Origin: Lentisphaeria bacterium
Lineage (GTDB): Bacteria; Verrucomicrobiota; Lentisphaeria; Victivallales; UBA1829
Direction of reading: 5' to 3'
Assembly: GCA_017503375.1 (NCBI GenBank)
Contig: JAFVTF010000011.1
Span: 1-64,000 of the forward strand
DNA: 64,000 nt
Positions 1 through 64,000 of this stretch are shown in pieces. A model generated the notes under the pieces. The model had not been told where the DNA came from. It saw nothing but the letters and a program-made list of their open reading frames with translations, and did not search any database. Numbering within the stretch: position 1 is the stretch's first letter; each line of letters opens with the position of its first letter. The position numbers and the translations under genes are program-made.

Positions 1-1061
1 TCAAATTTGTAATGGTTTTCGTCCATTTTCTTCAGTATCACCTGGCGGTTGGGCGAAACTTTCAGCTGGCTATCACAAATCATCTCTTTGGAACTGTAAA
101 ATTTCCCGGCAATGAGTTCATCACTGTTGTTGAAACTGTGAAAAGTTTTCAATGATTCTAATCTCATTCCTTTGTGATATGCATTCCCCAGCGCATAGAT
201 AAAGCGGTTCTGCGGCAAGCTTTCCCAAATTGCCCACCCGGAGAGTATTGAAACAGTAAGTAAAAGAACTGCCCACGCCAATTTCCGATTGATGAATTTC
301 AAGAGATAAATCAATCCGCTCAATCCCGCGCCGATTCCAATAAGAAAAGGAAGTCCGAGAAACAGCCACGGATTGAAACTGCCGCGCGGAATGTATATCA
401 TATTTCGCCAGACAGATGTTTCGCTGTCAAATTCAAAACTCCACATAGCCGCGGCAAAAAACAGTACCCACAAAACAGTACCGGCAGTAATAAAAAAACT
501 TTTCGGGTGTTCCTGATGCCATTTCGCCAAATTGCGATAAATTGCCGGCTTATATCCTTTGTCGAATAACAGAGCAACTTTTTTGCTGACAAAGAAAAAG
601 CAGAAAACAGCCGGAATTGTTATCGGCAGCGAGGTCAGAATGATAAAATATCCGACAATAAACCAACCTTCCCAGAACCCGAAAAGTTTTGTAAATATAC
701 TGTATTCCGGATAAAAACCATGAAGCATATCTTGCACTTCATACAATACTCCACAGGGAATCATGGATAGAGTGCATATCATAATCAAGCCCCAAAATGC
801 TCTTTTGCGTGCTTGCCGGATATTCAGCAGATAACAGTAAAGCCAGCCGGAGTAAAAAACTGCAATAATGGCAAAGTACAAATAAAAATAAAGGTAATGA
901 TATATAAACATCCGGAACATTGCTGATATCGGCGGAACTCCGGTCAAGCCCACCCAGGCAAATACCAGCACACACCCGGCGACCCACGCCAGAAATCCGG
1001 TGGTCAAAGCATAGAACAACGCCAGCTTTCCGGATTTTAAAATTGTATTATTTTCAGTCAT
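1..1061 (-). CDS. Polytopic membrane protein, 3' end outside window
   Basis: Open frame of 353 codons from ATG at 1059-1061 (GGAGGAAAA just upstream) to the left edge with no stop, so the C-terminus is missing. The translation starts MTENNTILKSGKLALFYAL and has about six or seven hydrophobic stretches (roughly residues 15-40, 50-80, 95-115, 135-165, 190-210, 240-260, 268-290), followed by a hydrophilic C-terminal region. Its ATG overlaps the TGA of the preceding repeat-protein gene by 4 nt, so it is the last visible member of a coupled operon with three secreted paralogues. It may serve their export or act beside them; this rests only on position. I do not recognise the family. Confidence 0.8.
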   Translation of the reverse strand, partial: MTENNTILKSGKLALFYALTTGFLAWVAGCVLVFAWVGLTGVPPISAMFRMFIYHYLYFYLYFAIIAVFYSGWLYCYLLNIRQARKRAFWGLIMICTLSMIPCGVLYEVQDMLHGFYPEYSIFTKLFGFWEGWFIVGYFIILTSLPITIPAVFCFFFVSKKVALLFDKGYKPAIYRNLAKWHQEHPKSFFITAGTVLWVLFFAAAMWSFEFDSETSVWRNMIYIPRGSFNPWLFLGLPFLIGIGAGLSGLIYLLKFINRKLAWAVLLLTVSILSGWAIWESLPQNRFIYALGNAYHKGMRLESLKTFHSFNNSDELIAGKFYSSKEMICDSQLKVSPNRQVILKKMDENHYKF

Positions 1062-1651
1062 TTTTCCTCCTTCTCAAAACCGAAGTTGAAAAATGGCATC
1101 CATTTGATCAGGGCATTTTCATTGTAATTCAATAATCCAAGCTGGACTCCACCGTTTGAGGTCGTATTAAAAATTCCGATTTGCAGAACGTTATCTATAT
1201 AAGTGTGACCATTCAAAAAGCCGACTTGCAGATAATCAAAAAAATCGATTCCCAGCAGTTGAAATTTGGCAAATTTTCCGGAACTATTGGTAATGCCGAT
1301 TTTTATGCCGTAATTTTCATTGACATCAGTATAATTTTCAAGCAAACCGATCATCAAACCGTAATTGCGGTCAGTAAGCGATGCCGCGGAAACTTGAATA
1401 CCGTAATTGTTTTCCAATTCAGTTATGCCGCCAACTGAAATGATGGAAGAATACTGTTGTATTCCCAAAAGTCCGATAGAGAGTAACGCAACCGAATCAG
1501 CATCAAATAAATTTGCCGATTCAAAAATACCGACTCCAACTTGCACAGGGGCGAATTTCCAACCGGGAATCACCCCTTTGCCATCAAAATTCCCGGCAAA
1601 TGCAGAGGAAACGACCACCGCCGACAAAATTATCAATAAAAGTTTTTTCAT
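1058..1651 (-). CDS. LA_2272-type surface repeat protein (copy A)
   Basis: 197 aa. An N-terminal signal peptide (MKKLLLIILSAVVVSSAFAG) is followed by short glycine-spaced repeats such as NYGIKIGITN, LQVGFLN, LQIGIFN and VQLGLLNYN, ending in a Trp/Phe-rich tail (KWMPFFNFGFEKEEK). This pattern matches LA_2272-family surface repeat proteins, whose function is unknown. An envelope location is likely. The ATG at 1651 is preferred over an upstream in-frame ATG because it has GGAGGAACA in front and opens with the signal peptide. It overlaps both neighbours by 4 nt. Its 3' 130 bp are almost identical to those of copy C. Confidence 0.75.
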   Translation of the reverse strand: MKKLLLIILSAVVVSSAFAGNFDGKGVIPGWKFAPVQVGVGIFESANLFDADSVALLSIGLLGIQQYSSIISVGGITELENNYGIQVSAASLTDRNYGLMIGLLENYTDVNENYGIKIGITNSSGKFAKFQLLGIDFFDYLQVGFLNGHTYIDNVLQIGIFNTTSNGGVQLGLLNYNENALIKWMPFFNFGFEKEEK

Positions 1652-2433
1652 TGTTCCTCCCGTCCCATATCCCAGTTTACCAACGGCAGCCACGGAATGT
1701 AAGATTTGTGGTTGTAATTGAGCAAACCGAGTTGGAATGAAGTTTCTTTATTGTATATATTTATGGAAGCATTAAACAACCCGAATTGGAATCCATCCGT
1801 TCCATTGAGATTGCACAGACCACTCTGAATTGTCCCACCTCCATTCACGAGCCCGAATTGAACACCGGATTTTTTGCAACTGTTGAGCAATCCGAACTGA
1901 ACCTCAGTAACATCTTCGTCCTGTTCACTTTCGTAACTGCGGTATCCTTTATTCCGCAATCCGAGTTGAAATCTGCCGTGAATATTAAACAAGCCAAGCT
2001 GGATCATACCATGTTGATTGTAAATTCCGGCTTGCATTCCCCACTTCTGAAAAGCGGAGCTGTTATACAAGCCGACTTGCAAACCATAATTTTTCCCGCC
2101 GAAATTGACCGGGGCGGCTGCTAACGCCCAGTTATTTTTACTGATATTCAGTAATCCGGCTTTCAAAAAATAATTGTTATTGATTTCCTGAAATGGAGCA
2201 AAAGAAATAATCGTTGATTTTTGATGGTTCACAAATAATCCAAAAGCCAGAAGACAGTGTGTTTTTGCATCGAAAAGCTGCGCTTTGTGCATCGGCAGAA
2301 CGGTGATTTGCAATGGAGTAAACGGAATATCCGGAATCACTCCTTTGATATCAGATTCCGGAAAACGCGGACTTATTCCCGTAACTGTTGCAGTTATCAT
2401 TGCCGCAAATAATATCACCAAAAACTTTTTCAT
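1648..2433 (-). CDS. LA_2272-type surface repeat protein (copy B, longer)
   Basis: 261 aa with a signal peptide (MKKFLVILFAAMITATVTG) and more repeat units than its neighbours: YGLQVGLYN, WGMQAGIYN, MIQLGLFN, FQLGLRN, VQFGLLN, VQFGLVN, IQSGLCN, FQFGLFN, FQLGLLNYN. It shares the family layout, including the I/K-G-V-I-P stretch after the signal peptide and the WLPLVNW-type end, but is the most divergent of the three. It starts at ATG 2433 inside the 4-nt overlap with copy C and has a GGAGGAAAA ribosome site within the end of that gene. Probable outer-surface protein; no enzymatic motif seen. Confidence 0.75.
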   Translation of the reverse strand: MKKFLVILFAAMITATVTGISPRFPESDIKGVIPDIPFTPLQITVLPMHKAQLFDAKTHCLLAFGLFVNHQKSTIISFAPFQEINNNYFLKAGLLNISKNNWALAAAPVNFGGKNYGLQVGLYNSSAFQKWGMQAGIYNQHGMIQLGLFNIHGRFQLGLRNKGYRSYESEQDEDVTEVQFGLLNSCKKSGVQFGLVNGGGTIQSGLCNLNGTDGFQFGLFNASINIYNKETSFQLGLLNYNHKSYIPWLPLVNWDMGREEQ

Positions 2434-3062
2434 TTTTCCTCCTTCTCAAAACCGAAGTTGAAAAACGGCATCCATTTGATCAGGGCATTTTCATTGTAAT
2501 TCAATAATCCAAGCTGGACTCCACCGTTTGAGGTCGTATTGAAAATTCCGATTTGCAGAATATTATCTCTATTGTTCTCATTTAAGACCCCGACTTGCAG
2601 AATATTATCTCTATTGTTGGCATTTAAGACCCCGACTTGCAGGTAATCAAAGAAGTCGGTTCCCAGCAGTTGAAGTTTGTCATATTTTCCAGACACATTG
2701 AATAAGCCGATTTTTATACCGTAATTTTCATTTTCCCCGGTGGCATTTAAATATAAACTGCACATCAAGCCGTAATTGCGGAGAACCGGCGATGCCGCAG
2801 AAACTAGAATACCGTAATTGTTTTCCAATCTTGTCAAGCCGCCAAGCGAAATAATGGAAGATTGCTGTTCTATTCTTAGAAGCCCGAAAGAGAATAACGC
2901 AACCGAATCGGCATCAAACAAATTTTCCGATTCCATAATTCCGACTCCGACTTGTGCGGGAGCGAATTCCCAACCGGAAATCACACCTTTGCCGTCAAAA
3001 TCCCCGGCAAAGGCGGTTATTGCAAACAAAGCTGACAAAATGATCAACAATCGTTTCTTCAC
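2430..3062 (-). CDS. LA_2272-type surface repeat protein (copy C)
   Basis: 210 aa, first gene of the coupled set. It starts with GTG at 3060-3062, preceded by GGAG about 9 nt upstream, and the signal peptide MKKRLLIILSALFAITAFAG follows directly. It has the same GLxN/QxG repeat architecture as copy A and the same C-terminal 30 or so residues. Compared with A it carries one extra 14-residue unit (LQVGVLNENNRDNI), encoded by a 42-bp tandem duplication at 2559-2642. The 75 nt upstream, after the transporter stop, show no clear terminator, so read-through from the transporter operon is possible. Function unknown. Confidence 0.75.
   Translation of the reverse strand: MKKRLLIILSALFAITAFAGDFDGKGVISGWEFAPAQVGVGIMESENLFDADSVALFSFGLLRIEQQSSIISLGGLTRLENNYGILVSAASPVLRNYGLMCSLYLNATGENENYGIKIGLFNVSGKYDKLQLLGTDFFDYLQVGVLNANNRDNILQVGVLNENNRDNILQIGIFNTTSNGGVQLGLLNYNENALIKWMPFFNFGFEKEEK
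2559..2642 (-). repeat. 42-bp tandem duplication inside copy C
   Basis: Two adjacent 42-bp units (2559-2600 and 2601-2642) differ at only two positions and add 14 residues in frame. Copy A has a single unit here, so this is a recent repeat-number change. Confidence 0.9.
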
Positions 3063-3137
3063 CTTCAGACTCCTGGTGTAATAATCCTGATGTTTAAGAG
3101 ATTTCCGGTATTTATTCTTCAGCTTTTCAACTGTTTA

Positions 3138-4430
3138 TTACGGATGGTAATAGTCATGATGTCTCGGGATTACCGCCGGGGCAAGAGGCAGCAGAATCAG
3201 GAAGAAAATCATGGCGAAAGTGTAAAAACCGAAAAGGAATTGGAATTTTGTCATTGTCATTCCGGCAAAATTCCAGGATGCCGCCAACGCTCCTGTCCAG
3301 AGAATCAAAGTTGTACCCAACCGTCCGACAGCTGTTCCGAGATTTGTAATGGTGGCAACAAAAGCCATTGCCATGACTTTATTTCCCGGACGCGCCAGTG
3401 CAAGCATTTCAATGGAGTTGATACACAGCATGAATGCTGAAACGAATCCGTTCAGGAAGAAGGTGACATAAAGAATCGGCTTCAGGAGCGGATTTTGCGG
3501 AACTGCGGTCAGCAGGAGAATACAGACGAGCAACCCTGTCAAGTGCGTTCCGATCAGACATTTTTTTGTTTTGAACTTTGGCAGGAGCCGTCCGACAGCT
3601 GCATAACCGACAATGGAACCGAGCAAGCCGACGGATGAGAATGTCATCAGGCTTTCAGCATTGAAATTCAGGCATGTTTTCATATAGACAACTGCCAGCG
3701 GAACTGCTGCATAAAATGCCATATTTACCAGACAGGAATAGATGGAAAAACCAATGAGCGGTCCGTTTTTGATACAGATTCCAAGAGCGAGCGGAATATT
3801 GACCGGTTCTCTTTTTGCATTTGGATTCAGGGGCATTCTGTCCATTTCAAACTTTCTGCCCATGAGCATAAGTCCGCCGAAGACGAAAAGAGACTGAACC
3901 ACCAGAACCGGCGGTTTTGCACCCATAATTTTCCCCATTGCATAAATCAGAATCGTATTCAGAATCATATATGAAAAGCGCATTTTTCCGAAGAATTTGC
4001 TTCTTCCTTCCGGCAGGAGAAAGTTATCCAGCAGCGGATACCAGGTGGAGGAATAGACCGGACGGGTCAGGGAATATATGAAGGCACTTCCAATGACAAT
4101 ATTCTGTGCATAGGAACCCGCGTATGGTGCTGCCGCAATGGCAAGGAATGCAAGACTTCCCACAATACAGGCTGCGGAATACGTCATCCGCAGTCCGAAT
4201 TTTACTGCCAGTCCTGCACAGAAGATCATCAGAACCACACTTGCCACACTGGAAAGTGAGGTGGAAAACATGGAAATGGAATCATTCCCGCCCAGCATGA
4301 CGATGTAAAGCACGATCAGCGCATTGCTGTCGATCATCTGTTCTGAAATACATCCGAACCAGGTGGAAAAAATTGCGTGCTTTTCATATTTTTTCCGTTG
4401 CTGCGGTGTAAGCGTTTCTGCATAGCTCAT
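3138..4430 (-). CDS. MFS transporter
   Basis: 430 aa with about twelve hydrophobic segments and a hydrophilic central loop near residues 185-205 (GRKFEMDRMPLNPNAKREP), typical of the major facilitator superfamily. The N-terminal cytoplasmic stretch (LTPQQRKKYEKHAIFSTWFG) and a second basic loop (GRLLPKFKTKKC) fit MFS topology. It lies 29 nt after the metallophosphatase on the same strand and probably shares its promoter at 6351-6379. Substrate unknown. The neighbouring LacI regulator and catabolic operon suggest a sugar or cyclitol, perhaps a product of the phosphatase; that is inference. Confidence 0.85.
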   Translation of the reverse strand: MSYAETLTPQQRKKYEKHAIFSTWFGCISEQMIDSNALIVLYIVMLGGNDSISMFSTSLSSVASVVLMIFCAGLAVKFGLRMTYSAACIVGSLAFLAIAAAPYAGSYAQNIVIGSAFIYSLTRPVYSSTWYPLLDNFLLPEGRSKFFGKMRFSYMILNTILIYAMGKIMGAKPPVLVVQSLFVFGGLMLMGRKFEMDRMPLNPNAKREPVNIPLALGICIKNGPLIGFSIYSCLVNMAFYAAVPLAVVYMKTCLNFNAESLMTFSSVGLLGSIVGYAAVGRLLPKFKTKKCLIGTHLTGLLVCILLLTAVPQNPLLKPILYVTFFLNGFVSAFMLCINSIEMLALARPGNKVMAMAFVATITNLGTAVGRLGTTLILWTGALAASWNFAGMTMTKFQFLFGFYTFAMIFFLILLPLAPAVIPRHHDYYHP

Positions 4431-4459
4431 ATTGCCTCTATCCGATCTTTCAAATCAAT

Positions 4460-6313
4460 TTAACGTTTCTGTTTTTTCAGTTTGATCCGGTCGAGCAGTT
4501 CCACCGGTTTTCCATCCAGAGTCTGCAGAACAGAAAGAGTCATCTCTTTTGCAGTGACTTCGCAGAACAATCCGGCTGTATTAACGTGAGCAATAACCGG
4601 ATAGGGATTGACGAATGTTTCCGGGAATTTTTCTGCATGTCCGGAACGGGTTTCCGGAGCATAATGATTTTCCCCTGCATTGACTTTTTCATAAGCATGA
4701 ATATGACCGCAAAGCATGACATCCGGTTTGATTTTTGCATTCCGGAGCGGCTCTGTCAAACCGTAAACCAGCCCGTAAATCAAATCTTTTTCTGTCTGCA
4801 GGGGTGGAATATGCATGAGGACAACACGGAAATCCGCTTTCTGATAGGCTTCGCTTTTCACAACTTCTGCAATGAATTCCTTCTGCTGTTCCCGTGCGGC
4901 ACGGTTGCTGAACATGATGCCTTCATCATCGCGGTTGCTGTCGCTTCCGCTGTCAAGCACCAGGAAAAAGACTGAGTCGTAAGTGAACGCATAATAAGTT
5001 TTTCCGGAGGGATGGCGCATGACATTGAAATACTCTTTTGCATAAACGCCGAGCTGCTCATGGTTTCCGCGGACAAATACCATCGGTTTGTCTTTTCTTT
5101 CAACAGTTGTTGCTTCCAGGATCGGGTCGATGATTCCTTTGTACAGAGCTTCACTTCCGGCGGCATGGCTCAGGTTGTCTCCGAGCAGGGCAATGAAATC
5201 AGATTTTCCGGCTTCCGGAAGTGCCAGAGCACGGCGGATGTATCCAACGTCTGAATGAATATCGGTAATGCAGTAGAAGTTGAACTTTTTTGCGTTTTTT
5301 TCGGGGACTGCAAAGGTGTGCCTGATTCCGGAACTGTCAGGTTCCATGGTGACCGGACGGAGAGTGAAGATTTCATATTCATATTCCTTGCCCGGTTCCA
5401 GATCTGTCAGATAGACTGAGTGACTTGTATTATGATTCAGGATTCCATGATTTTTGCTGCTGAACGCCTGTTTCGGTGCGGCTTTGGACCCTTTGACCTT
5501 GTATTCCAGGTAAGATGGCACAAGACCTGCGGTTTCCCATGAGATCTGAACAGCGTTTGCATCCGGAGCGGAAAGATAGGGCCCATGCAGAACTTTCTGA
5601 GCCGGGATCATATCTTTGCTGCGGGCAAGTTCATAATCTTTCCGGCTGACTTTTCCGGAAATGACTTTTCCGCTTTTCAGCTGAAGAGCTGTCTTGTAAT
5701 CGGTGAAAAGGAGTTCCCCGTAATTTTCCACTTCATGGAACCGGAGCTGCAGGGGGCTCCAGCTGGAGAGTTCCCCGCGTTTGGATGCCTGACGGCAGAG
5801 ATTGAACCGGAAACCGCCTTCGCTCAGACGGAGCAGGGAAAGATCGAAGCGGACTTCTGCACCCCAGCCTTTTTCCGTTTCAAAGGTTTTTGCCTGCCAC
5901 TTGTCATAATTCCCGGTGCTGTCAAACCGGATTCCGGAAATGCCGACACCTGTCTGGAACAGCCACGGATCAGGTTCCATATCTCCAAAATGAATTTCCG
6001 CCATATCCCCGGACCAGATGCTGCAGCTCTGATCAGCAGGACGGACAAGATTTTCCGGATTTTCGTAGAAAAAGAATCCGAGAATAAGGTGTTTTTCTGT
6101 CCGGAACAGCGCCATTTCAGATTTTTTATCCACGCGGTCTTTCCGGTACGGAGCAAAATCTTTTGCCCAGGCGGCTTTTTTCCAAACCGGATCTGCCATT
6201 TTTGTGCCGAATTTATATTTTACATTCAGCAGCGGGACTGTAAGAGACTTTGTGATTTTATTGTTGGAATATGAAACATTGCTCTTTTTCAACGGGATTT
6301 CCTGTTTTACCAT
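4460..6313 (-). CDS. Metallophosphoesterase with CBM9-like and purple-acid-phosphatase N domains
   Basis: 617 aa. Residues about 25-190 resemble the CBM9/DOMON-like carbohydrate-binding fold (DPVWKKAAWAKDF, then W-rich strands). A fibronectin-like domain as in purple acid phosphatases follows (HGPYLSAPDANAVQISWET, LEPGKEYEYEI). The C-terminal half carries the calcineurin-type metal sites in order: DIHSD, GDN, GNHE, a lone H in VLMHIPP, and GHIH. Predicted role: removal of phosphate from a sugar-linked or polymeric substrate. ATG 6313 has AAGGAG 6 nt upstream and is preferred over an in-frame ATG 22 codons earlier. No signal peptide is seen at this start, which is odd for such an enzyme. Confidence 0.85.
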   Translation of the reverse strand: MVKQEIPLKKSNVSYSNNKITKSLTVPLLNVKYKFGTKMADPVWKKAAWAKDFAPYRKDRVDKKSEMALFRTEKHLILGFFFYENPENLVRPADQSCSIWSGDMAEIHFGDMEPDPWLFQTGVGISGIRFDSTGNYDKWQAKTFETEKGWGAEVRFDLSLLRLSEGGFRFNLCRQASKRGELSSWSPLQLRFHEVENYGELLFTDYKTALQLKSGKVISGKVSRKDYELARSKDMIPAQKVLHGPYLSAPDANAVQISWETAGLVPSYLEYKVKGSKAAPKQAFSSKNHGILNHNTSHSVYLTDLEPGKEYEYEIFTLRPVTMEPDSSGIRHTFAVPEKNAKKFNFYCITDIHSDVGYIRRALALPEAGKSDFIALLGDNLSHAAGSEALYKGIIDPILEATTVERKDKPMVFVRGNHEQLGVYAKEYFNVMRHPSGKTYYAFTYDSVFFLVLDSGSDSNRDDEGIMFSNRAAREQQKEFIAEVVKSEAYQKADFRVVLMHIPPLQTEKDLIYGLVYGLTEPLRNAKIKPDVMLCGHIHAYEKVNAGENHYAPETRSGHAEKFPETFVNPYPVIAHVNTAGLFCEVTAKEMTLSVLQTLDGKPVELLDRIKLKKQKR

Positions 6314-6350
6314 TTTGAACTCCTTTTCAAGTATAACTGCATTCAGCGGT

Positions 6351-6379
6351 AAGATAACTCCGGAGAGCGTTTTTTTCAA
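6351..6379 (-). promoter_or_regulatory. Candidate promoter for phosphatase-MFS genes
   Basis: On the minus strand TTGAAA (6374-6379) and TATCTT (6351-6356) are 17 nt apart, about 38 nt before the ATG. This allows transcription independent of lacI. Confidence 0.5.
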
Positions 6380-6419
6380 TCCCTGATCTCTCCGAAAAAG
6401 ATAGATTTTTCAAAAAAAA

Positions 6420-7382
6420 TCAGCGGACACTTTCCCTTTTGATCAGCCGATAGGGCAGGGTGGTGATCCGGGGTACTTCCTCTCCATTCAATCTCCGATT
6501 GATCAGGGAAACAACTTCTGATGCCAATTGCTGATATTCCTGAGTGATTGTTGTCTGCGGCGGTACGGCAAAATTTGAGAAAAAGGTCTGTTCCGAAGCA
6601 ATCAGCGAAATATCTTCCGGAATCTGTTTGTCATAAAGCGATATTGCATACAGAACAGTGATGCCGGCATTTCCTCCCGGACAGAACAGCGCATCCACTT
6701 TCTGTTTCAGGAGTTTCCCCACCAGTTCCACATATTGTTCACTGCCGTTTCCGGAAAAACGGATCAGGGAATCGTCATCAGGCAAATCAAATTTTTTCAA
6801 GGCTTTCCGGATTGCTTTTTCCCGTTGAGATGCATTGCCTTCTCCGGGATTCCCGTGAATAATACAACCAACTTTCCGGCAGTTCCGTTCTTTCAAATGT
6901 TTCAAAGCCAGTTCCATTCCGGCAGATTCATCGGAATTGACATAATAAATGTTTTGCCCGGGATTTTTTTCCTGTGGGTGGCGGTCAAGAAAGATCAGCG
7001 GTTCACTGAAATGTTCATCCCATTCTGACAAGTCCGACGGTTCCAGCCCGATTGCTGCGGCGGCACAGAACCGGACATCCGGCAGCCGTTCCAGACTGTT
7101 GACCGGTAGAATTTCCACCCGGTATCCCTGTTTCGGAAGTTCCTGAGTCAATGCCATAAGCAGCATGTCGATACAGCTTTGAACAGGATATACTGAGTTG
7201 TATGGCGTGATCAGCACAACATTTTTCTGTTTTTCAGAGATACGCGGATGATAATTGTTTTCCGCTGCGATTTTCAGGACTTTCTGAGAGATTTCTCTGC
7301 TCACCCCCGGATTTCTGCCGAAGACACGGGAAACGGTTGCGGGGGAAACTCCTGCCAGTTCTGCTATTTTCCGGATATTCAT
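6420..7382 (-). CDS. LacI-family transcriptional regulator
   Basis: 320 aa. N-terminal LacI helix-turn-helix (IRKIAELAGVSPATVSRVF, hinge region NNYHPR) and a periplasmic-binding-protein-like effector domain (DVRFCAAAAIGL, VDALFCPGGNAG, DISLIASEQ). ATG 7382 is chosen because the HTH starts there and AAGGAG lies 10 nt upstream. It diverges from the dehydrogenase operon at 7546 and precedes the phosphatase and transporter genes, so it likely controls this whole catabolic locus as well as itself. Two TGAAATTGTTTC sites lie at its promoter and start codon. The effector is unknown. Confidence 0.9.
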   Translation of the reverse strand: MNIRKIAELAGVSPATVSRVFGRNPGVSREISQKVLKIAAENNYHPRISEKQKNVVLITPYNSVYPVQSCIDMLLMALTQELPKQGYRVEILPVNSLERLPDVRFCAAAAIGLEPSDLSEWDEHFSEPLIFLDRHPQEKNPGQNIYYVNSDESAGMELALKHLKERNCRKVGCIIHGNPGEGNASQREKAIRKALKKFDLPDDDSLIRFSGNGSEQYVELVGKLLKQKVDALFCPGGNAGITVLYAISLYDKQIPEDISLIASEQTFFSNFAVPPQTTITQEYQQLASEVVSLINRRLNGEEVPRITTLPYRLIKRESVR

Positions 7383-7441
7383 GAAATTGTTTCTCCTTCT
7401 GTGAAATTGTTTCAATATATCACATGTTTTTGCGAAATCAA
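7382..7441 (-). promoter_or_regulatory. lacI promoter with two candidate operators
   Basis: Minus-strand TTGATT (7436-7441) and TATATT (7414-7419) are 16 nt apart. TGAAATTGTTTCA (7402-7414), a 13-bp palindrome, lies just downstream of the -10. A second TGAAATTGTTTC (7382-7393) overlaps the start codon. The copies are 20 bp apart, two helical turns, as expected for autorepression. Confidence 0.6.
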
Positions 7442-7486
7442 ATCAAGTGTTGCAGAATGTTTTTCTGAAAAAATGTAAATTTTTAT

Positions 7487-7515
7487 TTGAATATCGCTGT
7501 TTTCTGCGGTAAGGT
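7487..7515 (+). promoter_or_regulatory. Weak candidate promoter of the dehydrogenase operon
   Basis: TTGAAT (7487-7492), 17 nt, then TAAGGT (7510-7515), about 30 nt before ATG 7546. The -10 is a poor match. No copy of the lacI operator palindrome overlaps it; the nearest is about 75 bp away. Confidence 0.3.
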
Positions 7516-7545
7516 AAGCTGAAATATCAAAGAAAGGAGCCTTTT

Positions 7546-8577
7546 ATGGAACAGTCAATTGTTTATTTTCCAGAAAAAGAGAAAGCTGTTTTTGAAATAA
7601 CTGAAGCTGAAGCCATTCTGCAGCCCCGTCAGGTTCTTATCAAAATTGATTATGATCTGATCAGTGCAGGAACCGAACTTGCAAATTATCATGACTTGCC
7701 CAATACTGAAGTATCTATCAGAAAATTTCCCCATTATCCGGGTTATACCACTTCCGGCCATATTGTAAAAACCGGAGATGCCGTCACAAAATATAAAGTC
7801 GGAGACCGTGTTGTCTGTGCCTGGGGCGGTCATCGTTCCTGGGTGATTCGGGATGAAAATGAGAGAATTTATCCGGTTCCGGAAAATATCAATCAGAAAG
7901 ATGCCGCCGTGGCGCATCTTGCATCATTTCCGATGTTGGCTGTCCGGAAACTTCAAATTCAGCTTGGCGAAGCATGTCTGATTGCCGGACAGGGATTGCT
8001 CGGTTTGATTGCCGGACAGCTTGCCCGGATCGCCGGGGCTTATCCGGTAATTGTCAGCGATTGTTCTCCGGAACGCCGGGAACTTGCTCTGAAACTCGGG
8101 GCCGATTATGCACTTGATCCCAAGGCTCCGGATTATGTCGAAAAAGTCCGGGAACTGACCGGCGGAAAAGGTCCGGAAACAGTTGTGGAAGTCACCGGAA
8201 ATATTCAGGCTCTTCAGCAGGTTCTGGAGTGTGTCGCCCAAAACGGAAGAGTTGCATTGCTGGGGTGTACAAGAATTTCTGATCAGCCTATCAATGTTTA
8301 CAGGTATATTCACTGCAAAGGTGTTTATCTGATTGGGGCTCACACATGCACACGTCCAGCACATGATGCAACTCATTGGGGGTGTTCAGAAGCAGACGAT
8401 TATAAAACATTTTTCAAATATCTGAACTCTGGAAGATTGCAGGTAGCACCTCTGATTTCAGAAGTTGCCTCTCCGCGCGATGCTGAAGCGATTTATCAGA
8501 AACTTGGTATGCAGGCAAATCCACCGCTGGGAATCCTGCTCGACTGGACTGATATAGATAAAATGAGGCAATTTTAA
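7546..8577 (+). CDS. MDR-family alcohol/polyol dehydrogenase
   Basis: 343 aa medium-chain dehydrogenase/reductase. N-terminal GroES-like domain (LIKIDYDLISAGTELANYHDL, HYPGYTTSGHIVKTGDAVTKYKVGDRV), then a Rossmann domain (CLIAGQGLLGLIAGQLARIAG, GPETVVEVTGN). The usual zinc-site cysteine is replaced (LISAGTE instead of a CGTD-like motif), as in the oxidoreductases often found in sugar gene clusters. AAAGGAG precedes the ATG. It is the first gene of the operon at 7546-13154. Its last residues (MRQF) and TAA stop are supplied by a 39-bp MITE-like insertion at 8565-8603. Substrate unknown. Confidence 0.85.
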   Translation: MEQSIVYFPEKEKAVFEITEAEAILQPRQVLIKIDYDLISAGTELANYHDLPNTEVSIRKFPHYPGYTTSGHIVKTGDAVTKYKVGDRVVCAWGGHRSWVIRDENERIYPVPENINQKDAAVAHLASFPMLAVRKLQIQLGEACLIAGQGLLGLIAGQLARIAGAYPVIVSDCSPERRELALKLGADYALDPKAPDYVEKVRELTGGKGPETVVEVTGNIQALQQVLECVAQNGRVALLGCTRISDQPINVYRYIHCKGVYLIGAHTCTRPAHDATHWGCSEADDYKTFFKYLNSGRLQVAPLISEVASPRDAEAIYQKLGMQANPPLGILLDWTDIDKMRQF

Positions 8578-8603
8578 AAGTCTGGGACTTTTGAAATTAC
8601 CTC
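8565..8603. mobile_element. 39-bp MITE-like element, both ends only, 5-bp duplication
   Basis: Left end GAGGCAATTTTAAAAGTC (8565-8582), 3-nt spacer, right end GACTTTTGAAATTACCTC (8586-8603). The outer flanks are AAAAT on both sides (8560-8564 and 8604-8608), a clean 5-bp target duplication. Its ends match those of the 165-bp element at 38226-38390. It provides the stop codon of the upstream dehydrogenase and lies just before the SDR ribosome site. Confidence 0.85.
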
Positions 8604-8623
8604 AAAATGTAAGGAGCAGAAAA

Positions 8624-9649
8624 ATGGAACAGAAAAAAGTATTGGTTTTCGGTGCAACCGGGGCAATGGGACAGTACCTCGTTCCGAAACTTGCGGAACG
8701 GGGATATCTTGTTGATGCCGTCTCTCTGGATGAATGTCCGTTCCGGCATGCAAATGTTAATGTAATTACCGGAAATTCAAAGGATTATTCATTCCGGACG
8801 GAATTGCTGAAGAACAATTATGATGCCATTGTGGATTTCATGATCTATACGACCAAAGAATTGGTATTGTATCTTCCGGAGATCATAAATGCAACCGGAC
8901 ATTATATTTATCTTTCCACATACCGGATTTATGACGGCTGCGAAGTCCCGGTGAAAGAAACATCTCCGCGCCTTTTGGACAATTCCGGTGATGTTCTGCT
9001 GCGGAATTCTGATGACTACTGCATTTACAAAGCACGCGGTGAAGATATCGTCCGCAGTTACGCAAAGAAAAACTGGACCATTATCCGTCCGGCAATCACC
9101 TATTCTTTGAAACGGTATCAGCTTGTGACTTTGGAAGCCTTTGCAACGGTATGCCGTGCAAAGCTGGGAAAAACGGTTGTATTGCCTGAAAGTGCCAGAA
9201 ATATTCAGGGAACTATGAGCTGGGCAGGGGATGTGGCAGAGATGATTGCCAGACTGCTTTTCAATGAAAAAGCGTTTGGAGAGACCTTTACCGTTGCAAC
9301 TGCTGAGCATCACACCTGGGGGGAAATTGCAGAATATTATCAGGATATCTGCGGTCTGAAAGCATTATGGGTGGATCAGGAAGATTTTCTCAATATCGTT
9401 GCAGAAGATTATAAACGGTTCCCGTATGCCAATCGTTGGCAGCTGATCTATGACCGCCTTTTCAATCGGGTCATGGATAATTCCAAAGTACTTTCTGTAA
9501 CTGGTATGAGACAGGAAAATCTGATGAAGCTTTATGATGGTTTGAAATATGAAGTCAGCCGCTGTCCGGATGATTTTGTGCAAACCGTGAAAGATTATCC
9601 GATGAATCTCAGAATGGATCAGTATCTGAAAGAAAAGGGGATGGCTTAA
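8624..9649 (+). CDS. NAD-dependent epimerase/dehydratase (extended SDR)
   Basis: 341 aa. Rossmann nucleotide-binding motif GATGAMGQY at residues 8-16, an extended SDR layout with Y/S/K region (YLSTYRIYDG, DDYCIYKARGED), and a C-terminal substrate domain (TWGEIAEYYQDICGL). Expected to oxidise, reduce or epimerise a nucleotide- or free-sugar substrate. ATG 8624 is chosen because AAGGAG lies 8 nt upstream and the Rossmann motif starts directly after. The next gene starts on the last base of its TAA stop. Exact reaction unknown. Confidence 0.85.
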   Translation: MEQKKVLVFGATGAMGQYLVPKLAERGYLVDAVSLDECPFRHANVNVITGNSKDYSFRTELLKNNYDAIVDFMIYTTKELVLYLPEIINATGHYIYLSTYRIYDGCEVPVKETSPRLLDNSGDVLLRNSDDYCIYKARGEDIVRSYAKKNWTIIRPAITYSLKRYQLVTLEAFATVCRAKLGKTVVLPESARNIQGTMSWAGDVAEMIARLLFNEKAFGETFTVATAEHHTWGEIAEYYQDICGLKALWVDQEDFLNIVAEDYKRFPYANRWQLIYDRLFNRVMDNSKVLSVTGMRQENLMKLYDGLKYEVSRCPDDFVQTVKDYPMNLRMDQYLKEKGMA

Positions 9650-10674
9650 TGAAGAAGATTAAAATTGCTCAGGTCGGCGTGACTCATGAACATGCTCCCG
9701 GAAAGATTGTATCATTGAAAAAACTGCCGGATATTTATGAAATTGCCGGATATGTCAATGATTTGTCATTCAACGAATTGCCGCAGCATTACAGAGATTT
9801 TTCACCGCAATGTTATGAAGGTCTCAAAGAATTGACACTGGATGAAGTGCTGAATGATCCTGAAATTCAGGCTGTTACGGTGGAAGTGCCAAATAATGAA
9901 CTTGTTTCCATGGCAATAAAATTTGCAGAACGCGGAATTGCCATGCACATGGATAAACCTGCCGGATTGGAGCTCGGACGTTACCGGGAACTTCTGGATA
10001 TCTGCAAAGCAAAAAAAGTTCCGTTTCAGATGGGGTTTATGTTCCGTGGAAATCCGGCGTTTCAGTTCTGTATCAAAGCGATCCGGGAAAAACTGATCGG
10101 AGATGTAATTACCATTGAAGCGGATATGAATCATGGTTACGGCGGAGAAGCGTATCAGGAATATATCAGCCAGTTTTCCGGCGGACTCATGTACAATCTC
10201 GGATGTCATCTGATCGACTTTATTGTTGCGGCAATGGGGCGTCCGGAGAACGTGACAGGGTTCCTGAAATCTGCTCCCGGAGATCCGTCTCATATCAAAA
10301 ACAACTGTATGGCAGTTCTGGAATACCCCAATGCGTACGCAGTTGTCAGTTCCTGCAGCCGCCAGTACAATACATCCGGAGTGAGGACGATCCACATCGT
10401 CGGAACGCATGGTTCCATCATTTTCAGTCCGATTGAAGCATTCGCTCCGAACTGTGTTGAGATGAATATTCATGTTGTGAAAAATTCTCCGGGACTTCCG
10501 GCGGGAATTCATACACTGAAATTTCCTCTTCAGCATGACCGTTATACGGAACAGCTGATTGAGTTGGCTCAGATCATTCGCGGAGAACGGGAATCTTCTT
10601 ATTCCCTTGAACATGATTATCTGGTTCATGAAACAACCCTGGCGGCAGCTGGATATATTGATTGGAAAAAATGA
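9649..10674 (+). CDS. Gfo/Idh/MocA-family oxidoreductase
   Basis: 341 aa. N-terminal NAD(P)-binding half with the family motif HMDKPAG (catalytic-type Lys in a KP motif) and a C-terminal alpha/beta substrate domain (GGLMYNLGCHLIDFIVAAMGRPENV, with His in the LGCHLID position). Members oxidise sugars, inositols or their derivatives at a hydroxyl group. It starts in a TAATG junction with the SDR and ends in an ATGA junction with the MBL gene, so these three are translationally coupled. Part of a sugar or cyclitol catabolic operon. Confidence 0.9.
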   Translation: MKKIKIAQVGVTHEHAPGKIVSLKKLPDIYEIAGYVNDLSFNELPQHYRDFSPQCYEGLKELTLDEVLNDPEIQAVTVEVPNNELVSMAIKFAERGIAMHMDKPAGLELGRYRELLDICKAKKVPFQMGFMFRGNPAFQFCIKAIREKLIGDVITIEADMNHGYGGEAYQEYISQFSGGLMYNLGCHLIDFIVAAMGRPENVTGFLKSAPGDPSHIKNNCMAVLEYPNAYAVVSSCSRQYNTSGVRTIHIVGTHGSIIFSPIEAFAPNCVEMNIHVVKNSPGLPAGIHTLKFPLQHDRYTEQLIELAQIIRGERESSYSLEHDYLVHETTLAAAGYIDWKK

Positions 10675-11378
10675 AACTTCATCTGTTCAGCAGCGGTTCG
10701 ATTCTAGCCTGGAAACACCTTCTGGTACGCGGTGCACCGGAAGGTATCAGAATCACTGTGCCTGTTCCGTTCTATCTCATTGAACATAATGGCGAATTTG
10801 TTCTGTTTGATACCGGACAGCAGGTTCCGGATAAAGAATTCCCGGCAGATGCCCCATTCATTCCGCAGGTTTCTCCGGAAGACAGGGCTGTTGTTCAGCT
10901 GAAAAAATACGGAATTGAACCGGGAATGATCAAATATATTGTTCTTTCCCATCATCATTCCGATCATTCGCAGGGATTGCCGGATTTTCCCGGAGTTCCC
11001 TGTATCGTCCGGAAAGAAGAATTGAAATATCCGTATATGAGAGCGTTGAAAGAACAGGAATCCGACCGGGAATGGATTCATCCGGAAGAACTGTTCGATC
11101 TGTTCGGGGATGATGTTGCCGACTGCATTCCCACACCCGGACATACGCTCGGACACCAATCGCTGCGGCTGGTAACAGATGATTGCCGCATTGTCCTGTT
11201 GACGGCGGATGCGGCTTATACAGACGCCGCTTTGGAGCAATTTCCTCCGGAAAAGGAAAAAGATCTTCCCTATTGGCGTACCATCGGAATGTTCCGCAAG
11301 TTCCGGAACGATGGCGCACAAATCATAACCGGGCATGATCCGGATTCATGGAAAGAATTACAGAAACAATATAACTGA
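10671..11378 (+). CDS. MBL-fold metallohydrolase
   Basis: 235 aa metallo-beta-lactamase-fold protein with the metal motif SHHHSDHSQG, a later CIPTPGHTLGHQS histidine, an Asp in LLTADAAYTD and a final GHDPDSW. The layout resembles the lactonase-like subgroup (N-acyl-homoserine lactonase and relatives), so in this operon opening of a sugar- or cyclitol-derived lactone is plausible; this is inference. ATG 10671 overlaps the preceding TGA (ATGA) and is preferred over an ATG three codons earlier. Confidence 0.85.
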   Translation: MKLHLFSSGSILAWKHLLVRGAPEGIRITVPVPFYLIEHNGEFVLFDTGQQVPDKEFPADAPFIPQVSPEDRAVVQLKKYGIEPGMIKYIVLSHHHSDHSQGLPDFPGVPCIVRKEELKYPYMRALKEQESDREWIHPEELFDLFGDDVADCIPTPGHTLGHQSLRLVTDDCRIVLLTADAAYTDAALEQFPPEKEKDLPYWRTIGMFRKFRNDGAQIITGHDPDSWKELQKQYN

Positions 11379-11390
11379 GGAGAAAATATC

Positions 11391-12350
11391 ATGTACGCAA
11401 TGACACTTGACGAACATTTGAATTTTGACTGGAAACAGGTTCCTGATCCTGTCCGTAAGGAAGGGGAAGTCCTGATAAAAGTCCATGCCGCAGCGGTCAA
11501 CCGTGCAGATTTGATGCAGAAAGACGGCTGCTATGCCTCTCCTCCGGATTGGCCCCAGTGGTGTGGTCTGGAAGTTTCCGGAGAAGTCCTTGAGGCTCCG
11601 GAAAACTGTCATGTGAAAGCCGGGGATAAAGTTTGTGCCTTGCTTGGCGGCGGCGGTTATTCCGAGCTCGTAACTGCACCTGCCGGAATGGTGATTCCGA
11701 TTCCGGATGGACTTTCCATGATTGAAGCTGCGACCCTGCCGGAAGTCTGGTCAACGGTTTATCTGAATCTTCAGCTTGAGGCGGGCGGTTTGAATCCGGG
11801 CGATGTGTTTTATATGCAGGCTGGAGCCAGCGGAGTTGGGCTTGCCGCAATCCAGTTTGCCAAGATGAAGGGCGCAAAAGTTATTACAACCATTGATTCC
11901 CCGGAAAAAGCGGAATTTGTCAAAAAACTCGGTGCCGATTTTGTTCTGGATTACAGAAGTGAAGATGTCCGTCCTGTGATCGCAGCAAATCCACCTACGG
12001 TTGCGCTTGACTGCATCGGTGGAAAAATCATGGGCGAAAATTTCAAAAATATGGTGTTCGGCGGACGCTGGATCATGATTGCAACTATGGCTGGCGGAAT
12101 GACTGAAATCGATCTGGAAACCGTCTGGCGGAAACGGATCCGTCTGATCGGAAGTACGCTCCGCAGCAGAACATCTGACGAAAAAACAGCGATTCTCCGT
12201 GCGCTGCAGAAAGAACTCTGGCCCGCATTTTCCGCAAGAAAACTCATTACAAATATTCATGCCGTTTTTCCGATTCAGGAAGTTGAGGCGGCTCATGGGG
12301 TTCTTCGCCGTGCGGAAAATATCGGAAAAGTCGTTTTGACCTTTGTATAA
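11391..12350 (+). CDS. Quinone-oxidoreductase-like MDR protein
   Basis: 319 aa zinc-free MDR enzyme: N-terminal AAAVNRADLMQKDGCY, CGLEVSGEV, then the nucleotide motif YMQAGASGVGLAAIQFAK and a VALDCIGGKIMGENFKNMVFGGRW segment. The NRAD motif and length match the NADPH:quinone oxidoreductase (PIG3/QOR) subgroup. It probably reduces an alpha,beta-unsaturated carbonyl or quinone. It sits 12 nt after the MBL gene with a GAGGAG ribosome site and 15 nt before the dehydroquinase-like gene. A dehydration product from that enzyme could be its substrate, which is speculative. Confidence 0.85.
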   Translation: MYAMTLDEHLNFDWKQVPDPVRKEGEVLIKVHAAAVNRADLMQKDGCYASPPDWPQWCGLEVSGEVLEAPENCHVKAGDKVCALLGGGGYSELVTAPAGMVIPIPDGLSMIEAATLPEVWSTVYLNLQLEAGGLNPGDVFYMQAGASGVGLAAIQFAKMKGAKVITTIDSPEKAEFVKKLGADFVLDYRSEDVRPVIAANPPTVALDCIGGKIMGENFKNMVFGGRWIMIATMAGGMTEIDLETVWRKRIRLIGSTLRSRTSDEKTAILRALQKELWPAFSARKLITNIHAVFPIQEVEAAHGVLRRAENIGKVVLTFV

Positions 12351-12365
12351 CAAACAGGTGATTTC

Positions 12366-13154
12366 ATGAGAAAATCCTTTTTCAACCGTCAGAATACCGC
12401 TGTTACTGCTCTGTTTTCAGGATCGAGCATAGCAGAACTTGTTTCCAAGATCCGGAAAGCCGCAGCGGAAGGGGCGGATGGAATCGCAATTGAACTCCAT
12501 GAACTACCGCCGGAACTCCGTACAGTGGATTGTTTCAGAAGAATCATGGGGGAGGCTTATCTCCCGTTCATGTTCATCTGTTATCGCGGATGCAAGTGGT
12601 ATGGAACTGATGATGAAGCCCGGCAGGAGTATCTTCTCCGGGCGGCAGAGGCAGGTGCTGAAGTCATTGATGTCATGGGTGATTTGTATTGTCAGACACC
12701 CGGTGAATTAACAGAAGATCCTGCTGCTGTTGCCAAACAGAAACGTTTGATTGATGAGATCCGTCAACGCGGTGCAAAGGTGTTGATTTCATCTCACATG
12801 CACACCTTGCCGCCGATGTCTGCCAATGAGATCAAGCGGGTTTTGAAAATTCAGGCGGAACGGGGTGCGGATATTTGCAAAATCGTGACGAATGGCTCAA
12901 CAAAAGAAGCTTTTCTTGAAGCGATCAAAGCGGATATTGAACTTGGAACTGAATTTGAAAAGCCGTTTATTCATTTGACAAACGGCCCATTCAGCAAGCT
13001 GCATCGGTTCATGGGAACAAAACTCGGATTGGCAATGACCTTCGGCGTTCCGGATTATGATTCATCTTCCTACAATCAGCCTCTGATTCGCTCTTTCAAG
13101 ACCGTTCGGGATACGATACCGTGGGATTTGGGGGATGTCATCCCGGAAAAATAA
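12366..13154 (+). CDS. Type I 3-dehydroquinate dehydratase-like enzyme
   Basis: 262 aa (beta/alpha)8 protein of the type I dehydroquinase (AroD) family. Candidate catalytic residues are visible: His144 in SSHMH and Schiff-base Lys172 in DICKIVT, close to the His143/Lys170 pair known in Salmonella AroD. The C-terminal loop SSYNQPL replaces the usual GQxS-type substrate loop. It is the last gene of a catabolic operon, away from other shikimate genes, so it may act on a related cyclic or sugar-acid substrate. A role in normal aromatic synthesis cannot be excluded. Confidence 0.75.
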   Translation: MRKSFFNRQNTAVTALFSGSSIAELVSKIRKAAAEGADGIAIELHELPPELRTVDCFRRIMGEAYLPFMFICYRGCKWYGTDDEARQEYLLRAAEAGAEVIDVMGDLYCQTPGELTEDPAAVAKQKRLIDEIRQRGAKVLISSHMHTLPPMSANEIKRVLKIQAERGADICKIVTNGSTKEAFLEAIKADIELGTEFEKPFIHLTNGPFSKLHRFMGTKLGLAMTFGVPDYDSSSYNQPLIRSFKTVRDTIPWDLGDVIPEK

Positions 13155-13163
13155 TTTTTTCAT

Positions 13164-13191
13164 TTGATTTCTGCAAATCCTGATTTATATT
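13164..13191 (+). promoter_or_regulatory. Candidate promoter of the SUMF1-domain gene
   Basis: TTGATT (13164-13169), 16 nt, then TATATT (13186-13191), 35 nt before ATG 13226. The leader contains AGGTG ahead of the start. Confidence 0.5.
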
Positions 13192-13225
13192 ACTGTCAAT
13201 ATAAACTCAGAAAGCAGGTGACAAA

Positions 13226-14113
13226 ATGGGAAATAATACAGGAGATGGTTCCCCGGAGAAAAACATGAAAGCGGCGGCTGTGAATTGGATGAAACACAAT
13301 CCGGTTCAGACAGCAATTGCCGGAATTGCCGCATTGATCGTTATATTTTGTATCATTCTGATGGTAAGCAAAGGCAAAAAAACGGAACTGCCTGCTCCGG
13401 AGGTTGCACCATCGAAACCGGAACAGACTGACATTCCGGAGTTACCTTCTGTTGCTGAGACCGCCGGAACAGAGAATACTTTGCCGGACGTACATGTCGT
13501 TTACCTCGCTGAAGGCGTTCATTTGAAGCTCATCAAGATCAATGCCAATTCAGAGGTGTCCATTGCTGATGAGTATTATATCGGTGTTTTTGAGGTGACC
13601 CAGAGTCAGTACAAGACTGTTATGAATGAGAATCCTTCCGTATTTCAGGGAAAGAATCTCCCGGTGGAGAATGTTTCCTGGGATATGGTTATGATGTTCT
13701 GTGATAAATTGACTGCCGGCGGTCATGCGCTTGCCGGATGGAAATTCACTCTGCCATCATCGGAACAATGGGAATTTGCTTGCAGGGCGGGAACCAAAAC
13801 ACAGTTCTCCTGCGGTGATACTCTGAATGTGAAAGATGCTAATTTCAGTAAAACCCGGTTCCGGAAAACTGTAATTGTGGGAAGTTTTCCTGCCAATGCA
13901 TTCGGGCTGTATGATATGCATGGAAATGTATGGGAATGGTGTTCAAATGCTGTTCCTGCAAAGAAGGGAACCTCCGGAAAAATGCGGGAAGTCCGCGGCG
14001 GTTCCTGGTGGCATGGCGAAAGCTTCTGCCGTTCTTCCACGCGCGGAAGAGCCAACCAGTTGAAAGGTGACAGTACAATCGGATTCCGTATTGCAATGGT
14101 AAAAGCCGACTGA
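13226..14113 (+). CDS. Membrane-anchored SUMF1/FGE-like domain protein
   Basis: 295 aa. A single membrane helix at about residues 30-48 (AIAGIAALIVIFCIILMV), a Pro/Glu-rich linker, then a SUMF1-type domain at about 90-292 (YYIGVFEVTQSQYKTVM, LPSSEQWEFACRAG, NAFGLYDMHGNVWEWCSN, VRGGSWW, GFRIAM). In true formylglycine-generating enzymes two cysteines follow the GGS motif; here GGSWWHGESFCRSS keeps only the second. It may therefore be a non-catalytic binding or scaffold version. The domain would face the periplasm. It has its own promoter and is followed by another promoter at 14174. Confidence 0.85.
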   Translation: MGNNTGDGSPEKNMKAAAVNWMKHNPVQTAIAGIAALIVIFCIILMVSKGKKTELPAPEVAPSKPEQTDIPELPSVAETAGTENTLPDVHVVYLAEGVHLKLIKINANSEVSIADEYYIGVFEVTQSQYKTVMNENPSVFQGKNLPVENVSWDMVMMFCDKLTAGGHALAGWKFTLPSSEQWEFACRAGTKTQFSCGDTLNVKDANFSKTRFRKTVIVGSFPANAFGLYDMHGNVWEWCSNAVPAKKGTSGKMREVRGGSWWHGESFCRSSTRGRANQLKGDSTIGFRIAMVKAD

Positions 14114-14173
14114 AAAACTCGGATTCCCAACCCGTTTTACGGCATTTTGCAACAGCCCCTTCCAACGTTTCCC

Positions 14174-14202
14174 TTGACAAATTACCTTTCTTATGCTATC
14201 TT
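14174..14202 (+). promoter_or_regulatory. Promoter of the large lipoprotein gene
   Basis: TTGACA (14174-14179), 17 nt, then TATCTT (14197-14202). A perfect -35, about 35 nt before ATG 14238. Confidence 0.65.
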
Positions 14203-14237
14203 ACACTGTGAAATGTTTTTCAGGAGGTATATTTGTT

Positions 14238-16475
14238 ATGAAGAAAACATCATTATTTCTGTTGATTATCGGTTCCGTTTTATTAAGCGGCTGCGTTTCC
14301 TCCCAGCGTATGGCAAGAATGTCCGGCGGCGTATTCGATGAATATTCCGCACCGCCATCTTACCGTTTGCGTTCCAAAAAATTCCAGAAAAAAACACCTC
14401 ATGCAGATTCCATCAACCGGGCGAACACTCAGAAAGTTTCCGGATTGAATGATACCCTGATCAATATCTGGCCTTTCTTTTTCCGGAACAATGCCTACTG
14501 GTCCGTCCTGTGGCCCTTTATTGACTGTGATGATTACGGTTTTGCAATCCGTCCGTTTTATGTGCAGGATGGAGATGAATATTCCGTGCTGTTCCCCCTG
14601 GCCGCATGGAATCCGGAAAACAAAGATGGCTGGGTGGCAAACTTCGTATGGAACGATAATGGATTCGGATTTGTACCGTTCAGCTGGCAGAATACGAAAA
14701 AAGATCACGGATGGTTTTATTACACTCCGTTCTTTATTCACGAATACGATAAACGTCCCCTTGAATTCGGATACCGGAAAAACAGATTTTACCGTCAGGA
14801 TCATTACACGGAATTCATGCTGGCTTACTGGTCAAAGAATCGCCGGGTCATGACTGGTGATTCTTCCTGGCTTTTCAATTATTGGAATTTTAATGATGGA
14901 GACCATCTTGCAAAACTTGCTTATTATTTTGCAAAACTCGGGAAACCTGTTCCGAAAGAAATGTCTGAACTGGAAAAAATTCAGAAAGATGTCTTCCGGA
15001 CCCTTCCGGTGAATACCGGTTACAGTTATGGATTTTTCCCATTGTTTCATTACTCCAAACAACCGGATGGAAATGTAAATTGTCAGATATTGCTGGTGAA
15101 CGGTTACAAGAAAAAGAAAAATCATTTTTCCTGGTCAATTCTTGCAGCATTGGCAAGTTATAAAGATAATGAACTTGATCCGAAATATACCTGGAAATCT
15201 GCTGAGAAGGAATTTTTCTCGTTTCCTTTGTTCACCAAGCTCACGACAAAAAAAGAATATGAAAACGTTGGAGCAGTAAAAACATTAAGGGAAATTAACA
15301 ATTTGTTAACCTCTCAGTCATACAATCAGAGTCTTCCCCGGATCAAAGAATTGATCAAAGAGCTTGATCCGAAACTGGAATTACCTGCAACCGTTGTGAA
15401 TAACGCAACCTTGAGGCTTTTCCTTGATGATTGGAAAAAAGGAAAAACATTCCCGGTCAAAGAATCTTATTCCGGCGGAAATCCGCTGATCTTTCTTTAT
15501 GACATCAATGGAAAAAACAGATCGTATATTTATTCAGCTCTGCTGACAAGATATAAAACTACTGGCTCTTCCGCAGAATTTGGCTGTATTCCGCTTCTTA
15601 CTTTTGCGAGAAAAACTCCGGATAACAGCTATTTGAGAATCGTTCCGCCTCTGGTTTATATGGATTCTTTCAGCCGGGACAGAGATGTTCATACAAAAAG
15701 GATTCATAGTTCCGATACCAAAATGGCAAAAAAATGGGATGTTGTGGAAGAAATGGATATGTATGCCGCACTGGGATTGTTCTATCGCGGAAAGATTGCG
15801 TTCCACGTTGCAAAACAAGGATACAACGGCGGCGATCTGGAATACCTGCGGAAAAATCTGCTGAATATCCAGTATGAAAAGAATGGTATCAAAAATTCCT
15901 GGGAAGAGCATGCCGCAGAGAAAAAACGCATTGCAGCATGGAAGACCAAAAATAAAATCGAATATTACGAGAAATGTATCAAAGAAGAAAAATCCAAAAT
16001 TGCAGCAGAAAAAATCCGGAAACGGGAACAGGAGGTCGCTGCAAAGTGGTCTCTAATGAAATCCACTGCTGCAAAGATCAAGTTTAATATCTCAGAAGCC
16101 GATGTCGCAAATTCAAAAGCTTCTGTTGATGCCGTGAACCGTCTGCTGAAAGATTACACGGAACTCCGCTGGAAAGAAGATATCGGAAACGGATTTTTCT
16201 TCCGGAAAGAAAAATTCTACAATGGCGATTACAACTGGCGTCTGTTAGGGTTCATTGCCGGCGGAGAAAAAGTCGGTTCAAAAGAGAATACAAATGTGCT
16301 GCACCTGCTGTACCGTTACCGTCAGGATGGAAAACGTTCTGAAACATTGTTTTTCCCCTTTGTCTCCATAGTGAAAGATGGGGAAGACAGTAAATTTTCC
16401 TTCCTGTGGCGCGTGTTCCAGCTGAAAAAAGAAAAAGGAAAAACCGGCGGATATTTCCTGTTTATACCTTTTTGA
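14238..16475 (+). CDS. Large Trp/Phe-rich lipoprotein, unknown function
   Basis: 745 aa with a clear lipoprotein signal: MKKTSLFLLIIGSVLLSGC, Cys19 as lipid site. The mature part is rich in repeated aromatic strands (INIWPFFFRNNAYWSVLWPFIDCDDYG, FGFVPFSW, YYTPFFIHEYD, SYGFFPLFHYS, FLWRVF), suggesting a large beta-rich domain, with a lysine/glutamate-rich helical segment near residues 555-620 (KNKIEYYEKCIKEEKSKIAAEKIRKREQEV) that may form a coiled coil. ATG 14238 has AGGAGGT upstream and starts the signal peptide; an in-frame ATG 15 codons earlier is less likely. The C-terminus (GGYFLFIPF) is unusually hydrophobic. I do not recognise the family. Confidence 0.8.
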   Translation: MKKTSLFLLIIGSVLLSGCVSSQRMARMSGGVFDEYSAPPSYRLRSKKFQKKTPHADSINRANTQKVSGLNDTLINIWPFFFRNNAYWSVLWPFIDCDDYGFAIRPFYVQDGDEYSVLFPLAAWNPENKDGWVANFVWNDNGFGFVPFSWQNTKKDHGWFYYTPFFIHEYDKRPLEFGYRKNRFYRQDHYTEFMLAYWSKNRRVMTGDSSWLFNYWNFNDGDHLAKLAYYFAKLGKPVPKEMSELEKIQKDVFRTLPVNTGYSYGFFPLFHYSKQPDGNVNCQILLVNGYKKKKNHFSWSILAALASYKDNELDPKYTWKSAEKEFFSFPLFTKLTTKKEYENVGAVKTLREINNLLTSQSYNQSLPRIKELIKELDPKLELPATVVNNATLRLFLDDWKKGKTFPVKESYSGGNPLIFLYDINGKNRSYIYSALLTRYKTTGSSAEFGCIPLLTFARKTPDNSYLRIVPPLVYMDSFSRDRDVHTKRIHSSDTKMAKKWDVVEEMDMYAALGLFYRGKIAFHVAKQGYNGGDLEYLRKNLLNIQYEKNGIKNSWEEHAAEKKRIAAWKTKNKIEYYEKCIKEEKSKIAAEKIRKREQEVAAKWSLMKSTAAKIKFNISEADVANSKASVDAVNRLLKDYTELRWKEDIGNGFFFRKEKFYNGDYNWRLLGFIAGGEKVGSKENTNVLHLLYRYRQDGKRSETLFFPFVSIVKDGEDSKFSFLWRVFQLKKEKGKTGGYFLFIPF

Positions 16476-16482
16476 TTTTGTG

Positions 16483-16550
16483 GGGGAACCACGGAAAACA
16501 CGGAAATGCACGGAAAGTTTTACCCGGAAAAACTTGGCAGTTTTTCCGGG
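16483..16550. repeat. Left inverted-repeat arm with stem-loop
   Basis: Contains three CACGGAA motifs and a perfect 11-bp stem-loop at 16523-16550 with loop TTGGCA. It starts 7 nt after the lipoprotein stop. Confidence 0.85.
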
Positions 16551-16580
16551 AGAAGATTAGAAAATTTTGACAGAATTTTA

Positions 16581-16955
16581 TCAGAGAGCTAAACGTTTGA
16601 TTTCAACCCCTGGAAAATGTCCAAAATTTACCAGAAAACCTACTTTGATTCCTGTGATTTTCAAATAATTCAATAACTGAGCTTCATGTTCTTTTGCTAA
16701 TTTGCTGACAGCTTTGATTTCAATAATGATTTTATCATAACAGATGAAATCAGGTTTATATGTTTGTTTCAGGGGAATTGCTTTGTAATATAATTTTAAT
16801 TCACATTGTTCTTGAAAAGGCATTTTTCTTAATTCAAATTCTTTTGCCAATGCTTCCTGATAAACAGATTCTAAAAATCCATTTCCCATATTTTTATAGA
16901 CTTCAAAAAATGCCCCTTGAATAGCGTATGATTCTTTTTCATAAATCAAATTCAT
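16581..16955 (-). CDS. GxxExxY protein, PD-(D/E)xK nuclease-like fold
   Basis: 124 aa. The family signature GFLESVY is at residues 26-32. A PD-(D/E)xK-type active site follows: Pro68-Asp69, then Glu79-Ile-Lys81 (PDFICYDKIIIEIKA), and the conserved end HEAQLLNYLKITG..VGFLVNFG. Such proteins are often multicopy in PVC and environmental bacterial genomes and have no established function. Base composition is clearly richer in A+T than the neighbouring genes, a sign of transfer. ATG 16955 is the only sensible start, though its ribosome site is weak. The gene is alone inside long inverted repeats. Confidence 0.85.
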   Translation of the reverse strand: MNLIYEKESYAIQGAFFEVYKNMGNGFLESVYQEALAKEFELRKMPFQEQCELKLYYKAIPLKQTYKPDFICYDKIIIEIKAVSKLAKEHEAQLLNYLKITGIKVGFLVNFGHFPGVEIKRLAL

Positions 16956-16985
16956 AATAAATTTCCGTTATTTTTTTTATAATCC

Positions 16986-17054
16986 CCCGGAAAAACAGCC
17001 AAGTTTTTCCGGGTAAAATATTCCGTGTCCCTTCTGTGAATTCCGTGGTTCCCC
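16986..17054. repeat. Right inverted-repeat arm with stem-loop
   Basis: Inverted counterpart of 16483-16550. It has an 11-bp stem-loop at 16986-17013 with loop AGCCAA, followed by TTCCGTG motifs and ending CCGTGGTTCCCC. Confidence 0.85.
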
Positions 17055-17090
17055 AAAAAATAAACTTCTGCGGTTCACGAAAAGAAAGGA

Positions 17091-17411
17091 TCAGAGACCG
17101 AGCTTTGCTTCGATTTCTTCCGCAGTCATGTAACCGATCAAACGTTCTGCAAGCTGTCCGTTTTTATAAAAGAACATGGCAGGAATATTGTTGACACCGA
17201 GAGATGCCGCAATGGAAATGTTTTCCTGATCGCTTGTGACTTCCACTTTTCCGACAATGATATCGGGGTGAGCGGCAGCCAGTTTTTCCAGTTCCGGAGC
17301 GAGTTTCATGCAGGGACCGCACCAGGATGCCCAGAAATCAATGAGAACAGCCTTTTCTGTCTGTGTTGTGAGTTTTTCAAATGAGGCTTTGTTGAGATGT
17401 ACGACTTCCAT
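17091..17411 (-). CDS. trxA: Thioredoxin
   Basis: 106 aa. Canonical thioredoxin fold with the redox motif WCGPC (Cys31, Cys34) in LIDFWASWCGPC and the cis-proline loop NNIPAMFFYKNG. Cytoplasmic disulfide reductase. ATG 17411 is chosen over a GTG two codons upstream because AAGGAG lies 8 nt before it. It begins 2 nt after the stop of the FTR-like gene, so the two are one operon and probably partners. A thioredoxin reductase gene is present separately at 40337. Confidence 0.95.
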   Translation of the reverse strand: MEVVHLNKASFEKLTTQTEKAVLIDFWASWCGPCMKLAPELEKLAAAHPDIIVGKVEVTSDQENISIAASLGVNNIPAMFFYKNGQLAERLIGYMTAEEIEAKLGL

Positions 17412-17413
17412 AA

Positions 17414-17623
17414 TCACTTCTCCTTATAAAAAAGTTTACAGTAACAATATCCTTCAAAGTCCGGATTTTTGATCTGTTCCTGAAATTCTTTGCAGATGCA
17501 GACATTTTCCGGAGTATGGAGAAGCCGGCACGGACAATAGCCTCCGGTTTTCTCCAGAGCGTTTTTGATTTTTTCCACAAGAGCGGAATCTTCGTTGTAA
17601 CGGACATTATCGGGGAGCTGCAT
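17414..17623 (-). CDS. Ferredoxin-thioredoxin reductase catalytic-chain-like protein
   Basis: 69 aa with three Cys-X-Cys pairs: CPC (30-32), CIC (42-44) and CYC (60-62), in the context YCPCRLLHTPENVCICKEF. This is the pattern of the FTR catalytic subunit, which uses a [4Fe-4S] cluster next to a redox disulfide to reduce thioredoxin with electrons from ferredoxin. Spacing between pairs (9 and 15 residues) differs from the plant enzyme (16 and 8), so it belongs to a divergent small subfamily. Its adjacency to trxA strongly supports an electron-transfer role. No variable subunit is seen. Confidence 0.75.
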   Translation of the reverse strand: MQLPDNVRYNEDSALVEKIKNALEKTGGYCPCRLLHTPENVCICKEFQEQIKNPDFEGYCYCKLFYKEK

Positions 17624-17712
17624 TTTTTCATCCTTTCCGTTGAATTTTCAGGAAATATACTCATTAGACAACGGAATTCAAGGACTTTTTTCCAAAAAAA
17701 TAGAAAAACAGC

Positions 17713-17740
17713 TTGAAAAAGGGAAAAAATATGATATAAT
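17713..17740 (+). promoter_or_regulatory. Promoter of cimA
   Basis: TTGAAA (17713-17718), 16 nt, then a perfect TATAAT (17735-17740), with a roughly 50-nt leader. I see no leader peptide or riboswitch in it. Confidence 0.65.
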
Positions 17741-17796
17741 TTCAAAGTTAGCATATTCGCTCCATAGGAAAAAATCGCAACACAGGTTTTCTTTTG

Positions 17797-19380
17797 ATGA
17801 ACGAACAGGTTTTGATTTATGATACAACGTTGAGAGACGGCTCTCAGGCGGAAGGGATCACATTGTCCAGAAATGACAAATTGCGGATCGCAGAACGTCT
17901 GGATCGTCTTGGCGTAACTTATATTGAAGGCGGTTGGCCCGGTTCCAATCCGAAAGATGTTGAGTTCTTTCAGGAAGTAAAGAAACTCAACTTGAAACAT
18001 TCCAAAATAGCTGCATTCGGCAGTACCAGACGGGCAAAAAACCGTCCGGAAGAAGATGATAATCTCCGTCTGCTTCTGGAATCTGAAGCGCCTGTTGTGA
18101 CGATTTTCGGAAAATCCTGGCTTCTGCATGTGACAGATGTTCTGCGGGTCACTCCGGAACAGAATCTGGAAATGATTCAGGACAGTTGTGCTTATCTTTC
18201 TGCCGCCGGACGCGAAACCGTGTTTGATGCGGAACATTTCTTTGACGGTTATAAAAATGCTCCGGAATATGCATTGGAAGTCTTGAAACATGCCGCAGCC
18301 GGCGGAGCGTCAACTGTCACCCTTTGCGATACCAACGGCGGATGTCTTCCGGAAGAAATTTATGAGATCACGAAAAAAGTCCGGGAAACATTGCCGGAAA
18401 ATATCGTGATCGGAATCCATTGTCATAATGACTCAGAGCTTGCGACTGCTAACTCTCTGGCTGCAGTTCGTGCCGGAGCCCGTCATATTCAGGGAACGAT
18501 CAACGGATTCGGAGAACGGAGCGGAAACGCCAATCTCTGTTCCATTATTGCCAACCTTGAATTGAAAATGAAAATGCAGTGTTTGCCGGAAGGAAATCTG
18601 GCGACATTGCGCGACTGCAGCCGCTGCGTGGATGAAATTGCAAATATTCATCATGATCCCCGGCTGCCGTATGTCGGCGACAGTGCTTTTGCCCATAAAG
18701 GCGGGATGCATGTGAACGCTGTGGAAAAGAATCCGACGACGTTTGAACATATTGCACCGGAAGCGGTTGGCAACAGACGGCGGATTCTGGTTTCTGACCT
18801 TTCCGGAAAGAGCAATCTCGGAATGAAAGCAAAAGAGCTTGGTCTGGAAGCAGCACCGGAAAAACTGATGTCCGCATTGACCGAAATCAAACGCCGTGAA
18901 AATCTGGGCTATGAATATGAATTGGCGGAGGCCTCTTTTGCATTGCTTCTGGAAAAGGAAACCGGAGAATACCATCCGTTCTTTGAACACCTCGGATTCC
19001 GTGTTTCAGTGGAAAAACGCGGCGGAATGGATCGTATTTCTGAAGCGACAGTGAAGTTGAAAGTTGGCGATGAAGAAAGTCTGGTTGCAGCGGAAAGTTC
19101 ATCCGGACCTGTGAACGCACTTGATACGGCTCTGCGGAAAGCTCTGGTTCCGTTCTATCCGGAATTGAAAGGAATGAGCCTGCTGGACTACAAGGTCCGT
19201 ATTTTGAGCGGCGATAACGGTACGGCTGCGAAGACCCGTGTTTTGATTGAATCCGGAACTCCCGGAAAGCAATCCTGGGTAACAGTCGGAGTCAGCGAAA
19301 ATATTATTGATGCATCCTATGAGGCAATTGTTGATTCTGTGGAATACGCATTGCTGATGCATAGAAAGAATGAGAAATGA
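17797..19380 (+). CDS. cimA: (R)-citramalate synthase
   Basis: 527 aa. N-terminal DRE-TIM aldolase domain (IYDTTLRDGSQAEGI, metal motif HCHNDSELA, GTINGFGERSGNANL), a middle linker, and a C-terminal LeuA-type allosteric dimer domain (about residues 390-520). Condenses pyruvate with acetyl-CoA to citramalate, giving 2-oxobutyrate for isoleucine without threonine deaminase. The long form with HVNAVEKNPTTFEHI matches the citramalate-synthase subfamily better than 2-isopropylmalate synthase. The start is uncertain: ATG 17797 or the adjacent TTG 17794, and no good ribosome site is visible. Confidence 0.9.
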   Translation: MNEQVLIYDTTLRDGSQAEGITLSRNDKLRIAERLDRLGVTYIEGGWPGSNPKDVEFFQEVKKLNLKHSKIAAFGSTRRAKNRPEEDDNLRLLLESEAPVVTIFGKSWLLHVTDVLRVTPEQNLEMIQDSCAYLSAAGRETVFDAEHFFDGYKNAPEYALEVLKHAAAGGASTVTLCDTNGGCLPEEIYEITKKVRETLPENIVIGIHCHNDSELATANSLAAVRAGARHIQGTINGFGERSGNANLCSIIANLELKMKMQCLPEGNLATLRDCSRCVDEIANIHHDPRLPYVGDSAFAHKGGMHVNAVEKNPTTFEHIAPEAVGNRRRILVSDLSGKSNLGMKAKELGLEAAPEKLMSALTEIKRRENLGYEYELAEASFALLLEKETGEYHPFFEHLGFRVSVEKRGGMDRISEATVKLKVGDEESLVAAESSSGPVNALDTALRKALVPFYPELKGMSLLDYKVRILSGDNGTAAKTRVLIESGTPGKQSWVTVGVSENIIDASYEAIVDSVEYALLMHRKNEK

Positions 19381-19754
19381 AACGGCATTTTATCATATTC
19401 GGTTTGATTTTCAGTGTGATTTTCGGTGCATATCTTACACCAGCGCCTGAAGCGAAAGCGATTGACCCTGTTACGATTGCAATTCTTACCCCGATTGCGA
19501 TCAAAGCGGCTCAGATTGCGGCGCCTTATGTTTTGCGCGGGTTGAAGAATATGGCCATTGCCGCATCCAAAACTTTACCGGATTTTGTTAATTTGCTTAA
19601 ACTGCCGTTAGGTCTTTTATTGGCCACGATTGGAGCTCCCTTCGGAACATTCAAACGTGGATGTGTTTATATTGGACATGGTTGTATTGCGCCGTTCCAG
19701 CTTGCCTGGCATTTATTATGTGTTCCATTCGCCCTGTTTAAGATAACAAGGTAG
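19377..19754 (+). CDS. Small hydrophobic exported/membrane protein
   Basis: 125 aa, starting in an ATGA overlap with cimA. An N-terminal signal-like segment (MKRHFIIFGLIFSVIFGAYLTPAPEAKA) is followed by two or three more hydrophobic stretches (VTIAILTPIAIKAAQIAAPYVL, LPLGLLLATIGAPFGTF, PFQLAWHLLCVPFALFKI). Two cysteines (GCVYIGHGC) may pair. No family recognised. Its position after cimA is probably only transcriptional convenience. Confidence 0.65.
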   Translation: MKRHFIIFGLIFSVIFGAYLTPAPEAKAIDPVTIAILTPIAIKAAQIAAPYVLRGLKNMAIAASKTLPDFVNLLKLPLGLLLATIGAPFGTFKRGCVYIGHGCIAPFQLAWHLLCVPFALFKITR

Positions 19755-19779
19755 CGTATTTTGCGTTCAGGGGTGTATT

Positions 19780-20172
19780 GTGCCTTTATCAAAAAAAGAT
19801 GAGGATTCCATTCTGCAGAGCTGGTATGGTCCGGAACGGGCCCTGGATGAGCGTGTTTCCCGGAATCCCCAGTTCCATCCGTTTTCTGATGCACTTGATA
19901 AGTTCATGAAAGGTGTCGTTTCAGAAGGCGCTGTTTTACTGGATCAGATTGTCTCTGAATGGAACGGAATAGTGGGGGCCGCCAATGCAAAACTGTGCCG
20001 TCCTGTATTTTACCGCGATGGGGTTTTGAAGGTGGAGATCAATCATCCTGCGTTCAAACTGGCTCTCGATAATCCGAAAATGAAAACAGCGATCTCCAAC
20101 CGTTTGAATCAGTTGGGGATCGCCTGTGAGACAATTCAGTTTATTCCACCGGGAACAGTCAAAAAACGCTGA
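19780..20172 (+). CDS. DciA-like protein (DUF721)
   Basis: 130 aa. The C-terminal two thirds match the DUF721/DciA pattern: WNGIVGAANAKLCRPVFYRDGVLKVEINHPAFKLALD, then a short helix and IQFIPPG. DciA proteins help load the replicative DNA helicase in bacteria lacking DnaC/DnaI-type loaders. GTG 19780 is the start chosen; the first ATG lies well inside. The last 14 nt overlap the convergent Bat gene, so the two coding ends interlock. Confidence 0.7.
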   Translation: MPLSKKDEDSILQSWYGPERALDERVSRNPQFHPFSDALDKFMKGVVSEGAVLLDQIVSEWNGIVGAANAKLCRPVFYRDGVLKVEINHPAFKLALDNPKMKTAISNRLNQLGIACETIQFIPPGTVKKR

Positions 20173-22660
20173 ATTTTATTCCGTTTAATTGTCCGATTGT
20201 TTCTGCCGGAACCCAGCCGACTGCATTTCCCGCCTTGATTCGGACCCATTTATCTCTGCGTTCACGGATCTCAACGGTTTCTGCAGCTTTCAGTTCATCA
20301 TCATTCAGATAGGCTGAAGAATCGGAGGGAAGCGTTCTGAGACGGACCTTATTAACGAGCACCATTGCTCTGTCCGCAGCATAGGTTGTATGGTACTGGC
20401 TGACCGTCATAGCCGTACCAAGAATGAACAGAACCGCTCCGATTATCGCAATGGGAAGAGTGACTCTGAGATTGAAAAAACGGCGCAGTCCGAATGACAG
20501 CAGCAGGATTGCAATTCCGGATACGGCAAGGATCATCCATTCTCCGGGAGTCATTTGATTTCTGAGATATGCGGGGATATCTGACGGTTTCTGCAAGTCC
20601 CCGGCAGGCGGTAATCCCAGTTCTCTGCGAGTCAGTTCCAGATTCCGGAGAATTTCCATATCGCGTGGTGCAAGAAGATGAGCTCTTTCATAACAGAAGA
20701 GAGCCTTTGCATATTCTTTTTCCTGATAGCAGCAGTTGCCGATATTGTAGAGCAGGGCAGGGGTGGCGCCCTGTTTCTGCAAGATGGCGGTGTACCATTC
20801 TCTTGCAGTACGGAAATTTCCGCTGTCGTATGCCTTGATTGCTGTTTCCTGGTCAGAAAATTCTGCTGCGGAAAGAGCCGCACCGGAGAAACAAAGAATC
20901 AGACAGAGGAGTTTTGCGAGCATTTTCATCAGATTTTGTTTCCTTTCTTCTGAATAGTACGTAGCACCGGGAGCCCATGCTCCTGCGGAAATATTTTTCA
21001 GTTCATCAGCCAGTTCCGGATTTTTCTGTCCGAGCCATTCTGCAGATTCATCCAGAGAAGTGCCGGGAGAGAGGTCCAACGCATTGTTAATATATTCTGA
21101 GATTTCCGGAGCAAGGTTGTAAATCTGTTCTGATTGGGCTTCATTCATCTTCTTGAGCAGAGATTTTTTCTGTTTTTTTGCCAGATTTTTTCTCCGGACA
21201 GCAGTACTTGTTCCTCTCAGGAGAAATGCCAGAATTTCGCAGATGATGACGGCAAGGACTCCTGCTGCCGGGATCCCGATAAGCCAGGCAAGGAAATAAT
21301 TGTTTTGTGCGGAATCCCCGCTGGAAAGTTTTTTCAGATACATGATTCCTGCAAGAGAATGTTCCTGTTTTTCTTCCGGTATCCGTTCCGGAATTGCGCT
21401 GTCAACAACATTATTCCGGCCGGAGACAGGGATGATTCCCGCTGCGGCTTCGACAGTGACTGTTTGTGAAAACGGGGTGATGGTATAAGTCCCGGTTTTA
21501 CTGTTCAAGGTACAGAACTTCAGAGAAATGGGAAGAGTGCCTGTTTTGGTCGGGATCATCGTATAACGGAGCTCAGCAGATTGGTTGTTCTGATTTTTCA
21601 CTGCTTCAGGGGCGTACATTCTGAAGTCCGGAATTTTCAGATCGGGAGTTTTCAGATTTTCCAACCCTCCGGTTCCGGAAATTTTCAGCGTCAGAGTAAT
21701 GGCGTTTCCGACTTTAGAAGTTTTTGCAGAAATTTCGGGAGTGACAGTCCAGTTTCCGACCAATCCGAGCCAGTTTACATCAGTCGGGAGAGTCGGAAGC
21801 GGCTTGATTTCGAGTACAGGAGAAACCGCCCGTGCGGTGTGTCTGACAGTCCGGTAGGAGGAGAAACCCATATTGAAAAAATCATCGAAAAACGGGTCTC
21901 TGCTCATTCTGCTGCTGCGTTGTGACGGAACGGAAATCTGAGTGGGAACTTGAACATTCAACTGCTGTTTTCCGGGGGCGATCATCTTCAGTTCTGTCCG
22001 GAACAGATAGCAGATGTATTCCTTGCCGTCAATCTGCCGGATACCTCTTCTCGGACGGTCGAATCTTGGATTTTCGGGATTGACAGCCTGGTAGTTTCTG
22101 TACAGGACATCATCTTTATCCGAAGAGATTCCGGGATAATCAAGATTGATCTTTGTTCCGCTCAGACAATAGACTTTGATTTCAACGGGAATATATTCTC
22201 CGACGAAGTATGTTCTGTTTTTGCCATCCAGAGAAATTTCAGTGAAAACGGCCTTGTCGATATCCAGTTCCTCATGGTTTCCTGTTTGAAGACTTGCTTT
22301 TTTGACCGTAAACGTCAATGGTTTTATCTTTATTTCTTTTCCGTTTGATTGAACGGCTGTTTCGGGAATGGTGTAAGTCCCCTCCTTTTCAACAACGAAA
22401 GAATACCGTCTTTCAGCGGAAACAGAACGGCGGCCGTTGATAATCTGCTGACGCATGGAGGTTCCGGAGCCCAGCCATGCTATTCCTTTGACAGCTGGTT
22501 GTTTGACAAATGCCGGAGGCGTTGCCGATTGGGAACTGAGGACAAGTTCAGCCGGTTCTCCGGTAACGGGATTCCGGGGGGTTATAAACATTTGTACGGT
22601 ATCGGCAGCCGCGCAAATAACGGCTGTCAGAATCAGAATTACTGTAGAAATCTGTTTCAT
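20159..22660 (-). CDS. BatD-BatE fusion protein
   Basis: 833 aa. Residues 1-about 560 are BatD-like: signal peptide (MKQISTVILILTAVICAAA), oxygen-tolerance beta domains (ITPRNPVTGEPAELVLSS, GTYTIPE), and a membrane helix near 465-490. From Met578 a second signal-peptide-like segment (MKMLAKLLCLILCFSGAALSAA) begins a BatE-like part with TPR motifs (ALLYNIGNCCYQEKEYAKALFCYERAHLLAP), two membrane helices and a C-terminal SH3-like domain (VRLRTLPSDSS, WVRIKAGNAVGWVP). Bat proteins form an envelope complex of poorly known role. The frame is continuous; an internal start at 20929 could also yield free BatE. It lies 4 nt after the BatB-BatC gene. Confidence 0.85.
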   Translation of the reverse strand: MKQISTVILILTAVICAAADTVQMFITPRNPVTGEPAELVLSSQSATPPAFVKQPAVKGIAWLGSGTSMRQQIINGRRSVSAERRYSFVVEKEGTYTIPETAVQSNGKEIKIKPLTFTVKKASLQTGNHEELDIDKAVFTEISLDGKNRTYFVGEYIPVEIKVYCLSGTKINLDYPGISSDKDDVLYRNYQAVNPENPRFDRPRRGIRQIDGKEYICYLFRTELKMIAPGKQQLNVQVPTQISVPSQRSSRMSRDPFFDDFFNMGFSSYRTVRHTARAVSPVLEIKPLPTLPTDVNWLGLVGNWTVTPEISAKTSKVGNAITLTLKISGTGGLENLKTPDLKIPDFRMYAPEAVKNQNNQSAELRYTMIPTKTGTLPISLKFCTLNSKTGTYTITPFSQTVTVEAAAGIIPVSGRNNVVDSAIPERIPEEKQEHSLAGIMYLKKLSSGDSAQNNYFLAWLIGIPAAGVLAVIICEILAFLLRGTSTAVRRKNLAKKQKKSLLKKMNEAQSEQIYNLAPEISEYINNALDLSPGTSLDESAEWLGQKNPELADELKNISAGAWAPGATYYSEERKQNLMKMLAKLLCLILCFSGAALSAAEFSDQETAIKAYDSGNFRTAREWYTAILQKQGATPALLYNIGNCCYQEKEYAKALFCYERAHLLAPRDMEILRNLELTRRELGLPPAGDLQKPSDIPAYLRNQMTPGEWMILAVSGIAILLLSFGLRRFFNLRVTLPIAIIGAVLFILGTAMTVSQYHTTYAADRAMVLVNKVRLRTLPSDSSAYLNDDELKAAETVEIRERRDKWVRIKAGNAVGWVPAETIGQLNGIKFSVF

Positions 22661-22664
22661 AAAA

Positions 22665-24851
22665 TCACCAATCCTTTGTTACTGGAGGGAGTTTTGTATT
22701 TTTGTTCCGGTACATTTTGACAGCATTCCGGAGTTCTTTTTCTTCATCTGCCATCTGTCCAAGAATACTTTCAGCCTGATCTTTATCAATTTCACCTTCC
22801 TGCTGTTCGCCTTTTTTCTGCTGAGGGGCAGATTGCGGCGGCTGCTGAGGTAATTCCTGATTCTGTTTTCCGTTCTGATCTTTCTGATCTTTCTGATCTT
22901 GGTTTTGACCCTGTTTCTGATCTTTTTTATCCTGTTCATTCTTTTTATCGGCTCCCAGAATATCGGATGCTTTTTTCAGATGTTCTTCCGCTTTTTTGTT
23001 TTTATTGCTGTTCTGAGCCTGTTCCGCTTTTTCCAATTCTTCCTTTGCGGATTTTGCCTGTTGTTCCATCTGCTTTTGTCCGGCTTCTTTTGCCATTTTT
23101 TCAAGTTCTTCCGCAGATTGCTTTGCCTGAGATGTCATATCTTTAGCGGATTGCTGCTTCTGATCCTGTTTCTGATCCTGTTTCTGATCCTGTTTCTGAT
23201 CTTGTTTCTGATCCTGTTTCTGATCCTGTTTCTGATCTTGTTTCTGATCTTGTTTCTGATCTTGTTTCTGATTTTCTTTTTTCTGCTGCTGTTGAGCTTG
23301 TTTTGTCTGCTGCTGAGTCTGCTGTTGTTTTTTCAGCAGCTCTTCAATTTTCTTTTTTTCTTCTTCAATTTTTTTTCTCATTTTGAGAAGGAGTGTCTGA
23401 TTTTTTGCCGTTCCAATGGTATTTTCAGAAGAAACCATGCTTTCCTGATAAAATTTTTCAGCGGTTTGCAGCTGTTTCAATGCGGAATCATATTTTTTGA
23501 GAGCTTCTTGCGGCTGCTGAGCCTGCAGCTGTCCCATTGCATTGATCTGATCGGCCAGAGCCCGTTCCTGATAAATGACACCGAGATTCTGATAGATTTT
23601 TCCGGAAAGATCTTTATCAGTCCCGGCTGCCAATGCACGGAGATAGAACTCTTCCGCTGTTTTCAGAGGATCTGTTTTCTGATCTTTGTTTTGCGGAACT
23701 TCAGCTTTTTGTATTTCAACGGCTTTGTTATAGATTTGTTCGGGAGAGAGCGTTTCTTCTGCGGGGACTTGTTGAGATTCCGGTTGAGCTGTTTTTTCCT
23801 GCGCGGAAACAGCGAAGACAGAAGCCAGCAGAATTGCAATCAGTTTCTTTTTCTTTCCCCGCTCAGAGAGACACATCCAGAGGAGAAGGAGCAGGAATGC
23901 GGCCCAGAGCGGATAAGAGAACCGTTCGATTGGCTTTTGCGCTGCGGCAGAAGCATATTCTTCTGCATCAAGTTTCCGGATTCTGTTTTCGATTGCTCTC
24001 AGACCTGTATCTGCTGCAGTGGATCTGACATAGATTCCCCCGGTTTTTCTGGCCAGTTCAATCAGTTGTTTTTCATTCAAAGGACTGTTGACAACATTTC
24101 CTGCGGAATCTTTCAGGATTCGTTCCACGCCTTTTTCATCTTTGTACTGAATGATTGACGGCTGGGACGGGTCGCCGATTCCAACCACAAACAACGGGAT
24201 TTTTTTTGCGGCGAGTTCGTCCAGCACCTTCTGGCTGTTGCCGGAAAGTTCATCACCGTCAGTGATCAGAATGACAGCTCTGTTGATTGCTTCGGCAGCG
24301 GAAAATGCCTCCAAAGCTGTTTTCAGAGCCAGTTCGATATTTGTTCCGCCAATGGGGATCGTTGAGGTGTCCAGATCAGAAATATATTGGAGAAAACTGG
24401 TTTTATCAACTGTTAAAGGACATTCCTGAAATGCGGAACCTGCGAAAGATACAAGTCCGAAGCGGTCGGAAGGATTGAGCTTTACCAATTCTTTTACGAA
24501 CCATTTTGCATGTTCCATTCGGGACGGCTGAACATCCCGGCTCAGCATACTTTTTGAGGTGTCAAAAACGATCATTAAATCTCTTCCGGAACCGGAGATA
24601 TCGACGGTTTCATAATCCCATGCCGGTCTTGCGAGAGCCGTAACGAGACATATCACGATCAGGACAAGAAGGAGAAACCGGAATAACCTCATTCCCGGAG
24701 AGGCAATCACGGAGATTCCATCCGGTTTATCCAGTCCGGTGAGCGACTTCAGAACTTTTATCCTTCTGTACCATGCCGAAATGAAAACAGCTGCCATACA
24801 GGGGAGAATCCATACAAGATGCCAGAACATGTCCGGTGCAAGAAATTTCAT
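22665..24851 (-). CDS. BatB-BatC fusion (VWA domain, TPR, Gln/Lys-rich tail)
   Basis: 728 aa. Two N-terminal membrane helices, then a von Willebrand A domain at about residues 88-270 with the MIDAS motif DTSKS and ITDGDELSG, and a third helix (YPLWAAFLLLLLWMCL). A second signal-like segment follows (KKLIAILLASVFAVSAQ), starting a BatC-like part with TPR units (DLSGKIYQNLGVIYQERA, ALKKYDSALKQLQTAEKFY). The tail is a long Gln/Lys/Asp-rich low-complexity region with nine 12-bp repeats (KQDQ). The expected partners MoxR, DUF58 and BatA are not in the window. ATG 24851 has GGAGGT upstream. Confidence 0.85.
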   Translation of the reverse strand: MKFLAPDMFWHLVWILPCMAAVFISAWYRRIKVLKSLTGLDKPDGISVIASPGMRLFRFLLLVLIVICLVTALARPAWDYETVDISGSGRDLMIVFDTSKSMLSRDVQPSRMEHAKWFVKELVKLNPSDRFGLVSFAGSAFQECPLTVDKTSFLQYISDLDTSTIPIGGTNIELALKTALEAFSAAEAINRAVILITDGDELSGNSQKVLDELAAKKIPLFVVGIGDPSQPSIIQYKDEKGVERILKDSAGNVVNSPLNEKQLIELARKTGGIYVRSTAADTGLRAIENRIRKLDAEEYASAAAQKPIERFSYPLWAAFLLLLLWMCLSERGKKKKLIAILLASVFAVSAQEKTAQPESQQVPAEETLSPEQIYNKAVEIQKAEVPQNKDQKTDPLKTAEEFYLRALAAGTDKDLSGKIYQNLGVIYQERALADQINAMGQLQAQQPQEALKKYDSALKQLQTAEKFYQESMVSSENTIGTAKNQTLLLKMRKKIEEEKKKIEELLKKQQQTQQQTKQAQQQQKKENQKQDQKQDQKQDQKQDQKQDQKQDQKQDQKQDQKQDQKQQSAKDMTSQAKQSAEELEKMAKEAGQKQMEQQAKSAKEELEKAEQAQNSNKNKKAEEHLKKASDILGADKKNEQDKKDQKQGQNQDQKDQKDQNGKQNQELPQQPPQSAPQQKKGEQQEGEIDKDQAESILGQMADEEKELRNAVKMYRNKNTKLPPVTKDW
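23161..23268 (-). repeat. Nine 12-bp tandem units encoding KQDQ
   Basis: Units of TGATCYTGTTTC on the plus strand, varying only at one C/T position, run from 23161 to 23268. Unit length is a multiple of three, so copy-number change alters linker length without frameshift. Confidence 0.95.
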
Positions 24852-24906
24852 AATATTAAACCTCCGCTTTGATTACAGGGGATAGACCGATGATTTCCGG
24901 AAAAGT

Positions 24907-26550
24907 TCATTTTTGTTTTGTTTCCCCCTGTGATAATTCCGTGAGTTGAGCCGTCCACGGATTTGTAGAACTGGATTTAGAGAAGAATCTTTGCGGTTCA
25001 GCAAGGAAGAACCGCAGTGCCTCAAGATGCCGCCGGATGCGCTTTTTATCTCCGCAGATACAAAGAGAACCTGCTTTTTTTCCATCAAGGGTCGGAATCG
25101 AAACATTTCCCAATGTCAGAAAACCATTGACCTGAAAATCTGTAAATGGACTGACAAACATTTCTGCATCCCGGATCATGGAAAAACCAACCGTTCCCAG
25201 AATTTCGCTGAGAGATGACGGCGCAAGAAGTTTTGCCGCATGGTAGAAAAACGGATGAAGCATGGTACACAGCTGAAGGAATTCTTCACTGACTCCATGA
25301 CCTTCCCGGATGTCATTCATTTTCCGGCTGAACTCTTTATGAAATTCCAAAAATCCGCTGAGTTCATCCGGGCTGTTTTTCCGGAATTTACCCGGACGGA
25401 TTACCAGAAGCCCCAGTTCCCGTTCTCCGTCACGGACACCCATATCGACAGGAACCAGGATTTTTTTGTCTCTGAGGAACGGGTGTGCAGAGATGCCCCA
25501 GAGAAAAATTCCGGCAAGCGTTGCTTTTCCCTGCATTTCCTTTTCCCATTTTTGATTCAGCTCATTCCGCAGATTCTGCAGCATGGAAAAATCAATAAAA
25601 GCTCTTGCCCGGAAAACATTATCTCCGCAATAGACAATATTGGGAATGGAGATCGTATGGTTTTGCGGCGGATATGTCAATTCCCCGACAGTTCCCCACT
25701 CGGCTTTCAGCTGGTTCATGATCTCCTGCATCGGAGCTCCGTCTGCGGTGACATGACTGAACTGCCACCAGAGGTCCACTTCATCCAAATCTTCTGAAAA
25801 TCTTGCTGCAATGCACAACATTCCCCATCCGGGATGACGGACACGTCTCAGGTCCGGAATATGAAAACGCGAAGGAGTTTTTCCATCTGCTCTTCCCGGT
25901 TTGACATCACAAAAGACAAAGACGGAACTCATGATACGGTCGACCAGCCGGTGCAAGTGTCTCCGGATTAAGATATTATATCCGGAATGGGCGGATATCC
26001 AGATTTTCAAGGCTTTCTCAATCCGTTTGATACGGACTTCCGACGGCTGATAACGCATAGTGTTGTAGACAACAGTGATATGCCGGAGAATAAAATTGAT
26101 CTGCGGCTGCAGAAAATGTGTAACGGGAATCCTTTCATCGAAATGCGGGATGATTTTCCGGATATTTCCGGAAGAATCCATTTCAGCCTCCATGATATCG
26201 CAAACATGGATTCTGCGCCGTTTGAATGAATAATTTCCGATACGGACAGCCCAGTTCAGCTGAGGTTTTTCCCGGATGAATTCTTTCAGCCGCTGGAAGA
26301 GAACAGCTTTTGCCTGTTCCTCAGACTTGGGCCGAAAACCGGTATATTTCAGGCGGAAAGCAGTCAGAATGAACTTGGAATATTCATTCCGGACAAAAAT
26401 TTCCGTCACTTTTCTCCATCCGGCAGATTCAGCTTTTGCTCCGATGTTCCGGAAAAACTGCAGAATCTTCAGAATGAAAATAACAATAATATTTTGAACA
26501 GACCAGAAATCAAAAAGCTTGCTGAGTCCGGCAGATTTCTTTGGAATCAT
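24907..26550 (-). CDS. CAT-like CoA-dependent acyltransferase superfamily protein
   Basis: 547 aa. Contains QFSHVTADGAPMQEIMNQL, the HxxxDG-type active-site motif of the chloramphenicol acetyltransferase/condensation/E2 superfamily, with a DFQVNGFLTLGNV-like C-terminal strand. Residues 1-90 are amphipathic and basic with a hydrophobic stretch (NIIVIFILKILQFF), perhaps membrane-associating. The ATG lies in an ATGA overlap with the lipase gene, so the two enzymes are coupled. An acyl transfer to a lipid or polyketide-like product is plausible. Substrate unknown; the assignment rests mostly on the active-site motif. Confidence 0.55.
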   Translation of the reverse strand: MIPKKSAGLSKLFDFWSVQNIIVIFILKILQFFRNIGAKAESAGWRKVTEIFVRNEYSKFILTAFRLKYTGFRPKSEEQAKAVLFQRLKEFIREKPQLNWAVRIGNYSFKRRRIHVCDIMEAEMDSSGNIRKIIPHFDERIPVTHFLQPQINFILRHITVVYNTMRYQPSEVRIKRIEKALKIWISAHSGYNILIRRHLHRLVDRIMSSVFVFCDVKPGRADGKTPSRFHIPDLRRVRHPGWGMLCIAARFSEDLDEVDLWWQFSHVTADGAPMQEIMNQLKAEWGTVGELTYPPQNHTISIPNIVYCGDNVFRARAFIDFSMLQNLRNELNQKWEKEMQGKATLAGIFLWGISAHPFLRDKKILVPVDMGVRDGERELGLLVIRPGKFRKNSPDELSGFLEFHKEFSRKMNDIREGHGVSEEFLQLCTMLHPFFYHAAKLLAPSSLSEILGTVGFSMIRDAEMFVSPFTDFQVNGFLTLGNVSIPTLDGKKAGSLCICGDKKRIRRHLEALRFFLAEPQRFFSKSSSTNPWTAQLTELSQGETKQK

Positions 26551-28028
26551 GATGCGGGAGGCAATCCTTTCTTCTGAATTTTTTCAGGTTCAGGATTCCG
26601 GATATCCAGGAGAATATGCCGCAGGATAAAATCGAAGAAACGGCTGTTCATAATTCCCATGTGACCTCCGGGAACAGGATAAATTGCTTTCCATTTGATC
26701 GGCGTAACCATGTGCGGATACCAGATGCCGCCGGCACGGGCATCCTGACAACTGCTGGCAAAGGTGATTTTTCCGTCACCCGCCGCTTTTTCCGAAACAG
26801 TAATCCTGCCTTTTTTATCCACTTCCAGAGAGGCATTTGTTTCGACAGAATTACCTGCAATGAGCCACAAAGAGACATCACCCGGCAATTGGTCCGACGG
26901 ATAAGTAAGTGCTTCACGGAACATTTTAGCCTTCATCAGAGCTTTTTTCAGATGGTCTAATGCAATTTCTCTGCGTTCCTCTTTTGTTTTGATATCCGGC
27001 ATCAAACGTGCAAGCCAGACATCCTGAGAGGGATCCAGCAAGCCCCATTTGTATTTGATCCAGGTATTGATATCAAACAGATCTATTGCTTTTCCGGTCC
27101 CCTTTTCCCGGACAAGTCCGGTTTCCGGCGCAGGGAGCATTTCGTAGTAGGAGAGGAACGTTCCGATCAGGGCAGGGGGATATGCCGGACTGCCGGAGAT
27201 GAGACGCAAGCCGTTTTGCAATTCCAGAAGAGTATCTGCATATCCGGCGTTCGGTGTGCCGACAATGATCAGTTTATCAACGTGTTCCGCACCCGACCAA
27301 TCCGGTTCCGGGAGTTTCTGCAGCTGATCCGGAAGAATTTTTCCTCCGTACCGGAGATAATAACGGGCAACCAGACCGCCCATGCTGTGTCCAACCAGAT
27401 CAAACTGAATGTTGTAATTCCGGTCTGTTCCATACATCGCTCTGTATTGACGGCGGAGCATCTCTTTTTTTTCTTTGATGAACCGGTCCAGTGCTGCCGC
27501 ATTTTCCGAGATATCTCTGCGCCAGTCATAGTAGAAAACAAACAATGACGGGAAATGTTTATCCGGATAGAGTTGTTTCGGTTCCGGAACATAACCGGCA
27601 TCTTTCAGCGAAGTTACCAGAATATCATAATTGTCAAGAAAGAATTGCAATCCGAGAATTCTGACTTCAGACTGTTCCAGCAAACCGGACGGGAATGTAT
27701 CGTTTTTCAGCTGCGGCAGAGGAATTCCCTTTTTCATCGGATGCGCAAGTTTTTGAAAAAAAGTACCTGCCGCCATCTGGGCCGGTGCAAAATGCCCCCA
27801 GACTTTGTTTCCCTTTGAATCTGAGATTTTCGCTCCCAGAAGACCGTGAATCACGATCACCGGATTCCGCAGAGGACCTTCATACTGAGCGGCCATCCTT
27901 GACATCCGGTCATTAATTTTTTTATGATACAAGCCGTTGTCCTGATACGAACCTGTCGCACAGGAAATATTCAGCAGGGCGATCATCAGAAGACCGCTTG
28001 CAACAATCCAGATTTTTCCCTTCATCAT
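26547..28028 (-). CDS. LCAT-like alpha/beta-hydrolase lipoprotein
   Basis: 493 aa. A lipoprotein signal (LLMIALLNISC, lipid Cys near residue 23) and an alpha/beta-hydrolase core: oxyanion region VIVIHGLLGAK, nucleophile elbow GHSMGG, Asp/His candidates toward the C-terminus (PVPGGHMGIMNSRFF). The layout (HGLLGAK, DWRRD, GTPNAG) resembles lecithin:cholesterol acyltransferase-like lipases. ATG 28028 is chosen because GGGAGGG lies about 9 nt upstream; an in-frame ATG ten codons earlier is possible. Coupled to the acyltransferase downstream, hinting at joint lipid or ester remodelling in the envelope. Confidence 0.8.
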   Translation of the reverse strand: MMKGKIWIVASGLLMIALLNISCATGSYQDNGLYHKKINDRMSRMAAQYEGPLRNPVIVIHGLLGAKISDSKGNKVWGHFAPAQMAAGTFFQKLAHPMKKGIPLPQLKNDTFPSGLLEQSEVRILGLQFFLDNYDILVTSLKDAGYVPEPKQLYPDKHFPSLFVFYYDWRRDISENAAALDRFIKEKKEMLRRQYRAMYGTDRNYNIQFDLVGHSMGGLVARYYLRYGGKILPDQLQKLPEPDWSGAEHVDKLIIVGTPNAGYADTLLELQNGLRLISGSPAYPPALIGTFLSYYEMLPAPETGLVREKGTGKAIDLFDINTWIKYKWGLLDPSQDVWLARLMPDIKTKEERREIALDHLKKALMKAKMFREALTYPSDQLPGDVSLWLIAGNSVETNASLEVDKKGRITVSEKAAGDGKITFASSCQDARAGGIWYPHMVTPIKWKAIYPVPGGHMGIMNSRFFDFILRHILLDIRNPEPEKIQKKGLPPAS

Positions 28029-28148
28029 GCTGTTCATCCCTCCCTGTTTATTCATCATTTTTTACGGGTTGCCCTTCAGGGCAGAACTGCATTTTGCATA
28101 ACATAGCACATTTTTTGAGAATTTCCAGTTGATTTTCCGGAAATCTGT

Positions 28149-28177
28149 TTGACAGAACCGCTGCCGGGTGCTATTTT
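28149..28177 (+). promoter_or_regulatory. Promoter of the DUF4380 gene
   Basis: TTGACA (28149-28154), 17 nt, then TATTTT (28172-28177), followed by AAGGAG and ATG 28222. Confidence 0.6.
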
Positions 28178-28221
28178 AACGGAGCAATGTTTTTTTATTG
28201 ATACTGACAAGGAGTTTTCTT

Positions 28222-29106
28222 ATGAAGATCGAAACCGTCAATTTTTGCGGATGGAAGAACTGTATTCAACTTTCCAGCGGTGATTTCAAGCTGATTGCAA
28301 CAACAGAAGTCGGTCCCAGAATTATCGGAGCTTTTCTGGGTGAAAGCGAAAATCTTTTTTATGTTGATCCTGCAACCGCAGGGAAAAAAGGCGGAAAAGA
28401 ATGGAACGGCATGGGCGGTCACCGTTTGTGGCATTCCCCGGAAGAATTCCCCAGAACTTATACCGTTGACAATTCCAAAATTGAATATAAATCCACGAAA
28501 AACAGCGTGATCTTTTTTCAGAAAGCTGATTCCCGCAGCGGAATTGAAAAATCCATTGAAATCATCCCCGGAAAAAACGAAATGTTCCGCATCGTTCACA
28601 CTTTGACAAACCGGAACGCCTGGTCCGTTGAATGCGGAGCCTGGGCAATTACTATGATGGCTCCCGGCGGAGTCGGAATTTTCCCCATGCCGCAAGGAAA
28701 TAAAAAAGCCCTGCTGCCCAATATCTCTTTCGCAATCTGGCCTTACAGTGATATGGCTGACGGAAGATGTTCCATCGGATCAAAATATACCCTCGTCAGA
28801 CAGGATTCCTCTTTGAAAAACCCGCTCAAAGTCGGTTATAATTGCGAAGACGGATGGATTGCCTACCAGAATAAAGGTGTTACCTTCATCAAGAAATTTG
28901 AACATATGGTCGATGGCGAATATCCGGATAACGGCTGCAGTGCAGAATGTTATACCAATGATCAGATGCAGGAAATGGAAACCCTTTCCCCGTTCTATGA
29001 ATTGGCTCCGGGCGAATCCATTACCTACGCGGAAGAATGGCATGCACTTGCTCTGAAATCTCCGCAGATCTCCAGTGAAAAAGAGGCCGTGGAAGTCTTC
29101 GGCTGA
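28222..29106 (+). CDS. DUF4380 / aldose-epimerase-like protein
   Basis: 294 aa. Beta-rich protein beginning MKIETVNFCGWKNCIQLSSGDFKLIATTEVGPRIIGAF, the typical opening of DUF4380 proteins, which belong to the galactose-mutarotase-like fold. Conserved features include GGHRLWHSPEEFPRTY and the aromatic-rich tail SITYAEEWHALAL. No signal peptide. AAGGAG 7 nt before ATG 28222 decides the start. It is monocistronic, between its own promoter and that of the aldolase operon. Likely carbohydrate binding or anomer interconversion; reaction unknown. Confidence 0.75.
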   Translation: MKIETVNFCGWKNCIQLSSGDFKLIATTEVGPRIIGAFLGESENLFYVDPATAGKKGGKEWNGMGGHRLWHSPEEFPRTYTVDNSKIEYKSTKNSVIFFQKADSRSGIEKSIEIIPGKNEMFRIVHTLTNRNAWSVECGAWAITMMAPGGVGIFPMPQGNKKALLPNISFAIWPYSDMADGRCSIGSKYTLVRQDSSLKNPLKVGYNCEDGWIAYQNKGVTFIKKFEHMVDGEYPDNGCSAECYTNDQMQEMETLSPFYELAPGESITYAEEWHALALKSPQISSEKEAVEVFG

Positions 29107-29134
29107 GTCAGTGGAAAAATTTTTCTGATTTTTC

Positions 29135-29163
29135 TTGAAAAAATCCCGAACAGAGAGTATAGT
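29135..29163 (+). promoter_or_regulatory. Promoter of the aldolase-TPP enzyme-GT operon
   Basis: TTGAAA (29135-29140), 17 nt, then TATAGT (29158-29163), about 30 nt before ATG 29194. Confidence 0.6.
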
Positions 29164-29193
29164 TCCCTGTTCAACCCGGGAGCATAAATTTTT

Positions 29194-30018
29194 ATGATGG
29201 ATGGCATTACATTATTTGATTGTACGGTTCGAGAAGCCGGATATCAGACAGGATGGTTCTTTGATGAAACCTTTCTGTGTGATTATTACCGCTTTGCGGA
29301 AGCTGCTGGTTTTGACTATATGGAACTGGGTTTTTTTCATAATCCGGAGGCTGATCCGGATCGGGGGTTGACCAGATATTGCGGATTGAATGCTGCAAAG
29401 ATCAGAGAGGTCTTCGGCAGGACAAAAAACATTCTCAAGCTCAGTGCAATGCGCGATATCCAGCGTCCGCTCTATCCCATCCCGCCGCGAAAAGAGTCTG
29501 AAATTGATGCAATCCGTATCCTTACCCGTTCCAAGCAGACTGTCCTGGATGATCTTGCAAGACATGTTGAGGAACTTCAGAATCTGGACTATGAGATTTT
29601 TATCAATTTCACCAGTGCCGGACGTAACACGGTCAAAGAAAATACAGCGTTTGCGAAGTTCGCCAGAAAAATGGGCGTACCCGTAATTTATTTTGCTGAT
29701 ACAGAAAGTATTTTTACTCCGAAATATGTGGTCAATGCATTGGAGATCTGCCGTGCGGAAGGCGTGGAAGCAGGAATTCACCTGCACAACAAAAACGGAA
29801 CAGCAGAGGAATTGCTGGATGTGGCATTGGATCACGGCTGCATTTACACAGATTCCACCCTCATGGGAATCGGCGGAAAATGGTATGACGGGAACATTCC
29901 GACAGAAGTCCTGATGAAACGGTTTGAGTATAATCCCGGTTATGAATTGACCCGGTTGAAAACCTCTTTGATCCAGCAGTTGATCAAATATAATGAACAT
30001 TGTGCGGCGGTGCTGTAA
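29194..30018 (+). CDS. DRE-TIM/HMGL-like aldolase
   Basis: 274 aa aldolase of the HMG-CoA lyase/4-hydroxy-2-oxovalerate aldolase superfamily: opening LFDCTVREAGYQTGW (the DxTxRD-type metal motif with Glu in the last place), GFDYMELGFF, and the metal-binding HLHNKNGTA, then TDSTLMGIGG. It has no DmpF partner; instead the next gene, coupled at TAATG, is a TPP-dependent acetolactate-synthase-like enzyme. The pair probably makes a branched or chain-extended carbohydrate precursor for the glycosyltransferase operon. Start could be the first or second of two adjacent ATGs. Confidence 0.75.
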   Translation: MMDGITLFDCTVREAGYQTGWFFDETFLCDYYRFAEAAGFDYMELGFFHNPEADPDRGLTRYCGLNAAKIREVFGRTKNILKLSAMRDIQRPLYPIPPRKESEIDAIRILTRSKQTVLDDLARHVEELQNLDYEIFINFTSAGRNTVKENTAFAKFARKMGVPVIYFADTESIFTPKYVVNALEICRAEGVEAGIHLHNKNGTAEELLDVALDHGCIYTDSTLMGIGGKWYDGNIPTEVLMKRFEYNPGYELTRLKTSLIQQLIKYNEHCAAVL

Positions 30019-31805
30019 TGAGAGTTGCTGATTTTGTATTTAAGACGTTGGCGGACTCCGGTGTGCAGGATGTCTTTATGATATCCGGCGGCGGAGCAAT
30101 GTTTCTGAACGATGCCCTCGGTCAGGAAAAAAGAATCCGGACAATTTGTACCCATCATGAACAGGGCGCGGCGATCGCTGCAGAAGGATATGCACGAACC
30201 ACCGGAAAACTGGCTGTGGCAAGTGTGACCACCGGACCCGGCGGAACCAATGCAATCACAGGTGTGATTGGCGGATGGCTGGATTCCATTCCCATCCTTT
30301 TTATTTCCGGTCAGGTGAAATTCTCCACCTGTCTGGCATCCAGACCCGGACTCCCTTTGCGTCAGCTGGGAGATCAGGAAATCAATATCGTTGATATTGT
30401 CCGTCCGGTGACAAAGTATGCTGCAATGGTTACGGACCCGAAGCAGATCCGTTTTGAGTTGGAAAAGGCTATGCATACAGCCATGTCCGGAAGAAAGGGA
30501 CCTGTCTGGCTGGATATTCCCATCAATATTCAGTCTGCTGAGATCAATGAAGAGGATTTGCCGGGATTTACCCCGGAACCGGAAAGTATCACTTGTCCGG
30601 AGCTGGAAATCAAAGAGGTCTTCCGCAAATTGCAGACAGCGAAAGCTCCCGTTCTGATTGCAGGACACGGAATCCGGCTGGCAGATGCTGTCCCGGAACT
30701 CAATCAACTGATCGAACGGTTGAAAATTCCTGTTCTTTCCACCTTTGAAGGTTTTGATATGGTTCCTTCCGATTCCCCGTATTTTGCAGGACGGATTGGT
30801 ACAATCGGTTCCCGTGCGGGAAATATTGTATTGCAGAACGCTGACTTCGTTCTCTGTATCGGAACCAGAAACAATATCCGACAGGTGAGTTATAATTATG
30901 AAAATTTTGCAAAATGGGCGGATACTGTTGCTGTAGTCGATATTGACCCCGCTGAATTGCAGAAAAATACGATCCGTATCACGGACCCGGTCTGCTGCGA
31001 TGCAAAAGTCTTCCTGAAAAAATTCCTGAATTTGAGTGAAAATGCGGATTTGCCGGATTTCTCCCGCTGGCTCGATTGGAGCATTGCACGGGAACGGAAA
31101 TACAGTGTCCTGCCTGAACCCGCACCTGGAACAGTTGGAGTAAATCCATATCTCTTTACCCGGATATTGACGGGATCTCTTCCGGAAAATGCAATCGTTT
31201 CCTGCACCAACGCAACTCCGAGTATCGCACTTTTTCAGTCCGGAATCGTAAAAAAAGGCCAGACCATGTATTGCAACTCCGGCTGTGCAGCTATGGGGTT
31301 CGGACTTCCTGCTGCACTGGGGGGAACCGCCGCTGCGAAAAACGGAGAACTGACAGTTTGTCTGGAAGGGGACGGCTCTCTGATGATGAACCTGCAGGAA
31401 CTTCAAACCATCCGGCATCACAATTTCAATGTGAAGCTGTTCCTTTACAACAATAATGAATATTGCTCGATCCGTCAGACGCAGGATAACTTCTTTGAAG
31501 GGCGGCACTCCGGCTGCGATAACAACTCCGGGGTGACATTCCCGGATTGGAATATTCTTGCTTCCGCATTCGGCTGGAGATATGAACAGATCAATACGGT
31601 GGAAGAAGCCCGGACGAAACTTCCGGAACTGCTGGCTGCGGAAGGTCCGGTGTTTGTGGATGTGAAACTCATTCCCGGATATCGTTTTGAACCGAAACTT
31701 TCCTCCAGAAAGTTGGCTGACGGTACAATGGTTTCCGCTTCTCTGGAAGATATGTTCCCGTTCCTGCCGGAAGATGAAATGAAACAGAATTATTATCAGA
31801 GATGA
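30018..31805 (+). CDS. TPP-binding acetolactate-synthase-like enzyme
   Basis: 595 aa with the three TPP-enzyme domains: N-terminal pyrimidine-binding part with catalytic Glu in THHEQGAAIAAEGYAR, a central domain (APVLIAGHGIRLADAVPELNQLIERLKIPVLSTFEG), and a C-terminal diphosphate-binding GDGSLMMNLQELQTI...NNNEYCSI. It resembles the large subunit of acetolactate synthase, but no regulatory subunit or other branched-chain genes are adjacent. Being between an aldolase and a GT2 gene, it more likely adds a two-carbon keto unit to a sugar or aldehyde; this is inference. Confidence 0.85.
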   Translation: MRVADFVFKTLADSGVQDVFMISGGGAMFLNDALGQEKRIRTICTHHEQGAAIAAEGYARTTGKLAVASVTTGPGGTNAITGVIGGWLDSIPILFISGQVKFSTCLASRPGLPLRQLGDQEINIVDIVRPVTKYAAMVTDPKQIRFELEKAMHTAMSGRKGPVWLDIPINIQSAEINEEDLPGFTPEPESITCPELEIKEVFRKLQTAKAPVLIAGHGIRLADAVPELNQLIERLKIPVLSTFEGFDMVPSDSPYFAGRIGTIGSRAGNIVLQNADFVLCIGTRNNIRQVSYNYENFAKWADTVAVVDIDPAELQKNTIRITDPVCCDAKVFLKKFLNLSENADLPDFSRWLDWSIARERKYSVLPEPAPGTVGVNPYLFTRILTGSLPENAIVSCTNATPSIALFQSGIVKKGQTMYCNSGCAAMGFGLPAALGGTAAAKNGELTVCLEGDGSLMMNLQELQTIRHHNFNVKLFLYNNNEYCSIRQTQDNFFEGRHSGCDNNSGVTFPDWNILASAFGWRYEQINTVEEARTKLPELLAAEGPVFVDVKLIPGYRFEPKLSSRKLADGTMVSASLEDMFPFLPEDEMKQNYYQR

Positions 31806-31811
31806 TGTTTT

Positions 31812-32753
31812 ATGAAAAAGAAGATCAGTATTACCACAAGCTGCTGGAATGAACGGGAAAATATCCCTTTGTTTTACGAACGTTGTCTGAAAGTCATGGC
31901 AGAATTTCCGCAATATGATGTGGAATTTGTGATTTCTGATAATCTTTCCACTGATGGAACACGGGAAGTATTACGGGAGATTGCCGCAAAAGATTCCCGC
32001 GTAAAGGTGATTTTCAATGCAAATAATTTCGGTCATATCCGTTCGCCTTATAATGCCTTTATAAATGCGACCGGGGATGCCGTTGTGATCATGTGTTCCG
32101 ATTTGCAGGAACCGCCTGAAGTAATTCGTGAATTCCTGAAGAAATGGGAAGAAGGTTTTAAAGTTGTTGCAGCAGTCCGCAGCGGAACAGATAACAACGG
32201 GATTACGGAAGTTTTCCGTAATCTTTATTACTGGATGCTGGATAAACTTGCTCCCGGACAGAAATTAATCCGGAAGTTTACCGGGTTCGGATTGTATGAC
32301 AGAACGGCTGTTGATGCTTTGCGGAGTTTTCATGAGCCGTATCCGTATTTCCGGGGAATGGTTTCTGAAATAGGGTTTTCCCATACAGAGGTGGAATTCC
32401 ATCAGGAAGCCCGTGTGAACGGAAAAAGCAAAAATAATTTCTTTACACTGTATGATATGGCTATGACCGGGGTGGTGAATTATACGAAACTGCCGCTTCG
32501 TCTTGCCACATTTACGGGGTTTGTTCTTGCCTTCTTCAGTTTTCTTATCGCAATGTCTTATCTTGTGATGAAACTGGTATTCTGGAATTCCTTTGATTTC
32601 GGTCTGGCTCCCCTTATGATCGGAATGTTTTTTTTCGGAGCTGTTCAGTTGATTTTTATCGGCATTGTCGGTGAATATATCGGTGCGATCTGGACTCATG
32701 TGAAAAACCGTCCTCTTGTTGTAGAGGAAGAACGGCTGAATTTCGATAAGTAA
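31812..32753 (+). CDS. Family 2 glycosyltransferase, membrane-anchored
   Basis: 313 aa. GT-A fold: ISITTSCWNERENIPLFYERC, VISDNLSTDGT, CSDLQEPPEVI (the DxD-equivalent DLQEP), then two C-terminal membrane helices (TFTGFVLAFFSFLIAMSYLV and LMIGMFFFGAVQLIFIGIVGEYIG). This is the polyprenyl-phosphate sugar transferase type (DPM1/GtrB/ArnC-like), which loads a sugar onto undecaprenyl phosphate. It follows the TPP enzyme by 6 nt, which suggests that the sugar made by the two upstream enzymes is delivered to a membrane lipid carrier. Confidence 0.85.
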   Translation: MKKKISITTSCWNERENIPLFYERCLKVMAEFPQYDVEFVISDNLSTDGTREVLREIAAKDSRVKVIFNANNFGHIRSPYNAFINATGDAVVIMCSDLQEPPEVIREFLKKWEEGFKVVAAVRSGTDNNGITEVFRNLYYWMLDKLAPGQKLIRKFTGFGLYDRTAVDALRSFHEPYPYFRGMVSEIGFSHTEVEFHQEARVNGKSKNNFFTLYDMAMTGVVNYTKLPLRLATFTGFVLAFFSFLIAMSYLVMKLVFWNSFDFGLAPLMIGMFFFGAVQLIFIGIVGEYIGAIWTHVKNRPLVVEEERLNFDK

Positions 32754-32822
32754 CAATCTTTATTGGGAACAGAGCTTCAAAATCAATTTTCTTCCGCTCA
32801 AAAAGTGTAAAAATACCGTTTT

Positions 32823-32926
32823 TTGAAAAATTATGGGATATCTGTATAATTTTTCTGATAAATCGTTATTCCGGCAAAAAAAATATTTCAAGCAGACCTT
32901 GAATTTTCAGAAAAAGGTGATATTGT
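32823..32926 (+). promoter_or_regulatory. Two candidate promoters upstream of argD
   Basis: P1: TTGAAA (32823-32828), 16 nt, TATAAT (32845-32850). P2: TTGAAT (32899-32904), 16 nt, TATTGT (32921-32926). The 217-nt gap is AT-rich. I see no clear arginine operator or terminator in it. Confidence 0.55.
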
Positions 32927-32970
32927 ATCCATTTGCGACTAATTTATTCCAAAGAAAGGGATTGTGAAAA

Positions 32971-34164
32971 ATGACACGTACAGAAAAAGCTGTTGAAACA
33001 TACGATAAGTATGTAATGAAAACATATCCGAAGGCAGATATCCTGTTTGTCAAAGGGGATGGCTGCAAACTGTGGGACGGTGAAGGCAGAGAATATCTGG
33101 ACTTCAGTTCCGGGATCGCTGTCTGCAGTCTCGGTCACGCCAATGCAAAGATCGCAGAGGTCGTTGCAGAACAGGCAAAGACACTTGTTCATGTTTCCAA
33201 CCTTTTCATGAATGAAAAACAGTGTGCTCTTGCAGAAAAACTTATCACACACGGTTTCGATGGAACCTGCTTCTTCTGCAACAGTGGAGCTGAAGCCAAT
33301 GAAGCACTGATCAAGCTCGCCCGTAAATGGGGAAATGAACAGGGCAAAAATGAGATCATCACAATGGTGGATTCTTTCCACGGAAGAACCCTTGCAACGC
33401 TTGCCGCCACCGGACGTGCAAAGTACCGCAAAGGTTTCGGTCCCGATGTTCAGGGATTCAGCCAGGTCCCCTTCAATGATCTTGAAGCTTTGAAAAATGC
33501 CATCACAGATAAAACTGCAGCAGTTCTGATGGAACCTGTTCAGGGCGAAGGCGGTATCATTCCCGCAGATCCTGAATATCTGAAAGCTGTCCGCGAACTC
33601 TGTAATGAAAAGAATATCCTGCTTCTGTTTGATGAAGTCCAGTGCGGAACTGGCCGTACCGGAACTCTTTTCGCATGGCAGAACTACGGAATCGAACCGG
33701 ATGCCCTTTCCATGGCAAAGGCGATCGGAAACGGTTTCCCGTTGGCATGTATGATCGCTCAGCGGAAATATTCCAATGTTCTGACTCCTGGAACCCATGC
33801 AAGTACTTTCGGCGGAACGGCTCTCGCCGCAGCTGTCGGATGCTGTGTTGTGGATATGCTCTGCGAAGGCGGCGTTTTGGAAAACTGCCGTAAACAGGGC
33901 GAATATCTGATGAAACGCCTTTCCACTTTTGTCGGAAAATATCCCTTTGTAAAAGAAATCCGCGGAAAAGGTTTGATGATCGGGATCGATCTGACCTTTG
34001 CACCTTCTGCAGAAGTTCTGCCTGCATTGCGTGAAAAAGGGCTGATTGCTCTTCCCGCAGGAGAAACCGTATTGCGTCTTGTTCCGGCATTGACTGTGAC
34101 GGAAGAAGAATGTGAAAAAGCATTCCAAATCATTGATTCTGTTTTTGCAGAGATCAAAGCATAA
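32971..34164 (+). CDS. argD: Acetylornithine aminotransferase
   Basis: 397 aa class III PLP aminotransferase. Shows the FSSGIAVCSLGHANAKI opening, CNSGAEANEALIKLAR, LLFDEVQCGTGRTGTLFAWQ, the PLP lysine Lys250 in SMAKAIGNGFPL, and TPGTHASTFGGTALAAAVG. Converts N-acetylglutamate semialdehyde to N-acetylornithine with glutamate in arginine synthesis. GAAAGGGATTGTGAAAA precedes ATG. argF follows after 22 nt, supporting the arginine assignment rather than ornithine or GABA aminotransferase. Confidence 0.92.
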   Translation: MTRTEKAVETYDKYVMKTYPKADILFVKGDGCKLWDGEGREYLDFSSGIAVCSLGHANAKIAEVVAEQAKTLVHVSNLFMNEKQCALAEKLITHGFDGTCFFCNSGAEANEALIKLARKWGNEQGKNEIITMVDSFHGRTLATLAATGRAKYRKGFGPDVQGFSQVPFNDLEALKNAITDKTAAVLMEPVQGEGGIIPADPEYLKAVRELCNEKNILLLFDEVQCGTGRTGTLFAWQNYGIEPDALSMAKAIGNGFPLACMIAQRKYSNVLTPGTHASTFGGTALAAAVGCCVVDMLCEGGVLENCRKQGEYLMKRLSTFVGKYPFVKEIRGKGLMIGIDLTFAPSAEVLPALREKGLIALPAGETVLRLVPALTVTEEECEKAFQIIDSVFAEIKA

Positions 34165-34186
34165 ATAAGTACAAGGAGATAACACC

Positions 34187-35098
34187 ATGAACAAAGATTT
34201 ACTTTCATGTGCGGATCTTACCCATGATGATTTTGTCAAACTGATGGAGCTTTCCGCCAAGATCAAGCGCGAAAGAGGAACTCCTCAGGCGGCAAAACCC
34301 CTTGCCGGAAAAAGCATTGGTCTGATCTTCGCCAAAGCCTCAACCCGTACCCGTGTTTCCTTTGAAATCGGGGTTCAGGAATTGGGCGGATATCCCATTT
34401 ATCTTGAAAGCGGAAAAACCCAGATGGGAAGAGGCGAAACCATTCCCGATACCGCAAAAGTTCTGGAACGTTATCTCCACGGAATCGTGATCCGCACCTT
34501 TGCTCAGGCTGATGTGGAAGGGCTTGCGGCAAACTCCAAATATCCTGTCATCAACGCTCTCACCGATGATTATCATCCCTGTCAGGTGCTGACAGATATG
34601 TTCACCATGCTGGAATACAAAGGCAAGCTGGAAGGTCTGAAAATGGCATATCTCGGCGACGGTGCAAGCAATATGGCGAACTCCCTGATGCTGGTCTGTC
34701 AGCTCGCAGGTGTGGATCTCGCTATCGGTGCCCCCGAAGAATACCGTCCCAGCCAGAAAATCATGGAGCGCAATCTCGGTCCCGGAAAATGCTCCTGGAC
34801 AACCGATCCCTATGAAGCTGTCAAAGACGCTGACTTCATCTACACAGATGTCTGGGTCAGCATGGGCTTTGAAGAAGAAGCAAAGGAACGCATCAAAGTT
34901 CTCAAACCCTATCAGCTCGACATGGCAAAACTGAAGGCTGCAAAGCCTGATGCAAAAGTCATGCACTGTCTGCCCGCACATCGCGGCGACGAAATCACAG
35001 ACGAAGTCATGGATTGTGACCAGTCCATCGTCTTTGATGAAGCTGAAAACCGTCTGCATGTCCAGAAAGCTATCATGACAATGCTTATGGGAAACTGA
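34187..35098 (+). CDS. argF: Ornithine carbamoyltransferase
   Basis: 303 aa. Carbamoyl-phosphate motif STRTRVSFE, ornithine-side HPCQVLTD, and the C-terminal signature HCLPAHRGDEIT. Makes citrulline from ornithine and carbamoyl phosphate in the cytoplasm. AAGGAG precedes ATG. It is in one operon with argD and ends 1 nt before the PfkB kinase gene. Length and motifs are ordinary for the anabolic enzyme. Confidence 0.95.
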   Translation: MNKDLLSCADLTHDDFVKLMELSAKIKRERGTPQAAKPLAGKSIGLIFAKASTRTRVSFEIGVQELGGYPIYLESGKTQMGRGETIPDTAKVLERYLHGIVIRTFAQADVEGLAANSKYPVINALTDDYHPCQVLTDMFTMLEYKGKLEGLKMAYLGDGASNMANSLMLVCQLAGVDLAIGAPEEYRPSQKIMERNLGPGKCSWTTDPYEAVKDADFIYTDVWVSMGFEEEAKERIKVLKPYQLDMAKLKAAKPDAKVMHCLPAHRGDEITDEVMDCDQSIVFDEAENRLHVQKAIMTMLMGN

Positions 35099-35099
35099 G

Positions 35100-35984
35100 A
35101 TGTTTTCCGCAGAGGTTCTCAACTTCGGGTCTTTGAACATTGATCATGTCTACCGGGTGCCGCATTTTGTTGCACCCGGAGAGACTCTGAGTTGTTTGAA
35201 CTATTCTGTATTTGCGGGGGGGAAAGGATTGAATCAATCCATAGCTCTTGCCCGCGCAGGAGTAAAAACCGCCCATGCCGGAAAAATCGGTCATGATGGC
35301 GGTTTTCTTATTGAAACGCTGAAAGAGGCCGGCGTTGATACTCAATTCGTTCTGGAAGGGGAAACTCCCACAGGACACGCCTCTATTCAGGTCGATTCTG
35401 CCGGACAGAATTCCATCCTGCTTTATCCCGGCTCAAACTGCGATATCTCTGAAACGGAAATCCTTTCTGTTTTGGAACAACAGATTCCCGGTACATGGCT
35501 GATGCTTCAGAACGAAATCAATTCTATTCCCTTTCTGATGCGTGAGGCACATAAGCGCGGATTGAGAATTGCCATCAATCCTGCACCTTGTACGGATGCC
35601 GTAAAAGACTATCCGCTGGAATTGGCAGAACTATTGTTTGTGAATGAGATCGAGGCTGCCCAGCTTTCCGGCAGCAGCGGTTCTTTTGAAGAGATTGCAG
35701 ACCGGCTGGTGAAACAATATCCTTCTCTGAAAATCGTCATGACACTGGGCGGTGCCGGAGCGATTTACCGTTGCGGAAAAGAATTTCATTTTGAACCTGC
35801 GTTGTCATCTGAAGTTGTTGATACAACCAGTGCCGGAGATACGTTCTGCGGATATTTTCTGAGTTCTCTGATGAAAGGTTTTTCACCTGCAGATGCAATG
35901 AAATTTGCAGCGAAAGCCTCATCTGTCACAGTGAGCCGTCCCGGTGCGGCTGTTTCCATTCCGCTTGCCGAGGAAATATTCTGA
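35100..35984 (+). CDS. PfkB-family sugar kinase, ribokinase-like
   Basis: 294 aa. Ribokinase-type opening LNFGSLNIDHVYRVPHFVAPGETLSC, glycine-rich FAGGKGLNQSIALARAG, and the C-terminal active-site signature DTTSAGDTFCGYFLSSL with catalytic Asp. Phosphorylates a sugar, most simply ribose. The first GNxNxD-like motif is NIDH as in ribokinase. Located 1 nt after argF, so cotranscribed, though metabolically unrelated. A deleted MITE-like copy lies 5 nt after its stop. Confidence 0.85.
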   Translation: MFSAEVLNFGSLNIDHVYRVPHFVAPGETLSCLNYSVFAGGKGLNQSIALARAGVKTAHAGKIGHDGGFLIETLKEAGVDTQFVLEGETPTGHASIQVDSAGQNSILLYPGSNCDISETEILSVLEQQIPGTWLMLQNEINSIPFLMREAHKRGLRIAINPAPCTDAVKDYPLELAELLFVNEIEAAQLSGSSGSFEEIADRLVKQYPSLKIVMTLGGAGAIYRCGKEFHFEPALSSEVVDTTSAGDTFCGYFLSSLMKGFSPADAMKFAAKASSVTVSRPGAAVSIPLAEEIF

Positions 35985-35989
35985 TTATT

Positions 35990-36051
35990 GAGGTGTTTTC
36001 AAAAGTCCAGCAAATTTTTCTGACATTTTTGGAAATTTTTGAAATTGCCTC
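35990..36051 (-). mobile_element. 62-bp internally deleted MITE-like copy, reversed
   Basis: Read on the minus strand, its first roughly 45 nt match the left end of the 165-bp element (GAGGCAATTTCAAAAATT...), and its other end (35990-36007, GAGGTGTTTTCAAAAGTC) matches the right end. The middle is gone. TATT flanks both sides (35986-35989, 36052-36055). Confidence 0.65.
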
Positions 36052-36165
36052 TATTATCTTATTTTTTGTAAAGTTTACCAAAAGGTATAATAATTGAATA
36101 ACTTCCAGTAAAGTATTGTTGTTATATTACACGTTATAATTGTGTAGTTATCTGGGAGTTTTAAC
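36052..36165 (+). other. AT-rich leader region of the GT2 gene
   Basis: Contains GTAAAGTTTAC (palindrome near 36068) and TATAAT-like hexamers near 36086 and 36135, none with a convincing spaced -35. Probably a promoter region for the GT2/response-regulator pair. Confidence 0.35.
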
Positions 36166-37557
36166 ATGAATAACAGTGTTAAGCAAAAAAACATTGCGTT
36201 GATATTATGGCTGTGTACAATATTATTATTTTTCAGCGGCCTTTTATTTGACTTTACAGGGGAAACGCTTGGATTGGTGTTTCCATATTATTTTTTAGTG
36301 CTGACATGTATCCTCAGTGGATTAGCATTGAGCTATTATTTGTATATTGCAGTTTCAGCTTACTGTTATCATCCGGCGCAACTTCTTTCATTGAACGATT
36401 TACCCGGCTGTACGGTCATTGTTCCTGCTTATAATGAAGGTCCACATGTTGCTGAAACATTGAATAGTATTCTGTCGGCAGATTATCCGCAGGAAAAGTT
36501 GGAAATTATTGCAATAGACGATGGTTCTGCTGATGATACATTATATTGGATAGAAGAAGTATCCAGCCGGAATCCCGGTAGAATAACAGTAATACACTTC
36601 CCCCGGAATCAGGGAAAAAAGCATGGATTATATACTGGATTTCTTAAAGCAAAATACGATATTGCAGTAACAGTGGACAGTGACACAATACTGGAATCCG
36701 GAGCATTACAACAAATTGTTTCCGGTTTTTCCGATCCAGAAGTTGGCAGTGTTGCCGGAAATATCCGGATAAGAAATTTGAATGAAGGAATATTACCCCG
36801 GATGATGGATGTAGGTTTTATGTTCGGTTTTGAAGTGATTCGCTGTGCTCAAAGTCTCATTGGTTGTGTGATGTGTACACCGGGAGCATTCAGTGCCTAC
36901 CGGAGAAGTTTGCTTTTCCCTTTTCTGGATAAATGGATGAAACAGAAATTTCTGGGCATCCCCGCAACAACAGGAGAAGACCGGGCACTTGCAACAATGA
37001 TGATCTGCAGCGGAAAAAAAGTTGTTTTTCAACGGGAAGCTGTTGCTCACACCTGTATTCCGTCAAATTATACCCGTTTTTGCAAGATGCTTCTCCGCTG
37101 GACTCGCAGCGATATCCGGGAAAATGCAATTATTTTTATTCACGCTTTCAAAAAATTGCAATGTAATCATATCAGGATTGGGCTTCAATATCATGCATTG
37201 GTTCAATGGATCAATACTTTGATTCCAGGAATTTTTCCATTGGCAATGATTGTTATTCTTTTTTTTATGCCCTTGACTTTTTTTGCCTTGCTGTATTGCG
37301 GTATCTTTTGTTCCTGTGTTGCCGCGCTGATCCCCGCGTTTATTTACGCAAAACGCGTCTCCGGGGTGTTTTCTGTTTGGGGTATATTTTTTGCAATTTA
37401 TAATACGCTGCTGTTATCATGGATTGTACCATATTCATTCATTACAGTTAAAAACAGCGGCTGGCTCACAAGAGATTTACAAAATAAAAATATCAATCGG
37501 GGTAAAATTCAAAAAATTGTGTTTGGGGTGCAAAAAAATACAGGACATAACAAATGA
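36166..37557 (+). CDS. Processive family 2 glycosyltransferase (polysaccharide synthase type)
   Basis: 463 aa. Two N-terminal membrane helices, a GT-A domain (TVIVPAYNEGPHVAETLNSIL, AIDDGSADDT, TVDSDTILE, acceptor-site TGEDRALATMM), then an LLRWTRSDIREN motif in place of QxxRW and about four C-terminal helices. This is the hyaluronan/chitin/poly-GlcNAc synthase layout, so it likely polymerises and extrudes a surface polysaccharide. GGGAG 7 nt before ATG. Base composition is more AT-rich than neighbours. Its end overlaps a response regulator by 4 nt, an unusual pairing. Confidence 0.85.
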   Translation: MNNSVKQKNIALILWLCTILLFFSGLLFDFTGETLGLVFPYYFLVLTCILSGLALSYYLYIAVSAYCYHPAQLLSLNDLPGCTVIVPAYNEGPHVAETLNSILSADYPQEKLEIIAIDDGSADDTLYWIEEVSSRNPGRITVIHFPRNQGKKHGLYTGFLKAKYDIAVTVDSDTILESGALQQIVSGFSDPEVGSVAGNIRIRNLNEGILPRMMDVGFMFGFEVIRCAQSLIGCVMCTPGAFSAYRRSLLFPFLDKWMKQKFLGIPATTGEDRALATMMICSGKKVVFQREAVAHTCIPSNYTRFCKMLLRWTRSDIRENAIIFIHAFKKLQCNHIRIGLQYHALVQWINTLIPGIFPLAMIVILFFMPLTFFALLYCGIFCSCVAALIPAFIYAKRVSGVFSVWGIFFAIYNTLLLSWIVPYSFITVKNSGWLTRDLQNKNINRGKIQKIVFGVQKNTGHNK

Positions 37558-38222
37558 AGATCCTTGTAATTGAAGATGATGATAAAACTGCCGGATTTGT
37601 GTTAAAAGCATTGAAGGAATCTGGATACTCTACCATTCACGCAAAAGATGGAAACGAAGGATACAGATTTGCAACATTACATTCTATAGATCTGGCAATT
37701 ATTGATCTGATGCTCCCCGGAATTAACGGTTTGACTGTTATCGAAAATATCAGAAAACATAATTTGAGCTTTCCCATTATCGTCTTGAGTGCGAAAGATT
37801 CTACACAGGATAAGGTCAACGCACTCATGTCTGGTTGTGATATCTATCTTTCAAAACCTTTTTCCATTTCGGAATTACTTGCTAATATTCACGCTCAAAT
37901 ACGTCGCACATACATGCTTACGGAACCATCATCTCTGACTGTGAAAGATCTTACTATAGATTTGCTCTCAAGAAAAGTACAGCGTAATGGGAATGAAATT
38001 ATCTTGCCGCCTAGAGAATATGCTCTATTGGAATATCTAATGAGAAATGCCGGAAGAGTTGTAACAAAGACAATGATTATTGAACATGTCTGGGAATATA
38101 ATTTTGATCCCCAAACATCTGTAGTTGAAACGCGGATTCATCAGTTGCGCAAGAAAATTGATGAATCATTTGAAGAGCCGTTGATCCATACTCTCCGGGG
38201 CGTTGGATATATTCTTGAATAA
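37554..38222 (+). CDS. OmpR/PhoB-family response regulator, orphan
   Basis: 222 aa. Receiver domain with acidic pocket EDDD (7-10), phospho-acceptor Asp51 in IIDLMLPG and a KPF lysine; a winged-helix DNA-binding domain at about 125-220 (ILPPREYALLEYLMRNAGRVVTKTMIIEHVW, VVETRIHQLRKKID, RGVGYILE). No histidine kinase is adjacent. Coupled by ATGA to the polysaccharide synthase, so it may respond to the same surface signal or regulate the synthase. The receiver has GCDIYLSKPF instead of the usual GADDYLxKPF. The stop codon abuts a MITE-like insertion. Confidence 0.9.
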   Translation: MKILVIEDDDKTAGFVLKALKESGYSTIHAKDGNEGYRFATLHSIDLAIIDLMLPGINGLTVIENIRKHNLSFPIIVLSAKDSTQDKVNALMSGCDIYLSKPFSISELLANIHAQIRRTYMLTEPSSLTVKDLTIDLLSRKVQRNGNEIILPPREYALLEYLMRNAGRVVTKTMIIEHVWEYNFDPQTSVVETRIHQLRKKIDESFEEPLIHTLRGVGYILE

Positions 38223-38225
38223 GCT

Positions 38226-38390
38226 GAGGCAATTTCAAAAGTCTTCAAAAATGTCTGAAAATTCTTGCTGTGATCAGAAAATGGAGCATTTTCGGTGGTT
38301 ACTCGTTGAGTAGCCACGCTCAAACTACCATTTCCATCTCATCAGCAATCTCTTTTCAGCCAAATTTTGCCGGACTTTTGAAATTACCTC
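38226..38390 (+). mobile_element. Full-length 165-bp MITE-like element with 5-bp duplication
   Basis: Terminal inverted repeats GAGGCAATTTCAAAAGTC (38226-38243) and GACTTTTGAAATTACCTC (38373-38390) match at 17 of 18 positions. AAGCT flanks both sides (38221-38225, 38391-38395). Interior hairpins: 38277-38293 (7-bp stem, loop GAG) and 38295-38317 (9-bp stem, loop CGTTG). No coding potential. It lies between convergent genes and may also end transcription. Confidence 0.88.
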
Positions 38391-38400
38391 AAGCTGATCA

Positions 38401-39159
38401 TCATTTCCCTGTTGCCAGGCACAGCAGTTTACCATTGGATTCGATGATCTGTGTTTCTATTCCGAAAACATCCCGGATGATTTCCGGTTTCATAACCTCC
38501 GCCGGAGTGCCGGAGCAATAGATCTTTTTTTCTTTCAGGAAAATCATACGGTCGGAATAAACCGAAGCAAGAGACAGGTCATGCAGGACCATCAGAACAG
38601 AAATTTGCTTTTCCCGGTTCAGTTTCCGGATCAATTCAAGGATTTCAAACTGACATTTGATATCAAGAAATGTCGTCGGTTCATCCAGAAGAAGGATTTC
38701 CGGATTCTGAGCAAAGGTCATGGCAAGACGCACTCTCTGCCGTTCACCTCCGGAAAGTGCGGCAACGATCCGTTTCTGTAAATGGGTGATTTCCATAGCT
38801 TCCAATGCGGAATTGATCATCTCTTTTGTTTTTGCACGTGATTCCCGGTAGGGAAAACGCCCCAGCGCAATCAATTCTTCCACCATCATCCCTTCCGGTA
38901 TTTCTGAGGATTGAGGGAGAATCGCCATTTTCCGTGCCAATTCTCCGGGTGCAAAGCGGCTGATATCCTGATCATTCAACAGTACAGTTCCGGAAAAAGG
39001 TTTCTGTAATCTTCCGGCAATTTTCAGAAGCGTTGATTTTCCGCATCCGTTTGAACCCAAAACCGTAACGATTTCTCCGGGATTGAGCCGCAGGGAAATA
39101 TCTTGCAGAATCTCTTTTTTTCCATAACCGCCGCAAATATTTTTCAGTTCAAACTTCAT
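38401..39159 (-). CDS. FecE/BtuD-like ABC transporter ATPase
   Basis: 252 aa. Walker A GSNGCGKST, Q-loop PQSSEIPEGM, signature LSGGERQRV, Walker B EILLLDEPTTFLD, H-loop HDLSLA. The closest recognisable group is the iron-siderophore/cobalamin importer ATPases. GGAGGT 6 nt before ATG 39159 decides the start. It overlaps the permease gene by 11 nt. No substrate-binding protein gene is next to them, so that part must lie elsewhere or has been lost. Confidence 0.9.
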   Translation of the reverse strand: MKFELKNICGGYGKKEILQDISLRLNPGEIVTVLGSNGCGKSTLLKIAGRLQKPFSGTVLLNDQDISRFAPGELARKMAILPQSSEIPEGMMVEELIALGRFPYRESRAKTKEMINSALEAMEITHLQKRIVAALSGGERQRVRLAMTFAQNPEILLLDEPTTFLDIKCQFEILELIRKLNREKQISVLMVLHDLSLASVYSDRMIFLKEKKIYCSGTPAEVMKPEIIRDVFGIETQIIESNGKLLCLATGK

Positions 39160-40174
39160 AACGGGACCTCCGCAGCAGCCACAGGAAGAATGGCGGACCG
39201 AGCAATGCAAGCAGTAATCCCACAGGGAATTCCCCGGGAGATGCGATCATGCGTCCGGCAAAATCACAGCCGACAACCAGAATCGCACCGAATGCCCCTG
39301 AAACCGGAAGCAGATAACGGTTATCCGGTCCGGAAATCATACGGATCATGTGGGGCGCAATCAATCCCACAAAACCGATCAAGCCCGCTGCACTGACAGC
39401 CGCAGCCGCCAGCAGAGCCGCTGTGATGATCAGAAGAAAACGTGTCCGTTCCACACACAGCCCCAACGAGGTGGCAGTATCATCGCCCAAGGCAAGAACA
39501 TTGATCTTTCCGGCACTGTAAAAAGCGGAAAGCAAACCGACGATCATATAAGGCAGAACTCTGAATACATCCTCTTCTCCGGCTGCGGCAAGTGAGCCGA
39601 AGGTAAAATCAAGGATCCGTCCGGTTTCCTCCGCAGAAAGCATCATCAGAATACCCGAAACCGCCCCCAGCATGGAGGAAACTGCCACACCGGCAAGCAC
39701 AAGTCTGACCGGATCAGTCCCCCGTTTCCATGCCAATCCGTAAATGATCAATGCCGCCGCCATTGCCCCGGCAAACGATGCCGGAAGCTGTAAGTTGAGA
39801 TATTGCGGAAAAAAAAGCAGAACGATCAATCCGCACAATCCGCCTCCGGAAGATACCCCGATGATTCCGGGCGATGCCAGCGGATTCCGCATGACACCCT
39901 GCAAAATCGCACCGGAAACAGCCAGACACGCTCCGGTCAATGCTCCCAGTATGATCCGCGGTAAACGGATTTGCATGAGGATTTTCCGGAGCATCCCATC
40001 GCCTTCTCCGGCTTTCGGAAACAGAAGTTGAGAAATCGGGGGAAGTTCCAGTTGGACAGTCCAGCTGAAAAACATAAGAACCAGAAGCAGAACCAGAAGA
40101 GCTGCGGCAAAAAGTATTTTCCCTCTTGTCTCCCGGAAAAATGATATTTTTATTTTTTCTGTATTCTGTTCCAT
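39149..40174 (-). CDS. FecCD-family ABC transporter permease
   Basis: 341 aa with about nine or ten membrane helices and the family motifs PRIILGALTGACLAVSGAILQGVMRNPLASPGIIGVSSGG and GLIGFVGLIAPHMIRM. Forms the membrane channel for an iron-siderophore, haem or cobalamin importer with the ATPase just downstream. ATG 40174 is chosen for GGGAGA close upstream; an earlier in-frame ATG adds 17 unlikely residues. Substrate cannot be told from sequence. Confidence 0.9.
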   Translation of the reverse strand: MEQNTEKIKISFFRETRGKILFAAALLVLLLVLMFFSWTVQLELPPISQLLFPKAGEGDGMLRKILMQIRLPRIILGALTGACLAVSGAILQGVMRNPLASPGIIGVSSGGGLCGLIVLLFFPQYLNLQLPASFAGAMAAALIIYGLAWKRGTDPVRLVLAGVAVSSMLGAVSGILMMLSAEETGRILDFTFGSLAAAGEEDVFRVLPYMIVGLLSAFYSAGKINVLALGDDTATSLGLCVERTRFLLIITAALLAAAAVSAAGLIGFVGLIAPHMIRMISGPDNRYLLPVSGAFGAILVVGCDFAGRMIASPGEFPVGLLLALLGPPFFLWLLRRSRYEV

Positions 40175-40336
40175 AAAATCTCCCTGAATCTTGGGAAATA
40201 TACCATAATTTAACGATATTTTCAAAAAGAAAATGAAAAAAATGAAAAAAAACTGTCTAAACCATTTGCGGAAACTGTAAATTGTGGCATATTACAGGTG
40301 TATGGATAACGTAAAAATGAACAGGAGATCATGAAA

Positions 40337-41263
40337 ATGGAAAATATCAGAAATCTGGTAATTGTCGGTGCCGGTCCTGCCGGTTTGACTGCTGCGATTT
40401 ATGCAGGACGTGCAAATCTGAACCCGCTGGTTCTTTCCGGTCCGCTCCCCGGCGGATTGCTTACCCGCACAAGTGATGTGGAAAACTTTCCGGGATTTCC
40501 CGATGCCATCAACGGTTTTGAACTGATGATGCGTTTGCAGAGTCAGGCTCAGAAATTCAATATCGAAATGATCAGCGAAACAATCGAAAGTGCAGAACTT
40601 GTATCCGGCGGACCTCATAAACTCAAATTGACTTCCGGCGAAGAGATTCAATGTAAAGCATTGATCATTGCAACCGGAGCAGAACCCCGCTGGCTTGGTC
40701 TTGAATCCGAAGAAAAATTCAAAAATCTCGGTGTTTCCGCTTGTGCAACCTGCGATGGCGCATTCTATCGCGGCGAAGAAGTTGTTGTGATCGGCGGCGG
40801 CGACAGTGCCATGGAAGAAGCGAACTTCCTGACCCGTTTTGCTTCTCATGTGACCGTGATCCACCGCAGAGATTCCCTCCGGGCTTCCAAGATCATGGCA
40901 GATCGCGCTTTGAATAACCCGAAAATCTCTTTTGCCTGGAACTCCGTCGTAACGGAGGTCGTCGGGAATACGGATGTTGACGGTGTAAAGATTAAAAATG
41001 TACAGACTGGAGAAGAATCTCTGATTCCGTGCAAAGGCTGTTTTGTTGCTCTCGGACACGTTCCCAGCACCAAACCGTTTGCCGGACAGCTTGAGATGGA
41101 CGAAGCCGGTTTTATTCAGCTCAAGGGAGGTTCCTCTTATACATCCATGGATGGCGTTTTTGCCGCAGGTGACTGCGCAGACAAAACTTACCGTCAGGCG
41201 ATTACAGCTGCCGGAATGGGCTGCCGTGCCGCCATTGATGCGGAACGCTGGCTCGCTGAATAA
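40337..41263 (+). CDS. trxB: Thioredoxin reductase
   Basis: 308 aa flavoprotein: FAD motif GAGPAGLTAAIYAGRA, redox disulfide Cys136-Ala-Thr-Cys139 (ACATCDGAFY), NADPH motif VIGGGDSAMEEA, and the C-terminal FAD site DGVFAAGDCADKTYRQ. Reduces thioredoxin (for example the one at 17091) with NADPH. The second ATG (40337) has AGGAG at 8 nt, better than the ATG at 40331. The 3-nt-spaced first ATG would add only two residues. The next gene follows after 15 nt. Confidence 0.93.
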   Translation: MENIRNLVIVGAGPAGLTAAIYAGRANLNPLVLSGPLPGGLLTRTSDVENFPGFPDAINGFELMMRLQSQAQKFNIEMISETIESAELVSGGPHKLKLTSGEEIQCKALIIATGAEPRWLGLESEEKFKNLGVSACATCDGAFYRGEEVVVIGGGDSAMEEANFLTRFASHVTVIHRRDSLRASKIMADRALNNPKISFAWNSVVTEVVGNTDVDGVKIKNVQTGEESLIPCKGCFVALGHVPSTKPFAGQLEMDEAGFIQLKGGSSYTSMDGVFAAGDCADKTYRQAITAAGMGCRAAIDAERWLAE

Positions 41264-41278
41264 GGAAGATCCCCCCAG

Positions 41279-42553
41279 ATGCTGCGGTATATCCTGAGAC
41301 GGAGCGCGTACTCCATTCTGATTATGCTTGGAGTGTTGCTTCTTACATTTTTGCTGTTCCGGGTGGCAGCAGGTGATCCTGCCGCTGCTGTGCTGGGGAA
41401 AAATCCCTCTGCGGAAGAACTGGAACTGATGCGGAACCGTCTCGGGACAAATAAGCCTCTTTTGTTTGGAACCAGCCGGGAAACCTTGCGTTATGCAGGC
41501 GGTGATTTTAGAGGGGAAAAACCTCTTCCGAAAAATGCAACTGTTTACGGTACAGTGAGTTGTACAGGTGAAGGACTGAAATTTGAACCCGGATCATCCT
41601 TAATGGTTCCGCCATCATTTTCAGCACCGGAACCTGTAAAGATTCATGTCGAAACAAGTGGAAAAACTCCTGATTTATTTTTGTATTCTATTGACAGTCA
41701 AGGAAATGTATCTGTAAAGAACGGGTCTCCGACTCCAGTGATTGTTCAGGAAATCAAATTCACTGTTCCAACGAAAGGATTTTTTGATACGCAGTTTTTT
41801 GATTCATTCCGGGAATTGATTTCTTTTCAGAAAGAGTTTCCGTATGTCCGCATATTCAACTTCGGAGAAACACTCCTGACCCGGGAGCCGATCAATGAGG
41901 TGCTTGTGCGTGGGATGGGGGCATCGCTCTGTCTGATGATTCCGGTTTTTCTGGGAGAGTTGTTGGTTGGGATTCTTCTGGCGATGCTTTCTGCGGTATT
42001 CCGCGGGACATGGATTGACCGTTCTTTGATGTTTCTTTCTGTTGCAGGAATGAGTATCAGTTATCTTGCGCTAATCATTGCCTGTCAATGGTTTTTCGGC
42101 TATTGGCTGAACTGGTTTCCTGTTTGGGGCTGGGGCGAGCCGCGTCATCTTTTATTGCCTGTTCTTGTGGGGATCATCAGCGGAACGGGCGGCGGTGTCC
42201 GTTTTTACCGGACAGTTTTTCTGAATGAAATGAATAAGGAATATCTGCGAACCGCCTTTTCCAAAGGATGCAGTTCGCGAGTTGTCTATTTCCGTCATTT
42301 GCTGAGGAATGCGGCAATTCCGATTATGACCCGTGCATCCGCGATATTGCCGTTCCTGTTTACGGGCAGTTTGCTTCTGGAGAGTTTTTTCGGGATTCCC
42401 GGGTTGGGATATAAAGGCGTTGATGCGCTGAACAGTTCGGATTTACAGCTTTTGAAGGCTCTGGTAATATTGGGGTCATTTCTGTTTGTTTTTATCAACC
42501 TTGCGGCAGATGTTCTTTATGCCTGGGCAGATCCCCGTGTCAGGCCCGAATAA
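41279..42553 (+). CDS. DppB-type ABC permease with large periplasmic insert
   Basis: 424 aa. N-terminal helix and RVAAGDPAAAVLGKNPSAEEL typical of dipeptide/oligopeptide permeases, then about 130 extra residues (65-195, beta-rich, with PLPKNATVYGTVSCTGEGL) before the core membrane domain (LVGILLAMLSAVF, FRGTWIDRSLMFLS, FLNEMNKEYLRTAFSKGCSSRVVYFRHLLRNA EAA loop, FGIPGLGYKGVDAL). No second permease, ATPase or binding protein is adjacent. It may belong to a transporter encoded elsewhere. Confidence 0.85.
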   Translation: MLRYILRRSAYSILIMLGVLLLTFLLFRVAAGDPAAAVLGKNPSAEELELMRNRLGTNKPLLFGTSRETLRYAGGDFRGEKPLPKNATVYGTVSCTGEGLKFEPGSSLMVPPSFSAPEPVKIHVETSGKTPDLFLYSIDSQGNVSVKNGSPTPVIVQEIKFTVPTKGFFDTQFFDSFRELISFQKEFPYVRIFNFGETLLTREPINEVLVRGMGASLCLMIPVFLGELLVGILLAMLSAVFRGTWIDRSLMFLSVAGMSISYLALIIACQWFFGYWLNWFPVWGWGEPRHLLLPVLVGIISGTGGGVRFYRTVFLNEMNKEYLRTAFSKGCSSRVVYFRHLLRNAAIPIMTRASAILPFLFTGSLLLESFFGIPGLGYKGVDALNSSDLQLLKALVILGSFLFVFINLAADVLYAWADPRVRPE

Positions 42554-42639
42554 ACGGATAGATTTGCTTTATCTATCATAGAGTTGCATCACATTTTTCT
42601 GAAAAAAGTTAAAATATCAAAAATAAATCTCTCCCGGGG

Positions 42640-42668
42640 TTGCAATTTCTGTGTTTAAATGCTATATT
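42640..42668 (+). promoter_or_regulatory. Promoter of ptsH-ptsI
   Basis: TTGCAA (42640-42645), 17 nt, then TATATT (42663-42668), with a leader of about 75 nt holding no obvious structure. Confidence 0.55.
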
Positions 42669-42749
42669 ACAAGGAATTTCTGAAGAGTCTTTCATGCGGA
42701 ATGGTTTGCGGAAAAGAAGCTCTTCAGAGGAACGATCCCGGAGTAGGAA

Positions 42750-43034
42750 ATGGCAGTTAAGGAAAGCATCAGAGAAGTAACGATCAAAAACAAGCTTGGT
42801 CTTCATGCGAGACCGGCGTCGCTTTTTGTTCAGATGGCTTCCCGTTTTGACAGTGATATTACCGTTACGCGGAAAAATTGCGGTGAACCTGCGGATGGGA
42901 AAAGTCTGATGAGTATGCTGATCCTGACAGCCTCATGCGGGACTGCGTTAACGATCAAGGGAGCAGGTCCTGATTCGGAAGAAGCAGTTTCAGCATTGTC
43001 TGAACTGGTTGACCGGGGGTTTGATGAAGACTGA
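42750..43034 (+). CDS. ptsH: HPr phosphocarrier protein
   Basis: 94 aa. Phospho-accepting His19 in KLGLHARPASLFVQMA and a Ser in the regulatory position (DGKSLMSMLILTA). Relays phosphate from enzyme I to sugar-specific PTS enzymes or to regulatory targets. GGAGTAGGAA precedes the ATG. Its end overlaps ptsI by 11 nt. No enzyme II genes are in the window, as is common where HPr serves regulation through an HPr kinase. Confidence 0.93.
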   Translation: MAVKESIREVTIKNKLGLHARPASLFVQMASRFDSDITVTRKNCGEPADGKSLMSMLILTASCGTALTIKGAGPDSEEAVSALSELVDRGFDED

Positions 43035-44841
43035 GCAAGATTCCGGAACAATCGGAGATTCCGTTGGGCAGGAAACTGTTCTCAAGGGAATTGCAGCCGC
43101 ATCCGGAATTGAGATCGGAATTGCGCTGGTAATCGGGAGTACACCCGATCAGCCGCTTTCTTTTTACGAAACGGCATCTGTTTCCATTTCGGAGCAGGAT
43201 GTTCCTTTTGAGCTTTCCCGTTTTGAGTCCGCTATGGCGGAAACCCGTAAAGAAATTCTGGAAATTCAAAACAAAGTCCGTACGTCTCTGAATTCCAAAG
43301 AGGCCGCAATTTTTGAAGCGCATCTTCTGATTGTGGAAGATAGAAAATTGCGGAATGAAGTGATTTCCGGAATCAAAGAAAATCTGCTTACAGCTGAATC
43401 TGTTTTTTCCCGTGTGATGCAGAAATATATTACAGCGATCTCTTCTGTAGAGGATCCGTATCTGAAAGAGCGCGCGGCTGATGTCGTTGATGTTGCAGGA
43501 AGAATTCTTGGACATCTGCTTGGCTGGAAACGAACTTTGCTGGATCATCTGCCCGGACAGCGTATCGTTGTTGCAAAAGAATTGACTCCGTCAGATACAG
43601 TTATGCTGGACAGGGAAAATGTTCAGGCGTTTGCCACGGAGACCGGAGCAAAGACTTCCCATTCTGCCATTCTGGCGCACTCAATGAGAATTCCCGCTGT
43701 TGTCGGAATCAATGGAATCCTCTCCATGGTTCGTAATGGAGATATGATAATTGTTGATGGTTATCAAGGCGTTGTAATTCTGAATCCGACTCCGCAGACA
43801 TTGGAAGAGTATGCTTTGAAAGAAGCAGAAAATGAGAAAATTTTCAATGATCTTCTGACAGAGACACAGCAGCGGGCGGAAACTCTTGACGGGTACCGGA
43901 TCGCACTGGCTGCCAATGTGGATGATCCTGCCAAGGCCGATGAACTGGAAAAATACGGTGCGTTCGGAGTCGGCTTGTTCCGGACAGAGTATCTCTTTCT
44001 GAAAGATCATATTCCGTCAGAAGAGGAACAGTATCAGGTCTATTCTGTGTTGGCACGCAAATGCGGTGCTGCTCCTGTGGTGATCCGTACTTTGGATTTG
44101 GGAGGGGATAAAATCTCCTCGCTGGTAAATTTCATGGCTGAACCGAACCCGTTCCTGGGATTACGTTCTGTCCGTCTCTGTCTGGCATATCCTCATTTGC
44201 TGAAACCGCAGCTGCGGGCTGTTTTACGTGCCGGAGTTCATGGGAATATCTGTATGATGTTCCCTATGCTGACCTGTGTTGATGAATTGGATGCACTGTA
44301 CGGAATGCTGGATCAGGTGAAACAGGAACTGCGGCAGGAAAAAGTCCGTTTTTCTGAAGATATCAAAATCGGGGTAATGATAGAGACCCCGGCGGCGGCA
44401 TTGATGGCGGAACAGTTTGCGGAACGCTGTGATTTCATGTCGATCGGAACGAATGACCTTGTTCAGTACACCATGGCGGTAGACCGTGGAAATGAACGGG
44501 TTGCATCACTTTACCGTCCGCTGCATCCTGTGATTTTACGTTTGATCCGCAATGTTGTGAAAGCTGCGGAACATGCGGGGATCTGGGTGAGTGTCTGCGG
44601 CGAAATGGCCGCCAGTCCGTTATATATTCCGCTGCTGCTGGGGCTTGGGATCCGGGAACTCAGTATGAGTCCTGTCTCTCTGGCTCCGGCTAAACATGTT
44701 GTGAGAAATATGAAATATATTGATGCTGAAATTCTTGCGGAGCGTTCCCTCCTTTGTTCTTCACAGGAGGAAGTCCGGGAATTGGCAGAAACCTTCCTGA
44801 AAATGATAGCTCCTGATGTTTCAGACTTGAATATTTCCTGA
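43024..44841 (+). CDS. ptsI: PTS enzyme I, phosphoenolpyruvate-protein phosphotransferase
   Basis: 605 aa. N-terminal swivelling domain with phospho-His213 in TETGAKTSHSAILA, followed by the PEP-binding TIM barrel (FGVGLFRTEYLF, GLRSVRLCLAYP, GVMIETPAAALMAEQFAERCDFMSIGTNDL, WVSVCGEMA). Transfers phosphate from PEP to HPr. The active His is about 20 residues later than usual because of an N-terminal extension. ATG 43024 lies within the HPr 3' end, so the two are coupled. Confidence 0.93.
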   Translation: MKTEQDSGTIGDSVGQETVLKGIAAASGIEIGIALVIGSTPDQPLSFYETASVSISEQDVPFELSRFESAMAETRKEILEIQNKVRTSLNSKEAAIFEAHLLIVEDRKLRNEVISGIKENLLTAESVFSRVMQKYITAISSVEDPYLKERAADVVDVAGRILGHLLGWKRTLLDHLPGQRIVVAKELTPSDTVMLDRENVQAFATETGAKTSHSAILAHSMRIPAVVGINGILSMVRNGDMIIVDGYQGVVILNPTPQTLEEYALKEAENEKIFNDLLTETQQRAETLDGYRIALAANVDDPAKADELEKYGAFGVGLFRTEYLFLKDHIPSEEEQYQVYSVLARKCGAAPVVIRTLDLGGDKISSLVNFMAEPNPFLGLRSVRLCLAYPHLLKPQLRAVLRAGVHGNICMMFPMLTCVDELDALYGMLDQVKQELRQEKVRFSEDIKIGVMIETPAAALMAEQFAERCDFMSIGTNDLVQYTMAVDRGNERVASLYRPLHPVILRLIRNVVKAAEHAGIWVSVCGEMAASPLYIPLLLGLGIRELSMSPVSLAPAKHVVRNMKYIDAEILAERSLLCSSQEEVRELAETFLKMIAPDVSDLNIS

Positions 44842-44880
44842 AAATAAATTTTAACAAAAGTCAAATAGAAAGGGACAAAA

Positions 44881-45390
44881 ATGTCTGGCAATGCACCTAA
44901 AGTAAAATTGGAAACCTCTTTTGGGGATATTGTTCTTGAATTGTTCGAGAAAGATACCCCAGAAACTGTTAAAAACTTTCTGGAATATGTGGATTCCGGT
45001 CACTATGACGGAACGATTTTCCACCGTGTGATCGGAAACTTCATGATTCAGGGCGGCGGAATGACTGCTGATATGAAAGAAAAAGCAACCCGTGCACCGA
45101 TCATCAATGAAGCAGATAAAGCCGGCACTAATGCCCGGGGTACTATTGCAATGGCGCGTACCCAGGTCGTTGACAGCGCAACCAGCCAGTTCTTTATCAA
45201 TGTTGTTGATAATCCGTTTCTGGATTTTCAGGGCCGCAATCCGCGGACATTCGGATATTGCGTGTTCGGTCATGTGATTGAAGGAATGGATGTCGTTGAT
45301 CAGATCAAGGCCGTCCGGACAACTTCTCATGGGTTTCATGATGATGTTCCTGTGGAACCTGTTGTTATCAAAAAAGCAACCCGTATTTAA
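44881..45390 (+). CDS. Cyclophilin-type peptidyl-prolyl isomerase
   Basis: 169 aa. Full cyclophilin signature [19 protein letters not shown] with catalytic-type Arg, then [28 protein letters not shown] and [19 protein letters not shown]. No signal peptide, so cytoplasmic (PpiB type). GAAAGGGACAAAA lies before the ATG. It is 40 nt after ptsI and 27 nt before the GH36 gene. Confidence 0.92.
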
Positions 45391-45417
45391 TCATAAAAAT
45401 AACCAAGGAGTCTTTTT

Positions 45418-47637
45418 ATGAAACCTATGCGTGCTGATTTTCTGGATTTTCTCGGAGCCGGGAAAATTGCGTATCTTCCCTATGCGGTAATCAACGGAAA
45501 ACAGGTTCTTCCTGAAACCTGTAAAAAGATCGCCGGAGCAGATACTCTGCAGCTTCATTTTGAGTATAAGGGCGGGATGGTCGATGATTTCTATTTTGCA
45601 GGCAACACCTGCACCCGCAAGTTCAAGAACGGCGGAAAGATGATCAAACTCAATGAACTCGGTTTGACCCTTTCCGGTATCACGTTCGGCGGAAAAGCAG
45701 ATGATGATTATTTCTACCACAATGAAAACCCCCGTATTTATGAACGGATGACATTCAAGGTCGATTTCGACCGGACTTCCGGAGCAGCACCGGATTCAGA
45801 ATTTGACGTTCAGGCAGGCAACCGCTGGGCTGACCCCGGAGTTGTTTGCGAACGCATCGGACGTTCTCCCTATCAGCCGTTCCCGGCAATCCATCTTGGA
45901 AACTATGCCTCAAAACATGGTATCGTTCATGGTTCTCTTGCACAGAATCCCTTCTATCACAACTATCTTGTCAAGCATGAAAAAGGAAAAGTCACTCTCG
46001 ATATTTTCTCCTCTTTCAAGGATGTTGACTATCTGGAAATTCCTGCCGGAAAGACTTTGAGAGATATCTGGTATATCGGAGCAACTGATCATGCAGATGA
46101 TCTCGATCAGCTGTTCAATGAATATTCCGCTGTTCTCCGCACCAAGCTCCCTGTAAACTACGGTGCAACCGATATCAACCGCGATAACCTCGTCTGGGGA
46201 TCCTGGAACGACGGTATTTTCCGTGATGTTTCTGAAAAAATGCTTTTGAAAGAAGCTGCATATTTGAAAAAGACTTTCCCGATGGTCCGCTGGATCCAGC
46301 TGGATGACGGTTATGCTGTCTATATCAAACATGCATTCGGTCTCGGTGTTCCTTACGAAGGCGAAGCAGGGATCGACTATAAGAAATTCCCGAAAGGACT
46401 CCGCCATTATACCGACGAACTCCGTAAAATCGGACTGCGTCCTGCAATCTGGATCGGCGGATTCTGCCCCACTGAAACCAAGATTTTCAAGGATCATCCG
46501 GAATGGTTCTGTGATTACAGTTTCCGTGTCAAACATACACAGCCCCTGGATGTCAGTATTCCGGAGGTCCGTGAATATATGGAACATGCGTTGGATGTCC
46601 TCGTGACGGAATATGGCTTTGACGGTGTCAAACATGACTTCTGGAGCTATGCGTTTGAAGAATCCCATTCCCTTTACAAGAACAAGAAAGAATCCGGATA
46701 CTTCTATCGTGACTGGTGGCTGAAAGAAATGCGGAAACGCCTTGCCGATGACGGTTATTTCCAGACCGGATGCGATATTGTGATGGGTAACCCGTTCCTC
46801 GGTCAGTATTTCACCAACTACCGCTATGGTATTGATATCGGCGGCGGAAACTGGGATTTCGTGAAGACCAACTTCCTGTGGGGTGCTGCTTGCTTTGCAC
46901 TGCATACCTCTGATTTGTTCGTGCCGAACTCCGACTCCATCGGACTCTTCCCCGGACTCAATGATGTGGATGCAATGTTCGCTTTGAACTATTGTATTGC
47001 AACCCGTTCCATGGTGGAAATTGCCGGTAAGCTCAGCGAAAACCAGAATCATCCCCGTCTGCCGTTCCTCAAGAAGGCTGCTGCAAACGTCAACAACGGT
47101 CAGGAACTCTGGCTGCTTGATTATGATTACCGCAAACCCGGTATCAATATTCCCAAAGGCGTTTACTTCAAATCCGGTTTCTTCACCTGCGAAGAAGAAA
47201 ATCCGAACATGCCGCTGCGTAACGTCGGTCTCTTCAACACCTTTGAAAAGAAACTCAAGGTTACCTTCAATGCCGCAAAACTTGGTTTGGACAGCAAAAA
47301 GGCATATACTGTTATTGATGTCTGGACCCATGAAGAATTTGAACTGGCAGCAGGAAAATCTCTCAGCTACACACTTGAAGCACACGGCAGCATGATGCTG
47401 GCAGTCTGCGAAAAAGATCTCGTTCTCCAGGATGCCAACGTCAAGGTGAATACCGTCAGCAAGGATGGCAAGACACTTTCTGTTGATTGTGCTTATGCAT
47501 ATCCGGAAGCAGAGTTCCTCTTCTCTGCCAAGGTGAAATCTGTCAAGTTTAACGGAAAAGCAGTGAAGGCTGCCGTCAAGGGCGGACTCTGCAAGATGGA
47601 ATTGAAAGAAGCAGGTGTTTACACCTTCTCCTTCTGA
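45418..47637 (+). CDS. GH36-like alpha-galactosidase
   Basis: 739 aa. N-terminal beta-sandwich, a central (beta/alpha)8 barrel (WIQLDDGYAVY, LRPAIWIGGFCP) with candidate nucleophile Asp407 in GVKHDFWSY, equivalent to the KxD motif of GH36, and a C-terminal beta domain. No signal peptide, so intracellular or exported by another route. AAGGAG precedes ATG, and a strong terminator lies 27 nt after the stop. Substrate could be an alpha-galactoside or related oligosaccharide. Unlike most coding in the window it uses many C-ending codons, suggesting high expression. Confidence 0.85.
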   Translation: MKPMRADFLDFLGAGKIAYLPYAVINGKQVLPETCKKIAGADTLQLHFEYKGGMVDDFYFAGNTCTRKFKNGGKMIKLNELGLTLSGITFGGKADDDYFYHNENPRIYERMTFKVDFDRTSGAAPDSEFDVQAGNRWADPGVVCERIGRSPYQPFPAIHLGNYASKHGIVHGSLAQNPFYHNYLVKHEKGKVTLDIFSSFKDVDYLEIPAGKTLRDIWYIGATDHADDLDQLFNEYSAVLRTKLPVNYGATDINRDNLVWGSWNDGIFRDVSEKMLLKEAAYLKKTFPMVRWIQLDDGYAVYIKHAFGLGVPYEGEAGIDYKKFPKGLRHYTDELRKIGLRPAIWIGGFCPTETKIFKDHPEWFCDYSFRVKHTQPLDVSIPEVREYMEHALDVLVTEYGFDGVKHDFWSYAFEESHSLYKNKKESGYFYRDWWLKEMRKRLADDGYFQTGCDIVMGNPFLGQYFTNYRYGIDIGGGNWDFVKTNFLWGAACFALHTSDLFVPNSDSIGLFPGLNDVDAMFALNYCIATRSMVEIAGKLSENQNHPRLPFLKKAAANVNNGQELWLLDYDYRKPGINIPKGVYFKSGFFTCEEENPNMPLRNVGLFNTFEKKLKVTFNAAKLGLDSKKAYTVIDVWTHEEFELAAGKSLSYTLEAHGSMMLAVCEKDLVLQDANVKVNTVSKDGKTLSVDCAYAYPEAEFLFSAKVKSVKFNGKAVKAAVKGGLCKMELKEAGVYTFSF

Positions 47638-47664
47638 GTTTTTCAGAACTGAGTAACAAAACAG

Positions 47665-47704
47665 GGGCTGCCGCAATGATGAATCTTGCGGCAGCCCGTT
47701 TTTT
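47665..47704 (+). terminator. Rho-independent terminator after the GH36 gene
   Basis: 12-bp perfect stem GGGCTGCCGCAA / TTGCGGCAGCCC, 9-nt loop, then G and six T. Confidence 0.92.
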
Positions 47705-47940
47705 ATAGTTTCAACGCCTGTTTCTTTGAGGCTGCGGAAGGAAAAAAGTAAAGCTCTGTTTCCAATAAAGGTTGTTACTTGAGGAGGGGAAAAAGCCCAA
47801 ATGCCATCTTAAAGTTGAAATAGCAGAAGGATTTACCAACCTGTATGGGGAACAGCGCTAAAAGTAATAACGGGACAGGGGAAAACATGACAATGTTTTC
47901 TCAGACGTTTTCCAATCTGAAACTGGTAACTGTGCTGAGA
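47705..47940. other. Gene-poor gap between convergent genes
   Basis: 236 nt. Plus-strand reading frames here are opposite the small lipoprotein or short. One GAAAACA/TGTTTTC hairpin lies near 47880-47900. I see no gene, promoter or RNA motif. Confidence 0.5.
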
Positions 47941-48246
47941 TTAATTTTTCCAGAAAAACGGGGAAGATGGCTGCCGCAGATCTTCGCTGCGGTTCCTGTC
48001 CCGGAGGGGGAATACTTTGAATTCCCGATTTGCACCGGGGGTATTGATATCTTTTCTGCTGACTCTTTCTCTGTGTATATTCTCTGTGAGCCAGTTGGAT
48101 TTCCGGGGATTTTTCTGTGTTTCAGAATTTTTTTTGCTGCGGGAACGGGGCGTTGCAACATCTGGTCCGTCACCGTGGGCATATTTGCATCCGGAAAGCA
48201 CTGAAAGTACAACCGCAGCACTGAAAATTAAAAGAGTTTTTTTCAT
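47941..48246 (-). CDS. Small lipoprotein
   Basis: 101 aa with a textbook lipoprotein signal (MKKTLLIFSAAVVLSVLSGC, lipid Cys20). The mature part is short, basic and hydrophilic (SRSKKNSETQKNPRKSNWLTEN, FPLRDRNRSEDLRQPSSPFF), with no recognised domain. The start at ATG 48246 lies 12 nt after the PP2C stop, with AGGA overlapping that stop, so it is cotranscribed with the phosphatase. Function unknown. Confidence 0.75.
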   Translation of the reverse strand: MKKTLLIFSAAVVLSVLSGCKYAHGDGPDVATPRSRSKKNSETQKNPRKSNWLTENIHRERVSRKDINTPGANREFKVFPLRDRNRSEDLRQPSSPFFWKN

Positions 48247-48257
48247 AAGAATCAATC

Positions 48258-49694
48258 CTAAATGTGCCGGATTACAACCATTGTCTGGTCATCATCCTGA
48301 TCTTTTCCATCAACGAGGGAGAATTTATCGACATCGTTCATGATGGCTTCAATGAGTTCATCAGTCGATTTGTTTTCCAAACAGCTTTTGGCGTAAACAT
48401 CAGTCAATCGCTGCAGACCGTAATATTCATCATTTTTGTTTGTTGCTTCGTTCAGACCGTCAGTGAACATCAGCAGGGTCGTGTTGGGACCGATTCCCGT
48501 GCAGAGGGTATCGAAATCTGCGATTTCAGAGGGGAGCAGACCGAGACCTGCACCATCGGGTTTGACTTCACGGATATGCTGACGGAGGAAGAGATACAGC
48601 GGGGTATGTCCGGCTCTGGCACATTCAATGGTGGATTCTTCCTTGTCGATCAGACAGCATGCGAGTGTGATATAACGGCCTTCTGAGGTATCTCTGTACA
48701 GATTTGTGTTAAGTTCCTGCAGAAGAGCCTTCAGCGTGGTGAACCGCCCGATACTTGCTCTGATAAAAGCTCTGGTCATTGCCATAATCATACAAGCGGG
48801 AATTCCTTTTCCGCAGGCATCGCCTGTCACGACCAGCAGACGGTTTTTATCAATCTGGACGAAATCATAGAAATCGCCGCTGACTTCTTTAGAGGCGCGG
48901 GTAAATGCGCTGATCTGGAATTTCCCCCAGTTCGGAATATCTTTCGGGATCAGGGACATCTGAAGATTTTTTGCAAAATTCAGTTCCTGTGCAATTCTCT
49001 GCTGTTCGCTGAGTGTGGAGTAAACCTGCATCATATTTTGAGCAAGCACGACCTGAGACGCTATGAATTTGAACCGGAGGAATTGTTCTTGAGTAAACGG
49101 AGTCGCCGCATTTTTACTGTTGACAGCACACATAACCCCGGAAACTTTTCCATCATTGATCAAGGGGACGGCCAGCATGGAACGGATGGGAATCATCAAC
49201 GTTCCGAGTTCAGCAATTCTGGGGTCGGAAGAGGGAGATTGGACGAACATATCTTCCCTGTGAAGGGCGATTTCTCCGATCAGACCTTCTCCCATTTTGA
49301 ACTGTTCATATTTCAGCAGTTCCTTTACATATTTCGGTTTGGCAATGAGATTTTCCTGAAAATCCCTTCCGGCAGCGGAAAGCGGCGGGAATGCCCCGAA
49401 AACACCGGCAACCTTGAAAACTCCGTTCTCTTCCATGAAGATACAAACGGATTGAGAATCCACCAATTCACTGACATATCTGGCAGTGACGTTCATCCAG
49501 TTTTCCAAGTCTCCGGATGCTGTAATATTTTTGGAAAAGATATCAAGAAAACGGGTCATTTCCGCCCGTCTGTGAAATGACTCTGCCAACTTTTTCCGGA
49601 GTAATGCAACTCTTGCTCTGGTTGCTGCACAATATATGGACAGACAGATACAAACACCAAGCAATACTAAAAACAAGCCTTCTTCAACTGTCAC
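48258..49694 (-). CDS. GAF-domain SpoIIE/RsbU-type PP2C phosphatase
   Basis: 478 aa. An N-terminal membrane helix (LFLVLLGVCICLSIYCAAT), a coil, a GAF domain at about 55-215 (SVCIFMEENGVFKVAGVFGAF, LMIPIRSMLAVPLINDGKVSGVMCAVN), and a C-terminal SpoIIE-like PP2C domain (EVSGDFYDFVQIDKNRLLVVTGDACGKGIPACMIMAMTR, CARAGHTPLYL, LLMFTDGLNEA) with metal-binding Asp residues. Such enzymes dephosphorylate anti-anti-sigma factors in partner-switching stress control. No anti-sigma partners are adjacent. The N-terminal helix makes it membrane-bound. Confidence 0.9.
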   Translation of the reverse strand: MTVEEGLFLVLLGVCICLSIYCAATRARVALLRKKLAESFHRRAEMTRFLDIFSKNITASGDLENWMNVTARYVSELVDSQSVCIFMEENGVFKVAGVFGAFPPLSAAGRDFQENLIAKPKYVKELLKYEQFKMGEGLIGEIALHREDMFVQSPSSDPRIAELGTLMIPIRSMLAVPLINDGKVSGVMCAVNSKNAATPFTQEQFLRFKFIASQVVLAQNMMQVYSTLSEQQRIAQELNFAKNLQMSLIPKDIPNWGKFQISAFTRASKEVSGDFYDFVQIDKNRLLVVTGDACGKGIPACMIMAMTRAFIRASIGRFTTLKALLQELNTNLYRDTSEGRYITLACCLIDKEESTIECARAGHTPLYLFLRQHIREVKPDGAGLGLLPSEIADFDTLCTGIGPNTTLLMFTDGLNEATNKNDEYYGLQRLTDVYAKSCLENKSTDELIEAIMNDVDKFSLVDGKDQDDDQTMVVIRHI

Positions 49695-49733
49695 AATTCA
49701 GCCTTTCTTTCATCAAAAAATATCTTACGCAGT

Positions 49734-49762
49734 AAGTTAGTACCACATTCTGAAATTTTCAA
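49734..49762 (-). promoter_or_regulatory. Candidate promoter of the PP2C gene
   Basis: Minus-strand TTGAAA (49757-49762), 17 nt, TAACTT (49734-49739), 40 nt before the start. Confidence 0.4.
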
Positions 49763-49937
49763 GTCTTCTTTCAGAAAAATATGCCTCAGATTAAGAAAAA
49801 AAGAGAACTTTTTCCGATTTGTTCTTTTCCCCGTAAGGGTTGGTAAATCTTTCTGCTATTTTTAATATGGCATTTTGATTTTTGTGACACAAAAATCGGA
49901 ATGCCGCAAAAAGGTTTGAAAAAGGATGATGGGGTTC

Positions 49938-49984
49938 GGGGAAGAAGGGAAAAACTTTCCTGAAAAGTTTTTCTCTTCTTCCCC
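49938..49984. repeat. Long palindrome, 21-bp arms
   Basis: Arms 49938-49958 (GGGGAAGAAGGGAAAAACTTT) and 49964-49984 match at 20 of 21 positions, with 5-nt loop CCTGA. It sits in a 324-nt gap downstream of the broken SDR gene. It lacks a T-run on the transcribed side, so it is not a standard terminator. Confidence 0.85.
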
Positions 49985-50018
49985 GATCTCAAATCAACCT
50001 TTATTTTGAATTGAGCTT

Positions 50019-50738
50019 TTACAAAAGACTCTGACCGCAATCGACGTTTAGGATGGAACCGGTCATGGAACGGTTGAAGAGCAGCATACGGACTGCTTCT
50101 GCCAGGTCTGAGGCATCAACCGGACGTGCCAGGGGAAGCGTTGAAAGCGTTTTTGCCATTTTCAAATGTTCCAGTCCGACCGGAGGGAACACCGGACCCG
50201 GACAGATGCCGTTGACCCGCATTCTGGGAGCAAATTACCGGGCTGCAAGTTTTGTCGCTTCGGCAAGCATTTTCTTCGATAAAATATAGCTGCAGGATTC
50301 TGCCGGAGTGGAAGTGATCGCCTGATCCAGCATATTCACCACAGAGATCTCCGGCAGAACGGAATGTTCATAAAAGGCTTTCAAAAGAGCAAACGGAGAA
50401 TAAAAATTCACATTGTATTGCCGTTTTGCCAGTTCCGGAGTTTCCTTCTCCGCTGTTACACGGAGAAAGACTGACGCATTGTTGACCACTGCTGAGAGGT
50501 CTTGCGGAAGCGTTTTTACAAAATCCGGGATCCCTTCCGGATTTGCCAAATCATATTGCACACAGGAGTGTCCCTTTGCACTTCCGCCGATCGTGGAGAG
50601 AAGCTGTTCCGCTTCTCTTTGAGAGGTTCCGTAATGAATGATCACCCGGGCACCGTTCCGGGCGAGAGTGCGGACGATTTCCGCTCCCACCCGTTTTGCA
50701 CCGCCTGTGACCAATACTAACGGAGAATTATTCTGCAT
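50019..50738 (-). pseudogene. Pteridine-reductase-like SDR interrupted by in-frame TAA
   Basis: 240 codons in one frame with a TAA at 50235-50237. Upstream: LVLVTGGAKRVGAEIVRTLARNGARV, VVNNASVF, SYILSKKML (Tyr/Lys catalytic pair), KLAAR. After the stop the same frame continues FAPRMRVNGICPGP and GSILNVDCGQSLL, exactly where an intact SDR would read on. One base change from a GAA Glu codon would explain it. ATG 50738 has GGAG 7 nt upstream and overlaps obgE by 11 nt. Both halves keep family motifs, so the break is recent or is a sequencing error. Confidence 0.85.
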
Positions 50739-51861
50739 AGATGATCTCCACTCCGTTTCCGCTGAGGTCATCTTCATCATAGATCTCTTCGACCATATCA
50801 TGATTTTTTGCTGCCGGGATCGGCTGGGGATTGACCAGAACGGTCTGGGTGGCATCCGGCGCATCCGGTCTTTTCGCAAGGAAATCACGCAGAACTTCTT
50901 TCAATTCTTCGTAATCGGGATCTTCCTGAGCACTCATGGGGAAAATCGGCAGACGTTTCTTCACATCCTTGACCAGACGTTTCAGGTTTTCTTCGCTTTC
51001 CGGTACATCCATTTTGTTGGCGATGATAAGAGAAACCCGCTTGGAAAGTCCTTCGCTGTAAAGTTCCAGTTCCCGTTCGAGTGCATGAAGATCATCCACC
51101 GGATCGCGGCCGTCTGTACCTGCCATGTCGAGCACATAAACCAGCATTCGGGTACGTTCCACATGACGCAGAAATTCGTGACCGAGCCCCACATTTGCAT
51201 GGGCACCATCCACAAGACCGGGAATATCTGCCACAGTCAATTTTGTGAAATCTTCATATTCCACCACGCCGACGACCGGCTGAAGTGTGGTGAAGGGGTA
51301 GGGCGCGATCTTCGGTTTTGCGCCGGAAATATCGGAAAGAATCGTTGATTTCCCCGCATTGGGATAACCGACCAGACCCACATCTGCCACGATCTTCAGT
51401 TCCAGATAAATATCCATGGGAGTGGTTTTTTCACCGGGTTCATGTTCCCGGGGCGCCTGATTGGTGGAGGTGGCAAAACGGCTGTTTCCTCTGCCGCCTT
51501 TTCCGCCTTTCGCAACAATATATTCTTTACCGTCTTCGCAGACATCAGCCAGAAGATCTCCGGTTCCCGCCAGCCGCACAATGGTTCCGCGGGGAACTTT
51601 GATATACAGAGTCTTTCCGTTCCGTCCGGTCATATCTTTGCTTTTGCCGTTGACACCGTCATGACCGATGAAACGGGTGTTCATAGTGAAGTCCAGCAAA
51701 TTGATTGCGCCGGGGTCGACGATGAATGCAATATCGCCGCCGTTGCCGCCGTCGCCGCCGTTGGGGCCGCCTTTGGGAACGAATGCTTCCCGGCGGAAAC
51801 TGCATGCGCCGTTGCCGCCGTTTCCAGCCTTGATGGTAATTTCCGCTTTATCAACAAACAT
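50728..51861 (-). CDS. obgE: Obg-family GTPase
   Basis: 377 aa. N-terminal glycine-rich Obg fold (FVDKAEITIKAGNGGNGACSFRREAFVPKGGPNGGDGGNGG), then a GTPase domain with GYPNAGKST, DIPGLVDGAH, NKMD and SAQ. Essential GTPase in late 50S ribosome assembly and stress signalling. It follows rpmA with a terminator-like hairpin between, the common rpmA-obg order. The C-terminal tail after residue 330 is short and acidic (DDLSGNGVEIIYAE). Confidence 0.95.
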   Translation of the reverse strand: MFVDKAEITIKAGNGGNGACSFRREAFVPKGGPNGGDGGNGGDIAFIVDPGAINLLDFTMNTRFIGHDGVNGKSKDMTGRNGKTLYIKVPRGTIVRLAGTGDLLADVCEDGKEYIVAKGGKGGRGNSRFATSTNQAPREHEPGEKTTPMDIYLELKIVADVGLVGYPNAGKSTILSDISGAKPKIAPYPFTTLQPVVGVVEYEDFTKLTVADIPGLVDGAHANVGLGHEFLRHVERTRMLVYVLDMAGTDGRDPVDDLHALERELELYSEGLSKRVSLIIANKMDVPESEENLKRLVKDVKKRLPIFPMSAQEDPDYEELKEVLRDFLAKRPDAPDATQTVLVNPQPIPAAKNHDMVEEIYDEDDLSGNGVEIIYAE

Positions 51862-51900
51862 ATAGAATTCCTTTCATTAAACAAATCCGGAGTTCAAATT

Positions 51901-51942
51901 AAAAAAAAACGGCACTCCAGGAAGGGGACTTCCGGGGCGCCG
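51901..51942 (-). terminator. Terminator-like hairpin between rpmA and obgE
   Basis: On the minus strand a GC-rich imperfect stem CGGCGCCCCGGAAG / CTTCCTGGAGTGCCG is followed by nine T. May attenuate read-through into obgE. Confidence 0.7.
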
Positions 51943-51969
51943 CTTTGTTTCCGAATGAGCGGAAAGAAC

Positions 51970-52230
51970 TTATGCTTCCACCGCAACAGGAATGACAGAA
52001 ACGTCTTTACGAGCGTTTTTGCCGAATTCGACAGTACCATCGACGAGAGCGAAGAGGGTGTAATCTCTTCCGCAGCCGACGTTTTTGCCGGGATGGATTC
52101 TGGTTCCGCGCTGACGGACGATGATGCTGCCAGCTGTAACAAAGCTTCCGCCGGATGCTTTCACACCGAGCATTTTCGGATTTGAGTCGCGACCGTTACG
52201 GCTGCTGGACTGACCTTTCTTATGTGCCAT
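51970..52230 (-). CDS. rpmA: 50S ribosomal protein L27
   Basis: 86 aa beginning [28 protein letters not shown], with [27 protein letters not shown]. The N-terminal tail reaches the peptidyl-transferase centre in known ribosomes. The usual upstream neighbour rplU (L21) is missing here, and rpmA has its own promoter-like pair at 52294-52321. Confidence 0.96.
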
Positions 52231-52293
52231 TTTAATGACTCCTTCTTATGTTAATAATCTGTTAAAAATTCTCAGTAAAATATCTGAATCAAT

Positions 52294-52321
52294 AATATGC
52301 CACAACTTTTAAAATTTTCAA
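52294..52321 (-). promoter_or_regulatory. Candidate promoter of rpmA
   Basis: Minus-strand TTGAAA (52316-52321), 16 nt, CATATT (52294-52299). The rest of the gap 52231-52451 shows nothing further. Confidence 0.5.
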
Positions 52322-52451
52322 GTCCCGATTTCTCTTTTTTTTGCTTTTTTTGCATTTTTTCAGGACCTTCTGCCTTCCTGTCATGATTTAAGGTCAGCTT
52401 TTGAAAAAATCAGTCCGGCTGTTTGGCAAAATTTTTGGTTGCCCCGGGCCG

Positions 52452-53435
52452 TCAATTCCAACGTTCTGCAAAAAATTTCCGGATCGTTTCAGCAAGTTCG
52501 GGGAACTTGGCAATTTCTCTGTCTCCGAGAATTACAACACTCTGGATTTTTCCTGCCCGGTAAGCCCGTTCTGCTTTTTCAAGATAACGCAGCATCAGCT
52601 CTTTACTGTACCCCAAATCGGTCAGGTTGATATCCTGCATGAAGATTCCGAGCATGATCTTTTTTCCGGGGAATTTTACACGGCATTTTTCGATCAGCAT
52701 ATCAAACTCTGCAATATCGCTTTTTCTGTCAAGCCAGAGATTTACAGCATCCAGACAGGGGGCGATGTACGGAATATTTTCATGGTCAAGTTCCCGTGCA
52801 TAGACAACACCGTAAAAATCGAGAGCTTTGTTATGTTTTTTCAAAGATTCCCGGATTTCCCGGACATCTGCAACGGAATATTTTCTTCCGAGATAAATCA
52901 CCAGATCGTCTGCGATTCCCCCGATGATATTCGGATATTTCAAAGAAAGAAGACTCAATTTTTCAGCACATTCCGCATCGGTTTCCAACTGTTCTCCGCT
53001 GCGGGCTGTCCGGGTGATCTGAAAAATCAGTTTTTTGCAGTTTTTATGCAAATCAAGATTTTCTTCATTCAACGAACCGTAAACATAAACGGCATTTTCC
53101 GCTCCGAAAAATTCCATGCCGCGAACCGCACAGTCCGGGTCCATTGTTCCTCCCCAGAGTTGAGTCGGTCCGCCCCAGACAAAGACATCCTGTTTCAAAA
53201 ACTTTTCCGGTCCGCTTTGCAGTGATTTATCCTGTTCATCCATGATTTGCAGAAGCAGATCATCCATCTGACGGCTGGATTCTTCCATCAACTCCACATA
53301 TTCCGGCACAGGTTTTGCAGCAAAAGCATAACCTTCTACATCAGTTCTTGCATAACGGTTCCGTGCAATAATTTGTTCCTGTAAATAATTTTTCAGTCCA
53401 AACAGCTGACACAAATCTTTTTTCTGGTTTTCCAT
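52452..53435 (-). CDS. Unrecognised protein, possible TIM-barrel enzyme
   Basis: 327 aa soluble protein without signal peptide. Alternating hydrophobic strands and helices (AVYVYGSLNEENLDLHKNCKKLIFQI, NIIGGIADDLVIYLG, ALDFYGVVYARELDHENIPYIAPCLDAVNLWLD, KKIMLGIFMQDINLTDLGY, IQSVVILGDREIAKFPEL) suggest a (beta/alpha)8 barrel, perhaps glycosidase-like, but I do not recognise a family. It diverges from the ROK regulator with 143 nt between, so it may be a regulated carbohydrate gene. GAGAGGTAATTTC lies directly before the ATG. Confidence 0.75.
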   Translation of the reverse strand: MENQKKDLCQLFGLKNYLQEQIIARNRYARTDVEGYAFAAKPVPEYVELMEESSRQMDDLLLQIMDEQDKSLQSGPEKFLKQDVFVWGGPTQLWGGTMDPDCAVRGMEFFGAENAVYVYGSLNEENLDLHKNCKKLIFQITRTARSGEQLETDAECAEKLSLLSLKYPNIIGGIADDLVIYLGRKYSVADVREIRESLKKHNKALDFYGVVYARELDHENIPYIAPCLDAVNLWLDRKSDIAEFDMLIEKCRVKFPGKKIMLGIFMQDINLTDLGYSKELMLRYLEKAERAYRAGKIQSVVILGDREIAKFPELAETIRKFFAERWN

Positions 53436-53472
53436 GAAATTACCTCTCCAATTTTTTCATATTCCTTGAAAT

Positions 53473-53500
53473 AATATAGCACATGAGCCTTGTTTTTCAA
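53473..53500 (-). promoter_or_regulatory. Promoter of the gene ending at 52452
   Basis: Minus-strand TTGAAA (53495-53500), 16 nt, TATATT (53473-53478), 37 nt before its ATG. Confidence 0.6.
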
Positions 53501-53541
53501 TATCTATCCATATTCACAGACAAAATACAGTGATAAAAAAT

Positions 53542-53569
53542 TTGATTTTTTTCAAAACAGGAGTATCTT
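53542..53569 (+). promoter_or_regulatory. Promoter of the ROK gene, very close to its ATG
   Basis: TTGATT (53542-53547), 16 nt, TATCTT (53564-53569). The ATG is at 53579, only 9 nt after the -10, so transcription may begin at or just before it. Confidence 0.5.
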
Positions 53570-53578
53570 ACTGTTATT

Positions 53579-54775
53579 ATGAAAGAGAAAATACTGAAAC
53601 TGAATAACATAAAAAATCAAAATTATCAGACTGTTCTGGATGTCCTTCTGCAGTCTGAGGGACTTTCACGGATTGAACTTGCACAGAAGATGGGGTGCGA
53701 CAACACAACCGTTTCCCGGGCTGTGCGGGCTTTGATTGAACGTGGGATCATCGTTCATGGAAAGAAGACTGGGCAGGAACATGGGCGTCCTAGGATCACG
53801 TTGGAGTTGAACCCGGAAGGCCCTGTTCTGATCGGAGTTTCTCTGGAGGCGGAACGGATCACCGGAGTGATTACTGATTTGCGCGGAATCGTCCGGGAAA
53901 AATCTCAGGTGATTTTCTCTGAACCGCCGTCAAAGGAATTTTTCTTCCGGGAACTGAGCAGGGTTTTACAGAATCTGAAACAGATTGCCGGAGCGCGTCT
54001 CAGCGGAATCGGTGCGGCTGTTTTCGGAAACTATTCGGGACCTGATTTTACCATTGAAAATGCGGCGGCACTTCCTGCTTTGAATGGGGTGAATCTGCAA
54101 TCAGAATTAAATAAAGCTGCAGATTATCCTGTAACGATTTGTGACCATCTGGTTTCCAGAATGTCTTTTCTCGGGCGGGAACTGCCGGAGTTTAATTCCG
54201 GAACCGTTATGCTGATTTCAGCCGGCAGCGGGATCGGTTCTCTGATTGCGGAAAACGGACGTTTTCTTTTTACCCGGAATAACCACAGCGGGGAGCTGGG
54301 GCACAGTATTTGTATTCCGGATGGTTTGCCTTGCAGCTGCGGAAGACGGGGCTGTCTTGAAACGGTTGCATCCATACGGGCTTTGTTGAATCACTGCAGA
54401 AAAAAACTGCATCATCCGGAGCTTTCTTTTGACCAGCTTTGCAAGAAATATCAATCAGGAGATCAGAGTGTTTCAGAAGAAGTGGAACGGTGTGCGGGAT
54501 ATCTCAGTACAGCAATTTCCAATCAGCTGAACAGTTATCCGGTGGATAAACTTGTGATTACCGGGCGTATGCTGGAACTTGGTCCCGGTTTCCAGAACTC
54601 TCTGGAATCAAAAATAACCTCTTCCCTTTTTACCCTGTTCCGTCAGGGGCTGACAAAACATTTTGTCCGGCTCGATTACGACAATTCCCTTGCCAGAGGA
54701 GCCGCAATCTTTGCCGGCCGGTTTATCAATTTCTGTTCAGTGGAGGCAATTTCAAAAGTCTTCAAAAATATCTGA
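53579..54775 (+). CDS. ROK-family transcriptional regulator
   Basis: 398 aa. N-terminal winged HTH (LSRIELAQKMGCDNTTVSRAVRALIERGIIVHG), then a ROK sugar-kinase-like domain (LIGVSLEAERITGVITDLRG, LISAGSGIGSLIAENG) with the zinc motif CSCGRRGCLET. Presumably a sugar-responsive repressor of the neighbouring glycosidase and the divergent gene. The last 11 residues (VEAISKVFKNI) and stop are encoded by a MITE-like repeat. The only Shine-Dalgarno-like AGGAG is 14 nt from the ATG and overlaps the promoter spacer. Confidence 0.9.
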   Translation: MKEKILKLNNIKNQNYQTVLDVLLQSEGLSRIELAQKMGCDNTTVSRAVRALIERGIIVHGKKTGQEHGRPRITLELNPEGPVLIGVSLEAERITGVITDLRGIVREKSQVIFSEPPSKEFFFRELSRVLQNLKQIAGARLSGIGAAVFGNYSGPDFTIENAAALPALNGVNLQSELNKAADYPVTICDHLVSRMSFLGRELPEFNSGTVMLISAGSGIGSLIAENGRFLFTRNNHSGELGHSICIPDGLPCSCGRRGCLETVASIRALLNHCRKKLHHPELSFDQLCKKYQSGDQSVSEEVERCAGYLSTAISNQLNSYPVDKLVITGRMLELGPGFQNSLESKITSSLFTLFRQGLTKHFVRLDYDNSLARGAAIFAGRFINFCSVEAISKVFKNI

Positions 54776-54875
54776 AAACTCTTGCCGTAATCTGAAAATG
54801 GAGCGTTTTCGGTGGTTACTTGTTAAGTAGCCACGCTCAAACTACCATTTTCATCTCATCAGCAATCTCTTTTCA
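54743..54875 (+). mobile_element. 133-bp 3'-truncated MITE-like copy
   Basis: About 93% identical (9 differences) to 38226-38358, with the same length and both interior hairpins kept (9-bp GTGGTTACT stem; a GAAAATG stem with one wobble). The right terminal repeat is absent. It lies between two convergent genes and encodes the C-terminal residues of both. Confidence 0.88.
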
Positions 54876-56769
54876 ATTCCAGGATTGCCATATTATGAGC
54901 CTGGATTTGCGGGAAAGTTCCGTAAATTGTTCCGGAAACCGCCCAGCCGTCTTTCAAACGGTAATCACATTCACTTGCGGATTCTCCGTTATTGATCAGA
55001 ACTGCATAACAGCGGTTTGAGTCAACGGGATGAAGTGTGACAGTGACATCCGGTGTTTCAGACAGGATTTCACGTGTTTTCAATGCTTCAGCAAAACAGA
55101 TTCTGTAAAGTTCAAAGTACGGCTTTTCCACAGCTCTGTTCCATTTTACGATTGCCCGTTCCGGAGAACAGGTCAGGAAAAATGCAGTCCCTTTGCCATA
55201 TTGATATTTTGTCAGCAGCGGTTTGTTTTCAGAATCGGAGATCAGAACTTCTGCCCCGACAGAACTCAAAGAGATTTTTGTGCTGAATTCAAAGGCAAGT
55301 TCCGTTCCGGCAACTTTGGCAGAAAGCGTTCCTTCATAATTTTCCTGATATTCGGAAGTGACACCGAAGAACTCATCGAAAGGCGCAAGACAAGCTCCGT
55401 TGAACGTACAAAGCAAAGTTGCGCCGTTCCGGACTTTATTCATCAGTTCCATGTAACGGCTGCGGGGCATGTTGTTCAATCCGGTGATCATGGGAACAAG
55501 ATAGAATTCAGAATCCCGGAGGGGTTCATCAGCGAATTGGAATTCCAGATCGAATCCAGCCTGTTTAGCCAGAACCCATGCACCGTAAGCAGCCATCCAG
55601 CAATCCTGTTCTTCTGTCAGAACGCAGACAACTTCCTTTTTGAATTTCGGCAGATTTCTGAAGGGAAGCTCTTTCCGCATGTCAGCAAAGTTTGCAAGGA
55701 CATCAGCAACAGGTTTCCGGGAACCGTCGGCACGATAAAGTCCGAGCATCCGTTCTACGCCGCACCATTCGTAGGGCGGGTGTTCGAGATGCAGCTGATC
55801 GAACGTACACCACCAGAAGAGACCTTCGCAATCATGAGCCCAGAGCTGACAGAGTGTTGTCCGCAAATATTCTGCGGCATTTTTCTCTCCTGCAATCGTC
55901 GGTGCGAGCGTTCCCAATTCTTCTGCAACGCAGGGGCGTTTTCCGATATCCCCGAAGAAATGCGCTTCTGCTGTTGCATGCATTGCCGCCTTGATTCCGG
56001 TCAGTCGGTCAACAGAGGCATGAGGTGTGAAGAGCGGGTAGGGATGAACCGTAAGAACATCGAAATCCTCCGCCATATCTTCAATGCTCCAGGGGACTGA
56101 GGGAGCAACGCAAGTTGTTGGCTGCGGTGTGATACCGTGAAGTCCTGCAACAACAGGTTTCTCCGGGTCTGCTGCACGGATTGCTTCGGTCATTGCACGG
56201 GTCCAGAGAGCTCCTTCATAACGGTTTGCGTCATCCAGACAGTTACATTCGTTTCCGGTTCCCCAGAAACTGATTGCCGGATGATCTTTGAATTCCGTTA
56301 CAAAACGTTTGATGAATTTCATCTGCCAGCGGAGGACGATCGGGTCCCGCAAAAGATTGCTTTGAGCAAAAGCCGGAGGAGCGAAAAGTTTTCCGGACAT
56401 CCACCCGGTGATGAGTCCGATTCCGAGTTTGATTCCGTTTTCTTCCGCACAATCGCAAACGAAACGGAACCGTTTCATCATTTCCGGATCGACTCCGCTT
56501 TGAAAACCATCCGCATCGTATGGGATTGGCTGATTATCTTTCCAGCGGAGCTGGTACGGAGTGTTGCCGCCTTTTGCATGAAGCGTCAGAGGTTGAAAAT
56601 CGGGCCAGAGGGGGAACACCCGGACGATTTCCAGGTTGAGAGCTTTCATTTTTTTGAAATCTTTTTTGACTGTTTCCGGTTCCCATTTATGCCACATATC
56701 GGTTCCGGCATGACTTGCCCAGTAGTTGCATCCGATAAAGAAATTCTGTTTTCCAAAGGTATTTTTCAT
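54859..56769 (-). CDS. Clan-A-like glycoside hydrolase (GH5-type)
   Basis: 636 aa. The catalytic (beta/alpha)8 barrel covers about residues 5-360: FFIGCNYWASHAGTDMWHKW, IVRVFPLWPDFQPL, FWGTGNECN (candidate acid/base Glu) and PCVAEELGT (candidate nucleophile Glu). A beta-rich C-terminal region follows. No signal peptide. Resembles beta-mannanase/beta-galactosidase clan A enzymes. GAGGT 7 nt before ATG 56769; earlier starts would run through its promoter. The final residues KRDC and TGA come from the MITE-like repeat. Likely regulated by the convergent ROK protein. Confidence 0.75.
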   Translation of the reverse strand: MKNTFGKQNFFIGCNYWASHAGTDMWHKWEPETVKKDFKKMKALNLEIVRVFPLWPDFQPLTLHAKGGNTPYQLRWKDNQPIPYDADGFQSGVDPEMMKRFRFVCDCAEENGIKLGIGLITGWMSGKLFAPPAFAQSNLLRDPIVLRWQMKFIKRFVTEFKDHPAISFWGTGNECNCLDDANRYEGALWTRAMTEAIRAADPEKPVVAGLHGITPQPTTCVAPSVPWSIEDMAEDFDVLTVHPYPLFTPHASVDRLTGIKAAMHATAEAHFFGDIGKRPCVAEELGTLAPTIAGEKNAAEYLRTTLCQLWAHDCEGLFWWCTFDQLHLEHPPYEWCGVERMLGLYRADGSRKPVADVLANFADMRKELPFRNLPKFKKEVVCVLTEEQDCWMAAYGAWVLAKQAGFDLEFQFADEPLRDSEFYLVPMITGLNNMPRSRYMELMNKVRNGATLLCTFNGACLAPFDEFFGVTSEYQENYEGTLSAKVAGTELAFEFSTKISLSSVGAEVLISDSENKPLLTKYQYGKGTAFFLTCSPERAIVKWNRAVEKPYFELYRICFAEALKTREILSETPDVTVTLHPVDSNRCYAVLINNGESASECDYRLKDGWAVSGTIYGTFPQIQAHNMAILELKRDC

Positions 56770-56804
56770 GATATAAACCTCACTTCCTGAATTTTTCGGG
56801 AGAT

Positions 56805-56832
56805 ACAATATCACAAAAAAAACTCTTTTCAA
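56805..56832 (-). promoter_or_regulatory. Promoter of the glycosidase gene
   Basis: Minus-strand TTGAAA (56827-56832), 16 nt, TATTGT (56805-56810), 36 nt before the ATG. Confidence 0.6.
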
Positions 56833-56859
56833 ACGGAAAGTTTCTTTTATTCTCAAATA

Positions 56860-56905
56860 TTCACTTGAAAAAAACGGGTTTTGCGTGTAAATTTCACTTG
56901 AAAAA
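56860..56905 (+). promoter_or_regulatory. ribE operon promoter with two 13-bp direct repeats
   Basis: TTGAAA (56865-56870), 17 nt, TAAATT (56888-56893). TTCACTTGAAAAA occurs at 56860-56872 and again at 56893-56905, 33 bp apart (three helical turns), the first covering the -35 and the second the start point. Confidence 0.5.
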
Positions 56906-56917
56906 TGAGGTGAAATT

Positions 56918-57568
56918 ATGTTTACAGGATTAGTAGAAATGACCGGACGGATCCTTGCCCGCAATTTGCAGGGGGAAGCCGGGAAATTGACGATAGAACC
57001 AGCCCGGCCGTTTCAGGATCTGGAGCAGGGGGAAAGTATCGCTGTCAATGGCGTTTGTTTGACCTTGGAATCCGGAATGAACGGCGGACCGCTTGTGTTT
57101 CATGTGATGCGGGAAACCTTTTCCAGAACCAATCTCGGGTCCGAACCGATTGGAGCAGTTGTGAATCTGGAGCGTGCCATGCCAGCCAATGGAAGGTTCG
57201 GCGGGCACATTGTCAGCGGACATGTGGATGCCTGCGGAAAAGTGCTTTCGCTGACCCGGCGGGATTCCGATACGGAACTGACTGTTTCCGTGCCGGATGA
57301 TCTGGTGCCGTTTCTTGTGGAAAAAGGTTCTATCGCAGTAGATGGAATCTCTTTAACATTGGAAGCGGTGGAGGGGAATACATTCCGGATCGGTTTGATT
57401 CCGACAACATTGAGTCATACAAATCTTTCCGGTAAGAAGTCCGGTTCTCTGGTGAATCTTGAAGCGGATGTGATTGGAAAATATGTTGCAGCATTCCTGA
57501 GCCGTGCCGGATATGGAAAGAAATCTTCTGTGACCATGCAGACACTGGCAGAGGCGGGATTCTTATGA
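56918..57568 (+). CDS. ribE: Riboflavin synthase alpha chain
   Basis: 216 aa built of two similar lumazine-binding domains: MFTGLVEMTGRI, AVNGVCLTL, GGHIVSGHVDACG, then AVDGISLTLE and IGLIPTTLSHTNL. Converts two 6,7-dimethyl-8-ribityllumazine molecules into riboflavin. GAGGTGAAATT precedes the ATG. First gene of a six-gene operon with mostly 4-nt overlaps. No FMN riboswitch is seen in its leader. Confidence 0.94.
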   Translation: MFTGLVEMTGRILARNLQGEAGKLTIEPARPFQDLEQGESIAVNGVCLTLESGMNGGPLVFHVMRETFSRTNLGSEPIGAVVNLERAMPANGRFGGHIVSGHVDACGKVLSLTRRDSDTELTVSVPDDLVPFLVEKGSIAVDGISLTLEAVEGNTFRIGLIPTTLSHTNLSGKKSGSLVNLEADVIGKYVAAFLSRAGYGKKSSVTMQTLAEAGFL

Positions 57569-58374
57569 TTTCCATGATCCGTCCGCAATGCCGGGAATAC
57601 GTTTTGAAAAGTTCATTCGGTTTTTCTGTTGAGAAATTGCCGCAGGAGCAGATTCCTGCAGATTTTTTTCAGGAACTGCCGGGGCGTTTTACCGCTGCTG
57701 AGCTTCCCCCTTATCTCATGGAAAATCCAATTCAGACCGATGGTTTGGCTCCGGTTCATGCCTGTGAGTTGATAGAAACAGGATTTCTGGAAAATCTTTC
57801 ATTGCAGTTTCCCGGATTGGTGCGGGATTGTATTACCGGGTTGGAACGGAATATTGAATCTCTTTCCCGGAAGGGGATTTCTGCAGGTGTGTTGAATCTG
57901 GATTTGAATGTTCTGCTTTCTCCGGAAAAAGAGAAACTGTATTTTTCCCTGTTGAAAGGTTTGGCAAATATTCTGGAACAGTGTTCCTTTACACTTTTGA
58001 TACCGTTTTCCATACCGTCTGCCTCAAAAGAAATTGTTCAGCAGGTTCCGTTATTTTTACGGAGAACGATGCTTCCGTGGGTTAAGCTGCGTCTGGATAT
58101 TCATGCCCATGAACTTGCACCCGGATATTCCCCGGATGAATTGGCTGGCGGTTTGTTCAGTGAAGTCCGGTCTTTGCGGTTTCTCTATCTTGCGGAGGCA
58201 GGCAATGTGCTGATTCCGGAACATGTCATGCCCTGGCTGGAATCATTGGGAACTTACGGGTTCCGCGGACCCTGTTTTTTCGTTCCGATGGCATCGAATC
58301 TGAATGGCTTTCCGGCATGGGTGGACGAAAACGGAAAATTGATTGAAAAAATGGAAAATAATTTGGAGAAATAA
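57565..58374 (+). CDS. Unrecognised protein in the ribE operon
   Basis: 269 aa, soluble, starting in the 4-nt overlap with ribE. Pattern of alternating strands and helices (GVLNLDLNVLL, SFTLLIPFSIP, WVKLRLDIHAHEL, SLRFLYLAEAGNVLIPEHVMPWLESLGTYGFRGPCFFVPM) suggests a TIM-barrel-like fold. A HAHE motif could bind a metal. I recognise no family, and it has no link to riboflavin that I can see other than position. Confidence 0.7.
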   Translation: MISMIRPQCREYVLKSSFGFSVEKLPQEQIPADFFQELPGRFTAAELPPYLMENPIQTDGLAPVHACELIETGFLENLSLQFPGLVRDCITGLERNIESLSRKGISAGVLNLDLNVLLSPEKEKLYFSLLKGLANILEQCSFTLLIPFSIPSASKEIVQQVPLFLRRTMLPWVKLRLDIHAHELAPGYSPDELAGGLFSEVRSLRFLYLAEAGNVLIPEHVMPWLESLGTYGFRGPCFFVPMASNLNGFPAWVDENGKLIEKMENNLEK

Positions 58375-58380
58375 GGAATT

Positions 58381-60273
58381 ATGGCAGGAAAAGTTCTTTG
58401 GACCGTGGATGGTTTGAATGATTCCATAGGCTTGCAGACTCTGTTCAAAAATGCCGCATTTTCCATTCATGAGAATGAACGTGTGGCTTTGATCGGACGG
58501 AACGGAACAGGAAAATCCACCATGCTGCGGATCATTTCCGGGGATTATTCCCCGACTGCAGGAGATATCACAGTTTCCCGCGGCTGTGTGATCTCTTTCA
58601 TGCAGCAGGCTCCCCCGGATGGATATGCAGAACGGACCATTGCAGAATTTGTCCGGGATGGATTGCACCGTTTTCAGGAGGTTTTGAAAGAATATGAAAA
58701 TCTGAATCCATCCTCGGCGAAACATGCGGAAATTGAACAGTTTCTGACAAGTCATGATGCCTGGGATCCGGAACAGAAACTCAATCAGGTTCTTTCCAAG
58801 TTGGAACTTCACGAGCCGGATAAAAAATGCGGAGAACTTTCCGGAGGAAACATGCGCCGTGTCATGCTGGCGCGTGCAATTATTGCAGAACCGGATCTGC
58901 TTCTGCTGGACGAACCCACAAACCATCTGGATGCGGAAACCGTCAGCGCAATCGAAGATTTTCTCGCTTCTTACAGAGGGGCCTGTCTGTTCGTGACCCA
59001 TGACCGCTGTTTCCTTGACCGGATCGCCACCAGGATTGTGGAACTGGATAACGGTTCCTTCTTTACCTGTGAAGGTTCCTATGCAGATTTTCTTGCTGCA
59101 AAAGAGGAACGGGAATACCGGGAAGATGTGGCAGAACAGAAACGTCTTGCATTTCTCCGGCGGGAGATCGAATGGGTGCGCCGTGCGCCGAAAGCCCGTC
59201 TGCGCCGCAACGAAGGACGATTGAAGCGTTATGAAAATATCGCAGCGGTCAAAGCTCCGGAACGGATCGGGAATATGGAACTGATCATTCCGGAAGCAAC
59301 ACAGCTGGGAAACAGAACTGTTTCCATCAAAAATATTTCAAAATCCATGGGCGGAAAAACGCTCATCAAAGATTTCTCTTTTGAGTTTGAAGCCGGACAG
59401 CGTGTCGGAATCGTTGGACGTAACGGTGCCGGAAAAACAACTCTGCTCAAGATGATCACCGGACAGTTGGAGCCGGACTCCGGAACAGTGGAAATTGCTC
59501 CCACTGTTGAATTCAATTATATCGACCAGTCACGTGTCCGCCTGGATCCGGAAAAAACAGTCCGTGAGGAAATTGTTCCCGACGGAGGCGATACGGTTCA
59601 GTTCAACGGCGCATCCATCGGTGTTTACGGTTATCTGAAGCGTTTTCTGTTTGAAGATGAGCGGATCAATACGCAGGTAAAGCTGATATCCGGCGGAGAA
59701 CGTGCCCGTTTGGCATTGGCAAAAATCCTGCGTATCAAGGGAAATTTCATGATTCTGGACGAACCTGCCAATGATTTGGATATTCCCACCTTGCGCGTTC
59801 TGGAAGAATCTCTGCTTTCCTACAACGGAATCCTCGCCGTGGTCAGTCATGACCGCTATTTCCTGAACCGTGTTTGTACTCATATCATTGCCATTGAAGA
59901 GGATGGATTTGTTTTCTCTGATGTGGGCGATTATGATTCTTACGAAGCCAAACGGAAAACCCGGCAGTCTGCGAAAAAAGCGGAATCTGTTCCTGCAGAA
60001 CAGAAAGCCGCCCCGCCTCCGAAGCCGAAACAGCAGACAAAACTTTCCTATAAAGAGGAACGGGAACTGGAAGCTCTGGAAAATTCCATTCCGGAAACAG
60101 AAGAGGCGATTGCTGAACTGGAAAATAAATTTTCTGATCCGGATTTCTTTGCCAAACACGGAGCAGAAATCAAAGAACTCCAGCAGGAACTTGAAAACAG
60201 AAAAGCGGAACTGGAAAAACTCTATGCCCGCTGGGAAGAACTGGAAGCAAAAAAAGAAAGTTTTCAAAAATGA
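58381..60273 (+). CDS. ABC-F family ATPase
   Basis: 630 aa without membrane helices. Two ABC domains: GRNGTGKSTM, LSGGNMRRVMLARAI, LLLLDEPTNHLD, then an ABC-F linker, GRNGAGKTTL, ISGGERARLALAKIL, MILDEPANDLD, and a C-terminal coiled coil (about 540-630, rich in Glu/Lys). The layout is that of Uup-like proteins with a C-terminal coil. ABC-F proteins act on the ribosome or on DNA structures. AAGGA sits before the ATG, 6 nt after the previous stop. Confidence 0.92.
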   Translation: MAGKVLWTVDGLNDSIGLQTLFKNAAFSIHENERVALIGRNGTGKSTMLRIISGDYSPTAGDITVSRGCVISFMQQAPPDGYAERTIAEFVRDGLHRFQEVLKEYENLNPSSAKHAEIEQFLTSHDAWDPEQKLNQVLSKLELHEPDKKCGELSGGNMRRVMLARAIIAEPDLLLLDEPTNHLDAETVSAIEDFLASYRGACLFVTHDRCFLDRIATRIVELDNGSFFTCEGSYADFLAAKEEREYREDVAEQKRLAFLRREIEWVRRAPKARLRRNEGRLKRYENIAAVKAPERIGNMELIIPEATQLGNRTVSIKNISKSMGGKTLIKDFSFEFEAGQRVGIVGRNGAGKTTLLKMITGQLEPDSGTVEIAPTVEFNYIDQSRVRLDPEKTVREEIVPDGGDTVQFNGASIGVYGYLKRFLFEDERINTQVKLISGGERARLALAKILRIKGNFMILDEPANDLDIPTLRVLEESLLSYNGILAVVSHDRYFLNRVCTHIIAIEEDGFVFSDVGDYDSYEAKRKTRQSAKKAESVPAEQKAAPPPKPKQQTKLSYKEERELEALENSIPETEEAIAELENKFSDPDFFAKHGAEIKELQQELENRKAELEKLYARWEELEAKKESFQK

Positions 60274-61055
60274 ATCAGGAAAATATGCAGAAACTCGTCG
60301 ATATCATGAAAGCCCTGCGCGCTCCCGATGGTTGTCCGTGGGATAAAGTGCAGACTCATAAATCCCTGAAAAAATGTTCCATGGAAGAGTGTGCCGAACT
60401 CATGGATGCCATTGAAGATGATAACGATGCCGGAATGTGTGAGGAACTGGGCGATCTGCTTATGCATGTTGTGCTTCATTCTGTTATCGCTGAAGAACGC
60501 GGGGCATTTACATTCGATGATGTGGTGAATGAAATTTCTGCAAAGATGATCCGGCGTCATCCTCATGTTTTCGGTGAAGAAAAGGTCAAAGATACTTCAG
60601 ACGTTCTGAAGCTCTGGGAGGCCGTGAAAAAAGAAGAACATAAGGATGACCGGAAATCTCTGATGGACGGAATCCCGTATCACTGTCCGGCTCTTCTGCA
60701 GGCGGAGAAAATGCAGAAAAAAGCCGCAAAAGTCGGATTTGACTGGAGTTCTCAGGAACAGATCATTGAAAAGATCGGCGAAGAATTTTCTGAAGTAAAA
60801 GAGGCGATTGCGGAAGGCAATGATGAACATATTGATGAAGAATTGGGTGATTTTCTTTTTGCCGTAACCAATCTGGTCCGGTTCCGGAAACGCAATTCTT
60901 CTGAAGATCTCCTCGCCGCCGCAAACCGGAAATTTGTCAAACGATTTCGTTATATTGAGGAAAAACTTGCAGAGCAGGGAAAAGATATCGAAGCTGTTTC
61001 TCTGGACGAAATGGATTCTCTCTGGAACGAAGCCAAAAAGAAAGGGATCAAATGA
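60270..61055 (+). CDS. mazG: Nucleoside triphosphate pyrophosphohydrolase MazG
   Basis: 261 aa with tandem MazG domains. First: CPWDKVQTHKSLKKCSMEECAELMDAIEDD...CEELGDLLMHV. Second: EKIGEEFSEVKEAIAEGNDEHIDEELGDFLFAVTNLVRF. The EExxE/ExxD metal sites are complete. Hydrolyses NTPs to NMP and pyrophosphate, removing damaged nucleotides. Overlaps both neighbours by 4 nt. Confidence 0.93.
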   Translation: MNQENMQKLVDIMKALRAPDGCPWDKVQTHKSLKKCSMEECAELMDAIEDDNDAGMCEELGDLLMHVVLHSVIAEERGAFTFDDVVNEISAKMIRRHPHVFGEEKVKDTSDVLKLWEAVKKEEHKDDRKSLMDGIPYHCPALLQAEKMQKKAAKVGFDWSSQEQIIEKIGEEFSEVKEAIAEGNDEHIDEELGDFLFAVTNLVRFRKRNSSEDLLAAANRKFVKRFRYIEEKLAEQGKDIEAVSLDEMDSLWNEAKKKGIK

Positions 61056-61975
61056 TGAGAAAGATTGCAGGAAATATACTGGAAACCATTGGTCATACAC
61101 CCCTTGTACGGATCAATAAATTGAATGAGGGCGGTGCGGAAATCCTTGTGAAAGTGGAATCGTTCAATCCCGGCAGTTCCGTGAAGGACCGCGCAGCACT
61201 TTCCATGATTGAAGCGGCAGAAAAGGCCGGATTGCTGAAGCCCGGAGCTTTGATTATTGAACCTACCAGCGGAAATACCGGAATCGGATTGGCGATCGCT
61301 GCCGCTGTCAAAGGATATCACCTCATCCTTACCATGCCGGATACCATGAGCATCGAACGCCGCAAACTTGCCGCCGCTTACGGTGCGGAAATCGTTCTGA
61401 CGGAGGGTGCAAAAGGAATGAACGGAGCCATCGAAAAGGCGATCGAACTGCGGGACAAAACACCCGGAGCATTCATTCCCCAGCAGTTTGAAAATCCGGC
61501 AAATGCAGAAGCTCACAAAGCCTCTACCGGACCGGAGATCTGGGAAGATACAGAAGGTAAGATAGATGCGTTCGTGGCAGGTGTCGGAACGGGTGGAACA
61601 TTGACTGGAATCGGGGAATATCTGCTGTCAAAAAATCCTGCGGTGAAAATCATTGCAGTGGAACCGGAAACCAGTGCGGTCTTATCCGGAAAACCTGCCG
61701 GAGCGCATCCGCTTCAGGGAATCGGTGCCGGATTTATTCCGAAAGTTCTGAATACAGAAATCATATCCGAAGTGTTTCCGGTTTCCGGTGAAAATGCAGG
61801 TAAAACTGCCCGTGATTGTGCGGCAAGAGAAGGCATTCTGATCGGTATTTCTTCCGGAGCGGCATTGTTTGCAGCGCTGGAACTTTCCAAACGGCCGGAA
61901 TATGCCGGAAAACGGATTGTGGTTCTTCTGCCCGATTGCGGTGAACGTTATCTTTCCACCTGGTTGTTTGAATGA
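61052..61975 (+). CDS. cysK: Cysteine synthase (O-acetylserine sulfhydrylase)
   Basis: 307 aa PLP enzyme: Lys45 in [16 protein letters not shown], phosphate/substrate loop [23 protein letters not shown], and [12 protein letters not shown] near the end. Makes cysteine from O-acetylserine and sulfide. Two adjacent ATGs are possible (61052 and 61055). It overlaps mazG and ykgJ by 4 nt each. The cysteine product fits loosely with the Cys-rich YkgJ protein made next. Confidence 0.94.
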
Positions 61976-62238
61976 GCGGAAAACTCTCTTGCAGAGCAGG
62001 GTGCGGAGCCTGCTGCATTGCACCCTCCATTTCCTCTCCGATTCCGGGAATGCCGGACGGAAAACCGGCGGGTGTTCCCTGTGTGAATCTGGATGAACAG
62101 TTCCGGTGTAAGATATTCCATTCTCCGGACCGTCCGAAGGTCTGCGGTTCCTTGCAGCCTTCGGAGGAAATGTGCGGAAAATGCCGGGAAGAAGCTTTGG
62201 CATATCTGGAAGAATTGGAAAAATTAACGGCTCCGTAA
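61972..62238 (+). CDS. YkgJ-family cysteine-cluster protein
   Basis: 88 aa. [31 protein letters not shown], then [26 protein letters not shown]: eight to nine cysteines in the arrangement of YkgJ proteins, which bind zinc or an iron-sulfur cluster. Starts in an ATGA overlap with cysK and ends the operon, 11 nt from the convergent sialidase-like gene. Function not established. Confidence 0.85.
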
Positions 62239-62249
62239 AAGTCGTGTAT

Positions 62250-63305
62250 TCAATCCAATTTTATTGTGCGGAGCTTTGTATCCTGTAATGGATTATCGCA
62301 ACTTATTTTTCCGCCGCAGCAATAGCCGAGATGAAGCAACGGTCCGTTGAAAAGAATTGCGATATAGCAGTAGGAATAATCTTTCTCATTCTCTAAAATA
62401 CGATGATTTTTCCATGTTTTTCCTTCATCGGAGCTTTCTGCCATGACCAGCGGGGAACGTTTCCACATCATGCCTTCATTGGGAATTCTCGCAGGATCAC
62501 TGTGGTCGTTCCAGACAGCATAAAGTTTTCCATTTGCGGGATTGCGTTTCAGGGACATTGGTGATTCCGGAGAGGTGAATTCCGGTGCAGGTACTGCAGG
62601 TGTCCAGCTGTTTCCATTATCATTTGAGAATGATTTATACTGACTTCCTTTCCCTGTGCGGATGAAGCACATCAGTTTTCCGTCATTCAACTCAATTACT
62701 CCGGGTTCCATCATGCCCCGCACGAAGTCTTGACCGGGATAAATGAAATCTTTGCTGAGTTTCCATGTTTTTCCGTTGTCATCGGAAAGAAAAAATTTAA
62801 TGATTCCGGCTCCGAGTCCGCCTTTATCAAGATACTGATGATGCGCTGCCGGAAGAATCAGTCTTCCATTTTTCAATTGAACCAGACGGTCGTTATTGAT
62901 GACAAAGTATGCCGCAGGAATATCGGTGATTTCCGTCGGTTTACTCCATGTTTTACATTCGTCGGCGGAAAAAACGATTTTCGGACGGCAATCGACAAAG
63001 TTTTCTTTCCCTGGAACAGCACTTTTTTCCAGATAAGTCATCGCAATCTGTCCGTTGTTCAAACGCAGGAGAGAAATCGACATCAGATTCAACGCTTTGT
63101 TTTTCAATACTATGAAGGGTTTGCTCCACGTTGTTCCATTGTCTTTGGATGTTACAGCTGCAACATCAGCGGCGGCATGATCTGCGCTGGAACTGCCCGA
63201 ATAACGGGAAAACGCAAAGTAGAGAGTACCGTCAGAAAGTTTGACAAATGAACCTTCCGAATTCCGTGGATTACCCGGCATTGAATGTGCCAAAATATGT
63301 TCCAT
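62250..63305 (-). CDS. Sialidase-like BNR-repeat protein
   Basis: 351 aa six-bladed propeller candidate with four Asp-box motifs: SKDNGTTWS, SDDNGKTWK, SNDNGNSWT and SSDEGKTWK. Opening SMPGNPRNSEGSFVKLSDGTLYFAFSRYSG resembles the exo-sialidase/neuraminidase-like subgroup found in carbohydrate-degrading bacteria. No signal peptide at ATG 63305, the start chosen for AAGGTG 6 nt upstream. Activity on sialic acid is not assured; many relatives cleave other sugars. Confidence 0.8.
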   Translation of the reverse strand: MEHILAHSMPGNPRNSEGSFVKLSDGTLYFAFSRYSGSSSADHAAADVAAVTSKDNGTTWSKPFIVLKNKALNLMSISLLRLNNGQIAMTYLEKSAVPGKENFVDCRPKIVFSADECKTWSKPTEITDIPAAYFVINNDRLVQLKNGRLILPAAHHQYLDKGGLGAGIIKFFLSDDNGKTWKLSKDFIYPGQDFVRGMMEPGVIELNDGKLMCFIRTGKGSQYKSFSNDNGNSWTPAVPAPEFTSPESPMSLKRNPANGKLYAVWNDHSDPARIPNEGMMWKRSPLVMAESSDEGKTWKNHRILENEKDYSYCYIAILFNGPLLHLGYCCGGKISCDNPLQDTKLRTIKLD

Positions 63306-63401
63306 GATATTCACCTTTTTGAATATGATTGGATTGATTATCATCTTTTGCATCAGTGAGAAAAAAAACTGAAAATAAAGCCTCCGATGATTTCGTAAGA
63401 T

Positions 63402-63430
63402 ATAATACACTGTTATTTTCCGTTTTTCAA
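63402..63430 (-). promoter_or_regulatory. Promoter of the sialidase-like gene
   Basis: Minus-strand TTGAAA (63425-63430), 17 nt, TATTAT (63402-63407). Confidence 0.55.
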
Positions 63431-63468
63431 GCCCAAAAATATTAGCTGAGCTGAAAAAATATACCGGA

Positions 63469-63488
63469 GAACTTTTTGAAATTACCTC
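63469..63488. repeat. Remnant of MITE-like right end
   Basis: GAACTTTTTGAAATTACCTC matches the family right end with one inserted T. No left end or duplication is found nearby. Confidence 0.5.
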
Positions 63489-63509
63489 TGTTTTTGAAAT
63501 TTGAAAATT

Positions 63510-63635
63510 ATGCGGATTTTGTTATATTACCGGAAAGCAAAAGAGATTGAAATATTGCTGTCGTTGGAACCTTTGAGAACAGTCAAACTGGGCGAACAGC
63601 TCCCCGATTGGTGGGGAAAAAATATCTCCGAATAG
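63510..63635 (+). other. Possible 41-codon frame upstream of the TPP riboswitch
   Basis: ATG 63510 to TAG 63635 would encode MRILLYYRKAKEIEILLSLE followed by 21 more residues. No ribosome site. TTGAAA (63501-63506), 16 nt and TATATT (63523-63528) form a promoter-like pair overlapping its start. It may be a gene remnant, a small RNA or nothing. Confidence 0.2.
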
Positions 63636-63664
63636 CGAGATGCAGAAAAAAAATTAATAACGAC

Positions 63665-63693
63665 TTGACATTGTAACAAACAGATGTTATATT
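63665..63693 (+). promoter_or_regulatory. Promoter of the TPP-riboswitch transcript
   Basis: TTGACA (63665-63670), 17 nt, TATATT (63688-63693). Start point expected near 63700, just before the aptamer. Confidence 0.75.
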
Positions 63694-63706
63694 AAAAATA
63701 TCATAA

Positions 63707-63790
63707 CAGGGGTGCTGTTGCCGCGGTGGCAATGGCTGAGATCAAACCCTTTGAACCTGAAACGGGTAATGCCGGCGTAGGAAAGAAATG
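63707..63790 (+). promoter_or_regulatory. TPP (THI-box) riboswitch aptamer
   Basis: Carries the conserved blocks GGGGTGC (63709-63715), GGCTGAGATCAAACCCTTTG (63734-63753), AACCTGAAACGGGTAATGCC (63754-63773) and GGCGTAGGAAAG after it. It binds thiamine pyrophosphate and controls the thi4-like gene 95 nt downstream. Confidence 0.95.
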
Positions 63791-63848
63791 AAAAATACTT
63801 TTATTACACTTTTTATTTGGTGCATTCCGCACCGACATGCCCATAACG

Positions 63849-63881
63849 GGAGCAGCAAAATGCTCCGGAAAGGATTTCCGG
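63849..63881 (+). promoter_or_regulatory. Expression platform: mutually exclusive hairpins at the ribosome site
   Basis: CCGGAAA/TTTCCGG (63865-71/63875-81) hides the AAAGGA ribosome site 1 nt before the ATG. An alternative GGAGCA/TGCTCC stem (63849-54/63861-66) overlaps its 5' arm. No T-run follows, which favours translational control. Confidence 0.6.
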
Positions 63882-63882
63882 T

Positions 63883-64000
63883 ATGTCAGCGGAAAACATT
63901 ATCTCCACAGCAATCATCAACAAATTCAGCGCAAAACTCATTGAGGGCTTGAAACTCGATGTGGCTCTTGTCGGCGGCGGACCATCTGCACTTGTCGCAG
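63883..64000 (+). CDS. Thi4-family thiazole synthase, 3' end outside window
   Basis: The first 39 codons are visible: MSAENIISTAIINKFSAKLI, then a short linker, then DVALVGGGPSALVA. The FAD/NAD-binding GGGPS motif after IISTAII matches prokaryotic Thi4 proteins, which make the thiazole half of thiamine; several anaerobe versions use sulfide rather than their own cysteine. The TPP riboswitch upstream strongly supports a thiamine role. The Cys/His position that separates sulfide users from suicide enzymes is beyond the edge. Confidence 0.85.
   Translation, partial: MSAENIISTAIINKFSAKLIEGLKLDVALVGGGPSALVA

Follow-up and report, generated by a model that had tools for sequence, protein, structure and literature searches.

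The 165-bp element analysed here lies in a 64,000-nucleotide stretch of Lentisphaeria DNA, from now on referred to as the window. It is best read as a member of a high-copy MITE family moved in trans by IS1182-family-like transposases, a reading based on sequence comparison to which we assign a probability of about 0.87. The element is short and without a transposase gene, its defined terminal inverted repeats are common to many copies, target duplications of characteristic length occur far above the level of shuffled pairings, and the element is absent from an orthologous gene junction in a relative. Autonomous elements with the same ends are found in relatives, while the genome of the window holds only remnants.

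Structure and setting of the element

The element sits exactly between two convergent genes, neither of which is damaged (Table 1). Upstream lies a 222-aa ORF on the + strand (37554-38222) whose stop codon borders the element, and downstream a convergent 269-aa ORF (38401-39210) whose stop codon faces it. The two terminal repeats are complementary at 17 of 18 positions with a single differing position, and AAGCT is repeated exactly on either side, confirming the 18-bp ends and the exact duplication reported in the earlier note. With imperfect pairing (82%) the inverted repeat reaches 28 bp, and the element is the longest inverted pair in the window among those of at most 400 bp. No ORF of at least 90 aa overlaps it beyond the stop codons of the flanking genes, in agreement with the proposed lack of coding capacity. 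The two interior hairpins described earlier do not stand as separate features, both being parts of one long end-to-end hairpin into which the whole element folds. Other strong inverted repeats in the window, at 49936-49986 (23 bp, 96%) and 47658-47704 (19 bp, 89%), are possibly terminators.

Table 1. Positions of the element, its parts and related copies in the window.
Feature	Position	Strand	Remarks
Full-length MITE, commonest size class, 165 bp	38226..38390	+	26 (near-)full copies in the same genome, 90-100% identity
Left terminal inverted repeat GAGGCAATTTCAAAAGTC, 18 bp	38226..38243	+	
Right terminal inverted repeat GAGGTAATTTCAAAAGTC (read inwards), 18 bp	38373..38390	-	
Target duplication AAGCT, left copy	38221..38225	.	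overlaps stop codon TAA of upstream gene
Target duplication AAGCT, right copy	38391..38395	.	
39-bp copy consisting of two nearly abutting terminal repeats	8565..8603	+	5-bp duplication AAAAT on both sides
62-bp copy, internal deletion, degenerate left end	35990..36051	+	4-bp duplication TATT
133-bp copy, 3'-truncated, right terminal repeat missing	54743..54875	+	

Copies, target duplications and an orthologous junction

The genome of the window comprises 3.6 Mb in 128 contigs. Besides the 26 full or nearly full copies, this one included, 14 further copies are cut by contig ends because the repeat breaks the assembly, giving 40 scored copies together. A genome-wide search with the 18-bp ends, as the earlier note had proposed, returned 197 matches with at most two mismatches compared with 3 for a reversed control pattern. 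Based on these counts, obtained from searches plus fetched stretches of the genome, the family has about 100 copies in this genome. The copies are mostly intergenic, often abut gene ends and are found in tandem, convergent and divergent contexts. Regarding the three related copies previously listed for the window, those of 39 and 62 bp are real, but the 133-bp one is a truncated fragment.

Complete copies fall into size classes of about 35-42, 123/124, 165, 184, 195/196 and 220 bp. Classes of at least 123 bp have the outer ~60 bp per side in common and differ in their cores. The 35-42 bp copies consist of hardly more than both ends back to back, some of them retaining duplications, and would fit internal deletion of the hairpin following insertion. 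At 32 bp, an end-to-end palindrome (GAGGTAATTTCAAAATATTTTGAAATTGCCTC, L309:1501-1532) with CCTT on either side is the smallest of the observed copies that have a 4-bp duplication. The 184 and 196 classes contain a palindrome of the type TCCTCCGTAGCTTCAGCGAAGGAGGA, found in both orientations. Because palindromes of this type also occur where such ends are few or lacking, as in the genomes G057, G010 and G040 of the order, the MITE cores look captured. REP-like palindromes TCCTCCGTAGC..GCGAAGGAGGA with paired changes of the inner bases are scattered through G057, G010, G040, G056 and other genomes of the order, whether or not the genome contains the MITE.

Target duplications were counted in 114 distinct complete copies from the genome of the window and related genomes. 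Among these, 57 had a longest exact flanking repeat of 4 bp and 15 one of 5 bp, with shuffled pairings giving about 3 and 0.6, respectively; about a third of the copies had no recognisable duplication. Duplications made by the family in A+T-rich DNA are therefore 4 bp or, less frequently, 5 bp long, and the copy flanked by AAGCT belongs to the 5-bp minority. The earlier proposal of a non-autonomous transposon family is upheld by copy number, duplication statistics, an IS with the same ends and absence of the element from the orthologous gene junction in G001, but the 5-bp duplications assigned to it proved to be mainly 4 bp.

In G001, a genome of the same genus, the two genes again converge and are direct neighbours (contig C92), with no MITE in between. 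Gene identity to the window at this locus is 71-74%, and this sequence divergence makes a base-exact junction unobtainable. No base-exact empty site was found among relatives, which are only ~75% identical, and a search for MITE-in-MITE insertions that could serve as one gave only adjacent or truncated copies. The suggested look for empty sites has therefore yielded a gene junction free of the element, but not a site exact to the base.

Probable partner ISs in relatives and relics in the genus

Partner ISs were reached through relatives that have only one or a few MITE-type ends. One of these (G019) contains an element of 1396 bp (L100:1501-2896) with 20-bp ends at 80% (GAGGTAATTTCAAAAGTATT and GAGCCAATTTCAAAAAGATT), ATCC on both sides and a single gene of about 354-373 codons. 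The partner-IS transposase combines DUF772 (PF05598) and DDE_Tnp_1 (PF01609), both scoring over their cut-offs. Other intact or near-intact ISs with the same ends are flanked by duplications of 4 bp (ATGT, ACTA, AGAC) or 5 bp (TATAT), two copies having none, and this mix of lengths is the same as in the MITE. The partner ISs are ~1.4 kb long and have ends GAGGYAATTTCAAAAGT as in the MITE. Only about 17 bp at the ends are common to MITE and IS. Instead of matching one left and one right IS end, the two ends of the MITE each look like the left one. The left region of the G019 element also contains an inverted repeat, GGGCAGAAGATTCCTATTA / TAAAATGAACGATCTGCCC, lying across the transposase start codon (L100:1544-1606), which could hide the transposase start in read-through transcripts.

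The nearest annotated records, from a plasmid collection, are IS1182-family transposases of the ISUnCu17 group (40-42% over 97-99% of their length), ISUnCu17 itself being 40% identical to the Lentisphaeria IS transposase. The transposase is accordingly related to those of the IS1182 family. The elements of these annotated records have ends of the type GAG..CTTGCAAAA, which read GAGCCTCTTGCAAAA / GAGCTTCTTGCAAAA with ATGA duplicated, and GAGGCTCTTGC.. with TGGT duplicated. Both the Lentisphaeria ISs and annotated members have GAGSY..TTKCAAAA-type ends together with 4-bp duplications. The NCBIfam IS1182 model (NF033551, cut-off 270) gives 86-109 bits for the Lentisphaeria proteins, 80 for annotated ISUnCu17 and 82 for a Comamonas relative, and does not discriminate here, as annotated IS1182-family relatives are also below its cut-off.

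Single-sequence and profile searches found no intact cognate transposase in the genome of the window or in other MITE-rich genomes. The genome of the window (G000) contains a truncated left end of the IS that includes the first transposase codons, 77% identical over 202 bp (C16; L262/L284). A similar left end is joined to a MITE in G001, and G002 has a decayed IS right part. Two loci, L289 (G002) and L291 (G000 by list order), retain no more than 25-28 bp of the left IS end, with the MITE directly after. Since relics are present in all three genomes, the genus must formerly have had the IS. The intact IS would either have been lost, or its intact copies dropped from these short-read MAGs. As the assembly of the window contains a truncated left end but no intact transposase, the MITE family is an orphan in it unless the IS was lost in assembly. 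The transposase that the earlier note presumed elsewhere in the genome, and the IS it suggested looking for, are thus represented by intact elements with the same ends in relatives, but by nothing more than a truncated left end in the genome itself.

Stretches around lone ends in the genome of the window were read and no autonomous element was found there. The DDE_Tnp_1 transposases of this genome (C20, C90, C76) were considered as mobilisers and rejected, none being flanked by such ends. At L283:1481-1900 and L205 (G001), an IS left end with the transposase start is fused to a MITE, and the flanks share about 20 bp (TGTCAGAT.TTCTTTTTAATG), which suggests a complex insertion or rearrangement.

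Proposed mechanism, hairpin and known systems

We hypothesize that a DDE transposase would bind the outer ~15-18 bp of both MITE ends, excise or copy the MITE and insert it at a staggered break in DNA that is A+T-rich and mostly intergenic, after which gap filling would leave the 4-5 bp duplication. We infer that the copies were mobilised by an IS1182-like transposase and not by some unseen relative of it, and that the family in this genome either no longer moves or depends on an IS lost or missed in assembly. It is unlikely, in our estimate, that the mobiliser was instead a different, unseen transposase with exact GAGGYAATTTCAAAAGTC ends, the IS1182-like ends being similar by common descent only. 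Such a transposase would be consistent with the lack of an intact partner in MITE-rich genomes and with the fact that nearly all IS ends cease to match those of the MITE by position 18. However, divergence after position 16-17 is also found between IS copies, and the IS1182-like elements match the MITE closely in both ends and duplication lengths. The same genus furthermore holds remnants of an IS1182-like IS with ends GAGGYAATTTCAAAAGTTTTT, while the DDE_Tnp_1 matches of the genome itself have no such ends.

The hairpin raises the question of whether the copies, rather than being a transposon, are a functionally maintained structured RNA or regulatory repeat, such as a terminator or mRNA processing hairpin. 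An end-to-end single hairpin also forms, on either strand, in copies of distant lineages with identities as low as about 61-65%. In an alignment of 15 sequences, both partners have changed with pairing preserved in 14 of 46 pairs, with covariation of 0.157 compared with 0.084 in shuffles and 0.04-0.06 when slid, statistics that are weakened by shared ancestry. These compensatory changes, together with the mostly intergenic location often at gene ends, would suit a functional repeat. As an origin of the copies this explanation is nevertheless already largely refuted, and we regard it as very improbable: the ends are exact and bordered by 4-5 bp target duplications, the element is absent at the orthologous junction, and all of the tandem, convergent and divergent contexts are occupied. 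Scans of the element for promoters and terminators detected no terminator-like signal and nothing useful, and an Rfam scan gave no match above the gathering score. In TTC-first orientation, mismatches are biased towards A-C (347, against 187 G-T), though in copies that share ancestry; A-C as well as G-U type mismatches occur, and no RNA strand is clearly singled out.

For the MITE, the kept pairing can reflect selection on the folded form or a correction that acts between the two arms in the DNA. The element's inverted-repeat origin, together with such correction, probably gave rise to the long hairpin; that it might also end transcription or serve as an RNA processing site is speculation. A further, rather doubtful possibility is that the family is a modular vehicle with a constant shell (about 60 bp per side), whose central hairpin was repeatedly swapped for TCCTCCGTAGCTTCAGCGAAGGAGGA-type REP-like palindromes that also stand alone in the order, the full-length hairpin being maintained by compensatory change across families. 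If true, hairpin shape and not sequence would be selected for mobility or host tolerance.

Exact or one-mismatch ends are present in 37 of the 80 genomes searched within the order, with >150 each in G000, G001, G002 and G008. Among the matches listed, which may not include the genome of the window, all named records with the MITE shell are Lentisphaeria MAGs; where a title gives a source, it is roe deer caecum or sheep colon. The family is hosted by uncultured Lentisphaeria, for the most part from the guts of ruminants. In MAGs of ruminant-gut Lentisphaeria it accounts for a substantial share of the repeats and for many contig breaks. The findings connect a specific IS family with a MITE family not described before and provide a natural series, from intact IS through relic IS to orphan MITE with swapped cores, bearing on how MITEs persist once their transposase is gone and why they retain long hairpins.

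Tn3-derived miniature elements (TIMEs) are short, non-autonomous and generate 5-bp duplications, a length to which the AAGCT-flanked copy had initially pointed. TIMEs appear in PMC13367494. Assignment to them was rejected, as the Lentisphaeria MITE has mainly 4-bp duplications (57/114) and its matching transposase is IS1182-like (DUF772/DDE_Tnp_1), not Tn3-like. IS1182-family ISs (ISUnCu17 and relatives) resemble the Lentisphaeria ISs in their ends, GAG(G/C)(C/T)..(C)TTGCAAAA, in 4-bp duplications and in a DUF772 plus DDE transposase, whereas the MITE has no transposase and only the end sequence in common with them. The literature searched held no description of the 165-bp family in Lentisphaeria, and in this respect the earlier note's view of it as undescribed stands, but MITEs linked to IS1182 were already known. 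Searching for MITEs in Lentisphaeria led to one paper, which deals with repeats of Porphyromonas gingivalis and mentions Lentisphaerae a single time. The nearest described case is MITEPye1 of the alphaproteobacterium Paracoccus yeei, a 159-bp intergenic element without an ORF that has 18-bp terminal repeats resembling the ends of IS1182-family elements, direct repeats of 4 bp and a long stem-loop, occurs in 1-3 copies per chromosome and is thought to be mobilised by IS1182-family transposases (PMC11578231). Compared by description, the two are alike in being short, with 18-bp IS1182-like ends, 4-bp repeats and a long hairpin. In contrast to the 1-3 copies of MITEPye1, the Lentisphaeria family has ~100 copies and several interchangeable cores and belongs to a different phylum; what is new is a high-copy, modular MITE family.
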